From Tumebacillus sp. BK434 (GTDB lineage: Bacteria; Bacillota; Bacilli; Tumebacillales; Tumebacillaceae), in NCBI RefSeq assembly GCF_004340785.1, contig NZ_SLXS01000014.1:1-44578 (forward strand): 44,578 nt of DNA, written 5' to 3'. Shown piece by piece: positions 1 to 44,578 of the stretch (the stretch's first letter is position 1; every line of letters begins with the position of its first letter). The notes under the pieces were generated by a model. It was given only the letters and a program-made list of their open reading frames with translations. It was not told the origin of the DNA and did no database searches. Made by a program: the position numbers and the translations under genes.

Positions 1-12
1 TTTTTTAGCCAT
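1..12 (-). CDS. First codons of a gene running off the left edge
   Basis: An ATG on the minus strand at 12-10 opens a reading frame coding Met-Ala-Lys-Lys before the window ends. A good ribosome binding site (GGAGGGG) lies seven bases upstream, which is why I treat this as a real start. Four residues do not identify the protein. It is transcribed in the same direction as the dehydrogenase at 133-1560, about 120 bases downstream of that gene's stop, and may be co-transcribed or have its own promoter. Confidence 0.6.
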
Positions 13-36
13 AAAAAATCCCCTCCAGTCAACAAG

Positions 37-53
37 GATAAGTCCATCTTATC
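37..53. promoter_or_regulatory. Short inverted repeat upstream of the left-edge gene
   Basis: GATAAG and CTTATC form a 6-bp dyad with a 5-base centre, about 25 bases upstream of the left-edge start codon. It could be an operator or a small leader hairpin. I see no consensus promoter pair around it, so this is a weak call. Confidence 0.25.
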
Positions 54-132
54 GATGTCCTTTTTCTCTTGTCTACCATGAGGGGATAATACCACCAAAC
101 CACGAAGTCTTTTCCCCTCCCCAAGCTTTTCC

Positions 133-1560
133 CTACATCACGTCATGCAAATGCCGCGCCACATGCACCCCGGCTGCCGAGGCCTGTGCCAGGCCGCGGG
201 TGATGCCGGCGCCGTCGCCGACGGTGAACAGGCCGGATATCTCCGTCTCGAACTTGTCGGTCAGCCGCGGGCGCGAGGAGTAGAATTTCGCCTCGACGCC
301 GTAGAACAGCGTGTGCTCCGAAGCGATGCCCGGCGTGACTTTGTCGAGCGCTTCCATCATCTCGATCAAGGATTTCATCGTGTTGTACGGCAGCACCAGC
401 CCGAGATCGCCCGGCACCGCTTCTTTCAAGGTCGGTTCGAGGAAGCCTTCCTTGATCCGCTTTTCGGTCGAACGGCGCCCTTTCAGGATGTCGCCGTACT
501 TCTGGATGATCACCGAGCCGTTCGACAGGTCGTTGGCGCGGCGCGAGATCTCTTTCGCATACTCGATCGGCTTGTCAAACGGATCGGTAAACGTGTGTGA
601 GACGAGCAGGGCGAAGTTGGTGTTTTGGCTGCCCAGCTTCGGGTCTTTGTACGAGTGTCCGTTCGCCGTCATCACGCCGGAGTGGTTCTCGACCACGACG
701 TGCCCCGAAGGGTTGGAGCAGAACGTGCGCACCGTCGTCCCGACGCTGGTGTTGAACACAAATTTCGCTTCATACAGATGCTCGTTGATCTCCGCCATGA
801 TCACGTCGGACGTCTCCACGCGCACGCCGATGTCGACTTGGTTGTTCGTCATCACAAGACCCTGGCGCTTCAAGATCTCGCCCAGCCACTGCGAACCGTC
901 GCGCCCGGGGGCGATGATCACTTTTTTCGCCTGAATCTTTTCCCCCGTTTTCAGGACGACGCCCGTCGCTTGGAGCCCGTCGGCCGTCTTTTCCACGAGA
1001 ATGTCTTCCACGAGCGTCTTAAACCGCGTCTCGATCCGCCCTTCCAGCGTGCGGTAGATGTTCGCGAGGATCTTCAAGTTCTCCTCGGTGCCCAGATGGC
1101 GCACCCGCGCTTTCAACAGCTTCAAGCCCGCAGCCGCTGCCTGCCGCTCGATCTTCGCCACGTCGCGCGTCGTCGGGTCGGTGATCTGCAGCGTCCCGCC
1201 GTGCGCGAGGTTGATCGCATCGGCGTATTCGATCAGCTGCAACACCTCCGACGGCGCCAGATAATCCTGCATCCAGCCGCCAAACTCGGTGGTCAGGTTA
1301 AACTTCCCGTCGCTGTATGCTCCCGCCCCGCCCCAGCCGGCGGTGATCGAGCAGGCGGGCAGGCAGCCGGCATATTCTTTCTTCTGGTGCGCCGGCGGGC
1401 ACTTGGTCAGCTTTTCTTCTAAGATCGGACAGCTGCGCCGGAAAATATCATGACCTTTATCGATCAATAGCACCTTCTTGTTCGGATCGAGGTGCGTCAG
1501 TTCATACGCTGCAAAAATACCGCCAGGACCTGCTCCGACAATGACCACATCATACAACAT
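133..1560 (-). CDS. NAD(P)/FAD-dependent dehydrogenase, COG2509-like
   Basis: This 475-residue cytosolic flavoprotein starts with the Rossmann FAD-binding motif GAGPGGIFAAYEL at residues 9-21. It then has a glycine-rich stretch (GGAGAYSDGKFN) and, near the C terminus, a second FAD contact (GDGAGITRGLAQASAAG). The pattern is that of the uncharacterised FAD-dependent dehydrogenases of COG2509; the substrate is unknown. I chose ATG 1560 because AAAGGGGA precedes it at good spacing. The open frame extends 51 codons further upstream, but that part overlaps a structured RNA leader and is probably untranslated. A strong promoter (41 bases TTGACG to TATGAT region at 1748-1777) and a purine-riboswitch-like aptamer precede the gene, so expression probably responds to a purine or related compound. 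Family assignment is fairly confident; physiological role is not. Confidence 0.85.
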   Translation of the reverse strand: MLYDVVIVGAGPGGIFAAYELTHLDPNKKVLLIDKGHDIFRRSCPILEEKLTKCPPAHQKKEYAGCLPACSITAGWGGAGAYSDGKFNLTTEFGGWMQDYLAPSEVLQLIEYADAINLAHGGTLQITDPTTRDVAKIERQAAAAGLKLLKARVRHLGTEENLKILANIYRTLEGRIETRFKTLVEDILVEKTADGLQATGVVLKTGEKIQAKKVIIAPGRDGSQWLGEILKRQGLVMTNNQVDIGVRVETSDVIMAEINEHLYEAKFVFNTSVGTTVRTFCSNPSGHVVVENHSGVMTANGHSYKDPKLGSQNTNFALLVSHTFTDPFDKPIEYAKEISRRANDLSNGSVIIQKYGDILKGRRSTEKRIKEGFLEPTLKEAVPGDLGLVLPYNTMKSLIEMMEALDKVTPGIASEHTLFYGVEAKFYSSRPRLTDKFETEISGLFTVGDGAGITRGLAQASAAGVHVARHLHDVM

Positions 1561-1594
1561 TGTTCGGGTATCCCCTTTCTGCTTGTCAATTCGG

Positions 1595-1694
1595 AAAAAT
1601 ACAAAGGCTCCCGTGGAAACACCGGCCACGTCTGACTGTCCCTGCGCTTTTCCTTGCAAGGGACAGTCATCGTAGTCGGCTCTTCCCGGGAGCC
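1595..1694 (-). terminator. Long alternative hairpin (putative expression platform)
   Basis: On the minus strand GGCTCCCG (1694-1687) is complementary to CGGGAGCC (1613-1606). The helix is extended by GGAA with TTCC and encloses a second perfect 9-bp stem, GACTGTCCC (1642-1634 complement) with GGGACAGTC. The distal arm is followed by the T-rich run TTTGTATTTTT, as in an intrinsic terminator. The upstream arm is also the 5' side of P3 in the aptamer at 1670-1730, so the two folds exclude each other. I infer that ligand binding would prevent this hairpin and allow read-through. Confidence 0.55.
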
Positions 1695-1730
1695 GGTAGA
1701 AACGCTGAGCCATATCCTCAGCCTATACGA
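1670..1730 (-). promoter_or_regulatory. Purine (guanine-type) riboswitch aptamer
   Basis: Read on the minus strand, the leader matches the purine aptamer. P1 is TCGTA with TACGA. P2 is GCTGAG with CTCAGC, closing the loop GATATGG, identical to L2 of xpt as I recall it. The joining segment is GTTTCTACC. P3 is GGCTC with GAGCC, closing the loop CCGGGAA, and it is followed by GACTA. The base at the specificity position (74 in xpt numbering) is C, which pairs with guanine or hypoxanthine. P2 is one base pair shorter than in xpt or add, and the A24/U25-A45 positions differ, so it could be a variant with altered ligand preference. It starts about 10 bases after the predicted transcription start and controls the COG2509 dehydrogenase. 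Confidence 0.85.
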
Positions 1731-1747
1731 GCTGTTCAACAGCTCTT

Positions 1748-1777
1748 ATCATACTCAAAAACACGAACAATCGTCAA
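1748..1777 (-). promoter_or_regulatory. Sigma-A promoter of the riboswitch leader
   Basis: On the minus strand TTGACG (1777-1772) and TATGAT (1753-1748) are separated by 18 bases. Transcription would start near 1741, just ahead of the aptamer. A 17-base palindrome, GAGCTGTT-C-AACAGCTC, at 1730-1746 lies at the start site and could be the 5' end of the leader or an operator. Confidence 0.75.
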
Positions 1778-1784
1778 CACCTAC

Positions 1785-2336
1785 TCACTTTTGTTCGTAT
1801 TCATTGCGGAGCAGTCCATAGATCACCAGATCGCAGAATTCGCCTGACACGAACGCGCCGTGCCGCAGCACGCCTTCCTGTTGAAAGCCGATCTTCTCGA
1901 ACAGACGGCGGCTGGCCGCGTTATGCGACTCGACCGTGCCCTGAAGGCGGTGCAGGCCCAGCTCCTGAAAGCCGTATTGGATCAGCTTGTGAAACGCTTC
2001 GGTCATGATGCCTTGCCCCCAGTACTCTTTGCGCAGCACCGCCACCATCTCCGCCTTGAACTCCTTTGGTTCCCAGCCATAATAGCCGCAGGTGCCGATC
2101 AGCCGGCCGCTCTCTTTCCACTCGATCCCAAGACGCAAGGTGGTCTTGTTCTGAAAGCTGTCATCGTACCGGATGATCGTCTGATAGACCTGCTCCAACC
2201 GCTCAAACGGGTCTGTGCCGTAGTGTTTCATCACCTCAAAATCGGACAGATACGCAAACAGATCTTCCGCATCTTCCTTGCGCACCTGCCGCAGCACCAG
2301 CCGCTCCGTTTCCAATCTCGGGAATCCTGCTTCCAT
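1785..2336 (-). CDS. GNAT N-acetyltransferase, RimJ/RimL type
   Basis: This 183-residue protein has the single-domain RimJ/RimL layout. The opening ETERLVLRQVRKEDAEDLF strand-helix is at residues 9-27. The acetyl-CoA loop is represented by KEYWGQGIMTEAF around residues 103-115. The C-terminal motif HNAASRRLFEKIGFQQEG lies near residues 138-155. Such enzymes transfer an acetyl group from acetyl-CoA to an amine of a protein, amino acid or drug; sequence alone does not give the substrate. The ATG at 2336 has AAGGGAGAG about ten bases upstream. The gene is transcribed toward the riboswitch promoter and away from the FusB/C-type gene, so it is probably a single-gene unit. Confidence 0.85.
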   Translation of the reverse strand: MEAGFPRLETERLVLRQVRKEDAEDLFAYLSDFEVMKHYGTDPFERLEQVYQTIIRYDDSFQNKTTLRLGIEWKESGRLIGTCGYYGWEPKEFKAEMVAVLRKEYWGQGIMTEAFHKLIQYGFQELGLHRLQGTVESHNAASRRLFEKIGFQQEGVLRHGAFVSGEFCDLVIYGLLRNEYEQK

Positions 2337-2397
2337 GACGCCTCACTCTCCCTTTTCAGCTTGCCATTATCAGCAGTATAAGTGGGGAAAGTACCGT

Positions 2398-2426
2398 TTG
2401 CCAATCTGTATGAAATGGTCTATACT
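2398..2426 (+). promoter_or_regulatory. Promoter of the FusB/C-type leader and gene
   Basis: TTGCCA (2398-2403) and TATACT (2421-2426) are separated by exactly 17 bases, a near-consensus sigma-A promoter. Transcription would start near 2433, giving a leader of about 150 bases that contains the leader peptide and the attenuator stems. Confidence 0.8.
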
Positions 2427-2464
2427 TTTTCCAATTCCACCTCATGAAACGGGGGCCTAATCTT

Positions 2465-2494
2465 ATGGCAATACGCACTGGTCTGTTTCAGTAG
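2465..2494 (+). CDS. Leader peptide MAIRTGLFQ of the EF-G-binding protein gene
   Basis: A nine-codon open frame, ATG to TAG, encodes MAIRTGLFQ. GGGGG lies nine bases before the ATG and can act as a ribosome binding site. Its last codons lie inside segment 1 of a set of competing RNA stems (see 2483-2576). Size, position after a clear promoter and overlap with the stems match the leader peptides of translationally attenuated resistance genes such as erm. FusB itself is reported to be inducible in this way. That this peptide controls the gene is inferred. Confidence 0.65.
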   Translation: MAIRTGLFQ

Positions 2495-2576
2495 AAACAG
2501 GAGAATCGTATACCCAATTCATTCTGCTGTTTCTACTCTCGTCGTGAACTGCCAATAAACGAGAAGAAACAGGAGG
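2483..2576 (+). promoter_or_regulatory. Four-segment translational attenuator
   Basis: Four complementary segments are visible. Segment 1, CTGTTTC (2483-2489), pairs with segment 2, GAAACAG (2494-2500). Segment 3, CTGTTTCT (2527-2534) plus TCTCGT (2537-2542), pairs with segment 4, ACGAGA (2559-2564) plus AGAAACAG (2565-2572). Segment 4 runs into the AGGAGG ribosome binding site at 2571-2576. Segments 2 and 3 can instead form a perfect 10-bp helix (GTAGAAACAG 2491-2500 with CTGTTTCTAC 2527-2536). Ribosome stalling on the leader peptide would free segment 2, break the 3:4 stem and expose the binding site. Confidence 0.75.
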
Positions 2577-2585
2577 TACTTCCCT

Positions 2586-3254
2586 ATGACACAGGAACAA
2601 ACGATGGTGCCGTTCATGCACCCGCACCAGATCAATTTCATCCGCCACCAGCTGTTGCAGCTGATCGGCGCCTTCTATTTTGCAGGCGATTACCGCGTGC
2701 TGGCTGCGTCCCGCGAGAACGTGGAAGACACCGTGCTTTCGCTCTTTCCCGGCGCGACACCGGCTCAGCGTGCCCTGCTGCAAGATGCCAAGAACGTCCG
2801 TGACCGCGATGAGCTGAAAGCGTACATGAGCCGTCTGGAGCCGTACATCATCCCGTTCCCGGAGATTACAGCTGCGGAGATCCGCAAGCTGTTCCCGAAG
2901 GTGAAGAAGCTCGTGCTGCCCGATCTGGAGAACCTCGACCGCACCAAGCTGACCTACCTCGGCTGGCGCGACATCGCGACCAACAGCCTGTATCTGGTCT
3001 CCCGCAACGGTGACAAGTGGGCCGGCACGGAGTTCAAATTTGTCGCGGCTCAGAAGAACCGCACGATGATCTGCTCGTGGTGCCATTCGGTCGGCAAAGG
3101 CGATGACGTGGCATTGGTCACGTCGCGGGTGAAAACGAAGATCGTGGACGGGTACAAAACGCAAGGCAATCATCTGTGCCTGGACAGTGCCGCATGCAAT
3201 GCACGCATCACCTCGACAACGGAGATGGAAGCGCTTTTGGCTTCCTTTCGATAA
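2586..3254 (+). CDS. FusB/FusC-family EF-G-binding protein
   Basis: This 222-residue protein resembles FusB and FusC, which bind elongation factor G, drive its release from the ribosome and so protect translation from fusidic acid. The N-terminal helical part (HPHQINFIRHQLLQL at residues 12-26), the central PFPEITAAEIRKLFPKVKKL segment near residues 90-109, and the C-terminal zinc-binding domain all match. The zinc ligands appear to be Cys163, Cys166, Cys198 and Cys204. AGGAGG lies nine bases before ATG 2586. A promoter, a leader peptide and an attenuator precede it, so it is probably induced when ribosomes stall, and a terminator follows directly. Chromosomal homologues occur widely in Bacillota and may serve housekeeping EF-G recycling rather than acquired resistance. 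Confidence 0.88.
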   Translation: MTQEQTMVPFMHPHQINFIRHQLLQLIGAFYFAGDYRVLAASRENVEDTVLSLFPGATPAQRALLQDAKNVRDRDELKAYMSRLEPYIIPFPEITAAEIRKLFPKVKKLVLPDLENLDRTKLTYLGWRDIATNSLYLVSRNGDKWAGTEFKFVAAQKNRTMICSWCHSVGKGDDVALVTSRVKTKIVDGYKTQGNHLCLDSAACNARITSTTEMEALLASFR

Positions 3255-3279
3255 GTGAAACATGAGTGAATAAGAATAG

Positions 3280-3310
3280 CGGAGCCGCTCTGGGAGCAGC
3301 TCCGTTTTTT
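3280..3310 (+). terminator. Intrinsic terminator after the FusB/C-type gene
   Basis: CGGAGC (3280-3285) and GCTCCG (3299-3304) form the stem, directly followed by six T residues. It ends the plus-strand unit just before the stop codon of convergent hrpB. Confidence 0.85.
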
Positions 3311-3316
3311 CATGTG

Positions 3317-5782
3317 TTACGACCCGCGCGGTTTCGCCCGGTTGGTCGGGACGGCGCTGTACGCGTCGTCCGGCCAGTGGTGTTTGGGATAGCGGCCTTT
3401 GAGGTCTTTTTTCACCTCGAAGTAGGTGTTTTGCCAAAAGCTCGCCAAGTCGCGCGTCACCTGCACCGGGCGGTGCGCCGGAGACAGCAGATGCAAAGTC
3501 AGCGGCACCCGCCCTCCCGCGATGCGCGGCGTTGCCTGCAAGCCAAACATCTCCTGCAGGCGCACGGCCAGCACCGGCGCGTCCGGGTCGCTGTAGTCGA
3601 TCGGGATGCGCGAGCCGCTCGGCACGGTCAGGTGCGTCGGCGCCTGCTCGTCCAGTTCGCGGCGCTGCTCCCACGAGAGCATCGTCTCCAAGATGCTGAT
3701 CAACTGCAGCCGCTGCAGGTCGTCCCGGTTTTTCAGCCCGTAGAGGTGCGGGGCGAGCCAGTCGGTAAGCGTGTCGATCAGTCCGGCGCGCGACACATCC
3801 GGCCAGGACGGATCATGGCGGTGCAGGAAGCTGAGGCGCTCCCGAAACTGTTTCGCCGCTTTCGTCCACGGCAGGATGTCCAACCCTTCCTGCCGGATGC
3901 CGCTCAAAAGCGCGACCAGCACCCGTTCCGCGTCGGGGTTCGGCAGCGGGGCTTCTTTCAGCAGCAGCGCGCCGAGCCTCTCCCGTTTGCGCGCCCGCAC
4001 CCTGTGCGCGGAGGCGTCCCATTCGATGAGCTGCTCGGTGACGATCTGCTCCTGACAATGCTCGCGAAGCTCCGCCTCCTCCACTTCGGCGGCGAGAAAA
4101 ATCCGGCTCTCTGCCCCTTGGTCGTCCAGTTCGGCCGCGACCAGATACGGGACGAACGACAGGGGCTGTTCCTCCGCCAAAGCAGCCCCTCGCCCGTTGC
4201 GCAGCAAAAAGCGCCCGTTCCCGCGCCGCTGCGCGATCCGGTCCGGGTAGGCAAAGGCGAGCAAGAGTCCGCACGACGCCAGATTCCCTTTTTCCCCGGC
4301 GGGGAGGTTCAAAGCCCGCTTCCACTGGTTCGCTTCGGCGGTCATCCGGCGGTCGGCCTGCCCGCGCTGCAGCGCTTCGATGCGCAGGCGCAGGTCGGCG
4401 TTCCGCTCCTTGAGAAAGTCCCGCTCGTTCAGCACCGCCGCCAGCTCGCAGGCCAGACCGCCGAGCTGAAGCGGCACCGCGCGCAGCACCATATGGGCGA
4501 GGCGCGGGTGCAGCCCGAACTCCGCCATTCGCTTCCCGTGCTCCGTCAGCGTCCCCGCATCGCGCAGTGCGCCCAACTGGGCGAGCAGTTCGCGCGCCTG
4601 GGCAAACGCAGGTGCGGGCGGCGCATCCATCCACGCCAGTTCCGCCGGGTCGGTCACGCCCCAGACGGCCAGTTCCAGCGCGAGCGGAGCCAAGTCGGCC
4701 TCCAAGATCTCCGGCGTGCTGCGCGCGGGCAGCCCTTTGTCCTCGTGCTCCGTCCACAGGCGGTAGCACACGCCCGGCGCCACCCGGCCAGCCCGGCCGC
4801 GCCGCTGTTCCGCCGACGCGCGGGACACGGTGACCGTCTCCAGCCGCGTCATGCCGGTGCGCGGCGAAAAGCGCGGCACGCGCATCAGCCCGCTGTCGAT
4901 GACGACGCGCACGCCTTCCACCGTCAAGCTCGTCTCGGCGATCGAAGTGGCCAGCACGATTTTGCGCTCACCGGGGCGGCTCGGCGCGATCGCCGCGTCC
5001 TGCGCTTCCCGGGCCAACGTGCCGTGCAGCGGCATGATCTTCGCCTCGCGCCGCAGCCCCTGCTCGTGCAGCAGCGACTCGACGCGCCGAATCTCGCCCG
5101 CTCCCGGCAGGAAGACGAGCAGGTCGCCCGCTTCCTGTGCCAGAGCCGTCTGGATCGTCCGCACGACAAGCGGCTCGATGCGGCCTTCCGCGCGGCGCTC
5201 CAAGAAGCGCGTCTCCACCGGGTAGGCGCGGCCAACGCTTTGCAGCACCGGCGCACCGCCGAGCAGCGCGGCGACCGGTTCTGCCTCCAGCGTCGCCGAC
5301 ATCACCAGCACGCGCAGGTCTTCGCGCAAGAGCTGCTGTGACTGCAGGCACAAAGCCAGCCCGAGGTCGCCATGCAAGTTACGCTCGTGAAACTCGTCAA
5401 AGATCACGATCCCCGCCTCTTCCAGCGCCGGATCGCTCTGCAGCATCCGTGTCAGCACGCCTTCGGTGATCACTTCGATCCGCGTCTTCGGCCCGACTTT
5501 CGTATCCATCCGCACCCGGTAGCCCACCGTCTCCCCGGTCTGCTCGCCGAGCTGGCGGGCCATATACGCCGCCGCCGCACGTGCGGCCAGACGGCGCGGT
5601 TCGAGCATGATGATCTTCTTCCCTTGCAGCCACGGCTCGTCTAACAGAGCCAGTGGAACCCGCGTCGTCTTCCCCGCCCCCGGAGCGGCGACGAGGACGG
5701 CATTTTCCCGCGTGCGGAGGGTCTCTGTTAGTGCGGGCAGTACTGCATCGATCGGTAAGACAGGCAATCTGCGTCCCTCCAT
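3317..5782 (-). CDS. hrpB: ATP-dependent RNA helicase HrpB (DEAH type)
   Basis: This 821-residue protein has the DEAH-helicase core: Walker A APGAGKTT near residues 33-40, the Ia region LEPRRLAARA, motif II DEFHER near 128, SATLEAEP (motif III), and the C-terminal motifs ATSIAETSLTV and QRRGRAGR. The long C-terminal half (helicase-associated and HrpB-specific domains) and the total length fit HrpB. Its RNA substrate is not established. The ATG at 5782 has only a poor upstream site. The in-frame TTG at 5767 (six codons later, reading LPVLPIDAVLPAL) has GGAGGG at ideal spacing and may be the true start. The gene is alone on this strand; the divergent promoter of the leader at 5862 lies just upstream. 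Confidence 0.9.
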   Translation of the reverse strand: MEGRRLPVLPIDAVLPALTETLRTRENAVLVAAPGAGKTTRVPLALLDEPWLQGKKIIMLEPRRLAARAAAAYMARQLGEQTGETVGYRVRMDTKVGPKTRIEVITEGVLTRMLQSDPALEEAGIVIFDEFHERNLHGDLGLALCLQSQQLLREDLRVLVMSATLEAEPVAALLGGAPVLQSVGRAYPVETRFLERRAEGRIEPLVVRTIQTALAQEAGDLLVFLPGAGEIRRVESLLHEQGLRREAKIMPLHGTLAREAQDAAIAPSRPGERKIVLATSIAETSLTVEGVRVVIDSGLMRVPRFSPRTGMTRLETVTVSRASAEQRRGRAGRVAPGVCYRLWTEHEDKGLPARSTPEILEADLAPLALELAVWGVTDPAELAWMDAPPAPAFAQARELLAQLGALRDAGTLTEHGKRMAEFGLHPRLAHMVLRAVPLQLGGLACELAAVLNERDFLKERNADLRLRIEALQRGQADRRMTAEANQWKRALNLPAGEKGNLASCGLLLAFAYPDRIAQRRGNGRFLLRNGRGAALAEEQPLSFVPYLVAAELDDQGAESRIFLAAEVEEAELREHCQEQIVTEQLIEWDASAHRVRARKRERLGALLLKEAPLPNPDAERVLVALLSGIRQEGLDILPWTKAAKQFRERLSFLHRHDPSWPDVSRAGLIDTLTDWLAPHLYGLKNRDDLQRLQLISILETMLSWEQRRELDEQAPTHLTVPSGSRIPIDYSDPDAPVLAVRLQEMFGLQATPRIAGGRVPLTLHLLSPAHRPVQVTRDLASFWQNTYFEVKKDLKGRYPKHHWPDDAYSAVPTNRAKPRGS

Positions 5783-5789
5783 TCTTCCG

Positions 5790-5819
5790 TTGACAAAACT
5801 TCCCCAATCCCTCTATCAT
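5790..5819 (+). promoter_or_regulatory. Promoter of the leader and quadruple-GNAT gene
   Basis: A perfect TTGACA (5790-5795) and TATCAT (5814-5819) are separated by 18 bases. Transcription would start near 5826, giving a short leader that carries a leader peptide and an early terminator before the GNAT gene. Confidence 0.8.
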
Positions 5820-5861
5820 GATGTTGTAAGAACATTCTAACGAACCAGGAGGTGAGGTCAA

Positions 5862-5933
5862 ATGAAAACGACAATCGTATGTTCTTCATTTGTTGCCCCC
5901 TCGACAACGGTCTGTCCATTCCGCCGCGGGTAA
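5862..5933 (+). CDS. 23-residue leader peptide upstream of the GNAT gene
   Basis: An ATG with a very strong ribosome binding site (AGGAGGTGAGG) opens a 23-codon frame. It begins MKTTIVCSSF, ends VCPFRRG and is rich in Ser, Thr, Val and Cys. Its last codons and TAA stop fall inside the stem of an intrinsic terminator. This is the usual arrangement for ribosome-dependent transcription attenuation, where stalling on the leader lets polymerase pass the terminator. I do not recognise the peptide. Its role as a sensor is inferred from layout. Confidence 0.65.
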   Translation: MKTTIVCSSFVAPSTTVCPFRRG

Positions 5934-5950
5934 CGTCCCGCGGCTTTTTC
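5923..5950 (+). terminator. Leader terminator (attenuator) before the GNAT gene
   Basis: GCCGCGGG (5923-5930) and CCCGCGGC (5937-5944) form a perfect 8-bp stem with a 6-base loop, followed by TTTTTC. The loop holds the stop codon of the leader peptide. The GNAT start codon lies 39 bases beyond it, so polymerase must read through it to express the gene. I found no clear competing antiterminator helix; a ribosome sitting on the 5' arm may be enough. Confidence 0.85.
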
Positions 5951-5988
5951 ATTTCTTCGGGGGAATCAACCATAAAGGGGTATGATTC

Positions 5989-7680
5989 ATGACCAAGTGG
6001 AACATTGATGCGCTGACCCGCTGCACGGCCGAACAAACGGCCGCAGTGGCAGCGCTGGAAGAGCTCTGCGGCGTTCGCGTCGGCGTGGAGTATCTGGCAG
6101 CACGCAAAGGGGATCTGCCGCAGGATTTCCTCTGTTTTCAGGACGAGCAACTGATCGGGTATCTCAGCTGGTCTTCCAATGACGGCATCGTCGCCGTGAT
6201 CAACGGCATGGTGCACCCGGATCACCGCCGCCAAGGGGTGTTTTCCCAGCTGTTGCAAGCCGCGGAAAACGTGTTCGCGGCGCAAGGCATCCATAGCCTG
6301 CTCTTCATCGTCCCGGCCGACTCCCGCTCCGGGCGCAGCTTCGCCGAGCGTCAAGGAGCGGTGTATCGCAACGCGGAGTATGCGATGCAATATGCGGCTT
6401 CCTCTGCGCCCGAACTGAACTCCACCGTCGCATTGCGTCCGGCGACCGAGGCTGATGTTGACTTCATGGTTACCTGCATCATGCAGGCTTTTGGCGATAC
6501 GGAGGAGTGGACGCGCGCTTATCTCACCAGCACCGACCGCCCGAACCGCACCAACCTGATCGTCCTGCAGGACGGGGAGCCATGCGGACTGGTCCGCATC
6601 ACCTACGGCACGGGCGGGCAGGCGCTGCTCCACGATCTTGCCGTCCTGCCCGACCGGCAAGGCCGGGGGATCGGGCGGCACATGCTCGCACAGGCGATCG
6701 AACGGCTGCTGGCCGAAGGTATGCGCCAGATTCAGCTCAGTGTCGTCACCGACAATGAACACGCCTTGGGCCTGTACAAACGCGCCGGTTTCGCGATCAC
6801 GTCTTGCGAACAGTTTTACGGCCGGGACTCCCGCCTCGCAGCGATCACCGCTTTTTCCCCGGAAGAGGCAGCGGCCGTTGCCGCCTTGGAAGAGCTGTGC
6901 AACACAGCGGAGGGGATGAACCTGCGCATCGGCACCGAATACTTGCTGAGCCGATCGGGAGACCAGCCGTACGATTTCCTCTATTACGAAAACGGGCAGC
7001 TGCTCGGCTTCCTCTGCTGGTTCACGATGGACGGCAAGGAGGCGGAGATCAATGGCATGGTGCATCCCGACCACCGCAGGCGGGGCATTTTCAAAAAGCT
7101 CCTTGCTGCCGCCGACGCGGAAATGCGTAAGCACGGCATCGAGTCCCGGCTCTATCTGGTCAACCCGCAGTCCCGCTCGGGGCTTGCCTTCCTCGAACAT
7201 CTCGGCGGTGCGTTCCGCCATGCCGAATACACGATGCAGCTCCAGGAATTCCTGCCGCCGTCCACACGCGACGAGGCGCTATGCCTGCGTCCGGCTGCCG
7301 AAGCGGATCTTGAATTCATGGTCACCTGCGCAGCGCAAGCGTTCGGCGATCCCGAGGACTGGATGCGCGACCTGCTGCTCAGCACGTCCGGCCCGGAGCG
7401 CACCACCTACATCGCCGAGCTCGAAGGGACGCCGGTCGCGATGATCCGCGTCCTCCGCTCCACTGAGGGGATCGCCGACATCCATGGCTTTTCCGTCCTG
7501 CCCGCACTGCGCGGGCGCGGTTACGGCCGCCAGATCCTCGCCGACACCGTCGAGCTGCTGCTGCAAGAGCAGCGCACCCGGATCTGCCTCGACGTGCTCA
7601 CCGACAACGAGCGCGCCTTGCAGCTCTACGAAAGCCTCGGCTTTTCTGTCATCTCCGCCTGCCGCTATTACGCAGGCTAA
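5989..7680 (+). CDS. Protein with four tandem GNAT acetyltransferase folds
   Basis: This 563-residue protein is an internal duplication of a two-GNAT unit. Repeat A holds GNAT-1 (about 1-135, with INGMVHPDHRRQGVFSQLL) and GNAT-2 (about 143-280, with LPDRQGRGIGRHMLAQAI). Repeat B holds GNAT-3 (about 283-425, with INGMVHPDHRRRGIFKKLL) and GNAT-4 (about 430-563, with LPALRGRGYGRQILADTV). All four keep an R/Q-x-x-G-x-G/F acetyl-CoA loop, though GNAT-1 and -3 have the degenerate RRQGVF/RRRGIF form and may be structural. Two-domain GNATs include mycothiol synthase and some drug acetyltransferases; the substrate here is unknown. The start has GGGG about eight bases upstream. The leader peptide and terminator upstream suggest induction by translation stress, so an antibiotic-modifying role is plausible but unproven. 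Confidence 0.85.
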   Translation: MTKWNIDALTRCTAEQTAAVAALEELCGVRVGVEYLAARKGDLPQDFLCFQDEQLIGYLSWSSNDGIVAVINGMVHPDHRRQGVFSQLLQAAENVFAAQGIHSLLFIVPADSRSGRSFAERQGAVYRNAEYAMQYAASSAPELNSTVALRPATEADVDFMVTCIMQAFGDTEEWTRAYLTSTDRPNRTNLIVLQDGEPCGLVRITYGTGGQALLHDLAVLPDRQGRGIGRHMLAQAIERLLAEGMRQIQLSVVTDNEHALGLYKRAGFAITSCEQFYGRDSRLAAITAFSPEEAAAVAALEELCNTAEGMNLRIGTEYLLSRSGDQPYDFLYYENGQLLGFLCWFTMDGKEAEINGMVHPDHRRRGIFKKLLAAADAEMRKHGIESRLYLVNPQSRSGLAFLEHLGGAFRHAEYTMQLQEFLPPSTRDEALCLRPAAEADLEFMVTCAAQAFGDPEDWMRDLLLSTSGPERTTYIAELEGTPVAMIRVLRSTEGIADIHGFSVLPALRGRGYGRQILADTVELLLQEQRTRICLDVLTDNERALQLYESLGFSVISACRYYAG

Positions 7681-7684
7681 CCGC

Positions 7685-7718
7685 AACCCCTTTTGCCAGT
7701 TGGCAGAAGGGGTTCTTG
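7685..7718 (+). terminator. Terminator after the quadruple-GNAT gene
   Basis: AACCCCTTTTGCCA (7685-7698) pairs with TGGCAGAAGGGGTT (7701-7714) to give a stem of about 14 bp with one wobble. The T-run is weak (CTTG...TTT), so termination may be incomplete. Confidence 0.65.
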
Positions 7719-7742
7719 CGTTTGATACCAAAAAGTGTATCG

Positions 7743-7788
7743 ATTCTCAACTAAATTCTCAACAAAAATGCTGAAGAGATGGTATGAT
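7743..7788 (+). promoter_or_regulatory. Probable promoter of the ABC-F gene with a 12-bp direct repeat
   Basis: TATGAT (7783-7788) is preceded at 18 bases by TCAACA (7759-7764), a weak -35. ATTCTCAAC occurs twice, at 7743-7751 and 7755-7763, a 12-base direct repeat that overlaps the -35 and could bind a regulator. GATAC and GTATC form a small dyad just upstream at 7724-7741. Confidence 0.45.
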
Positions 7789-7838
7789 GTTGAACTAGAT
7801 GTATTCTTTTATGATGATCCCGGAGGAGAAAACCTACA

Positions 7839-9395
7839 ATGAGTATCCTAAACGTTGAAAATATCGGTCACGGCTTTGGTGCCCGCCATCTGTTTTCCGG
7901 CGTGACCTTCCGTTTGCTGAATGGCGAGCACGTCGGTCTGGTCGGCGCGAACGGCACCGGCAAGACGACCCTGATGAGCATTTTGACCGGCAAATTGCAA
8001 GCAGACCAAGGCAAGCTGGAATGGTCGAACCGCGCCACGATCGGCTACCTCGACCAGCACGCCGCCTTAACACCGGGCAAGACGATCCGCGAGATCCTGA
8101 GCGACGCGTTCAAGCCGCTGTTCGACATGGAAGCGGAGATCGGCGTCATCGCGGAGCAGATGGCCGACCCGGAAGCCGATCTGGAAAAACTGCTCGAAGA
8201 CATGGGCGAGATCCAAGACCGCCTGGAAAACAGCGGCTTCTACATGATCGACGCGAAAGTCGAAGAGATCGCCAAAGGCCTCGGCCTGACCGCCATCGGT
8301 CTGGAGCGCGAAGTGCAGGACCTCTCCGGCGGCCAGCGCACGAAAGTATTGCTGGCGAAGCTGTTGCTGGAAAAACCAAACGTGCTGCTGCTCGACGAGC
8401 CGACCAACTATCTGGACGTGGAGCACATCGAATGGCTGACGCAGTACCTGCAGGACTACCCGTATGCGTTCATGCTGATCTCCCACGACGTGGAGTTCAT
8501 GAATGCGGTCGTCAACATCATCTACCACCTCGAAGGCGGCAAGTTGACCCGCTACACGGGCGACTATGAGAAGTTCGTCGAAGTCTACCTCGCCAAGCGC
8601 TCGCAGCAGGAAGATGCGTTCGAGCGGCAGCAAGAAGAGATCAAGCGCATGGAGATGTTTATCGCGAAAAACAAAGCCCGCGCCTCGACCTCGACCCGCG
8701 CCAAGTCGCGCCAAAAGCAGCTCGACAAGATGGAGCGTCTGGAGAAGCCGGTCACCTATCCCCGTCCGAGCTTCCGTTTTCAGGAGACGCGCCTGTCGTC
8801 GAAGCTGGTCTTTGAAGCGACCGACCTGCAGATCGGCTACAACCATCCGCTGCTCCCGCCGCTGAACTTCAAGCTGGAGCGCGGCGAAAAAGTGGCGATC
8901 ACCGGCATGAACGGGATGGGCAAATCGACCCTGATGAAAACGATCCTCGGCCTGATCAAGCCGCTCGGCGGCAAGATCGAGCGCGGCGACTACCTGGAGC
9001 CGGTCTATTTCGAGCAGGAAGTGTCCGATCGCCCGAACGTCACGGCGCTGGACGATGTCTGGAACTCCTTCCCGCACATGCAGAATCAGGATGTGCGCGC
9101 CAACTTGGCCCGCTGCGGCCTCGGCAACGAGCATATCACCTCGAAACTCTCCGCCCTCTCCGGCGGCGAGCACGCCAAAGTGCGCCTGTGCAAACTGATG
9201 CTCACCGCCTCCAACTGGATCCTCTTCGACGAGCCGACCAACCACTTGGACGTCGCGGCGAAAGAAGAGCTCGCCCTGACCTTGAAAAACTACAAAGGCA
9301 CCGTGTTGCTGGTCTGCCACGAACCGGAATTCTACAAAGACTGGGTCACCAGCGTCTGGAACGTGGAAGACTGGGCGAAGCAATTGCAGAAATAG
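7839..9395 (+). CDS. yfmM: ABC-F family ATPase, YfmM-like
   Basis: This 518-residue soluble protein has two ABC ATPase domains joined by a charged coiled linker, and no membrane domain. Walker A motifs are GANGTGKTT (residues 36-44) and GMNGMGKST (near 358). Signatures are LSGGQ (near 167) and LSGGE. Walker B is LLLDEPTNYLD, then LFDEPTNHLD. The linker (about 240-310) is rich in Lys, Arg and Glu. Length and the opening NVENIGHGFGARHLF match YfmM of Bacillus subtilis as I recall it. ABC-F proteins bind the ribosomal E site and relieve stalled or antibiotic-blocked ribosomes. GGAGGAG precedes the ATG. It has its own probable promoter and a strong terminator. Whether it confers resistance cannot be read from sequence. 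Confidence 0.85.
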   Translation: MSILNVENIGHGFGARHLFSGVTFRLLNGEHVGLVGANGTGKTTLMSILTGKLQADQGKLEWSNRATIGYLDQHAALTPGKTIREILSDAFKPLFDMEAEIGVIAEQMADPEADLEKLLEDMGEIQDRLENSGFYMIDAKVEEIAKGLGLTAIGLEREVQDLSGGQRTKVLLAKLLLEKPNVLLLDEPTNYLDVEHIEWLTQYLQDYPYAFMLISHDVEFMNAVVNIIYHLEGGKLTRYTGDYEKFVEVYLAKRSQQEDAFERQQEEIKRMEMFIAKNKARASTSTRAKSRQKQLDKMERLEKPVTYPRPSFRFQETRLSSKLVFEATDLQIGYNHPLLPPLNFKLERGEKVAITGMNGMGKSTLMKTILGLIKPLGGKIERGDYLEPVYFEQEVSDRPNVTALDDVWNSFPHMQNQDVRANLARCGLGNEHITSKLSALSGGEHAKVRLCKLMLTASNWILFDEPTNHLDVAAKEELALTLKNYKGTVLLVCHEPEFYKDWVTSVWNVEDWAKQLQK

Positions 9396-9407
9396 CGAGG
9401 AAAAACG

Positions 9408-9436
9408 AAAGGGAAGCCCTGAGGGCTTCCCTTTTT
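9408..9436. terminator. Bidirectional terminator between ABC-F gene and ywbE
   Basis: GGGAAGCCC (9411-9419) and GGGCTTCCC (9423-9431) form a 9-bp stem with a three-base loop, flanked by AAA on the left and TTTTT on the right. It serves the plus-strand ABC-F gene. The convergent ywbE stop codon overlaps its right edge. Confidence 0.85.
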
Positions 9437-9635
9437 ATGATCCGAGGATCGTTTTCACGCGGCCGACTTGGCCGTCTTGAAGACGGACTTTGATGCCGCG
9501 GGTGTGGGTGGGGGCGCTGGTGAGGATGTCTTTGACGATCCCGCGCGTGGTTTTGCCGGTGCGTTGGTCTTGTTTCAAGATGATGTCCACCTCGAGGCCG
9601 GGGTGGATGTCTTTGCGATTTTGTCCACTCTTCAT
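9435..9635 (-). CDS. ywbE: YwbE family protein
   Basis: This 66-residue basic protein begins with GQNRKDIHPGLEVDI and ends with GIKVRLQDGQVGRVKTILG, the whole-length pattern of the YwbE family. The family is small and conserved in Bacillota and some other bacteria; its function is not known. The compact beta-rich composition suggests an RNA or protein-binding fold, which is speculation. It lies 25 bases downstream of the DEAD-box helicase stop and is probably co-transcribed with it, a pairing that would fit an RNA-related role. Confidence 0.85.
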   Translation of the reverse strand: MKSGQNRKDIHPGLEVDIILKQDQRTGKTTRGIVKDILTSAPTHTRGIKVRLQDGQVGRVKTILGS

Positions 9636-9660
9636 AACCTAAGCTCCCATCTCTTCCATA

Positions 9661-11418
9661 CTACCGCCCGCGCCGGCCTTTTCCGCCGCCGCCGCGATTG
9701 TCAGACCGTCCGCCGCCACTGCGGTTGCCGCCACCGCCACGGGTGTCCGGTCTTCCCCCGCCGCGCGATTCAGGTCTGCCGCCGGAACGGCTTTCGAAAC
9801 GGTCGCCGCCTCGGTTCCCTGCTCCGCCACGCGTGTCGGGTCTGCCACCAGAGCGGTTGTCAAAGCGGTTTCCACCTTGATTCCCTGCTCCTCCGCGCGT
9901 GTCGGGTCTGCCACCAGAGCGGTTGTCAAAGCGGTTTCCACCTTGATTCCCTGCTCCTCCACGCGTGTCAGGTCTGCCACCAGAGCGGTTGTCAAAGCGG
10001 TTTCCACCTTGATTCCCTGCTCCTCCACGCGTGTCGGGTCTGCCACCAGAGCGGTTGTCAAAACGGTCTCCGCCTCGACTCTCTACTCCACCGCGCGTGT
10101 CAGATCTTCCGCCAGAGCGGTTGTCAAAGCGCTCTCCGCCTCGATTCCCAGCTCCGCCGCGCGTGTCGGGTCTGCCTCCTCCGCGGTTGTCCGGTCGACC
10201 ACCGCCCCGGTTGCCGCCGCCGTCACGCCCGCCTTGACGCTTCTCACGGGGGACAAAATCATCGCCGCCTTTGCCTGGCCAGGCCTCGCCGTGCGGGCGG
10301 CGGATGCCTTCGCCCATCTGGCGCTCCATCTTCATGCCGATGCCGCGCTCGATCATCGTCAGCTCCTGACGGTCGTTCGGCGCCACGATGGTGAAGGCCA
10401 CGCCTTTCTCCCCGGCGCGGCCCGTGCGGCCGATGCGGTGGATGTAGCTCTCGACATCCTGCGGGATGTCGTAGTTGAACACATGCGTGACCCCTTCCAC
10501 ATCCAATCCTCTCGCCGCCACATCGGTCGCCACCAGCAGTTGCAGCTTCGCGTCGCGGAACGCTTTCATCACCCGCTCCCGCTTCGCTTGCGACAGGTCG
10601 CCGTGCAGCTCGTCTGACGCATATCCAGCCGCCTGCAGCGCCTCGTTCAGCGAGCTCGCCCGGCGTTTCGTCCGGCAGAACAGGATCGCCAGATACGGCT
10701 GATGCTTCTCGATCAGCTTCATCACCGTGTCCTTCTTGCCGCGATCGGTCGTTTCGATCACGATCTGCTGAATCTCGTCGAGCGTAACCCGCTTGCTCTC
10801 CACTTGAATGTCTTCCGGCACCCGCAGATAGCGGTCGGCCAGCTTGCGCACATTTTCCGGCATCGTCGCCGAAAAGAGCAGCGTCTGCCGATCCAAAGGC
10901 AGCTCGTCCATGATCATGTTCACTTCCGGCAAAAAGCCCATATGCAGCATCTGATCCGCTTCATCGAGCACCAACGTCTGCACGCCGCCGAGGTCGATCG
11001 ACCCGCGCGACACATGATCGAGCAGCCGCCCCGGCGTCGCCACGACCACATGCATCGCCCGCTTCAGCCGCTTCAGTTGCGCCTCGACATCCTGCCCGCC
11101 ATAGACGGCCAATACGTTGACGCCTTCCAAAAACAAGATCATCTTCTTCACTTCTGCCGTGATCTGCAGCGCCAACTCCCGCGTCGGCGTCACGATCAGC
11201 GCCTGCACTTCATTGCGCGACGGGTCGATCTTCTCCAAGATCGGCAAAACAAACGAAAGCGTCTTCCCCGTGCCTGTCTGCGCCTGTGCCACCACGTCGC
11301 TGCCGGTCAGGACGACCGGGATCGCCCGCTCCTGCACCGGCGTCGCTTCAAAGATCGCGTGCGCCGTCAGCGCCCGCACCAATTCCGGCCTGATTCCCAA
11401 CGATTCAAAATCCGCCAT
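9661..11418 (-). CDS. DEAD-box RNA helicase with RGG-like repeat tail
   Basis: This 585-residue protein has a complete helicase core: Q motif region ([12 protein letters not shown]), motif I AQTGTGKT at 46-53, PTRELA, TPGR, DEAD at 152-155, SAT at 183-185, and HRIGRTGR near 320. Residues from about 385 to the end form a Gly, Arg, Asn and Asp-rich tail. It contains a 22-residue unit of the type [22 protein letters not shown], present in about five good copies plus decayed ones. Such tails bind RNA without sequence specificity and favour phase-separated RNP bodies. The enzyme probably remodels structured RNA (ribosome assembly, cold adaptation or decay). AAGGAG precedes the ATG. I cannot say which Bacillus paralogue (CshA, CshB, CshC or YfmL) it matches. 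Confidence 0.9.
9831..10226. repeat. 66-bp tandem repeat in the helicase tail
   Basis: The marker GCGTGTC recurs at 9831, 9897, 9963, 10029, 10095 and 10161, an exact 66-base period. The middle copies (9831-10094) are nearly identical at DNA level. The repeat is in frame with the helicase and encodes the 22-residue tail unit. Copy number is likely to vary between strains by slippage or recombination. Confidence 0.9.
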
Positions 11419-11454
11419 AACACCACTCCTTTTTCTACACTCTTTCCCTGCTGC

Positions 11455-11754
11455 TTACTCCTGATATCGCTTCTTCAACTGCGCATCCAGCACAAACGTC
11501 CCCAACGGGATCGAAGATGCGATCAACGCCCACAAGCTAAACTGCCACGACCACTTCTTCACGTACGCCGCCTGCAGCACCGCCAAAATGAACAGCACGA
11601 ACAGCACCCCGTGAATCGCCCCGACCACCGCGACCGGCTCCGGATTGTCCATCCAATACTTCATCGGCATCGCGATCAAGAGCAGCACCAAAAATGAAGT
11701 CCCTTCCACCAAGCCGACCAACCGCAACCGCCCGATTGCTGTCTTTACATTCAT
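11455..11754 (-). CDS. DUF3817 integral membrane protein
   Basis: This 99-residue protein has three hydrophobic segments (about residues 12-32, 42-63 and 70-90). The motif LRLVGLVEGTSFLVLLL near the N terminus, followed by GAIHGVLFVLF, is typical of DUF3817 membrane proteins (YdzA-like). The family often occurs beside transport or resistance genes, but its function is unknown. It lies between rluF and the helicase in the same orientation. The gap to the helicase is about 35 bases, so it may belong to the same transcript. Confidence 0.8.
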   Translation of the reverse strand: MNVKTAIGRLRLVGLVEGTSFLVLLLIAMPMKYWMDNPEPVAVVGAIHGVLFVLFILAVLQAAYVKKWSWQFSLWALIASSIPLGTFVLDAQLKKRYQE

Positions 11755-11789
11755 TCGTCTCCACTCCCCGGTACATGATCAAGCCAAAC

Positions 11790-11813
11790 AAGGGAAGCCG
11801 TCCGACTCCCCTT
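11790..11813 (-). terminator. Hairpin after rluF
   Basis: On the minus strand AAGGGGAGTC pairs with GGCTTCCCTT with two wobbles and a GGAC loop. The following sequence is only modestly T-rich (GTTTGG), so it may act as a weak terminator or as an mRNA-stabilising end between rluF and the DUF3817 gene. Confidence 0.4.
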
Positions 11814-11814
11814 C

Positions 11815-12531
11815 TTATTCCTCTTCCAGCAGTTCCATCAGGCCGGCCAGTTCCTTGTGCGTCAGATTGCGCCAGTGTCCCAGCTTCAGCCCTTCGAGGC
11901 GAATGTTCATGACCCGAATCCGCTTCAGCGTCCGCACCCGGTAGCCCAAAGCTTCGCACATCCGGCGAATCTGGCGGTTCAACCCTTGCGTCAAAATGAT
12001 GCGGAACGTGTTTTCGCTGACCGGATAGACTTTGGCCGGCTTGGTCACCGTGTCCAAAATCTCCACGCCGCTCGCCATCTTTTTCAAAAAGTCTTTCGTC
12101 CACGGCTTGTTCACCGTCACCACGTACTCTTTCTCATGGTTGTTTTCCGCGCGCAGGATCTTGTTGACGATATCCCCGTCATTGGTGAGCAGAATCAGCC
12201 CTTCCGAATCCTTGTCCAAACGCCCAATCGGAAAAATCCGGTCGTGGTGGTTGACGAAATCGATGATGTTGTCTTTCACTTTCATCTCGGTCGTCGACGT
12301 GACGCCGACCGGTTTGTTCAGCATGATGTAGACCGGCTTGCGGCGCTTCCGCCGCTCTCCGCCGCCGCTGCCAACCTGCTCACCGTCGACGCGGACGACA
12401 TCGCCGTCCTCCACCGTCATGCCCGTCTCGGCCACACGGCCGTTGATCGTGACGCGGCGCTCTTCGATCAATTTATCCGCTTCCCGCCGGGAACAAAGCC
12501 CGGTGCCGCTTATGTATTTATTCAGCCTCAT
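11815..12531 (-). CDS. rluF: 23S rRNA pseudouridine synthase RluF
   Basis: This 238-residue protein has an N-terminal S4 RNA-binding domain ([21 protein letters not shown] at the start) and a RsuA-type catalytic domain. The catalytic aspartate is Asp106 in [10 protein letters not shown]. The segment [23 protein letters not shown] and the C-terminal [25 protein letters not shown] fit RluF, which in E. coli modifies U2604 of 23S rRNA. I start it at ATG 12531, where AGAGGGATCAAG gives a proper ribosome binding site, rather than nine codons upstream. It is a housekeeping rRNA-modification gene near other RNA and ribosome genes. Confidence 0.88.
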
Positions 12532-12654
12532 CTTGATCCCTCTCTGCCCATTTTCCAAGTAGTGTTTTCAAAAGCGCAGACCCATTATACCATTTCATCG
12601 AGAAAAGCTCTCACTTCTCTCTGTCCCCGTGCAAAATCATTGGCCCACTATTAG

Positions 12655-12686
12655 AAAAACCTGCCCCGGTCAGCCGGGAGCAGGTT
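12655..12686 (-). terminator. Terminator after the YiaAB gene
   Basis: On the minus strand AACCTGCTCCCGG pairs with CCGGGGCAGGTT, followed by TTTTCT. It closes the short YiaAB unit before the rluF promoter region. Confidence 0.8.
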
Positions 12687-12701
12687 CACGTCTGTCTTGC
12701 C

Positions 12702-12944
12702 TTATGCTTGCGGTTCGCTTGGCGGCGGCGGGTTGCGCTCGTCGTCCTCTTGATTGTCGCGAATCGTCTTTTGCAGAACGAACGAAGACATCACCAGAAA
12801 CAGCGCCGTCACAGCATAATAGCCTTTCACCGGCAGTGTAGCATCTAACGTATAAATTCCGATAAACATCGCCAAGAAAGCCAAGACAAAAGAGGCCCAT
12901 GCTAAAAAAGTAAAAGCAGATGTATTCCGTCTTTTCGTTCTCAC
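12702..12944 (-). CDS. YiaAB two-helix membrane protein
   Basis: This 80-residue protein has two transmembrane helices (about 10-32 and 40-60), separated by the short turn TLDATLPVKGYYA, then a charged, proline-rich tail (PPPPSEPQA). The helices fit the YiaAB domain, a small inner-membrane family of unknown function. I place the start at GTG 12944 because AAGGAGG lies nine bases upstream; a TTG two codons earlier would be only three bases from that site. No neighbour shares its orientation closely, so it is probably a single-gene unit. Confidence 0.7.
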   Translation of the reverse strand: MRTKRRNTSAFTFLAWASFVLAFLAMFIGIYTLDATLPVKGYYAVTALFLVMSSFVLQKTIRDNQEDDERNPPPPSEPQA

Positions 12945-13072
12945 TGGCAAACGCCTCCTTCCGAACTACCTTGATTTTACAATTTTCCGTTATCTTTGCG
13001 CAACTAAAAAGCAGGAAAAACTAAAGCACAACCCGAACACTGTATGGACAGAAACGGAGGTACGGATAGCAG

Positions 13073-13231
13073 ATGAGTGACCAATTGCAAAAGATGCGCG
13101 AACTTGTGAACAAGAAAAAAGCGGCGAACAGCAACCAAAAAGGCAAACTGCGCCCGGAAAAGAACCTGGTCGAAGGCAACTTTAAAGTGACCAAACAGCA
13201 CAAAAAAGGCGGCCTGTTCGACGGCAAATAA
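13073..13231 (+). CDS. Small basic hypothetical protein (52 residues)
   Basis: An ATG with GGAGG ten bases upstream opens a 52-codon frame. The product is very basic and hydrophilic: it starts MSDQLQKMRELVNKKK and ends KQHKKGGLFDGK. It has many Lys, Asn and Gln and no cysteine, signal peptide or membrane segment. I do not recognise the family. A strong terminator follows immediately, which supports a real single-gene unit. A small RNA- or DNA-binding protein, or a spore-core component, would fit the composition, but that is a guess. Confidence 0.65.
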   Translation: MSDQLQKMRELVNKKKAANSNQKGKLRPEKNLVEGNFKVTKQHKKGGLFDGK

Positions 13232-13237
13232 AAAAGC

Positions 13238-13270
13238 AAAACCACCTGATCATACAGGTGGTTTTGTTTT
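13238..13270. terminator. Bidirectional terminator
   Basis: AAAACCACCTG (13238-13248) and CAGGTGGTTTT (13255-13265) form an 11-bp stem with A- and T-rich flanks on both sides. It ends the small plus-strand gene. It also overlaps the last codons of the minus-strand DHODH-like gene, whose stop is at 13250. Confidence 0.85.
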
Positions 13271-15088
13271 GCGCAGATATTCATGCGAGCAGATCAAACC
13301 GACCAGATACAAGGCCAGCGCGATGTAAGCGGGCAGCAGGTGCCAGAAGTCGGTGTAGAGGATCTTCACATGCACGCCGATCCCCGCCGCCAGCCCGAAG
13401 AACCCGCCGATCAGGTAGCTCCACCAGAGCCAGCTCTCCCCTTGCCGATAGCCCCAGAGCGAAATCAGGAGCAGCAGGAGCCCTTCGGTGATCAAGGAGC
13501 CGCCAAAACCGGCCCGGTCGTGGGCGATCAGCGGGATCAGCCGGTGGTTGTACTCGTGGATCTGCTCCGGGGTCAGACCCATGTAGGCGAGGTCTTCCGG
13601 CACGAACACGCCGGTCATGCCGATCGCCGAGATCACAACGCCTGCCGTCAACAGCGCAGCGCCGAGAACGACGAACATCAGCTGTCCGACGAGTCCTTTT
13701 TTCCACGCCTTCGTGTTGCGGCGGTTGAGCGACCCGTGCGGCGTGGACAGCTCCCGCGTCCGCACCAGCCCCCAAAGGAAAAAAGGCAGGATCAGCAGGT
13801 TGTAGATCACGTGCAGCGAGTCAATGTAGCCGACGACATAGGAGTACAAAAAATTCAGGAAACCGTACCCGGCCGCCGCCGCGAACAGCACGACCGCCCA
13901 GCGTTCCCCGCGCCTGATCTTGTGCCACGCGAGCTGCGCGAACAGAAACCCGGCCGACAGCATGATCCCGGCCAGCGTGATCCGGTCGTGCGACATGAAA
14001 TGAAACAGCTCCTCGCTCCACCCCGCGATCTCCTCCCGCGTCAGCCCCAGGAACTGCTCATCATGCGCCAAAATCACATCGGTCAGCCCGACCAGCATCG
14101 CGATCATCCCGGCAAAAAACACCCCGCAGCCCATCAAAAACCAGCTCAGCCACCCTGTGCCGCCTTTCGTGACTACAGAAACGTCACCTTCAGCACCTTC
14201 AGCACCTTCAGCACTTTCGACCCTCGCACCCGTACGCGCTGCTTGCAGGCGCTCATCCAGCACCGCCTCGTTGATCCGCTTCGGCAGCCCTGGTCCGCTG
14301 AACACAAATCCGCTGTCCAGCATGACCAGATCGGCCCCTGCCGCATACAGATCGAGCGCATCCTGCGGCTCATACACGCCCCCGCCCGCGAGCACCGGCA
14401 CGTCTGGCCTGGCCGCTTTCCACGCTCGGAGCAGTTCCAGCGCCCGCGTCGTCCCTTCGCGCCCGACGCGCCCGCAAGGCTCTTCCAGATACACCCCGTC
14501 CAGCTCCGGCCACGCAGGCAGGTCTCCCTGCACGACCACTACGACCGGCACGCGCACCGACGCTTTTGCTGCGCGATACTCCTCTTCCGTGCCTTCGAAC
14601 AGAAACAGAGCGGCATACTTCTCCATCCGCTGCATCCACGCGGCATCTTGCCCGCGCCCTGCCCGCACCGCCAGCGGAACGCCGACGCTCCGGTGCCGCT
14701 CCAGCCGCTGCACAAAATCCGCCTCGTCGAGCTCCGGCAACGGCGCCCCATAGACCACCGCTTCCCCCGCCGTGTCGAGCGACACCTCGCTGCGAAAGCC
14801 CGGCCCCACTTCCAAGAAGCCGAACCCAAACTTCCCCAGCGCTCCCGTCGCCGCGAGCTCCGGATCGATCCGCCCGGACAGCCCGACCGGAGCGCTGAAC
14901 TCCCGCCCCCAGACCGTCCGCCGCAGCTCCGGCTCCGGCTTCATATGACCCATCAGCTCGATCAGCAAATACCCGCCCGGCAAGCTGTTCAGCGTCCCGA
15001 TCGCCCGCAACGTCAGCGAGCGCGCTTTGGCTGCAGGCATCCGAAACAGCAGCGGCTTAAACAGCGGGTGGTATGACCAGTCCGGCAT
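13250..15088 (-). CDS. Dihydroorotate-dehydrogenase-like domain fused to a membrane domain
   Basis: This 612-residue protein has two parts. Residues 1 to about 300 resemble class 2 dihydroorotate dehydrogenase (YHPLFKPLLFRMPAAKARSL, FGFGFLEVGPG, and the phosphate loop VPVLAGGGVYEPQDALDLYAAGADLVMLDSGFVFSGPGL). The usual substrate and FMN residues are missing: GFDKNGE has become GRIDPEL, and the catalytic INRMGFNN-type segment is gone, so enzymatic activity is doubtful. A low-complexity AEGAEGAEGD linker follows. Residues about 320-612 are a membrane domain of two similar four-helix modules, each with a helix-flanking HDR motif (FHFMSHDRITLAG and IPLIAHDRAGFGG). GGAGGAA precedes the ATG. A membrane-tethered FMN- or ligand-binding sensor is one possible reading. 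Confidence 0.75.
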   Translation of the reverse strand: MPDWSYHPLFKPLLFRMPAAKARSLTLRAIGTLNSLPGGYLLIELMGHMKPEPELRRTVWGREFSAPVGLSGRIDPELAATGALGKFGFGFLEVGPGFRSEVSLDTAGEAVVYGAPLPELDEADFVQRLERHRSVGVPLAVRAGRGQDAAWMQRMEKYAALFLFEGTEEEYRAAKASVRVPVVVVVQGDLPAWPELDGVYLEEPCGRVGREGTTRALELLRAWKAARPDVPVLAGGGVYEPQDALDLYAAGADLVMLDSGFVFSGPGLPKRINEAVLDERLQAARTGARVESAEGAEGAEGDVSVVTKGGTGWLSWFLMGCGVFFAGMIAMLVGLTDVILAHDEQFLGLTREEIAGWSEELFHFMSHDRITLAGIMLSAGFLFAQLAWHKIRRGERWAVVLFAAAAGYGFLNFLYSYVVGYIDSLHVIYNLLILPFFLWGLVRTRELSTPHGSLNRRNTKAWKKGLVGQLMFVVLGAALLTAGVVISAIGMTGVFVPEDLAYMGLTPEQIHEYNHRLIPLIAHDRAGFGGSLITEGLLLLLISLWGYRQGESWLWWSYLIGGFFGLAAGIGVHVKILYTDFWHLLPAYIALALYLVGLICSHEYLRKTKPPV

Positions 15089-15193
15089 CTTCGTTCCTCC
15101 TCATCAGGTTCTCATTACCCCCATTATCGCCCCTTCCGCCAAATCCAGCAATTGCCTGCCCTGCCGCTTTGCAAAAAGGGTGCAAAAAATGGA

Positions 15194-15223
15194 TTGACAA
15201 ACAAAATCCCCCCATAGTAACAT
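15194..15223 (+). promoter_or_regulatory. Promoter of the sulfate transport operon
   Basis: A perfect TTGACA (15194-15199) is followed after 18 bases by TAACAT (15218-15223). Transcription would start near 15230. It gives a leader of about 135 bases holding an operator-like dyad and a terminator before cysT. Confidence 0.65.
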
Positions 15224-15245
15224 AACCCCATCACAATACACCCAC

Positions 15246-15270
15246 ATTCCGATGTGTTAATTCGGAATTA
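15246..15270. promoter_or_regulatory. Operator-like dyad with AATTCGGAATT core (cys operon)
   Basis: TAATTC-G-GAATTA (15258-15270) is a perfect 13-base palindrome. It is overlapped by a wider dyad, ATTCCGA (15246-15252) with TCGGAAT (15262-15268). The same core occurs ahead of tctC at 19129-19141. GGAATT is part of the CymR box that controls sulfur genes in Bacillales as I recall it, so CymR is a reasonable candidate. That link is inferred. Its place just after the predicted start site suits repression. Confidence 0.5.
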
Positions 15271-15272
15271 TT

Positions 15273-15297
15273 CCCTCGTCTCGGCGAGGGCCTTTTT
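15273..15297 (+). terminator. Leader terminator upstream of cysT
   Basis: CCCTCG (15273-15278) and CGAGGG (15285-15290) form a GC-rich stem with a six-base loop, followed by CCTTTTTC. It lies between the promoter and cysT, so it may attenuate the operon. I found no T-box or SAM-riboswitch signature in the short leader that would explain its control. Confidence 0.65.
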
Positions 15298-15305
15298 CAA
15301 ACACA

Positions 15306-15326
15306 AGCATAACGATCTCTTATGCT
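15306..15326. promoter_or_regulatory. Inverted repeat before cysT
   Basis: AGCATAA (15307-15312 region) and TTATGCT (15320-15326) are an inverted repeat with a 7-base centre, about 40 bases before the cysT start codon. It may be an operator or a small mRNA hairpin. Confidence 0.3.
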
Positions 15327-15366
15327 ATCAATTAGATTCTGTTATTCAAAGGAGGTGTGCCTGCCG

Positions 15367-16170
15367 ATGGTACAACGTTTGCTGCGACAAGGGCTGTTCG
15401 CAACCGTCTTGCTCTATTTCTTCCTGCTCGTCGTGCTGCCGATCGTCAGCGTGTATCAAAAAGGGCTGTCCAACGGCATCGCCGCTTTTTGGAGCAGCAT
15501 CGCCAACCCGATGGCGTGGGAAGCGGTGCTGCTGACGCTGAAACTGGCGCTGCTGGCGACGCTGTTCAACGCCGTGCTCGGCACCGTCATCGCCTGGGTG
15601 CTGGTGCGCTATCGCTTTCCGGGGCGGCGTCTGCTCAACTCGCTGGTCGACCTGCCCTTCGCCTTGCCGACCGCCGTCGGCGGGCTGATCATCCTGCTCC
15701 TGCTCGGTCCGCAGAGCTTCGCCGGACAGCTGGCCGCCCGCTTCGGGCTGGAGATCGTCTTTCAAGCCCCGGCGATCGTGATCGCGATGATCTTCGTCAC
15801 CTTCCCGTTTGTGATCCGCACCTTGCAGCCGTTGCTGGAAGAGCTCGATCCGGCGGAGGAAGAAGCAGCCCACACCTTGGGCGCGGGGCGGGCGCGGACT
15901 TTTTTCGGGATCGTCTTCCCGGCGATCCGCCCCGGTCTGCTCGCCGGCGCGATGCTCGCTTTTTCCCGCGCGCTGGCTGAATTCGGCGCGGTCGTGCTGG
16001 TCGCCGGCAACATCCCCGGCAAAACGCTGCTCGCTTCTGTCTACGTGTTCGGACAGATCGAAAGCGGCAACCCGGAGGCGGCGGCCGCCGTGTCGGTGCT
16101 GCTGCTCACCTTGTCCTTGGTAATCCTGTGGAGCATCGCGCTCACCCAGAAGCGGAGGGATGCCGTATGA
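15367..16170 (+). CDS. cysT: Sulfate/thiosulfate ABC transporter permease CysT
   Basis: This 267-residue inner-membrane permease has six hydrophobic segments. It carries the ABC-permease EAA loop (EEEAAHTLGAGRARTFFGIVFP) in the second half, where it docks onto the ATPase CysA. The segments LVDLPFALPTAVGGL and FGAVVLVAGNIPGKT are typical of CysT (CysU). With CysW it forms the channel for sulfate or thiosulfate. I start it at ATG 15367, about eleven bases after AAGGAGGTG; the upstream frame is leader. It is the first gene of cysT-cysW-cysA-sbp, and its stop overlaps the cysW start as ATGA. Confidence 0.9.
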   Translation: MVQRLLRQGLFATVLLYFFLLVVLPIVSVYQKGLSNGIAAFWSSIANPMAWEAVLLTLKLALLATLFNAVLGTVIAWVLVRYRFPGRRLLNSLVDLPFALPTAVGGLIILLLLGPQSFAGQLAARFGLEIVFQAPAIVIAMIFVTFPFVIRTLQPLLEELDPAEEEAAHTLGAGRARTFFGIVFPAIRPGLLAGAMLAFSRALAEFGAVVLVAGNIPGKTLLASVYVFGQIESGNPEAAAAVSVLLLTLSLVILWSIALTQKRRDAV

Positions 16171-16964
16171 AAAAAAGCTTGATCGCGCTGACCTATGCGG
16201 TCTTCCTGCTCGTGCTGATCCTGCCGCTCGTGCAGATTTTTACGGAGGCGGGCGCAGGCGGTCTGGACGGCTTCTGGCAGACGCTGCAGCGGCCGGACGC
16301 GCAGCACGCCTTGTTCGTCTCTGGGCTGATCGTCGTCATCGTCACCGCGCTGAACACGCTGTTCGGCGTGCTGCTCGCCTTGTATCTAGTGCGGGACGGA
16401 CGCTTGCCGCACCGGGTGAAGCAGTTCCTGAACGCGCTGGTCGACCTGCCTTTTGCCGTGTCGCCTGTCATCGGCGGCCTGATGATCCTGCTCCTGTTCG
16501 GGCCGAACACCATCCTCGGCACGTTTTTTGACGGCATCGGCGTCAAGCTGGTCTTCGCCTTGCCGGGCATGGTGATCGCCACCCTGTTTGTCACCTTCCC
16601 CCTGATGGTGCGGGAAGTGATGCCGGTGCTGCAGGAGATCGGGACACAGCAGGAAGAGGCGGCGTTCACGCTCGGCGCCACCCCGTGGCAGACCTTTTGG
16701 CGGGTGACATGGCCGTCGATCCGCTATGGCGTCCTGTACGGCGTGGTGCTGACCGTCGCCCGCTCGCTCGGCGAGTTTGGCGCGGTGCTGGTCGTCTCCG
16801 GCAACATCGTCGGCAAAACGCAGACGGCGACGACGTTCGTCTATCAGGAGGTCGAGAACTTCGATTTTCTCGCCGCCAACTCGGTGGCGCTGGTGCTGGC
16901 GCTCGTCTCGATCCTCACCCTGCTCACCCTCGAATGGACCAAATCGCGAAAGGAAGTGATCTGA
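16167..16964 (+). CDS. cysW: Sulfate/thiosulfate ABC transporter permease CysW
   Basis: This 265-residue membrane protein has six predicted helices and the EAA loop EEAAFTLGATPWQTFWRVTWP. LVDLPFAVSPVIGGLMILLLFG and SLGEFGAVLVVSGNIVGKTQTATT are characteristic of CysW. It pairs with CysT to make the sulfate channel in the cytoplasmic membrane. The ATG at 16167 overlaps the cysT stop by four bases (ATGA), so the two are translationally coupled. cysA starts one base after its stop region. Confidence 0.9.
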   Translation: MKKSLIALTYAVFLLVLILPLVQIFTEAGAGGLDGFWQTLQRPDAQHALFVSGLIVVIVTALNTLFGVLLALYLVRDGRLPHRVKQFLNALVDLPFAVSPVIGGLMILLLFGPNTILGTFFDGIGVKLVFALPGMVIATLFVTFPLMVREVMPVLQEIGTQQEEAAFTLGATPWQTFWRVTWPSIRYGVLYGVVLTVARSLGEFGAVLVVSGNIVGKTQTATTFVYQEVENFDFLAANSVALVLALVSILTLLTLEWTKSRKEVI

Positions 16965-16965
16965 C

Positions 16966-18042
16966 GTGCAGATCGACGTGCAGCAACTCAGCAAGTCTTG
17001 GGGCCCGGTCAGCGCCGTCTCTGACCTCAACTTCAGCATCACCGAAGGGCAGCTGGTCGGACTGCTCGGCCCGAGCGGCGGCGGCAAGACCACCCTGCTG
17101 CGCATGCTGGCCGGGCTGGAGTCGCCCGACTGCGGCGAGATCCGCTTCGACGGGCGGCTCGTGAACGGACTTCCGCCCCAAGAGCGGGGCATCGGGTTCG
17201 TGTTTCAAAACTACGCCCTGTTCAAACACATGACCGTCGCGGAGAACATCGCGTTCGGCCTGCGCGTGCAAAAGCGCAGCAAGGCGGAGATCAGCGCCCG
17301 CACCGCCGAACTGATCGAGCTGATCGGCCTGGCCGGGCTGGAGCAGCGCTATCCGCATCAGCTCTCCGGCGGGCAGCGCCAGCGCGTCGCTTTTGCCCGC
17401 GCCCTCGCGCCGTCTCCGCGCCTGCTGCTGCTCGACGAGCCGTTTGCGGCGATCGACGCCCAAGTGCGCAAAGAGCTGCGCAACTGGCTGCGCGCGATGA
17501 TCACCCGCGTCGGCGTGACGTCGATCTTCGTCACGCACGATCAGGAAGAAGCTGTCGCCGTCGCCGATGAGATCCTCGTCATGAACCACGGCCAGCTGGA
17601 ACAAAAAGGCACCCCGTGGGAGATCTTCAAAGCGCCGCGCACCCCGTTTGTCGCCGGGTTTATCGGCGAGACGCACCGCATCCACGACCTCGGCGTGCTG
17701 CTCGGCTTCGGCGCGCTGCCCCCATGGGCACCGAAAGCGGAGATCCTCGTCCGCCCCGAATCGGTCGAAGCGGACCGCCAAGGCCAGTTGCAGGCGACCG
17801 ACGCTTTGACCGGCACCGTACAGGCGGTGCACTTTCGCGGCAACGCCTGGCAGGTCGAGATCCTCGTCGGCACGCAGCGGTTGACCGCCATCCGCGCGCT
17901 GGAAAAAGCGGCGCTGCGCCCCGGCGACGACGTAGAAGTCCTGATTCACCGCGCCCATCTGTTCCACCCCGACACAAAGGAGGCCTTCATCTATGAAAAA
18001 AGCGCTGCAGCGCACACTCACCCTGTCCGCACTTTCGCTTAG
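16966..18042 (+). CDS. cysA: Sulfate/thiosulfate ABC transporter ATPase CysA
   Basis: This 358-residue ATPase has Walker A GPSGGGKTT near residues 38-46, signature LSGGQRQRVAFARAL near 132, and Walker B LLLLDEPFAAIDAQ near 155. It also has an H-loop in TSIFVTHDQEEA. A C-terminal TOBE-like domain (about 265-350) contains FRGNAWQVEILVG. It drives sulfate or thiosulfate import through CysT-CysW. The start is GTG 16966, with AAGGAAG upstream. Its last 50 bases overlap the sbp gene in another frame. Confidence 0.92.
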   Translation: MQIDVQQLSKSWGPVSAVSDLNFSITEGQLVGLLGPSGGGKTTLLRMLAGLESPDCGEIRFDGRLVNGLPPQERGIGFVFQNYALFKHMTVAENIAFGLRVQKRSKAEISARTAELIELIGLAGLEQRYPHQLSGGQRQRVAFARALAPSPRLLLLDEPFAAIDAQVRKELRNWLRAMITRVGVTSIFVTHDQEEAVAVADEILVMNHGQLEQKGTPWEIFKAPRTPFVAGFIGETHRIHDLGVLLGFGALPPWAPKAEILVRPESVEADRQGQLQATDALTGTVQAVHFRGNAWQVEILVGTQRLTAIRALEKAALRPGDDVEVLIHRAHLFHPDTKEAFIYEKSAAAHTHPVRTFA

Positions 18043-19036
18043 CCTGCTCGCCGTGACCGCATGCGGCTCAACGGAGTCCGGCACCCCAGCCGCCGACAGC
18101 AAAAATGTCACCTTGATCCTCGGCGCCTACTCCGTGCCGAAAGAAGCGTTCGGCGAGATCATCCCCCAGTTCCAAAAAGAGTGGCAAGCGAAAACGGGCC
18201 AGACGGTCACCTTCCAAGAGTCGTATGAAGCGTCGGGCGCCCAGGCGCGGGCGATCGCAGGAGGATTTGAAGCGGACGTCACCGCCCTCTCTCTGGAAGC
18301 GGACATCGACACGATCGCCAAAGCCGGCCTGATCACGCACGACTGGCGCAGCAAACAGCACGGCGGCATGATCACGACGTCTGTCGTGGCGATCGGCACC
18401 CGCGAAGGCAACCCCAAGCAGATCCAAGACTGGGCGGACATCGCGAAGCCCGGCCTCGCCGTCCTCTACCCCAATCCGAAAACGTCGGGCGGCGCACAGT
18501 GGGACATCAACGCCATCTACGGCGCCGGTCTCAAGCGGTCGGAGGAGCAAGGCAAGCAAGATCCGGCCGTGGCCAAAGACCTGCTCGCCCGCATCCACAA
18601 AAACGTGAAGACGATGGACAAAAGCGGCCGCGCCTCAATGACCACCTTCGAAAGCGGGATCGGCGATGCGGTCATCACCTACGAAAACGAACTGCTGGCC
18701 CGGGTCAGCGAGGGTGCAAAGTACACCATCGTCGTGCCCCGGCACACGATCCGCGTCGACAACCCGGCTGCCGTCGTCGACAAAAACGCCGACAAGCACG
18801 GCGTCCGCCAAGTGGCCGATGCGTTTGTCGACTACCTCTGGTCGGCCGAAGCCCAGCAGATCTTTGCCGAAAAAGGCTTCCGCTCCGTCGATCCGGCGAT
18901 CGCCAAGAAATACGCCGACCGCTACCAGACGCCGGAGGGCCTGTTCGACATCACCTACCTCGGCGGCTGGGACCAAGTCCGCCAAGACCTCTACGCCGAC
19001 GGTGCGCTGTGGGATCAGATTTTGATGCAGAAATAA
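17993..19036 (+). CDS. sbp: Sulfate-binding lipoprotein (Sbp/CysP)
   Basis: This 347-residue protein has a lipoprotein signal peptide ending in LAVTAC, so Cys24 would be lipidated. It captures sulfate outside the cell and hands it to CysT-CysW. Family motifs include YSVPKEAFGEIIPQFQ, a sulfate-loop region (SYEASGAQARAIAGGFEADVT) and YPNPKTSGGAQW. GGAGG precedes the ATG, and the start lies 50 bases inside cysA. It is the last gene of the operon, whereas the binding-protein gene often comes first in other bacteria. A terminator follows. Confidence 0.9.
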   Translation: MKKALQRTLTLSALSLSLLAVTACGSTESGTPAADSKNVTLILGAYSVPKEAFGEIIPQFQKEWQAKTGQTVTFQESYEASGAQARAIAGGFEADVTALSLEADIDTIAKAGLITHDWRSKQHGGMITTSVVAIGTREGNPKQIQDWADIAKPGLAVLYPNPKTSGGAQWDINAIYGAGLKRSEEQGKQDPAVAKDLLARIHKNVKTMDKSGRASMTTFESGIGDAVITYENELLARVSEGAKYTIVVPRHTIRVDNPAAVVDKNADKHGVRQVADAFVDYLWSAEAQQIFAEKGFRSVDPAIAKKYADRYQTPEGLFDITYLGGWDQVRQDLYADGALWDQILMQK

Positions 19037-19037
19037 G

Positions 19038-19066
19038 AAAAGAGAGCCATGTCGGCTCTCTTTTTT
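19038..19066 (+). terminator. Terminator of the sulfate operon
   Basis: AAAAGAGAGCC (19038-19048) pairs with GGCTCTCTTTT (19054-19064), closing a five-base loop and running into a T-tract. It separates the cys operon from the tct promoter. Confidence 0.9.
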
Positions 19067-19128
19067 GCGTGAACACAATGAACAAAATGCGCAAAATGAG
19101 CTTTTTGCAACTTATCTGTCTTAACATA

Positions 19129-19154
19129 AAATTCGGAATTTACCATGCTATGAT
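19129..19154 (+). promoter_or_regulatory. tct promoter with AATTCGGAATT operator
   Basis: AAATTC-G-GAATTT (19129-19141) is a perfect 13-base palindrome with the same core as the site upstream of cysT. TATGAT at 19149-19154 is preceded by TGC, forming an extended -10 promoter without a good -35. The palindrome covers the -35 position, so a bound protein would block or help polymerase there. Confidence 0.6.
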
Positions 19155-19167
19155 GAGCTTGCAATCT

Positions 19168-19181
19168 TGAAAACGCTATCA
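19168..19181 (+). promoter_or_regulatory. cre site for CcpA
   Basis: TGAAAACGCTATCA matches every defined position of the catabolite-responsive element TGWAANCGNTNWCA. It lies a few bases after the predicted start site of the tct operon, a position where CcpA acts as a repressor. Carbon catabolite repression of carboxylate uptake would make physiological sense. Confidence 0.8.
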
Positions 19182-19219
19182 TTCTCAATCTTCACCACCA
19201 TAAAAGGGGGCTCTTACAG

Positions 19220-20230
19220 ATGAAAAAGAAATGGGCACTTGCAGTATTGACCGGCGTGATGGCACTGACGCTGACCGCCTGCGGCGGCAGTTCGGGGACG
19301 AACGGCACGGCGTCAAACTATCCGGAGAAGCCGATCGTCATCGTCGCACCGAGCGGCGCGGGCGGCGGCTGGGACAAGACGGCGCGTTCGATCACCAAGA
19401 TCCTCGGCGAAAGCAAGCTGGTCGAGAAAACGATGACGGTGGAAAACAAGCCGGGCGGCGGCGGCACCGTGTTCATGGCGCAGTACGCGACGAAAGACGT
19501 GAAAAACGACTACCGCCTGTTCGTCAGCTCCCCGCCGATCCTGATCAACAACTTGAAGAAGGAAGGCAACTCCCAGTTCGGCTACAAAAACACCACGCCG
19601 CTGGCACAGCTGACCCGCGACTACGGCGCGATCGTGGTCGGAGCGGACTCCAAGTACACCGACCTGCAAAGCCTGCTCGCAGCGATCAAAGCCGATCCGA
19701 AAAGCGTGACGCTGGCGGGCGGTTCCGCGCCGGGCTCGATGGACCATCTGGTCGCCGTGCTGCCGGCCTACAAGGCGGGCGTCGACCCGAAGAGCGTCAA
19801 GTACATCTCCTACGACGGCGGCGGCGAAGCGATCGCAGCGCTGCTCGGCGGCAATGCCGATGCGATTGCGACCGATGCGTCCAACGTCAGCGAATACATG
19901 AAAGCGGGCAAAGTCAAAGTCCTCGCCGTCACCTCCACCGAGCGTCTCGGCGGCGAGCTGAAAGACATCCCGACTTTGAAAGAGCAAGGCATCGATGCCG
20001 AGTTCACCATCTGGCGCGGCGTGTTTGGCCCGGAGCAGATGTCCGACGCGGCCAAGTCCTACTGGGAAACGAAGCTCAAAGCGCTCTCCGAATCCCCGGA
20101 ATGGCAAAAAGAGCTCGAAGTCAACGGCTGGGCATCCGAATACAAAAACAGCGCCGACTTCACCAAGTTCCTCGGCGAGCAAGAAAAGACCGTCCAAGAG
20201 CTGCTCACCGCGCTCGGCATGCAAAAATAA
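19220..20230 (+). CDS. tctC: Tripartite tricarboxylate transporter binding protein TctC
   Basis: This 336-residue lipoprotein has a signal peptide ending in LTLTAC (Cys21 lipidated). The mature part has the TctC/Bug fold markers: NYPEKPIVIVAPSGAGGGWDKTAR, ENKPGGGGTVFMAQYA and GGSAPGSMDH. It binds a carboxylate outside the cell for uptake by TctA-TctB; citrate is the classical substrate, but the family is broad. GGGGG lies ten bases before the ATG. It is the first gene of tctC-tctB-tctA and is followed by a small hairpin, a common way to keep binding protein in excess. A cre site and a sulfur-operon-like palindrome precede it. Confidence 0.9.
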   Translation: MKKKWALAVLTGVMALTLTACGGSSGTNGTASNYPEKPIVIVAPSGAGGGWDKTARSITKILGESKLVEKTMTVENKPGGGGTVFMAQYATKDVKNDYRLFVSSPPILINNLKKEGNSQFGYKNTTPLAQLTRDYGAIVVGADSKYTDLQSLLAAIKADPKSVTLAGGSAPGSMDHLVAVLPAYKAGVDPKSVKYISYDGGGEAIAALLGGNADAIATDASNVSEYMKAGKVKVLAVTSTERLGGELKDIPTLKEQGIDAEFTIWRGVFGPEQMSDAAKSYWETKLKALSESPEWQKELEVNGWASEYKNSADFTKFLGEQEKTVQELLTALGMQK

Positions 20231-20246
20231 GCAACCAACACCAACA

Positions 20247-20270
20247 GGGGGAGCCGGACTCCCCCTTCTT
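20247..20270 (+). terminator. Intercistronic hairpin between tctC and tctB
   Basis: GGGGGAG (20247-20253) and CTCCCCC (20259-20265) form a GC-rich 7-bp stem followed by only TTCTT. It is likely to be a partial terminator or a 3' stabiliser that raises tctC mRNA over tctB and tctA. Confidence 0.6.
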
Positions 20271-20297
20271 GATCTCGATCGATAGGAAGTGATTTCT

Positions 20298-20765
20298 GTG
20301 AGCAAAACGTTCGACCGCTATGCCAGCCTCGTCTTTCTGATCATCGGGGCGGCGTTCATGGTGGAGAGCCGGAGCATCTCCGACAGCGCGTACGGCAGCA
20401 ACATTGGGCCGGACATCTTCCCGTTTGGACTGGGTCTGGTGTTTGCGCTGCTCAGCCTGCGCCTCTTTTATGAAACGTTCAAATATCCCAAGCAAGAGCA
20501 GGATGGCGAGCCGACTGCCCGCCTCGACTACAAGCGCTTTGGCATCATCTTGGCAGCCGCTGTCCTCTATGCGTTCTTTCTGGAAGACATCGGGTTCATC
20601 ATCAGCACCTTCCTCTTCCTGCTCCTTGGTTTTCAGACGATGGAGAAGGGCAAATGGCTGCCCTCGATCCTCATCGCCGCCTTCTTCTCGTACGGCGTGT
20701 ACTATTTATTCGTAGAAATTCTGGAAGGCACACTGCCCGGCTGGCCGGTGTGGCTGGGCCTGTAA
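20298..20765 (+). CDS. tctB: Tripartite tricarboxylate transporter small subunit TctB
   Basis: This 155-residue membrane protein has four predicted helices, with the family-typical opening FDRYASLVFLIIGAAFMVESRSI and a middle loop rich in charged residues. It is the small membrane subunit of the TctABC importer. I choose GTG 20298 because AGGAAGTG sits seven bases upstream. It ends 13 bases before tctA, whose binding site overlaps its stop region, so they are translated together. Confidence 0.85.
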   Translation: MSKTFDRYASLVFLIIGAAFMVESRSISDSAYGSNIGPDIFPFGLGLVFALLSLRLFYETFKYPKQEQDGEPTARLDYKRFGIILAAAVLYAFFLEDIGFIISTFLFLLLGFQTMEKGKWLPSILIAAFFSYGVYYLFVEILEGTLPGWPVWLGL

Positions 20766-20778
20766 AGGAGGTTGTGAC

Positions 20779-22305
20779 ATGGATGCGCTGCAATATCTCA
20801 TGAATGGTTTCGCCACCGCGTTTGAGTGGCACAACCTGCTCTTCGCCTTTGTCGGAGTGCTGATCGGCACCGCGGTCGGCGTTCTGCCTGGCATCGGCCC
20901 GATGAGCGGCGTCGCGCTGCTGATCCCGGTCACCGCATCGCTCACTTCCGGACTGGGGCCGGAAGCGGCGGCGACCTCGTCGATCATCCTGCTCGCCGGC
21001 GTCTACTACGGCGCGATGTACGGCGGCTCGACCACTTCGATCCTGCTGAACACGCCGGGTGAGTCCTCCTCGGTCGTCACCGCCCTCGACGGCTATCAGA
21101 TGGCCAAGCAGGGCCGCGCCGGAGCCGCGCTTTCGATCGCGGCGATCGGCTCCTTTATTGCCGGGATCGTCGCGCTCGTCGCGCTGGTATTTCTCGCCCA
21201 GCCGCTGTCTGAGGTCGCCTTGAAGTTCGGCCCGGCCGAATACTTCTCCCTGATGATCCTCGGCCTCTGCGCCGTCAGCGGTCTCGCCGGCAATTCGATG
21301 ACCAAAGCGTTCATGATGACGATCTTCGGTCTGATGCTCGGCACGGTCGGCCTCGACACCGTCTCCGGCGTGGCGCGCTTCACGTATGACTTGCCGGAGT
21401 TGTACCAAGGCCTCGAATTCCTCACCGTCGCCGTCGGGCTCTTCGCGCTCGGCGAAGTGTTCAAGTCGATCCTCGAACGGGAAAAGAATGACGGCAAGAT
21501 CGCCAAGATCCACCGCGTGCTGCCGACCAAGCAAGACCTGAAAGACAGCGCCGCCCCGATCGCCCGCGGCTCCCTGCTCGGCTTCTTCATCGGGATTCTG
21601 CCCGGTGCCGGTGCGACGCTCGCTTCCTTCTTCTCGTACATCACCGAGAAGAAAATCAGCAAGAATCCCGACCAGTTCGGCAAAGGCGCCATCGCCGGCG
21701 TCGCCGCGCCGGAGTCGGCCAACAACGCCGCTTCGGGCGGTGCGATGATCCCGCTGCTCACCTTGGGCATCCCCGGCTCCGGCACGACGGCGATCCTGAT
21801 GGGCGCCCTGATCATGTACAACGTCCAGCCGGGCCCCTTGCTCTTCGACGAGCACCCGCAGGTCGCCTGGGGGCTGATCGCGTCGATGTTCATCGGCAAC
21901 CTGATGCTGCTTGCGCTCAACATGCCGTTGGTCAAAGTGTTCGCGAAGATCATCCAGACCCCGCCGAAATATCTGCTGCCGATCATCGTCGCCATCTCCG
22001 TGTTCGGCGTCTATGCGGTGCAGGCGAACACGTTCGACCTGCTGCTGCTGATGACCTGCGGCGTGGCCGGCTACTACCTCGCCAAAAACGACTTTCCGCT
22101 CGCGCCGCTGGTGCTCGGTCTCGTCCTCGGGCCGATGATCGAAAACAACATGCGCCGCGCGCTGACCGGCTCGAACGGCGACTTCATGGTCTTCCTGGAC
22201 AAACCGCTCTCGCTCGCCTTCCTGATCGTCTCCGCACTCTGGATCTCGATCCCGCTCCTGCTCAAGCTGCGCGGCAAAAAGGTGCTGGTCAACGAAGAAG
22301 GCTAA
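20779..22305 (+). CDS. tctA: Tripartite tricarboxylate transporter large subunit TctA
   Basis: This 508-residue integral membrane protein has about twelve hydrophobic segments and the two family loops: GVLPGIGPMSGVALLIP and YYGAMYGGSTTSILLNTPGE in the first half, GILPGAGATLASFFSY and GIPGSGTTAILMGAL in the second. The two halves look like inverted repeats of each other, as expected. It forms the translocation path for the carboxylate delivered by TctC, driven by an ion gradient. AAAGGAGG precedes the ATG. The sensor kinase follows 44 bases later in the same direction. Confidence 0.92.
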   Translation: MDALQYLMNGFATAFEWHNLLFAFVGVLIGTAVGVLPGIGPMSGVALLIPVTASLTSGLGPEAAATSSIILLAGVYYGAMYGGSTTSILLNTPGESSSVVTALDGYQMAKQGRAGAALSIAAIGSFIAGIVALVALVFLAQPLSEVALKFGPAEYFSLMILGLCAVSGLAGNSMTKAFMMTIFGLMLGTVGLDTVSGVARFTYDLPELYQGLEFLTVAVGLFALGEVFKSILEREKNDGKIAKIHRVLPTKQDLKDSAAPIARGSLLGFFIGILPGAGATLASFFSYITEKKISKNPDQFGKGAIAGVAAPESANNAASGGAMIPLLTLGIPGSGTTAILMGALIMYNVQPGPLLFDEHPQVAWGLIASMFIGNLMLLALNMPLVKVFAKIIQTPPKYLLPIIVAISVFGVYAVQANTFDLLLLMTCGVAGYYLAKNDFPLAPLVLGLVLGPMIENNMRRALTGSNGDFMVFLDKPLSLAFLIVSALWISIPLLLKLRGKKVLVNEEG

Positions 22306-22349
22306 ACACACGCTTGTGGTAAGATGAAGAGAGAACGGAGGAACAGTAC

Positions 22350-23975
22350 ATGAAACTGCAATCCAAATTGATCCTCTTCATCTGTTCCCTCTTGCTTACG
22401 ATCATCCTCGTCATCGGGCTGTACATCGAACACCTGCAGACCGAGTCGATACAGCAGCAGATCGGGATGCGCGCGTTGACCGTCGCCGAGACGGTCTCCC
22501 GCATTCCGGAGATCCGCACCGCCTTTTTCGCCCAAGACCCGTCGCAGATCATCCAGCCGCTGGTCGAGGACATCCGCATCGAGACCGGCGCCGAATACAT
22601 CGTCGTCGGCAACCGCGAAGGCGTGCGCTATTCCCACCCGCTTCCGGAGCGCATCGGCGAGCACATGATCGGCGGCGACAACGCCCCCGTCCTGCGCGGC
22701 GAGTCGATCATCTCAGAAGCGGTCGGCTCGCTCGGCCCGTCCCTGCGCGGCAAGGCACCGATCTACGATGAGCGCGGCAAAGTGATCGGGATCGTCTCCG
22801 TCGGCTTCTTGCAGGAGGACATCGAACACCGCCTCGAACCGGGCCGGCAAAAGCTGGCCTGGGTGATCCTGCTCGGACTGCTCGCCGCCGTCATCGGCGC
22901 GGTCCTGATCGCCAACAGCGTGAAGCGGGCGATCTTCGGCTTGGAGCCGGCAGAGATCGCCCGCCTGTACCGCGAGCAGGAAGCGGTGCTGGAATCGGTG
23001 CGCGAAGGCATCTTCGCCGTCAACCGCCAAGGCTTCGTCACGATGGCCAATCACGCCGCCAAACAGATGCTCGGCCTCTCGCCCGAGCAGGATCTGAAAG
23101 GCTCGTACAGCCGCGACGTGCAAAAAGGCTGGCGCTTGCTGAAAGTGATGGAGTCGGGCGTCGCCGAATACGACCGCGAGATGATCGTCGGCGACGAAGT
23201 GGTGATGGTCAACCGCATCCCCGTCAAAAGCGGCAAAGGCGATGTGATCGGCGCCGTCGCCTCGTTTCGCAGCAAGTCTGACTGGTACAAAGTCAACGAA
23301 GAGCTGTCCCAAGTCAAGCGCTACGCCGAGTCCCTGCGCGCGCAGACGCACGAGTTTTCCAACAAGCTGTACATGATCTCCGGCCTGATCCAGCTGGAAT
23401 CGTATCAGGAAGCGATGGAGATCATCTCCCGCGAATCGGACGTGCACCAGCACCTCGTGCATTTCATCATGCGCTATGTGCCCGACCCGATGATCGGCGG
23501 CCTGCTGATCGGCAAGTTCAACCGGGCCAATGAGCTGAAGGTGGAGCTGTACATCGACAAAGAGAGCACTTTCGTCGACCTGCCGCCCGGCCTTGACCGC
23601 AACCATCTCGTGACGATCCTCGGCAACCTGATCGACAACGCGATGGAAGCGGTGCTGCAACAGGATGGGGAAAAACAAGTCCACGTCTTCCTGACCGACC
23701 TCGGCGCCGACCTGATCCTCGAAGTCGAAGATACCGGCCCCGGCATTCCCGAGGGGGACGTGGAGCGGATCTTCGAGGTCGGGTATTCGACAAAAGGCGC
23801 GGAAGAACACCGCGGCTTTGGCCTCGCCTTGGTGAAAAAAGCGGTCGAACAGCTCGGCGGCTACCTCACCATCACCGCCAACCAGCCGACGGGAAGCGTG
23901 TTTACCGTCGCCATTCCCAAACACGCGCCGGGAGGTGAATCCACACATGCTGAACATCTTGATCGTGGAAGATGA
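22350..23975 (+). CDS. CitA/DcuS-type sensor histidine kinase
   Basis: This 541-residue membrane kinase has TM1 at about 8-27, an extracytoplasmic sensor domain (about 28-165) and TM2 near 170-190. A cytoplasmic PAS domain (about 205-310), a short phosphoacceptor helix with His334 in RAQTHEFSNKL, and an HATPase with NLIDNAMEA, EDTGPGIP and GFGLALVKKAVEQLGG follow. This order is that of the CitA/DcuS family, which senses citrate, C4-dicarboxylates or malate outside the cell. Its place directly after tctCBA suggests it senses the transported carboxylate. GGAGG precedes the ATG. Its end overlaps the response-regulator start by 29 bases. Confidence 0.9.
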   Translation: MKLQSKLILFICSLLLTIILVIGLYIEHLQTESIQQQIGMRALTVAETVSRIPEIRTAFFAQDPSQIIQPLVEDIRIETGAEYIVVGNREGVRYSHPLPERIGEHMIGGDNAPVLRGESIISEAVGSLGPSLRGKAPIYDERGKVIGIVSVGFLQEDIEHRLEPGRQKLAWVILLGLLAAVIGAVLIANSVKRAIFGLEPAEIARLYREQEAVLESVREGIFAVNRQGFVTMANHAAKQMLGLSPEQDLKGSYSRDVQKGWRLLKVMESGVAEYDREMIVGDEVVMVNRIPVKSGKGDVIGAVASFRSKSDWYKVNEELSQVKRYAESLRAQTHEFSNKLYMISGLIQLESYQEAMEIISRESDVHQHLVHFIMRYVPDPMIGGLLIGKFNRANELKVELYIDKESTFVDLPPGLDRNHLVTILGNLIDNAMEAVLQQDGEKQVHVFLTDLGADLILEVEDTGPGIPEGDVERIFEVGYSTKGAEEHRGFGLALVKKAVEQLGGYLTITANQPTGSVFTVAIPKHAPGGESTHAEHLDRGR

Positions 23976-24639
23976 TCCGCGCATCGCCGAGATCAACCGC
24001 CGTTTTGTGGAGAAAGTGCCCGGGTACGGGGTGATCGGCATCGCCACCACCCGGCAGCAGGCGCAGGAGCAGCTGGAAGTGCTGCGCCCGGAGCTGGTGC
24101 TGCTCGACATCTTTTTCCCGGACATGAACGGGCTCGATTTTCTGCGCTGGATGCATGAGCATCACCGCGAGACGGACGTGATCATGATCACGGCGGCGAA
24201 GGAAGTCAATACGGTGCGCGAGGCGATTCGCGGCGGCGTGTTCGATTTTATCGTCAAGCCGCTCGTCTTCGAACGGTTCGAACAGACGCTGCTGCGCTAT
24301 CAGGAGTACCGCAGCCAGCTCCAGCACCTGAAGACGGAGCACAGCCAGATCGATCAGGCCAAGATCGACCAGCTGATCGGCGGCGGGCAGAAGCTGTCCA
24401 AAGAGTCGTACCTCCCGAAAGGCATCGACAGCCTGACGCTGGAGAAAGTCTCCGCCGTCATCACACAGTACGCCGACGGCTTGACCGCCGAAGCGGTCGG
24501 ACGCGAGATCGGCGCGTCCCGCTCCACGGCAAGACGCTATCTGGAATATCTGGTCGCCCAAGGCGCCGTCAGTGCCGACCTGTCCTATGGCGTGGTCGGC
24601 CGGCCGGAGCGGGTGTACCGCAAACGCAAAGAGGGTTAG
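23947..24639 (+). CDS. CitB/DcuR-type response regulator
   Basis: This 230-residue regulator has a receiver domain with acidic residues in IVEDD and phosphoacceptor Asp54 (LLDIFFPDMNG), a conserved Lys near residue 105 (VKPL), and a C-terminal helix-turn-helix (LTAEAVGREIGASRSTARRYLEYL) of the type used by CitB and DcuR. It is the partner of the preceding kinase and probably activates tctCBA or carboxylate metabolism genes. I take ATG 23947, eight bases after GGGAGG, rather than the GTG four codons earlier. Its last four bases overlap the convergent membrane-protein gene. Confidence 0.9.
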   Translation: MLNILIVEDDPRIAEINRRFVEKVPGYGVIGIATTRQQAQEQLEVLRPELVLLDIFFPDMNGLDFLRWMHEHHRETDVIMITAAKEVNTVREAIRGGVFDFIVKPLVFERFEQTLLRYQEYRSQLQHLKTEHSQIDQAKIDQLIGGGQKLSKESYLPKGIDSLTLEKVSAVITQYADGLTAEAVGREIGASRSTARRYLEYLVAQGAVSADLSYGVVGRPERVYRKRKEG

Positions 24640-24664
24640 CTCGTCGACGAGCTGACCCTCTTTT
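24631..24664. terminator. Terminator shared by two convergent, overlapping genes
   Basis: GAGGGTTAGCTCG (24631-24643) pairs with CGAGCTGACCCTC (24648-24660) around the loop TCGA, with TTTT beyond. The stem contains the stop codons of both the response regulator (24637-24639) and the convergent membrane protein (24636-24638), so it codes for the last residues of each. Confidence 0.8.
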
Positions 24665-25142
24665 CTGGTTTCAGCACATGAAACAACCATAACGTCAACG
24701 GCTGCACACAGATGTAGACCGCAAAGGAGTGCTCGATCTTCCATGCTTTGTACTCAAAGACACCGGCCAGATGCAAGAGCCACTCGATCCCGGTGCTGAG
24801 CAGCGACCAGCACAGGATATAGGCCGGCACGGCCAGCCCTTTTACCTCCCAGCGATCATAAAGGTAGACGAAGAGATACCCGGCAGGCGCAAACATCACA
24901 TAGGTCATCAGGTCGCCGGCATCGAGTTTGTTCCAGTCCATGATGTCATACAGGTCATGCAGAAACGGACCGGCCAGCATGCGGTCAAACGTGCGGGCGG
25001 TGGCGAGACAGAACAAGAGCAAAGGGATGATCAAGGAGAGCCGAAACCGTTTCGGCAAGCGCCAGGCGATGAAAGCGCTGAAGAGGAAAAAGCCGATCAC
25101 CGCCCATTCGTTGAGGTCAAAGTCTTGGGGCAGAGGGATCAC
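24636..25142 (-). CDS. Integral membrane protein, CBO0543-like
   Basis: This 168-residue protein has about five hydrophobic helices. The stretches GYLFVYLYDRWEVKG and LLSTGIEWLLHLAGVFEYKAWK look like the CBO0543 family of Firmicutes membrane proteins, whose function is unknown; I hold this match with modest confidence. I place the start at GTG 25142, eight bases after AAGGAGGTG. It overlaps the stop of the preceding gene as GTGA, so the two are translationally coupled. The longer open frame upstream is out of phase with the real first gene and is not used. Confidence 0.6.
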   Translation of the reverse strand: MIPLPQDFDLNEWAVIGFFLFSAFIAWRLPKRFRLSLIIPLLLFCLATARTFDRMLAGPFLHDLYDIMDWNKLDAGDLMTYVMFAPAGYLFVYLYDRWEVKGLAVPAYILCWSLLSTGIEWLLHLAGVFEYKAWKIEHSFAVYICVQPLTLWLFHVLKPEKRVSSSTS

Positions 25143-25615
25143 GACTGCTGCACCTCCTTCTGCAAGAGGCTGCGCATCCCTTTTTGCAAGCCGACCGCAA
25201 ACGCCAGCATCACCAGCCAGAAGAAAGGCGACCACCAGAATTGCCATCTCTGGTAGGACATCACCTTCAGGCAGACGATCCCCAGCTCGCACCCGTATAA
25301 CACGAGCAAACAGAACAGCGCCGCCAGCCATTTCGCACCTCTCCGCTCCAGAGACTGCGAGCGGTTCAGATACAGCAGCAGCACCAGCGGGATGACCAGC
25401 ACCTCCCAGATGCGGATCGAAACGTAGGTCGGCAGATCTTCCTGCACGCTCAGGAACTTGCCGTTTTTCGGGCCAGCCATGCCGAGCAAGGTGATCAACA
25501 CAAAAACGAATCCCGTCCAGACCGTGGCGATCTCGCGGGGATGCAACCGTTTGGGCAGACAGATAAAAGCGACCAGCAGGAGCATAGCTGCCGAGACTAG
25601 GAATGCCGTTACCAT
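25139..25615 (-). CDS. Hypothetical membrane protein (158 residues)
   Basis: This protein has about four or five hydrophobic helices (about 3-22, 30-48, 65-83, 97-118 and 130-148) with a tryptophan-rich turn (YQRWQFWWSPFFW). I do not recognise the family. ATG 25615 is preferred over the ATG two codons upstream because GGAGG then lies eight bases away. It forms a two-gene operon with the next membrane protein (GTGA overlap) and is divergent from the marR-type gene. It may therefore be a target of that regulator, a common layout for MarR and efflux or stress genes. Confidence 0.65.
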   Translation of the reverse strand: MVTAFLVSAAMLLLVAFICLPKRLHPREIATVWTGFVFVLITLLGMAGPKNGKFLSVQEDLPTYVSIRIWEVLVIPLVLLLYLNRSQSLERRGAKWLAALFCLLVLYGCELGIVCLKVMSYQRWQFWWSPFFWLVMLAFAVGLQKGMRSLLQKEVQQS

Positions 25616-25679
25616 AAGCATGACCTCCGATTTTTATCCTGTCCAAATGTAGCTAAAAAATGAGACGGCCATGCTCGAT

Positions 25680-25711
25680 AAATTGCATATACTTCGCAAT
25701 TTCGATATTCT
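25680..25711 (+). promoter_or_regulatory. marR promoter with overlapping dyad
   Basis: TTGCAT (25683-25688) and TATTCT (25706-25711) lie 17 bases apart. The dyad AAATTGC-N9-GCAATTT (25680-25702) covers the -35 and spacer, as expected for an autoregulatory MarR operator. It is also near the start of the divergent membrane operon. Confidence 0.65.
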
Positions 25712-25740
25712 AAGGGTAATAGCCGCAAAGGATGGTACGG

Positions 25741-26181
25741 ATGGATTATCGCGATTATAAGCTGGAACATTCGATTGGCTTCAAGCTGGCCAACACCTCA
25801 CGACTGGTCACCAACCGGCTCAATCAGAACTTCACGGCGAAAAATTTACCTGTCACGCACGAGCAGTGGCTGCTGATGATGGAGCTGTGGGTCAAAGACG
25901 GCCAGACGCAAAACGCGCTGGCAGCCGCCACGCACAAAGACCAGCCCAGCGTCTCCCGCCTGCTGGACAACATGATCAAACGCAACCTCGTCATGCGGGT
26001 CGCGCATCCGAACGACCGCCGTTCGAACCTGATCTACCTGACGGCAGAAGGCCGCGAAATGCAAAAAGGCCTGATCGGTCAAGCCCAGCAGACGATCTCC
26101 GACACCACCGCCGGCATCGATCCGGACGACTTGACCGTTTGCATGCGGGTCTTGGATCAGATCGCCGAGAACCTGAAATAG
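25741..26181 (+). CDS. MarR family transcriptional regulator
   Basis: This 146-residue winged-helix protein has the MarR layout. An N-terminal dimer helix comes first, then HTH residues THKDQPSVSRLLDNMIKRNLVMR (about 66-88), the wing AHPNDRRSNLIYLTAEGREM (about 89-108) and a C-terminal helix. It would act as a dimeric repressor released by a small ligand or oxidation; it has one cysteine (CMRVLDQ). I take ATG 25741, with AAAGGA upstream at workable spacing, rather than the ATG three codons earlier. The dyad over its promoter suggests autoregulation and control of the divergent membrane genes. Confidence 0.88.
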   Translation: MDYRDYKLEHSIGFKLANTSRLVTNRLNQNFTAKNLPVTHEQWLLMMELWVKDGQTQNALAAATHKDQPSVSRLLDNMIKRNLVMRVAHPNDRRSNLIYLTAEGREMQKGLIGQAQQTISDTTAGIDPDDLTVCMRVLDQIAENLK

Positions 26182-26210
26182 AAAAAGACCTCCCACCGGA
26201 GGTCTTTTTT
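26182..26210. terminator. Bidirectional terminator after marR
   Basis: AAAAAGACCTCC (26182-26193) pairs with GGAGGTCTTTTT (26198-26209) around CACC. It has A- and T-tracts on both sides and serves both the marR-type gene and the convergent acetyltransferase. Confidence 0.9.
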
Positions 26211-26700
26211 AGTTGCCGAGCGTCAGATAGACCAGCCCGTCGCGCAGTTGCTCCTCCCGCGCGAACCCCAGCCGCTCCATCAGCTTCAGGCAGCGCTCGT
26301 TTGGCGGCTCGACCGTCGCTTCGATCAGCCGCAGTCCCATGTTGCCAAAGCCAAACGCCAGCACCGGGCGCAGCGCCTCCTGCATCAAGCCCTGTCCCCA
26401 GAACTCCCGGGCCAGATCGAACCCGATCTCCGCCCGCGCCTCGCTTTGCACCCAGCAATGGTATCCAATCGTCCCGACCAAGGCGCCGCCATCCTTCTCA
26501 AACAGGCCCCAGCGCGTGCCGGTGTCCTCCAGATGAAACCGGATGATCTCCTCCGCTTCCGCCAAGTCCCGGCATGGCTCAATGTCCATAAACTCCGTCA
26601 CTTCCGCGCTGGCAAAATGCCGCCACACCGCTTCCCGGTCGTCCAATGTCAACTCGCGGATCGTCAACCGTTCTGTTTCAATCGTATGATACAACATCAT
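26209..26700 (-). CDS. GNAT N-acetyltransferase, RimJ/RimL type
   Basis: This 163-residue single-domain enzyme has ETERLTIRELTLDDREAVW at residues 8-26, the CoA-binding stretch REFWGQGLMQEAL near 98-110, and EPPNERCLKLMERLGFAREEQLRDG near the C terminus. It transfers acetyl groups to an unknown amine. The open frame runs much further upstream, but that part is antisense to the neighbouring gene. AGAGGGG before the ATG pair at 26700/26697 marks the true start. It is divergent from the 26827 gene across an AT-rich intergenic region. Confidence 0.85.
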   Translation of the reverse strand: MMLYHTIETERLTIRELTLDDREAVWRHFASAEVTEFMDIEPCRDLAEAEEIIRFHLEDTGTRWGLFEKDGGALVGTIGYHCWVQSEARAEIGFDLAREFWGQGLMQEALRPVLAFGFGNMGLRLIEATVEPPNERCLKLMERLGFAREEQLRDGLVYLTLGN

Positions 26701-26775
26701 GAGTGCCCCTCTCTGCTCTGAATCTTGGTTATTTTCTACTATATACCAGAAATAAACTTTTGTCTTTACTTTCCA

Positions 26776-26796
26776 TACATAATCATATAATATGTA
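26776..26796 (+). promoter_or_regulatory. Promoter -10 and dyad before the 26827 gene
   Basis: A consensus TATAAT lies at 26786-26791 within an AT-rich stretch. TACATA and TATGTA flank it as a small inverted repeat. The best -35 candidate, TTTACT at 26765-26770, is only 15 bases away, so the promoter may need an activator. Confidence 0.45.
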
Positions 26797-26826
26797 TTCA
26801 TACAGAATATGGAGGAGTTGGTATTC

Positions 26827-27738
26827 ATGATCAATGAGCGGTATTTGGAACTTGGCTTGACGGCGCTGGGGCGCACCGGGGAAAAACCGGGCTGGTTCGG
26901 CGGGCACTACGGCGCGGCCGTCTTGGCTGCCTACTATCTCGATCGGGATATTGACCTGCCTGAACATGTCCGCACCGGCATCCAAAACATGGCGGATCAC
27001 TTGATCGCCGCCTCTCCCGAGCTGTTCGTCCCGTACGATGGCGAGCAAGCCGACCCGGCGCTGCTCGAACGCATCCTGAACGGCCTGCGCGCCAACACCG
27101 CGCGCCTCTCGCACTCCGGACATGGCAACGCGTACGGCTTCCTCGCGCTGAGAGCGCTGCTCGAACGCCCCGACATGCTGTTGCCAAGCGTTGTCAACGG
27201 CTTCTACAACTGCCTGATCGCGTCGTCCGAAGGCCCGGGCAACCGCTATTATGGCATCGAAGACTACAGCCGGTTCACCGTCGACCAAGTCACCGCCATC
27301 CCGGCGTATCAAGATCTGGATGAGCTGGCCGAGCGCGCGCTGGAAGAGTGCCGCCACATCTATCCGGGTCAAGTGATCGACGGCAAGAAGTACCACTTCA
27401 CCGGCGAAGTTGAACACGGCCTGACCCACGCCCAAGCCCTGATCGAATACGACCGCCTCGGCTTCCCCGAGCTGACCGAAGCCGGCCTGCCCAACCACCG
27501 CATCCAAATGCAGCTCAACCGCACCGTCCCCGTCGACCACGAACAGGTGCGCGGCACCGAGATCGTCGTACCGCCGTTCACTTCGATCTTCGCGCCGGAG
27601 TACTGGGGCCGGACCTACAACGACCCGCACTGCCTGAAAGTCCCCTACGCCGCCCTCTTCCTCCTGCAGCGCCTGCCGGAAGCCAAGCGCGCCGAAGCGG
27701 AATACAACGTCTGCAAAATCCTTGGACAGATGAACTAA
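26827..27738 (+). CDS. Hypothetical protein (303 residues)
   Basis: I do not recognise this family. The protein is soluble, with no signal peptide or membrane segment. It is mostly helical in composition, with aromatic- and glycine-rich motifs: GWFGGHYGAAVLAAYYL near the N terminus, RLSHSGHGNAYGFLALRALL near the middle, GLTHAQALIEYDRLG, and a C-terminal YWGRTYNDPHCLKVPYAALFLLQRL. Conserved-looking His and Asp residues could suit an enzyme or an alpha/alpha toroid. I start it at ATG 26827, about ten bases after GGAGG, rather than the ATG six codons earlier, which itself contains that site. It has its own terminator and seems to be a single-gene unit. Confidence 0.75.
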   Translation: MINERYLELGLTALGRTGEKPGWFGGHYGAAVLAAYYLDRDIDLPEHVRTGIQNMADHLIAASPELFVPYDGEQADPALLERILNGLRANTARLSHSGHGNAYGFLALRALLERPDMLLPSVVNGFYNCLIASSEGPGNRYYGIEDYSRFTVDQVTAIPAYQDLDELAERALEECRHIYPGQVIDGKKYHFTGEVEHGLTHAQALIEYDRLGFPELTEAGLPNHRIQMQLNRTVPVDHEQVRGTEIVVPPFTSIFAPEYWGRTYNDPHCLKVPYAALFLLQRLPEAKRAEAEYNVCKILGQMN

Positions 27739-27758
27739 TACCAGCCAGCCAGAACACC

Positions 27759-27791
27759 AAGCCTGCCCGCACGGGGCAGGCTTCTTTTTTC
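27759..27791 (+). terminator. Terminator after the 26827 gene
   Basis: AAGCCTGCCC (27759-27768) pairs with GGGCAGGCTT (27774-27783), followed by CTTTTTT. Confidence 0.9.
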
Positions 27792-27800
27792 CGCATGGGG

Positions 27801-27809
27801 TGATATGAT
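27801..27809 (+). promoter_or_regulatory. Extended -10 promoter of the MalT-like gene
   Basis: TGATATGAT is an extended -10 element (TGN-TATNAT), 38 bases before the start codon. No good -35 is visible. Confidence 0.45.
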
Positions 27810-27847
27810 AACAATGTGATTTTTACTGCGAAAGAAGGATTCACAAC

Positions 27848-30457
27848 ATGAAAGATGCAATTGAACCTGCTTCCCCTCCCTTGTTGTCGACCAAGCTCTA
27901 TATACCGCATCAACCCTTGTACCACATCTCCCGCGAGCGCTTGCTGGCCAAGATGGCGATGGCGCTTACCTGCAAGCTGACGGTCGTCACCGCCCCGCCC
28001 GGTTTTGGCAAAACGACATTGGTCAGCGACTGGGTGCGCCAGTTCCAGATCGCGGCGGCGTGGGTGTCGCTCGACAAAGGCGAGAACGACCTGCTGCGCT
28101 TCTGGAGCTATGTGATCGCGGCGCTCGACCCGCTTTTGCCGGGGCTGGCGAAAAAGGCGGCCGGGCTGCTGCAGCCGACCTTGACGTTTTCCATCGACGG
28201 GTTGCTGGCCTGGCTGGTCAATCAGCTGTTCCTGCTCGAGCACGATGTGGTGCTGGTGCTCGACGACTGCCATCTGCTGCAGTCGGAAGAGGTGCACCGC
28301 TCGCTGTCTGATTTGCTCGAACACCTCCCCCGGCAGGTGCACGTCTGCCTGATCTCGCGTCAGGACCTGCCGATCCCGCTCGGCGCCTTGCGCGCCAAAG
28401 GGCAGCTGCTGGCGCTGGAGATCGCCGACATCAAATTCACCGCCGACGAGATGGAGACGTACTGGTCGTTGCAGACCAGCACGCCGCCCAGCGCCGAGGA
28501 CCTGCGCCTGCTCGCCGCGCGCACCGAAGGCTGGGCGGCCGGGATTCAGCTCGCCGTCGTGTCACAGCGGGCCGGTCAGCCCGGCGCTTTGCAGCATTTT
28601 TCCGGCCATCACCGCTATGTGGTCGAGTATCTGATGGAGGAAGTGTTTCAGCACCTGCCCGACGCGGTGCAAAGCTTCCTCTTGCACACTTCGATCCTGT
28701 CGCGGATGAACGGCGAACTGTGCGCGTCGGTCACCTTGCAAGCGGACGCCGAAGCGCTGCTTCGCCAGATCGGCCAGGCCAATCTCTTCCTGATCCCGCT
28801 CGACGAAAGCCGCTATTGGTTCCGCTACCACCACCTGTTCGCCGACTTTTTGAGCAGCCGCCTGCAACACGAGCCGGTCAAAGCAGTGTCTCTTTTGCAT
28901 GAGCGAGCCTCCCGCTGGTACGAAGCGCAGGGCCTGATCGAAGAGGCGATCCCCCACGCCCTCGCCGCCGGGAGCTATGAGCGGGCGAGCGGGCTGATCC
29001 GGCGCATCGTCCCCTCCCTGTTCCGCCGGCGCGTGCTGTCCACGCTCTACGACTGGCTGCTGCAATTGCCCCCGCCGTTCTCCGCGCAGCCGGAAATGCT
29101 GCTGATCCAGTCGTGGACGGAGCTATTGATGGGCAAGTTCGACGGCATGCAGCGCCATCTCCGGGACTTGAACGCCGCGCTTCTCACGATGGGGCAGACG
29201 GGAGACCCGCTCCTGCTGCGCATGGGTGAAGAGGTGCAGATCCTCGAGAACTTCTCCGCGCTGATCACCCGCAACTTCGACCTCGCGATCGAGCTGATCG
29301 ACCGGCTTTATGCGCGCGACGACCTCCCGGAACAGGACGCGCTGCCGCTCCTGCTGTCCCTGGGCATCGAATTAAACGACGGTGCGGTGCCGTTCATCCG
29401 CAGCTATTACGGATTCGACGGCCGGATCAAACTGGCCTCGCGCCACCATGCGGTCTACGATGCGTTCATCAGCAAAAACGGCCTGCAGCGCTTTCCCTAC
29501 AGCGCCTATCAGCGCCTTGCGCTGAGCGAGCTCTGCTATGAGCGCGGCGAGCTGGAGCAAGCGGAGCGGTGCGCCGATGCAGCCATCGCCCTCGCCAAGC
29601 CGGGCCACCTGCTCGGCGCGTACATTCCGGCGATGATCGTCATGTCGAATGTACTCCGCGCCCAAGGCGATCTCGACGCCGCGCAGGAAACGCTGACTGC
29701 AGCGCTGACCGTGCTGCAAGAGCACGACCTGCTCGACTCCCACTGGCACAGCGCGTTGAATGCCGCCTTCATCCGACTTGCGCTGGCAAAAGGCGACTTA
29801 GCGCCGGTCCGCACGTGGCTGGACGCTGCCAAGCAGCAGTTTCGCCCCGGCCAGGAGTACGAGACCCTGACCTGCATCCGCGCCCTGCTCGCCGTTGGCC
29901 GGGCGGAAGCTGCTGTTCCGCTGGCCGAAGCGCTGCTGAAGACGGCCCGCCGGAAGCACTGTGTGATGACGGCGCTGGAGGCGCAGCTTTGCCTCGCCGC
30001 CCTGTCGCACCAGCTCGGCAACGACCACGCCGCCTTGCTCCACCTGCACGAAGCGCTGACCCTCGGCGAGCTCCATGGCTACCTGCGCACCCCGGCCGAA
30101 GCGATCCGTGAAGCGGACGCGCTGTTGTGCCGCTATGCCGAAGTGCGCAAGAAGCGCCACATGCCGGAACTGCAGACGGGCGTGTCGCAGGCCTATTTCA
30201 ACCGCCTCCTGCTCACCGCCGGAAGCGGGGCTGCGGCTTCGCCTGACGCCCCGCCCGTGCACACGCTGACCGCCCGCGAGCTGGAAGTCCTGCAACTGCT
30301 CGCCACCGGGCGCACCAACCGCGAGGTCGCCGCCGCGCTCGTGCTGACCGAAGGCACCGTCAAACTGCACCTCAACCGCATCTACAGCAAACTGCAGGCC
30401 AAAGGCCGCGTGCAGGCGATCCAAAAGGCGAAAGAGCAGCGCCTGCTGAACAGGTGA
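27848..30457 (+). CDS. MalT-like LuxR-family transcriptional regulator (LAL type)
   Basis: This 869-residue regulator has an N-terminal STAND ATPase with Walker A TAPPGFGKTT (residues 48-57) and Walker B VLVLDDCHLL (near 140). A long helical TPR-like sensor region (about 330-780) and a C-terminal LuxR helix-turn-helix follow (LTARELEVLQLLATGRTNREVAAALVLTEGTVKLHLNRIYSKL, about 803-845). This is the MalT/LAL architecture: ligand and ATP binding trigger oligomerisation and promoter activation. The ligand is unknown. The flavin monooxygenase gene starts 81 bases downstream, with a direct repeat between them, and is the likely target. A GAAAGAAGG site precedes the ATG. Confidence 0.88.
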   Translation: MKDAIEPASPPLLSTKLYIPHQPLYHISRERLLAKMAMALTCKLTVVTAPPGFGKTTLVSDWVRQFQIAAAWVSLDKGENDLLRFWSYVIAALDPLLPGLAKKAAGLLQPTLTFSIDGLLAWLVNQLFLLEHDVVLVLDDCHLLQSEEVHRSLSDLLEHLPRQVHVCLISRQDLPIPLGALRAKGQLLALEIADIKFTADEMETYWSLQTSTPPSAEDLRLLAARTEGWAAGIQLAVVSQRAGQPGALQHFSGHHRYVVEYLMEEVFQHLPDAVQSFLLHTSILSRMNGELCASVTLQADAEALLRQIGQANLFLIPLDESRYWFRYHHLFADFLSSRLQHEPVKAVSLLHERASRWYEAQGLIEEAIPHALAAGSYERASGLIRRIVPSLFRRRVLSTLYDWLLQLPPPFSAQPEMLLIQSWTELLMGKFDGMQRHLRDLNAALLTMGQTGDPLLLRMGEEVQILENFSALITRNFDLAIELIDRLYARDDLPEQDALPLLLSLGIELNDGAVPFIRSYYGFDGRIKLASRHHAVYDAFISKNGLQRFPYSAYQRLALSELCYERGELEQAERCADAAIALAKPGHLLGAYIPAMIVMSNVLRAQGDLDAAQETLTAALTVLQEHDLLDSHWHSALNAAFIRLALAKGDLAPVRTWLDAAKQQFRPGQEYETLTCIRALLAVGRAEAAVPLAEALLKTARRKHCVMTALEAQLCLAALSHQLGNDHAALLHLHEALTLGELHGYLRTPAEAIREADALLCRYAEVRKKRHMPELQTGVSQAYFNRLLLTAGSGAAASPDAPPVHTLTARELEVLQLLATGRTNREVAAALVLTEGTVKLHLNRIYSKLQAKGRVQAIQKAKEQRLLNR

Positions 30458-30460
30458 AGT

Positions 30461-30480
30461 TATAACGTCCCGTATAACGT
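30461..30480 (+). promoter_or_regulatory. Direct repeat TATAACGT before the monooxygenase gene
   Basis: TATAACGT occurs at 30461-30468 and again at 30473-30480, a 12-base period, directly after the MalT-like gene. MalT-type activators bind arrays of direct repeats upstream of their targets, so this is a candidate operator. Only two copies are seen. Confidence 0.4.
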
Positions 30481-30538
30481 TCGATGGATGGCTCCCCCTT
30501 TTCTCTCCCGTAAGATGGAAGAAAAAGGGGGATTGTTT

Positions 30539-31774
30539 ATGAAAACGACTTATGACGTCATCATCGTCGGTGCCCGCATCGCCGGCTCAGCGCTCGCCTA
30601 TGAGCTGTCCCAAAAAGGTTTTACCGTCCTGCTGCTGGAGCGCAGCACCTTCCCGAGCGATGTCTACTCCACACATAATTTTTTCAACAACTCGGTCGCC
30701 ATGCTCCGCGAGATGGGCGTGTTAGACAAATTGCTGGCGACCCATACGCCGACCTACAAGCGCTGCTACATGAAGTTCGAAGACGCCGAGATCGACGGCG
30801 ACATGCCGGAAGTGGACGGCGAAACGCATTGCCTCTGCATCCGCCGCCCCTACCTCGACACCATCCTGTACGAGCACGCCACCGCCCAGCCCGGCGTGAC
30901 GGGACGCCAGGGCTTTCGCGTCACCGAGGTGCTGCGGGCAGACGGCGCGGTGAGCGGCGTGGCCGGCGTTGACCAGGACGGTGTCCGGCAAGAATATCAG
31001 GCCAAGCTGGTCGTCGGCGCGGACGGACGCCGCTCCACTGTGCGCCGTCTGGTCGGTGCACAGCAGAAGCTGGCGGTGCCGACCGATTACGCTTCCTATG
31101 TCGCGTACTACTCCGGCTTCCAATCGGACGGTGAGACCTGTGTCGAGTTTTACAAGATCGGTGAAAACATCGCCATCGTCTTCCCGACCTCCGACGGCCT
31201 CGCCGTGGTCGGTGTGATGTATCCGCTCGACAATCAGAAGGAGATGGAGCGTTTCCGGCACGACCCGGAACGGGCGATCCTCGATCTGCTCCGCGAAAGC
31301 TTTTCTAGCACCACCTTCCCTGAGCGGCTCAGCCAGGCCACGCTGGTCGGCAAAGTGAAAGGGCTGCACGGCTATGACAACGATTGGTACCAAGGCATGG
31401 GTCCGGGCTGGGCGCTGCTCGGCGATGCCCTGTCGTTCAAAGACCCGGCCGTCGGCCAAGGCATGCACGACGCCTTGTACGGTGCGCGCGTGCTGGCCAA
31501 ACACCTCGACTGGAACCGATCGTGGGCGGAACTCGCCGCCGCGTACGAAGGCGAGATGGAAGCGCACATGATGTCCCGCTTCCAATTGGCCTGCGTCTTC
31601 ACCAAAAACATCCCGTTCACGCCGGAGCAGACGGCCGTCAACAAGCTGATCGGCTCCGACGAGCAGGCGACCCGCGCCTTCCTCGGCTTCTACAACTACC
31701 ACAACGAGATGGAAGACGTGGAAAAAGAAGTCGGGCGCATCTTGACAACGATTTCGCGCTCCTCATATAATTAA
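30539..31774 (+). CDS. FAD-dependent monooxygenase (PHBH-like)
   Basis: This 411-residue flavoprotein has the Rossmann motif VGARIAGSALAYELSQKG near residues 10-27, with GARIAG in place of GAGIAG. It also has the DG motif VVGADGRRSTVRRLVG near 155-170 and the GD motif LLGDALSFKDPAVGQGMHDALYGARVL near 293-319. This is the class A monooxygenase / geranylgeranyl-reductase-like fold, which hydroxylates or reduces aromatic or isoprenoid substrates using NAD(P)H. The substrate is unknown. ATG 30539 has AGGGGG upstream; the longer frame has none. It probably forms a unit with the MalT-like regulator before it, which suggests a response to an aromatic or xenobiotic compound. Confidence 0.85.
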   Translation: MKTTYDVIIVGARIAGSALAYELSQKGFTVLLLERSTFPSDVYSTHNFFNNSVAMLREMGVLDKLLATHTPTYKRCYMKFEDAEIDGDMPEVDGETHCLCIRRPYLDTILYEHATAQPGVTGRQGFRVTEVLRADGAVSGVAGVDQDGVRQEYQAKLVVGADGRRSTVRRLVGAQQKLAVPTDYASYVAYYSGFQSDGETCVEFYKIGENIAIVFPTSDGLAVVGVMYPLDNQKEMERFRHDPERAILDLLRESFSSTTFPERLSQATLVGKVKGLHGYDNDWYQGMGPGWALLGDALSFKDPAVGQGMHDALYGARVLAKHLDWNRSWAELAAAYEGEMEAHMMSRFQLACVFTKNIPFTPEQTAVNKLIGSDEQATRAFLGFYNYHNEMEDVEKEVGRILTTISRSSYN

Positions 31775-31855
31775 TGAAATTTACCTGGGCGCAGGTCTTG
31801 CAGCAGCACTTGGTGTTCCCAATTGGTTTGCCAAAACGGAAAGGAGGCGTTTCCC

Positions 31856-31876
31856 TTGTTGATTCCCATTCGATAA
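31856..31876 (+). CDS. Possible six-residue leader peptide
   Basis: A TTG start, eight bases after AAAGGAGG, opens a six-codon frame (MLIPIR, stop TAA) 35 bases before the next gene. TTCGAT (31869-31874) can pair with ATCGAA (31891-31896). AATCG (31890-31894) can alternatively pair with CGATT (31905-31909), enclosing the ribosome binding site AAAGGA of the GNAT gene. This looks like a miniature translational attenuator, but the stems are short. Confidence 0.35.
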   Translation: MLIPIR

Positions 31877-31911
31877 CCGCACAGTTCCCAATCGAAAGGA
31901 TGAACGATTGT

Positions 31912-32838
31912 ATGACAACTCCGAACACCTCGCTTTTCACGATCACCGCTGCGGTGACCGACCAAGACCTGCAAGACTGCGCCACCGTCAAAAACACGCT
32001 GACCCCGAAAGAACCGGTCACGCTGGAAGCTCTGAAGAATGATGTCGAAAGCAACCCGGACGGACTTTTGCTCATCGCCCGCGTCGGCGACCGCCCGGCC
32101 GGCAGCGCCGTCTGCAAAGCGTCCAGCTCGCCGCAGCAGGCGTTCACGATGCTCCGCGTGCTGCCCGAGTGGCGCAACAAAGGGCTCGGCACCCTGTTCT
32201 ACCAAGCGGTGTCGGAACACGCCCGCAAGCTGAATCGCAGCTCCCTGCAAGGCCGCGTCACCGAAACGGACCGCGCCGCCTTGGCCTTTTTTGAAAAGCG
32301 CGGCTTTGCCGAAGTGGCCCGCGAATGCCCGGTCATTCTGAATGTGCAAGACCTCGTTGTAACACCCGCTGCGCTGCCGGACGGACTTGAGGTCGTGGCG
32401 CTGCAAGACCGGGAAGACCTGTACGCGGGCGCACACGCAGTGGCGGCAGAAGGCTTGCCCGACATTCCACTGCCCGAGCCGCTGACCGTTCCGGCGCTGC
32501 CCGACTGGATCGCGTCTGAGATCTCGGCGCCGGGCATCCGCCTCGACGGATCGTTTGTCGCGATCGCAGACGGCGAAGTGATCGGCTATGCCGGCATCGT
32601 GGAGATCTCCGACACCGCCGCCGAGCACCTGCTGACCGCCGTCAAGCGCAACTGGCGCGGGCAAGGGATCGCCTCCCTGCTGAAAAACGCCCAGCTGGTC
32701 TGGGCGAAACAAGCCGGCCTGCACGAGCTGATCACCTACAACCACCAAGGCAATGACCCGATCCAAAAGCTCAACGCCCGCCTCGGCTATCAGCCTGAGC
32801 CGATCTCGCTGGTGCTGCGCGGCCCGCTGTGCGACTAA
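31912..32838 (+). CDS. Two-domain GNAT acetyltransferase
   Basis: This 308-residue protein carries two GNAT folds. The N-terminal one (about 8-150) has LRVLPEWRNKGLGTLFYQAV and DRAALAFFEKRGF. The C-terminal one (about 160-308) has VKRNWRGQGIASLLKNAQLVWA and NDPIQKLNARLGYQPEP. This is the mycothiol-synthase-like arrangement, though the substrate here is unknown. ATG 31912 is the first start with a usable site (AAAGGA); the frame extends upstream to 31774 but without a binding site at its ATG. A short leader frame and competing stems lie just upstream. A strong terminator follows. Confidence 0.82.
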   Translation: MTTPNTSLFTITAAVTDQDLQDCATVKNTLTPKEPVTLEALKNDVESNPDGLLLIARVGDRPAGSAVCKASSSPQQAFTMLRVLPEWRNKGLGTLFYQAVSEHARKLNRSSLQGRVTETDRAALAFFEKRGFAEVARECPVILNVQDLVVTPAALPDGLEVVALQDREDLYAGAHAVAAEGLPDIPLPEPLTVPALPDWIASEISAPGIRLDGSFVAIADGEVIGYAGIVEISDTAAEHLLTAVKRNWRGQGIASLLKNAQLVWAKQAGLHELITYNHQGNDPIQKLNARLGYQPEPISLVLRGPLCD

Positions 32839-32857
32839 TCCATGCAGTAGAACATGC

Positions 32858-32895
32858 AAAGAGCCTGCCCCATGCGTTGAGGGCAGGCTCTTTTT
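32858..32895 (+). terminator. Terminator after the two-domain GNAT gene
   Basis: AAAGAGCCTGCCC (32858-32870) pairs with GGGCAGGCTCTTT (32881-32893) around a 10-base loop, with T and A tracts on both sides. It also faces the end of msrAB. Confidence 0.9.
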
Positions 32896-32898
32896 CGA

Positions 32899-33861
32899 TC
32901 ACTCGTCAAACAGACTCAGGTACTGGCCGTACCCTTCCTTCTCCAGCTCGGCTTTCGGAATAAAGCGCAGCGCGGCGGAGTTGATGCAGTAGCGCAGCCC
33001 TTCCGGCCCCGGACCGTCGTCAAACACGTGGCCGAGATGGGAGTCGCCCTGCTGACTGCGCACCTCCATCCGCACCATGCCGTGGGAGGTGTCCATCCGC
33101 CCTTTGATGTTCGACATGTTCATCGGCTTGTGGAAGCTCGGCCAGCCGCAGTTGGAGTCGAATTTGTCAAAGGAGCTGAACAGAGGCTCGCCGGAGACGA
33201 TGTCCACGTAGATGCCTTCCTCCTTGTGATCCCAGAACTCATTGCGGAACGGCGGCTCGGTGCCGTTTTCCTGCGTGACCTGGTATTGCATCGGCGTCAG
33301 GCGTTCGCGCAGCTCCTGCTGGTCTTTCTGCAGTGTCCAGTGCCGCTCGATGAACGCATCGCGCCCGGAGCCATGGCGATAGCGGTTGTAGTGGGCCGGG
33401 TTCTTCTTGTGATAGTCCTGGTGATACTCTTCCGCCGGGAAGAACTCCATCGCCGGCAGAATCTGCGTCGCGATCGGCTTCTGAAAGCGCCCGCTGTCCT
33501 GCAGCGCCTGCTTCGACGCTTCCGCCGCCCGCTGCTGCTCCTCGCTGTGGTAGAAGATCACCGTCTGATACGACTGCCCCCGGTCATAAAACTGCCCGCC
33601 CGTGTCGGTCGGGTCGATCTGCCGCCAATAGGTCTGCAGCAGTTTCTCATACGGGTAGACCGCCGGATCAAACGTGATCTGCACCGCTTCATAATGACCG
33701 GTCGTCTCCGAGCAGACCTCTTCATAGGTCGGGTTCGCCTTGTGCCCGCCGGTGTAGCCGGAGACGACCTTGAGGATGCCCGGCTCCTCTTCAAATGGTT
33801 TGACCATGCACCAGAAACAGCCGCCCGCAAACGTGGCGAGCTGATGATTGTGTTCGCTCAT
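32899..33861 (-). CDS. msrAB: Bifunctional methionine sulfoxide reductase MsrAB
   Basis: This 320-residue fusion has MsrA first (catalytic Cys15 in GCFWC, with [13 protein letters not shown] and the HQDYHKKNP region) and MsrB second (about 185-305). MsrB has CGWPSF with Cys238, [26 protein letters not shown] and catalytic Cys292. MsrA repairs S- and MsrB R-methionine sulfoxide, using thioredoxin. The usual MsrB CxxC zinc pairs are absent, as in many forms. No signal peptide is seen, so it acts in the cytosol. ATG 33861 has GGGAGG eight bases upstream. The gene lies 31 bases after the sensor kinase and reads the same way, so regulator, kinase and msrAB probably form one operon. Confidence 0.93.
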
Positions 33862-33892
33862 GTCCAATTCCTCCCTTTGTTTCTAGTTTACC

Positions 33893-35389
33893 TTATCTCA
33901 GCGGCAGCCACACCTCAAACACGGTGCCCTGCCCCGGCTGGCTGGTGCAAGAGATCGTGCCGCCGTGAATGTCGAGGATCGTTTTCGTGATCGAGAGCCC
34001 GAGTCCCGCCCCGCCATGCATCCGGGAGCGGGCCGAGTCGACACGGTAGAAGCGGTCGAACAGCTGGGCGAGGTGCTCTTCGGCGATCCCCGTACCGTTG
34101 TCCTCGAAGGTGAGCAGCAGACCGTCCGCTTGCTCCTGCAGGCAGACGGCGATCCGCCCTTGCTGCGGGTCGGTGTGCTGGACGGCATTCTGGAACAGGT
34201 TCAAGATCACCTGCTTGATCCGGTCGGCGTCGAACCACGAGGCCTGCTCCGTCGTCAGCGTGAGCGCCACCTCACGCTCCCCGGCCAGCATGCGCAATTG
34301 CGGTTCCATGTCGGAGAGCAGCCGGTCGAGCCGCCCGTCCGTTTTTTCCGCCTGCGGGGTGCGGTCAAGGCGGGCCAGGGTGAGCAGATCCTGCACCAGC
34401 TTGGACAGGCGCTCCGATTCGCCGTGCATGCTCTGCAGGGCGCGCTGCAACTGCTCCGGATTGTTCGCCGCGCCGCGCAGCAGGACTTCCAGAAAGCCGC
34501 GGATCGAGGTCAGCGGCGTGCGCAGCTCATGGGAGGCGTCGGCGACAAAACGGCGCATCGTCTCCCGCGCCTCTTTTTCCGTTTCAAACGAGTGCTGCAG
34601 TCGCTCCAGCATTCCGTTAAACGACGCGGAAAGCCGCTCGATCTCCAACTGGCTCAGCTCGGTCTGCAGGCGCTCGTCGAGGTTGCCCGCGTTGATCCGC
34701 TCCACCGTGTCGACCATCTGCGACAAAGGCACCAGCGTGCGGCGCAAGATCGGCAGCAAGGTGAGCAGCCCGGCCAAGAGCGCCACCGCCGCCAGCACCA
34801 AGAAGATGGCCAGCTGGGAAAACAGCACATGCTGCAGCGGCTCCACCCGCGTGCTGACCTGCACCAGCCCGGTTGTCTGCTCGCGGTAGTACAGCGGGGA
34901 GAGCACGATCAGCTGCCCGTCGCCATGCTCGTCTTCGATGATGTGGTACGCCGCCTCGCCATCATCGCCGTGCTTTTGCGGCTGCAGGGCTTTTTGATAG
35001 AATGTCGGTTTCAACTGCGGCACCTTGCCGTGTGCGCCGCGGCTGTACAACGCGTGCACCGTTCCGTTGAGGTCGACAAAAGCGACGTTCGAATCAGGGA
35101 TGGCCAGATACTCCGCATCGCGGCGGTCGAAGTCGCCGTCCCGTTGCGGATCGCTGAGCAGGCGCGCCCAGACTTGGGACGGCACGCTGCGGATCTGCGA
35201 CTGAATGCTCGCCGCTTTGTTCTGGAACAGGAACTGCTGCATGAAGAGAAATTGAAACAGACCGATAAACAGCAGCAGCCCGAGCAGGATCAGCAGCGAG
35301 CGCGAGAGGAGTTGGAAGCGAAGCGAGCGCGGGGCGAACAGGCGGCGGATGCGCTCCGGCAGCAGCTTGTTGCGGGCTGCGCTCTTCAT
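33893..35389 (-). CDS. OmpR-type sensor histidine kinase
   Basis: This 498-residue membrane kinase has TM1 at about 30-50, an extracellular domain of about 140 residues (51-190), TM2 at 191-215 and HAMP at about 216-270. HisKA with His288 in ASHELRTPLTSIRGF and an HATPase domain (NLFQNAVQHT, EDNGTGIAEEH, GAGLGLSITKTIL) follow. It autophosphorylates in response to an external signal and acts on the response regulator, whose stop overlaps its start as ATGA. The extracellular part has no cysteine, so direct thiol sensing is unlikely. Co-transcription with msrAB points to oxidative or cell-surface redox stress as the signal. Confidence 0.92.
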   Translation of the reverse strand: MKSAARNKLLPERIRRLFAPRSLRFQLLSRSLLILLGLLLFIGLFQFLFMQQFLFQNKAASIQSQIRSVPSQVWARLLSDPQRDGDFDRRDAEYLAIPDSNVAFVDLNGTVHALYSRGAHGKVPQLKPTFYQKALQPQKHGDDGEAAYHIIEDEHGDGQLIVLSPLYYREQTTGLVQVSTRVEPLQHVLFSQLAIFLVLAAVALLAGLLTLLPILRRTLVPLSQMVDTVERINAGNLDERLQTELSQLEIERLSASFNGMLERLQHSFETEKEARETMRRFVADASHELRTPLTSIRGFLEVLLRGAANNPEQLQRALQSMHGESERLSKLVQDLLTLARLDRTPQAEKTDGRLDRLLSDMEPQLRMLAGEREVALTLTTEQASWFDADRIKQVILNLFQNAVQHTDPQQGRIAVCLQEQADGLLLTFEDNGTGIAEEHLAQLFDRFYRVDSARSRMHGGAGLGLSITKTILDIHGGTISCTSQPGQGTVFEVWLPLR

Positions 35390-36069
35390 GGCAAGTCCAC
35401 CCGATAGCCCGCCCCGCGAATCGTGCGGATCACGCTGTGCTCGCGGTCGCCAAGTTTCTCGCGGATCGAGCGCACATAGACCTCGACGATGTTGTCCTGC
35501 CCGCCGAAATCATAGCCCCAGACGGCGTCGAGGATCATCGGCTTGCTGAGCACGAGGCCATGGTTCAGCACCATGTATTTGAGCAGTTCATATTCGGTCG
35601 CCGACAGCGCCAGCACGTCGCCTTGAAAGGAGATCTCCTTGCGCCGGTCGTCGATGCGGAACGGCCCGTACGACACTTCGCTCAGCAGATGGGGGAATTG
35701 GTTGCGCACGCGGGCTTGGATGCGGGCGAGCAGTTCCTGAAAGGAAAACGGCTTGATCATATAGTCGTCCGCGCCGAGCTGCAGGCCTTTGACGCGGTCG
35801 TCCACTTCGTCCTTGGCGGTGAGCATGATGATCGCCGCCTGGCTGACTTTTTTCAACAGCTTGCAGACTTCAAATCCATCCATGCCCGGCATCATCACAT
35901 CGAGGATGACCAGATGCGGATGGTGTTCCTTCGCCGCGTTGACCGCCGTCATGCCGTCGGGCGCGGTCAGGACGTGGTAGCCTTCGTTTTGCAGGCCCAG
36001 CTCTAAAAATTGCAGGATATTCGGCTCATCATCGACGATGAGAATCTTGATCGCTTGTGGTTGGTACAT
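35386..36069 (-). CDS. OmpR/PhoB-family response regulator
   Basis: This 227-residue regulator has a receiver domain (acid pair in IVDDEP, phosphoacceptor Asp57 in VILDVMMPGMDG, Lys in MIKPFS) and an OmpR-type winged helix (residues about 130-225, ending VIRTIRGAGYRVDLP). I take ATG 36069, eight bases after GGGGAGG. It is the first gene of the minus-strand operon with the kinase and msrAB, and divergent from the exported-protein/apbE operon. Four 11-bp repeats in the shared intergenic region are its likely binding sites. Confidence 0.93.
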   Translation of the reverse strand: MYQPQAIKILIVDDEPNILQFLELGLQNEGYHVLTAPDGMTAVNAAKEHHPHLVILDVMMPGMDGFEVCKLLKKVSQAAIIMLTAKDEVDDRVKGLQLGADDYMIKPFSFQELLARIQARVRNQFPHLLSEVSYGPFRIDDRRKEISFQGDVLALSATEYELLKYMVLNHGLVLSKPMILDAVWGYDFGGQDNIVEVYVRSIREKLGDREHSVIRTIRGAGYRVDLP

Positions 36070-36129
36070 CGGGTTCACCTCCCCTTCAGTGTAGCCGATT
36101 CTGTTCTGCAGTGCGTGGCTCGCCGCCGA

Positions 36130-36173
36130 TTTTCAGCAAGTTTTCAGGTTGGGCTCATCTTCGTTTCAGGTTG
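36130..36173 (+). promoter_or_regulatory. Four tandem 11-bp repeats, likely OmpR-family operator
   Basis: The units are TTTTCAGCAAG (36130-36140), TTTTCAGGTTG (36141-36151), a decayed GGCTCATCTTC (36152-36162) and GTTTCAGGTTG (36163-36173). The 11-base period places each unit on the same face of the helix, as for PhoB/OmpR-type dimers on direct repeats. A -10-like GATAAT follows at 36180-36185. The array would cover the -35 area of the rightward operon, so activation is likely. Confidence 0.65.
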
Positions 36174-36239
36174 CGGTCAGATAATGAAGCCATCAAGATA
36201 ACGTTCACGATAAACGATGACGAAATGAGGGACTTCATC

Positions 36240-36647
36240 ATGAATAAAAAGAAACTTGCCAACTGGATCATCCGCCTGAGCAGCGTCGCCGCCGTGACGG
36301 CGCTGGCCGGCTACCTCGGCGAACACAGCACGGCGAACTCCGCCGTGACCACCACGTCGCAAGTCGAAGCGAACACCGACACGGTGTCCGAGTGGGATTG
36401 GAACTGGGAGCTGCCCTTCTTCGGCGATGAGACGGAAGACGACACGACAGACCCAAGCGATGGCCAAGGGCTGCCGTCCCAACAGACACCGCCCGGCACC
36501 GGCGGGCGCGGACATCATGGCCACGGCGAGTCGAACAGCGAGTACCGCCAGAGCCCGGGCGCGCAGTACCCTGCTGAGGACGGCAGCAGCAACGGCAGTT
36601 TTTCATGGCTGCCTTCGACGCCGGACACGAAGACGCACGGCTCATGA
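36240..36647 (+). CDS. Small exported or membrane-anchored protein
   Basis: This 135-residue protein starts MNKKKLANWIIRLSSVAAVTALAGYLG, a basic N terminus plus one hydrophobic helix, so it is exported or anchored. The rest is acidic and disordered-looking, with a tryptophan cluster (SEWDWNWELPFFGDE), a His/Gly patch (GRGHHGHGE) and many Ser, Pro and Gln. I do not recognise the family and see no FMN-binding or flavinylation motif. GAGGGA precedes the ATG, and its stop overlaps the apbE start as ATGA. It is the first gene of a three-gene operon with ApbE and a ferric-reductase-like protein. The His patch could bind metal or heme, which is speculation. Confidence 0.75.
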   Translation: MNKKKLANWIIRLSSVAAVTALAGYLGEHSTANSAVTTTSQVEANTDTVSEWDWNWELPFFGDETEDDTTDPSDGQGLPSQQTPPGTGGRGHHGHGESNSEYRQSPGAQYPAEDGSSNGSFSWLPSTPDTKTHGS

Positions 36648-37558
36648 ACTCATACAGCCATTCGTTTCGCGCCATGAACACCGGGGTCGAGCTGAAGCTC
36701 GTGCCGCAGCAACCGCTCAGCGCGCACGAGCTGCAGGAGATCTTGACAGATGTCGAGCTGCTCTTTCAGCACGTCGAAGGAGTCGGCAGCCGCTTCCGTC
36801 CGGACAGCGAACTGTCCCAGCTCAACGCGGCAGAGGGTCGCGAAGTCGGCGTCTCCCCCCTGCTCTTCGACCTGCTGACCGCCGCCCTCGCAGCTTATGA
36901 AGAGACGCAAGGCCTGTTCCACCCCGGCCTGCTGACTCAGCTGACCGAAGCCGGATATGACAAGTCGCTGGAGCTGCTCGAACCGTCTGCCGAAGAAGCG
37001 CACTTCACTTGCGACGCCCCCTCCGCCATGGCCCCGTTCACGCTCGATGCCGCCCGCAAGACGGTACAAGCCGCTCCCGGCGTGCAGCTCGATCTCGGCG
37101 GCATCGCCAAAGGCTGGACGGTCGATCTCGCCGCCGGTTACCTCCGCCAGCTCGGGCACGGCTTTGTCAACGCGGGCGGCGACTTGCACGTGTTCGGCCG
37201 TCGCGCAAATCCGTGGAAGATCGGCGTGATGAACCCGTTCGCAGCGGAGGAGCAGGTCGGTGTGCTCAACTTGCGCCACGGCGCGGTCGCCACCTCCTCG
37301 ACTTACAAGCGCCGCTGGCAAAAAGGCGCGCGCTGGCTGCACCACCTCCTCGATCCGCGGACGGGGCGTCCGACCGACAGCGAGATCGTTTCCGCCACCG
37401 TGGTCGCCCCAAGCGCCGTGCAAGCGGACGTCTGGGCTAAGACCGTCCTGCTGCTCGGCGCGGACGCGGGCACCGACTTTATCAGACAGCGCGGCGCCCG
37501 CGCCGTGCTGATCGACCAACACCAACACGTAAGGAGTGTCGCCCATGATCTTGTTTAA
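36644..37558 (+). CDS. apbE: ApbE family FAD:protein FMN transferase
   Basis: This 304-residue protein has ApbE motifs: QLDLGGIAKGWTVDLAAGYL near 160-180, FVNAGGDLHVFG near 186-197, HHLLDPRTGRPTDSEIVSATV near 240-260, and AVQADVWAKTVLLLG. ApbE enzymes attach FMN covalently to a Thr or Ser of partner proteins, using FAD and Mg2+. Most known ApbE proteins are exported, but this one shows no signal peptide or lipobox. It may therefore act inside the cell or be exported otherwise. It starts in an ATGA overlap with the exported-protein gene and overlaps the next gene by 14 bases, so the three are tightly coupled. No FMN-binding-domain target is seen in the window. Confidence 0.88.
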   Translation: MNSYSHSFRAMNTGVELKLVPQQPLSAHELQEILTDVELLFQHVEGVGSRFRPDSELSQLNAAEGREVGVSPLLFDLLTAALAAYEETQGLFHPGLLTQLTEAGYDKSLELLEPSAEEAHFTCDAPSAMAPFTLDAARKTVQAAPGVQLDLGGIAKGWTVDLAAGYLRQLGHGFVNAGGDLHVFGRRANPWKIGVMNPFAAEEQVGVLNLRHGAVATSSTYKRRWQKGARWLHHLLDPRTGRPTDSEIVSATVVAPSAVQADVWAKTVLLLGADAGTDFIRQRGARAVLIDQHQHVRSVAHDLV

Positions 37559-38087
37559 CGCCTGGCTGCTCATCCGCGCCTCAGGCATCGTCGCCTATGT
37601 CCTGCTTTCGCTTACCGTTCTCACCGGCTTGTACAGCATGTTCCGCAAACACCGCAGCCTGCCGCCCGGCCTCGTGCCGGCGCTGCACAACACGCTGTCC
37701 AACTGGGCGTTGTACCTCGTCCTCTTCCATGCTGCGATGCTCTTTTATGACCATTACAAAAGCTACAGCTGGCAGGACATCCTGATCCCGTTTCACGCGG
37801 CCGACGCCGCGAGAATCCCGATGGGCATCGGCATTCTCGGCCTCTACCTGCTGGCCTTCACCATCCTGACCACCGAACTGCGCCGTACGATCGGCAGCCG
37901 CATCTGGCGCCTGCTGCACATGCTCTCCCCCGTCGCCTACCTGCTGGCGACCGTACACGGCATCTGGCAAGGCACCGACACGCAGGCCGCATGGATGGTC
38001 GGGATGTACTGGGTGTCGTGGAGCTTGACGCTGTTCATGGTCGGCCTGCGCATGCTTCCGAAAAAAGAAATCCCGGCGGCCGAATGA
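37545..38087 (+). CDS. Ferric-reductase-like transmembrane protein (MsrQ/YedZ-like)
   Basis: This 180-residue protein has five hydrophobic helices. Histidines lie in helices suited to heme b binding: LHNTLSNWALYLVLFHAAMLFYDH and RLLHMLSPVAYLLATVHGIW. This is the ferric-reductase-like transmembrane domain shared by MsrQ (YedZ), which passes electrons across the membrane to a periplasmic methionine sulfoxide reductase in E. coli. Here MsrP is absent, but MsrAB lies in the divergent operon. AAGGAG lies eight bases before ATG 37545. Its place after apbE suggests a trans-membrane flavin/heme electron route; the acceptor is unknown. Confidence 0.82.
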   Translation: MILFNAWLLIRASGIVAYVLLSLTVLTGLYSMFRKHRSLPPGLVPALHNTLSNWALYLVLFHAAMLFYDHYKSYSWQDILIPFHAADAARIPMGIGILGLYLLAFTILTTELRRTIGSRIWRLLHMLSPVAYLLATVHGIWQGTDTQAAWMVGMYWVSWSLTLFMVGLRMLPKKEIPAAE

Positions 38088-38104
38088 AGCAGCTCTTTTT
38101 GGCA

Positions 38105-38132
38105 AATGGTATAGCTATCTAGCTGTACCATT
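38105..38132. promoter_or_regulatory. 28-bp palindrome between the ferric-reductase-like and DUF3231 genes
   Basis: AATGGTA, a T, AGCTA, two central bases, TAGCT, a G and TACCATT form a near-perfect palindrome. It could be a weak terminator (followed by CTTT) or, as it lies just before the next gene, an operator. Confidence 0.5.
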
Positions 38133-38159
38133 CTTTGCTGAACTGAGGTGGACACTCCT

Positions 38160-39158
38160 TTGCAAACGAACCGACTTGTCTCCGCCGAACTGGGCAGCTT
38201 GTGGCAGACCTATCAGTACGAATCGATGTCGCATTGCATCCTCACCTATTTTGACCGCACGCTGGACGACCCGGAAGGCAAGCTGCTGCTCCGGCGGCTG
38301 CTCGATCTGCAAGAAGGCCATCTGGCCGCCTTGCGCCAGTTCTTCGAGCGCGAGCGAATCCCCCTGCCGTGCGGCTATACCGAAACGGATGTCCACCCTG
38401 GCGCGCCCAAACTGTTTAACGACGCGTTTATCCTGCAATTTGTCGCGTTCATGAACCAAGTGGCGCTGGAGCAGTCGCAGATGTCGCTCTCCACCGCGCC
38501 GACCCGCGATCTGCGCCACTTCTTGATGCAGCGCCTGCATCACTACACCGAGCTGGAAGACGCCACGTTTGAGCTGTTGCTGGAAAAAGGCCTCTTCGTG
38601 CGCGCCCCGTACGTGCCGTACCCGACCGAAGTCACATTCGTGCAGGATCCGGGCTTCTTGGCCGGGCTGCTCGGCAACAAGCAGCCGCTCAACGTCCTGG
38701 AGACGGGCCATCTGTTCATCAACTCGATTCGCAACCAGCTCGGCACCCTGCTGATGACCGGGCTGATCCAGACGGTGCAGGAGCCGGAGATCCGCGAGTA
38801 CTTGCTCAAAGGCAAACAGCTCGCGCGCGAGATCGCCGGGATCTTTGACAGCGTGACCAAAGAGGCCGAACTCCCCCCGGCCGCATTGATCAGCGTGGAG
38901 GTGACCGATGCGACCGAGCCGCCTTTTTCCGATCGTCTGATCCTCAACTTCGTCACGGCGCTCAACACGTACGGGCTCGGCATCTACGGCTTCTCGCTCG
39001 CCCATACGACGCGGGCCGACCTCGCGGCGCAGCTGGTGCGGATCATCGGTGAAACGGGCAAATACGGTACGGAAGGGCTGCAACTGCTGATCAAATACGG
39101 CTACTTGGAAGCACCGCCAGCCACGCCCAACCGCCAAAAGTTAGCCAAACAAGAATAG
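38160..39158 (+). CDS. DUF3231 family protein
   Basis: This 332-residue soluble, helical protein consists of two similar halves (about 1-160 and 170-332). Each starts with a helix like LGSLWQTYQYESMSHCILTYF or TGHLFINSIRNQLGTLLMTGLIQ, and each has a four-helix, ferritin-like pattern. This is the DUF3231 layout common in spore-formers, where members are often expressed in sporulation or resemble coat and germination proteins; the function is unknown. I prefer TTG 38160, nine bases after GAGGTG; GTG 38148 is the alternative. A palindrome just upstream may regulate it. Confidence 0.8.
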   Translation: MQTNRLVSAELGSLWQTYQYESMSHCILTYFDRTLDDPEGKLLLRRLLDLQEGHLAALRQFFERERIPLPCGYTETDVHPGAPKLFNDAFILQFVAFMNQVALEQSQMSLSTAPTRDLRHFLMQRLHHYTELEDATFELLLEKGLFVRAPYVPYPTEVTFVQDPGFLAGLLGNKQPLNVLETGHLFINSIRNQLGTLLMTGLIQTVQEPEIREYLLKGKQLAREIAGIFDSVTKEAELPPAALISVEVTDATEPPFSDRLILNFVTALNTYGLGIYGFSLAHTTRADLAAQLVRIIGETGKYGTEGLQLLIKYGYLEAPPATPNRQKLAKQE

Positions 39159-39196
39159 AAGACCTCGCCACAGCGCAGCGTGGCGAGGTCTTTTCT
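39159..39196 (+). terminator. Terminator after the DUF3231 gene
   Basis: AAGACCTCGCCAC (39159-39171) pairs with GTGGCGAGGTCTT (39180-39192), followed by TTCTT. Confidence 0.85.
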
Positions 39197-39263
39197 TGTG
39201 AGGCGGAACCGGCAAAACATGGTACACTGGAACAAGAAACTAGGCAAAAGGAGCCCTACTCCC

Positions 39264-40079
39264 ATGCAGCGTCTGGCAAGTGACGGCAGGATGGTCTCGG
39301 CCCATCCTGTCGTGGTACACCCTGATTTTGCAGACCGGGTGGAGATCACGAAGATCTTCTACCTGGTCGATGGTTTGAAAGTGGCCGGTTTCATCGCCCG
39401 GCCCCTTTTGGCTGGCCATAACTGCCCCGTGCTCCTCTACAACCGGGGCGGTTACCGCTCGTTCAGCAAGCTCAACGACGCCGCGCTCGTCCGCGTCGCC
39501 GAGTACGCGGCGCGAGGCTATGTCGTGCTCGCTTCGCAGTACCGGGGCAACGGCGGCGGCGAAGGGCGCGACGAGTACGGCGGGGCCGATGTGAAAGACC
39601 TGTTCGTGCTGGCCTGGCTCGCCGAATCGCTTCCGTACGCCGATGCGTCACAGCTGTTCATGTTCGGCCATTCACGCGGCGGCATGATGACCTACCTCTG
39701 CATCCGCCACGGTCTGCCCCTGCGTGCGGCCGCCGTCGTCGCCGCGCCGACCGATCTCGCCCGCCGTCCGCTGCCGCATGCCATGGAGCAGCTCTACGGC
39801 GGCCTGTTCGGAGACCCCGCCGCGAACCCGGAGCCTTACCGCGAGCGCTCCGCGCTCTGCTGGCCGGAGCGGTTGCTGCGCGTGCCGCTGCTGATCCAGC
39901 ACGGCGGGCAGGACCGTCGCGTGTACCCGGAAGAGTCCTTGCAGCTGGTCGAGCAACTGCAGGCGCACGGCGCGGAGCACAAGTTCATCCTCTACCCGGA
40001 AGGCGATCATTTTCTGCAAAACGTCCATCAGGCGCGCGACCGGGAGATCTTCAACTGGCTGGGAGGCTATGCAAGATGA
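39264..40079 (+). CDS. Alpha/beta hydrolase, prolyl-oligopeptidase-like
   Basis: This 271-residue protein has the alpha/beta-hydrolase fold. The nucleophile is Ser137 in GHSRGG, the acid is probably Asp217 (GGQDRRVYPEES) and the base His249 (EGDHFL). The oxyanion region (YNRGGYRSFSK) and QYRGNGGGEGRDEYGG resemble S9-family and dienelactone-hydrolase-like esterases or peptidases. The protein is short and lacks the beta-propeller of true prolyl oligopeptidases. No signal peptide is seen, so it is cytosolic. ATG 39264 has AAAGGAG upstream; the longer frame starts inside the preceding terminator. It overlaps the next gene by four bases (ATGA). Confidence 0.85.
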   Translation: MQRLASDGRMVSAHPVVVHPDFADRVEITKIFYLVDGLKVAGFIARPLLAGHNCPVLLYNRGGYRSFSKLNDAALVRVAEYAARGYVVLASQYRGNGGGEGRDEYGGADVKDLFVLAWLAESLPYADASQLFMFGHSRGGMMTYLCIRHGLPLRAAAVVAAPTDLARRPLPHAMEQLYGGLFGDPAANPEPYRERSALCWPERLLRVPLLIQHGGQDRRVYPEESLQLVEQLQAHGAEHKFILYPEGDHFLQNVHQARDREIFNWLGGYAR

Positions 40080-40336
40080 CCAAAAAGTATTTCGGCATCG
40101 TCCTGATCGGGATTTCCTTCCTGTTGTACGGCGCGATCTTCCTCGTGCCGTTCACCCCGTTTCCCACCGGCGTCAAAGCAACGCTGGTCGCCGGGCTCGC
40201 CATCGCCGGTGAGGTGACGTTTTGGATCGGCGGCTTTTTTGTCGGACGGGAACTGGTGAAAAAATATCGCTCGAAGCTCAACCCGTTCAAGCGGAAAACA
40301 AAAGAACCGGACATTGAAAAAGCTGACACCCCATAA
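40076..40336 (+). CDS. Small two-helix membrane protein, transporter-suffix-like
   Basis: This 86-residue protein has two transmembrane helices (about 5-27 and 38-60), separated by the conserved-looking turn VPFTPFPTGVK, then a basic tail (KKYRSKLNPFKRKTK). It resembles small proteins annotated as transporter suffix domain, whose function is unknown. GGGAGG precedes the ATG, and it overlaps the hydrolase stop as ATGA, so the two form an operon. Its own stop lies in the loop of the terminator that follows. Confidence 0.7.
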   Translation: MTKKYFGIVLIGISFLLYGAIFLVPFTPFPTGVKATLVAGLAIAGEVTFWIGGFFVGRELVKKYRSKLNPFKRKTKEPDIEKADTP

Positions 40337-40351
40337 GGTGCCAGCTTTTTT
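40316..40351 (+). terminator. Terminator after the hydrolase operon
   Basis: AAAAAGCTG and CACC pair with GGTG and CAGCTTTTTT, with one mismatch. The loop contains the stop codon of the small membrane protein. The T-tract ends near 40351. Confidence 0.8.
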
Positions 40352-40360
40352 GCCGCCCGC

Positions 40361-40801
40361 TTACTTGCCCAAAAACGAGTTGAGCATCCAGACGTGTTTT
40401 TCCAGACCGGAATAGATCGCAAGCAGCATGTCGCCGGTCGGCTCGTCGCCCGATTCCTCCGCCGTTTCCATGCCCGCCTTCAGCTCGCCCATCAGCGTCT
40501 CAAAATCGCGAACGACGTTTTGCACCATCTCTTCCGCGCTTTCGGTGCCGTTCGCTTCCTGCACGGACGCCAGCTCCAGCGCTTCGCGCATCGTCGCGAC
40601 CGGGCGGCCGTGCAGGGACAAGAGGCGCTCCGCCAGCTCGTCGATGTGCAGGGCGGCTTCGGTGTAGAACTCTTCGAACTTGGTATGCAGCGTAAAGAAC
40701 TGCGGGCCTTTCACGTACCAATGGTAGTTGTGCAGTTTAATGTACAGCACCGTCCAGTTGGCGATCTGCTGGTTCAATACGGCAGTCAACTTGTTGCTCA
40801 T
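40361..40801 (-). CDS. dps: Dps/MrgA family ferritin-like DNA-protection protein
   Basis: This 146-residue protein has the Dps four-helix bundle and ferroxidase ligands: His27 in [13 protein letters not shown], and Asp54 and Glu58 in [10 protein letters not shown], with [11 protein letters not shown] between. It oxidises Fe2+ with hydrogen peroxide and stores iron, protecting DNA. The terminal segment ([13 protein letters not shown]) is also family-typical. I take ATG 40801, seven bases after GGAGG. I see no clear PerR box upstream, only a TATACT -10-like element on the minus strand near 40844. It is probably a single-gene unit. Confidence 0.9.
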
Positions 40802-40892
40802 GCTCACACCTCCGGCAGTATGTAGGGGGACTCACGCTGCTAGTATACCTCGCGTTGCCACACATCATCCCGCCTGCAGCCGGCCGGATCGC

Positions 40893-40930
40893 AAAACGAG
40901 ACTGCCCTTGAAGGCAGTCTCGTTCTTTGG
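40893..40930 (-). terminator. Terminator after the MerR-TipAS gene
   Basis: On the minus strand AACGAGACTGCC pairs with GGCAGTCTCGTTTT around a short loop (plus-strand arms 40893-40906 and 40913-40924). It ends the regulator transcript before dps. Confidence 0.85.
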
Positions 40931-40937
40931 CTTGCAA

Positions 40938-41708
40938 CTACTTGCCGGTGTCGAGGTTGTCGACATAGTGGTGCATCGCGTCGCGCATGAATTCGGCGAG
41001 GCCCGGTTTGATTTTTTCGTAAAACTCGGTGAAGCGCTCATCCAGCACATAGAGGTCGCCGAGCCCGCGGAAGATCTCCGGGGTGCAGTCGTAGTAGTAG
41101 TCGGTGATCGCCTGACGGCTGTCGGCGATCGCTTCCTGCACCAGCGGGTCGGCCGGGCCGTTGTGCATGTTGTCGAGGATCTGCTTCATGTTCGCTTCCT
41201 GGCGGGCGTTGATCTTCGCCCAATCGTCCTGGCTGTAGCTGTCAGCTTTCTTTTCTGCCTTCTCGACGATTTCGTCTCCGTAGCGCTCGCGTGCTTCTTT
41301 GGAGTACTTGTTTTTATGGTCTTGGATCTGTTTCATGTCGAATCCTCCGAACATTTCCTTTTCGCTCATCGTGGGTCCTCCTTCGATCGAAGCGATCGTT
41401 TTGTTGACGGTGTCGATGATGTCTTCCAGCCGCTGTTTCTTCTGCAGCAGGATCTCCTTGTGGGCCGCCAAGGCGCGCTTGCGGTCAAAATCCGGGCTGT
41501 CCAGGGTGTCCTTGATCTCCTGCAGTGAGAATCCGATCTCCCGGAAAAACAGGATCTGCTGCAGCCGCTCGAGCTCTTGCGCAGCATACAGCCGATACCC
41601 GGCTGCACTGACCTCGCCGGGCTTGAGCAGCCCGATTTCATCATAATGATGCAGCGTCCGCACGCTCACGCCCACCAGATCGGCAAGTTCTTTTACTTTG
41701 TAGGCCAC
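40938..41708 (-). CDS. MerR-family regulator with TipAS antibiotic-binding domain
   Basis: This 256-residue regulator has an N-terminal MerR helix-turn-helix and wing (YKVKELADLVGVSVRTLHHYDEIGLLKP ... GYRLYAAQELERLQQILFFREIGFSLQEI), a dimer coiled coil (about 75-110) and a C-terminal TipAS domain (about 115-256). The TipAS part has GFDMKQIQDHKNKYSKEARERYGD and the DYYYDCTPEIFRGLGDLYVLDERFTEFY pattern. TipAL and Mta are relatives. TipAL binds thiopeptide antibiotics covalently through a Cys, and Mta activates efflux genes. One Cys (DCTPEIF) is present in the right region. The start is GTG 41708, with GGAGG upstream. Its promoter has the 19-bp spacer typical of MerR autoregulation. Confidence 0.92.
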   Translation of the reverse strand: MAYKVKELADLVGVSVRTLHHYDEIGLLKPGEVSAAGYRLYAAQELERLQQILFFREIGFSLQEIKDTLDSPDFDRKRALAAHKEILLQKKQRLEDIIDTVNKTIASIEGGPTMSEKEMFGGFDMKQIQDHKNKYSKEARERYGDEIVEKAEKKADSYSQDDWAKINARQEANMKQILDNMHNGPADPLVQEAIADSRQAITDYYYDCTPEIFRGLGDLYVLDERFTEFYEKIKPGLAEFMRDAMHHYVDNLDTGK

Positions 41709-41731
41709 ACATCATCACCTCCGATGCTTCG

Positions 41732-41762
41732 ATCTTACGCCCTCACGTTGCGTGAGGGTCAA
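41732..41762 (-). promoter_or_regulatory. MerR-type promoter with 19-bp spacer and operator
   Basis: On the minus strand TTGACC (41762-41757) and TAAGAT (41737-41732) are separated by 19 bases. The perfect dyad CCCTCACG-TTG-CGTGAGGG (41740-41758) fills this spacer. The over-long spacer with a central dyad is the hallmark of MerR-activated promoters, where the bound regulator untwists DNA. It shows autoregulation of the TipAS regulator. Confidence 0.88.
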
Positions 41763-41773
41763 GAGGAAAGTTG

Positions 41774-41802
41774 AAAAAACCTGCCCCAATTATCGGAGCA
41801 GG
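41774..41802 (-). terminator. Terminator upstream of the MerR promoter
   Basis: On the minus strand CCTGCTCC pairs with GGGGCAGG, followed by six T residues. It lies between the SLH gene and the MerR promoter, so it ends some transcript from the 41803-41907 region or backs up the SLH terminator. Confidence 0.7.
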
Positions 41803-41907
41803 CTGCTAGTTACTTCCCTTGCCGGTGCTCTTGCACCGGGAACCACCCCGGGGTGTTGGCAACCCCTTTCTGAAACCAATATTCCCACCTTCCCCCAGAA
41901 AAATCAA
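41803..41907. other. Gene-free region with two GC-rich hairpins
   Basis: No convincing gene is present. Two stems are visible: CCGGTGC with GCACCGG around 41831-41848, and GGGGT with ACCCC near 41855-41872. With the terminator at 41774-41802 this could be a small minus-strand RNA downstream of the SLH gene. I could not match it to a known riboswitch or RNA family. Confidence 0.3.
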
Positions 41908-41944
41908 ACGGGCCGGCCCCTGAATTGCTCAGGAGCCGGCCCGT
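41908..41944 (-). terminator. Terminator of the SLH surface-protein gene
   Basis: ACGGGCCGGCCCCTGA (41908-41923) pairs with TCAGGAGCCGGCCCGT (41929-41944) with one mismatch, and the minus-strand product then reads TTTGATTTTTC. It is a very strong stem, as expected after a highly expressed surface protein. Confidence 0.88.
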
Positions 41945-41959
41945 TTTGGGTGCAAGTTG

Positions 41960-44578
41960 TTACTTCCAGATCACCATGCCGTTCCCCAGCTTCTGATACG
42001 CATGAGGGACGGAGGCGCGCATGATGTCTTTGTACGCCCAGTAGTTGGGCGGTACATCCGACCAGCGCTGCGGCTTGTTGACGTTCAGATCGTTCCAGCC
42101 CAGCACCTTGTTGAAGATGACGACCGCTTCCGCTCGAGTCAGCGCGTTGTCCGGACGGAACTTGCCGTCCGTATGGCCGCTGAGCAGGCCCGCTTGTTCC
42201 GCGAGCAGGATCGCATTCTTCGCCCAGTGCTTGTCGATGTCGGTGAACGAAGACTTCTGCGGCGTGCCGGACAGGTCTTTCACTTTGCCAAGCACGACGG
42301 CGATCTCCGCGCGGGACATCTCCTTGTTCGGCAGGAACGTGCCATCCGGGTAGCCGACCATCAGGCCGCGCTTGGTGACTTCTGCGATTGCAGGAGCCGC
42401 CCAGTTCGAAGGGCTCACGTCACTGTAGATGGAGCCGGACGTTTCTGCTTTGATGTTGATCACACGCAGCAGGATCGAAGCCAGCTCAGCGCGCGTGATG
42501 CCTCGGTTCGGCTTGAACGTGCCATCCGGGTAGCCGGTGATGTACGGCTCGATGACACCTTCCTCCAGCACTTTCGGCTGCAGCGTGATGTTCGTCTTCA
42601 CAGCAGATTGACCGACGTGAAGAACGTTGCTGCGGCCGTCGTACGTCTCGTAGCCGTCTTTTTCGGCCACGATGTAGTAGTCACCTTCAGGCAGGAGCAG
42701 CCAGCCGAACTGGCCGTCCTTGCCGGTCGTTTGACCGTTGGCGTTCTTGTTCGTCATCGGGGACAGTCGCGGCAGCTCAACTTTCGAGCCCGGGGTTCTG
42801 CCCTGGCTCTTGTTCAGCGCCGTGTCCGCCCAGTAGACGGTGACAGTCACGCCATCCACCGCTTTCTTGCTGATCGCGTCGGTCACTACGCCAAACGGAT
42901 CGATGACCGATGCGCTTGCCGTCGCTTCCTTGTTGCCGTTGACGGTCAGCATCGCGGTCTCACCGGCCAGTTTCGCGCCGTTGTCGCCGAGCACATAGAT
43001 CACCATGCGGTACGAGCCCGGCTCCAGCTTCTTCAGCTCGAACTTGCCATTCGCGCCGATGATGTCAACCCCGCCTTGCAGCAGCGTCTTGCCATCCGCG
43101 CTATACACGTCCGCACTGAGCTTGTTGCCGTTGCCGATCAGCTTGGTGATGTTACCAAGCAGCGTGCCTTTGACTTTGTCGTCAACGGGCGGCACATAGG
43201 CAGCGCGCGTGACAGTGATCGTGTAAGGCTTGGTCGTCAGGCCGTCTTGAGCGGTCACCATGATCGTGATCGTATTCGGACCGACGTTCAATTCGACCGG
43301 CACCGCGTTGCCGCTGTCGCGCTTGACACCGTTGACCGTCATCGTCGCACCGGCGTGACCCAGCGTCGGCGTTACGTTCAGCGTGCTGACGCTGTACGGT
43401 ACCGTCACGGTGTAGGTGTCCTTGTTCAGTGCAAATGCAGGAGTCAGCAGACCTTGATTGACCGTCAGGTTGCTCAGGTTCGCGTTGGTAGACGGAAGTC
43501 CGATTGTCACAGTGATCGTATACTGATTTGCCGTATAACCCGGCGCCGTTACGTTCACTGTGATGTCTGTTGAGCCATCCAGATCGAGCGCAACTTCTAC
43601 AGCTTCACCAGCTGTCGAAGTCCCGTTAACCGATGCAGCTACGTCCGTCACAGCCGGCAATGCCAGTGTGACATCAACCTTTTCAGTTCCATACGGAGCC
43701 GTCACCGCATAGGTCAAGTTGTTAGGATCAAACGTCAGACCGCCCGGTGTGACATTCAAACCGGTCAGTTTGATCAGCTCTTCCTCTGTCACGGTGATCG
43801 TGTACTGGTTCGGGGTATGGCCCGGTGCTGTCACTTGGATCGTGATCTCAGTCGTTCGATCCGCATCGAGCGTGATCTCGACCGCTCCACCGCTTGTCGC
43901 CGTGCCGTTGACCGTCACAATCGTTCCGGCAACGCCCGGCAATGTCGGTGTAACGTTCACTTTCCCCGTGTTGTGCGGCACCGTCACCGCATAGCCCTTG
44001 GTGTCTTGATCAAACGTCAGGCCACCCGGCGCATCAATCGCCAAATTGTCCAGTTTGATCAGCGGCAATGTCGTCACGTGGATCGTGTACTGGTTCGCCG
44101 TGTAGCCCGGCGCTGTCACGTCCACTACGATCGTTGCCTCGCCGCTCCCGTCGAGTGTAACTGTCGCTTTCCCGCCGACCAGCGGCGCTCCATTGACTTT
44201 TACATCCGCACCGATCACCGGCGGCAGCGTCGGAGTCACTTCCACAGTTGCCGTGCCATTCGGCACGTTGACCGAGTAGTCCGTGGTATCGGGATCGTAG
44301 GTCAGACCGCCCGGTGTGACATTCAAACCGGTCAGTTTGATCAACTCTTCCTCCGTCACGGTGATCGTGTACTGGTTCGACGTATGGCCCGGTGCTGTCA
44401 CTTGGATCGTGATCTCAGTCGTTCGATCCGCATCAAGCGTGATCTCGACCGCTCCACCGCTTGTCGCCGTGCCGTTGACCGTCACAATCGTTCCGGCAAC
44501 GCCCGGCAATGTCGGTGTAACGTTCACTTTCCCCGTGTTGTGCGGCACCGTCACCGCATAGCCCTTGGTGTCTTGATC
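41960..44578 (-). CDS. SLH-domain surface protein with cadherin-like repeats (N terminus outside window)
   Basis: At least 872 codons are present; the start lies beyond the right edge. From the edge inward come beta-sandwich repeats of about 94 residues with the markers LIKLTGLNVTPGGLTYDP, YAVTVPHNTGKVNVTPTLP and VTAPGYTANQYTITVT, then a cadherin-like sandwich (LSNLTVNQGLLTPAFALNKDTYTVTVP). Two carboxypeptidase-regulatory-like modules follow (FELKKLEPGSYRMVIYVLGD; FGWLLLPEGDYYIVAEKDGYETYDGR). Last come three SLH domains, with GYPDGTFKPN, GYPDGTFLPN and GHTDGKFRPD near 42530, 42340 and 42165, and the start of a fourth (WSDVPPNYWAYKDI). SLH domains anchor the protein to pyruvylated cell-wall polymer. 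It is probably an adhesin or S-layer-associated protein. Confidence 0.9.
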   Translation of the reverse strand, partial: DQDTKGYAVTVPHNTGKVNVTPTLPGVAGTIVTVNGTATSGGAVEITLDADRTTEITIQVTAPGHTSNQYTITVTEEELIKLTGLNVTPGGLTYDPDTTDYSVNVPNGTATVEVTPTLPPVIGADVKVNGAPLVGGKATVTLDGSGEATIVVDVTAPGYTANQYTIHVTTLPLIKLDNLAIDAPGGLTFDQDTKGYAVTVPHNTGKVNVTPTLPGVAGTIVTVNGTATSGGAVEITLDADRTTEITIQVTAPGHTPNQYTITVTEEELIKLTGLNVTPGGLTFDPNNLTYAVTAPYGTEKVDVTLALPAVTDVAASVNGTSTAGEAVEVALDLDGSTDITVNVTAPGYTANQYTITVTIGLPSTNANLSNLTVNQGLLTPAFALNKDTYTVTVPYSVSTLNVTPTLGHAGATMTVNGVKRDSGNAVPVELNVGPNTITIMVTAQDGLTTKPYTITVTRAAYVPPVDDKVKGTLLGNITKLIGNGNKLSADVYSADGKTLLQGGVDIIGANGKFELKKLEPGSYRMVIYVLGDNGAKLAGETAMLTVNGNKEATASASVIDPFGVVTDAISKKAVDGVTVTVYWADTALNKSQGRTPGSKVELPRLSPMTNKNANGQTTGKDGQFGWLLLPEGDYYIVAEKDGYETYDGRSNVLHVGQSAVKTNITLQPKVLEEGVIEPYITGYPDGTFKPNRGITRAELASILLRVINIKAETSGSIYSDVSPSNWAAPAIAEVTKRGLMVGYPDGTFLPNKEMSRAEIAVVLGKVKDLSGTPQKSSFTDIDKHWAKNAILLAEQAGLLSGHTDGKFRPDNALTRAEAVVIFNKVLGWNDLNVNKPQRWSDVPPNYWAYKDIMRASVPHAYQKLGNGMVIWK
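43734..44578. repeat. 567-bp higher-order repeat in the SLH protein gene
   Basis: The segment at about 43734-44011 recurs at 44301-44578 with an offset of exactly 567 bases (CCGGTGTGAC at 43744 and 44311). The copies are nearly identical. The unit is 189 codons, that is two beta-sandwich domains. More copies probably follow beyond the right edge. Confidence 0.85.

Follow-up and report, generated by a model that had tools for sequence, protein, structure and literature searches.

The DNA analysed here, referred to as the window, is a stretch of 44,578 nucleotides that forms one contig of the 4.65-Mb genome of Tumebacillus sp. BK434. Near its beginning lies a gene for a putative EF-G-binding protein, preceded by a promoter-like site, a short predicted leader open reading frame (ORF) and four complementary segments:

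2398-2426, + strand: promoter-like site TTGCCA-N17-TATACT, matching the consensus at 10 of 12 positions
2451-2467, + strand: element GGGGGCCTAATCTTATG, presumed ribosome-binding site and start codon of the leader
2465-2494, + strand: predicted leader ORF MAIRTGLFQ*, nine codons, with ATA CGC (Ile-Arg) as codons 3-4 at the predicted trigger position
2483-2489, + strand: segment 1, CTGTTTC, within the leader ORF, found as an inverted repeat
2490-2506, + strand: segment 2, AGTAGAAACAGGAGAAT, overlapping the leader stop, found as an inverted repeat
2521-2542, + strand: segment 3, ATTCTGCTGTTTCTACTCTCGT, found by inverted repeats and folding
2559-2576, + strand: segment 4, ACGAGAAGAAACAGGAGG, with the Shine-Dalgarno sequence AGGAGG (2571-2576) inside, found by an inverted repeat and folding
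2586-3254, + strand: gene for an EF-G-binding protein of the FusB/FBP family, 222 aa, assigned by domain, PDB and cysteine matches

The 222-aa product matched both domains of the FusB/FBP family above their cut-offs, the N-terminal EF-G-binding domain and the C-terminal treble-clef zinc finger domain (PF07299, 6.7e-17, 62.2 bits, cut-off 27.1; PF16571, 3.9e-16, 59.4 bits, cut-off 27.2). A search of the PDB matched FusB chains at E 6.6e-21, and C163, C166, C198 and C204 align with the four cysteines of FusB, at 24% identity to FusB of pUB101. Against the NCBIfam exception-level models of the FusB, FusC, FusD and FusF resistance alleles the product scored 58-70 bits, with cut-offs of 375-450. 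A PADLOC run on the product returned none. The gene had been called FusB/FusC-type in an earlier sequence-only reading; judged by its sequence, the product is a homologue of the FusB family and not one of the named resistance alleles. Its presumed role is to release a translation factor that has become trapped on the ribosome.

The same reading had proposed a near-consensus promoter, a nine-codon leader and four segments able to pair either as 1:2 plus 3:4 or as 2:3, and these were recovered as the promoter-like site with its 17-nt spacer, the ORF at 2465-2494 and inverted repeats within 2398-2586. Pairing 1:2 joins CTGTTTC and GAAACAG (7 nt, 100%), pairing 2:3 joins AGTAGAAACAGGAGAAT and ATTCTGCTGTTTCTACT (17 nt, 94%, one mismatch) and pairing 3:4 joins CTGCTGTTTCTACTC and GAGAAGAAACAGGAG (15 nt, 87%). 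An additional pairing, 1:4 (7 nt, 100%), was absent from the earlier account. Segment 2 and the Shine-Dalgarno arm also share a 14-nt direct repeat (2490-2503 and 2562-2575, 93%). Folding of 2433-2600, which had been put forward as a check, left the binding site of the gene mostly paired, while the minimum for this transcript was 1:4 plus 2:3 (z -2.26; 4 of 200 shuffles) and the proposed 1:2 plus 3:4 was the minimum for 2433-2588 (-43.3 kcal/mol, z -2.92, matched by 1 of 200 shuffles). Either fold keeps the binding site largely paired.

The rarity of this arrangement was assessed with a pattern of exact k-mers, word-complement-word-complement, with the last copy near the start codon. With 7-mers, and likewise with 6-mers, none of 5000 dinucleotide shuffles of the target contained it, nor did any of 292 upstream regions drawn from 400 kb of the sister genome G006, stretches that do not include that genome's own copy of the gene. 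The 5-mer pattern is not rare (7/292 regions and 76/5000 shuffles). Of 43 upstream regions in the window itself, one has the 6- and 7-mer patterns and is taken to be the target; six have the 5-mer pattern. An alternative test, a strict Watson-Crick three-helix score applied to 66 upstream regions with 100 shuffles each, placed L001-L004 among nine regions at p 0.010. This score is insensitive and not fully specific, since it misses the published attenuator of pUB101 (p 0.535) and three leaders of a two-segment form described below (score 0), and flags L060 and L085, which by eye use the terminators of upstream genes.

A homologue of the gene is present in all seven genomes of the GTDB family (own included), one in each, with 59-100% identity, and none was found at E 0.001 in the seven genomes of the order lying outside the family (14 order genomes examined). 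The element GGGGGYCTAANNNTATG occurs exactly once in each of the seven family genomes, always ahead of the EF-G-binding gene; a reversed control pattern gave one match across the same genomes, and the leader motif was found ahead of no other gene in them. In 7 of 7 it is followed by a putative leader ORF with Ile-Arg, read as MAIRTGLFQ, MAIRTNLFQ, MVIRTYLFQ, MVIRANLFQ, MVIRTYCF, MVIRRTCLSSTIE and MRIIRPYCL. The nucleotides ATACG at the Ile-Arg codons are invariant throughout, and ATA is a rare codon, used for 279 of the 4571 Ile codons counted in 206 G006 ORFs. GGGGG is rare as a Shine-Dalgarno sequence (8/206 in a rough count), which counts against its reading as the leader's ribosome-binding site. 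All seven genomes also carry a promoter-like site with a 17-nt spacer and a 9-11/12 match, ending 22-31 nt upstream of the GGGGG element. A wider search of genome contigs with a longer leader motif gave five loci, four in Tumebacillus records and one in a Planctomycetota metagenome-assembled genome (L048), the latter a lone match and probably due to chance. By its sequence, this version of leader and fold is new, and it is kept in six comparable related genomes.

Two architectures were found in the family. Four species (G000, G006, G005 and G003) keep the four-segment layout despite differing loops, and in three (G004, G001 and G002) a single long hairpin is formed by direct pairing of the leader with the binding site and the start region, AUAC being able to pair with GUAU of the latter. 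A tree of 18 proteins separates the four-segment from the two-segment set (support 87/84); the rows of G001 and G002 start a codon too early, ahead of the ATG, and carry an assigned M as their first residue, with negligible effect. The 14-nt direct repeat suggests that the four-segment form may derive from the two-segment form by duplication. Covariation, which the sequence-only reading had named as a check, proved weak: among the 38 consensus pairs of the four aligned four-segment leaders, 2 carry a double change, and the covariation term is unfavourable (+0.62), pair counts being rough in G003 and G005, where MAFFT misplaces the outer helix 3:4. The core segments are invariant in these four species, as would be expected if each must match two partners, so that covariation neither proves nor refutes the model.

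The effect of a ribosome on the leader was simulated by blocking its footprint at each leader codon and computing the cost of opening the Shine-Dalgarno sequence, using four footprint lengths (edges +11 to +17) and two transcript ends, in equilibrium folding that ignores co-transcriptional kinetics. With a transcript ending at the start codon and an edge of +15, opening in the four-segment leaders cost 5.4-6.7 kcal/mol in the free RNA, 0.4-3.6 kcal/mol at the best of P-site codons 3-5, and 4.9-9.7 kcal/mol with the stop codon in the P site. Across settings the opening zone moves by about one codon and, depending on species and footprint, lies within codons 2-6: some settings open codon 2, and the shorter footprints open codon 6 in G005 and, to a slight degree, in G006. 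In G003 opening amounts to only about 1.6-2 kcal/mol, and G000 opens only in part, its mean unpaired probability rising from 0.14 in the free RNA to 0.38 with codon 4 in the P site. When the spacer was shuffled and the leader kept, the real switch size was reached in 0 of 200 shuffles each for G000, G006 and G005, and in 32 of 200 for G003, which does not stand out; the switches of three of the four four-segment species thus look designed. In the two-segment leaders a ribosome in the leader also opens the site, from the start in G004, most fully late in the leader in G001, and likewise late in G002, there with the longer transcript only.

Leaders of the ermC type use the logic of 1:2 plus 3:4 against 2:3, and attenuators of the cat type use two segments. 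The Tumebacillus leader has its pairing logic in common with the former, its downstream gene not being a methyltransferase; the three two-segment sister species resemble the latter in having a single hairpin that would be opened by the leader ribosome, with a different downstream gene and leader. The nearest known system is that of fusB on the Staphylococcus aureus plasmid pUB101, reportedly described as a translational attenuator by O'Neill and Chopra in 2006. Passages in three papers describe this attenuator as induced by fusidic acid (PMC3352095, PMC12008383, PMC12493156), and a leader peptide before fusB is mentioned in excerpts of staphylococcal papers. A passage of the 2025 review among them (PMC12493156) gives the regulation of FusB homologues as unknown, and none of the excerpts among the literature matches listed dealt with leaders in Tumebacillus or ahead of chromosomal homologues.

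The same computation applied to the pUB101 fusB leader gave 4.2 kcal/mol free, 1.1-2.0 at codons 5-11 and at least 4.3 from codon 12 to the end, with a modest rise of the unpaired probability from 0.35 to 0.57. Both systems thus combine a leader ORF, helices hiding the Shine-Dalgarno sequence, an EF-G-binding gene and a closed-open-closed course of the cost. They differ in the leader, read as MLKDITYLKLLDLEYKMLCS in pUB101 and MAIRTGLFQ in Tumebacillus, in the helix sequences, in the opening zone (codons 5-11 vs about 3-5) and in the setting, plasmid-borne vs chromosomal. Relative to the pUB101 logic, the other leader and helices, a predicted earlier trigger zone, the two layouts among sister species and the chromosomal setting would be new.

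By computation, pairing hides the Shine-Dalgarno sequence as long as no ribosome sits on the leader, and a ribosome held there lets an alternative helix free it, as in a translational attenuator; we consider it likely that this leader is one. The sequence-only reading, which had proposed an erm-style attenuator, is upheld in part, with support from the leader in 7 of 7 genomes, the position-dependent opening and the same behaviour of pUB101, and is weakened by G003, which fails the shuffle control, and by the weak covariation. The promoter-like site, the leader ORF, the four complementary segments and the conserved leader and layout are read directly in the DNA, and from them we infer the switching steps. 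In the uninduced mRNA, 1:2 plus 3:4 or 1:4 plus 2:3 would each hide most of AGGAGG. A ribosome with about codons 3-5 in its P site, at or just past the rare AUA and the Arg codon, would cover segment 1 and leave segment 2 free, so that 2:3 could form and segment 4 with the Shine-Dalgarno sequence would be released. A ribosome reaching the end of the leader would cover segments 1 and 2, and 3:4 would close again. Ribosome stalling near the beginning of the leader thus probably switches the protein on through the leader and its RNA fold. EF-G trapped by fusidic acid or a natural equivalent would slow or block translocation early in ORFs and so induce a member of a protein family that dislodges EF-G from ribosomes; the candidate inducer, fusidic acid or another translocation block, is suggested only by the gene product. 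In the three two-segment species the leader ribosome would open the hairpin, a simpler route to the same outcome.

An arrest peptide or starvation sensor would also be an attenuator, in which the AUA-CGN stall is caused by the peptide, the rare Ile codon or the supply of Ile or Arg, and not by EF-G. Ile-Arg and ATA are invariant in 7 of 7, although no partner with which they could pair is common to the four four-segment folds, and by eye M-I-R or M-V-R also opens three distant leaders, one of them from Enterococcus faecalis, which may reflect a shared origin or a shared need at initiation. The controlled gene, however, acts on EF-G and not on amino-acid supply, and the pairing of AUAC with GUAU in the two-segment form means that the constancy of ATACG may be partly a matter of RNA structure. 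Nor need the constant Ile-Arg mark the trigger, since leaders of other lineages (L070, L082, L133) also start with Ile-Arg or Val-Arg, and those simulated among them open later. We regard this explanation as possible but rather doubtful.

Translational coupling, in which the leader merely loads ribosomes and the gene is translated constitutively by reinitiation with no sensing, fits the two-segment species best: their leader stop lies 20, 35 and 40 nt before the presumed start ATG (for two of the three, an in-frame ATG further upstream would shorten the distance to 14 and 34 nt), and in the longer transcript of two of these species the site opens most fully with late-leader ribosomes. In the four-segment species, however, the leader stop is 82-96 nt from the gene start, a ribosome there leaves the site closed, and the alternative helices would be unnecessary, which makes coupling improbable. 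Transcription attenuation or a ligand-binding riboswitch appears very improbable. The homologue G386 (locus L088) does have, by eye, a terminator-like hairpin with a T run before its gene, but from the Tumebacillus promoter to the gene (2426-2586) no terminator-like site was found on the + strand, and with it no intrinsic terminator of the kind that marks ribosome-mediated transcription attenuators; a search of the leader in Rfam gave 0 matches at E up to 1, and the leader ORF is conserved. Chance complementarity, to which the weak covariation and the shuffles of G003 might point, is hardly credible given the absence of the pattern from all 292 regions and 5000 shuffles and given a layout conserved in four species with differing loops, the conservation being a strong argument against it.

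The simulation was also run on leaders of homologues elsewhere, for which genus labels such as staphylococcal or Paenibacillus-type are inferred with the help of resistance-allele scores and named records. Of 13 leaders simulated, nine were closed-open-closed in cost: pUB101, five presumed staphylococcal loci, and L070, L082 and L078. The five loci are FusD/FusF-like (320-486 bits, one passing the FusD cut-off). The leaders of L070, L082 and L078 before EF-G-binding genes read MVRTVSSIERQIAER, MIRFVSSVRTIGWQLD and MKKSSLSTAKVLKVTF; the unpaired probability of L070 rises modestly (0.06 to 0.26), L078 is half unpaired when free, and L057 is weakly closed (2.0). Four simulated Paenibacillus-type leaders showed no clear opening, and the same mechanism is therefore not claimed for them.

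The Paenibacillus-type loci are L051, L062, L063, L071, L086, L087, L111-L130 (upstream of PF07299 genes) and L131. A script found a conserved leader ORF in 24 of 26 (for example MAIWMMPDCSFARKPYAKPE and MAIRDCSFARKSSCKA), with GGGGG before the leader in 21 of 26. In their structured RNA GCAAAGCC has a possible pairing partner downstream, either CUUUGC or GGCUUUGC, and 6 of 22 consensus pairs (25 sequences) show double changes; the subset of these loci searched in Rfam yielded no family. A Paenibacillus cellulosilyticus record with GGGGG and a leader readable as MAMARDCRTGTASCKA before the homologue agrees with this pattern, and in an Enterococcus faecalis record the leader of the EF-G-binding gene is readable as MIRQTLSLSKTHEVVCH. 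In other Bacilli (L018, L020, L024, L059, L060, L067, L072, L074, L080 and others) a conserved stretch of about M-x-S-L-F-L-[ST]-H-x-L-H-F-K was seen by eye directly after the terminator of the upstream gene and before the EF-G-binding gene; it lacks an obvious ribosome-binding site and may represent either a promoter/operator or a leader peptide. Among the tree's 10 outgroup proteins that of L088 is nearest, and the hairpin of this locus, just before the Shine-Dalgarno sequence, suggests transcription attenuation there. An Rfam search of 19 homologous loci gave seven matches, some of them weak and sRNA-named, none of which was taken as a leader element by place and kind.

The window encodes at 7839-9395 an ABC-F protein scoring 388.6 bits (NCBIfam ribosomal-protection cut-off 380), and shuffled versions of the region upstream of its gene fold equally well (z -0.28). 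By eye, the apparent end of the same ABC-F gene lies directly before the EF-G-binding gene in G003, and on a Priestia megaterium plasmid (L132, 495-1133) an EF-G-binding gene lies directly behind a gene of the macrolide-family glycosyltransferases.

We tentatively propose, as a conjecture that may well prove wrong, that chromosomal EF-G-binding genes of Bacilli are commonly controlled by leaders that evolved in several forms unrelated in sequence and act as a physiological sensor of failed translocation, with the Ile-Arg of Tumebacillus serving as a dedicated early pause and the four-segment switch having arisen by duplication, segment 2 being the relic of a Shine-Dalgarno arm. The leaders described here allow the regulation of a chromosomal homologue outside the named resistance alleles to be tested directly, and their seven natural variants in two layouts provide material for dissecting how ribosome position relates to gene expression. 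They also hint that EF-G-binding proteins may have a function outside the context of drug treatment.
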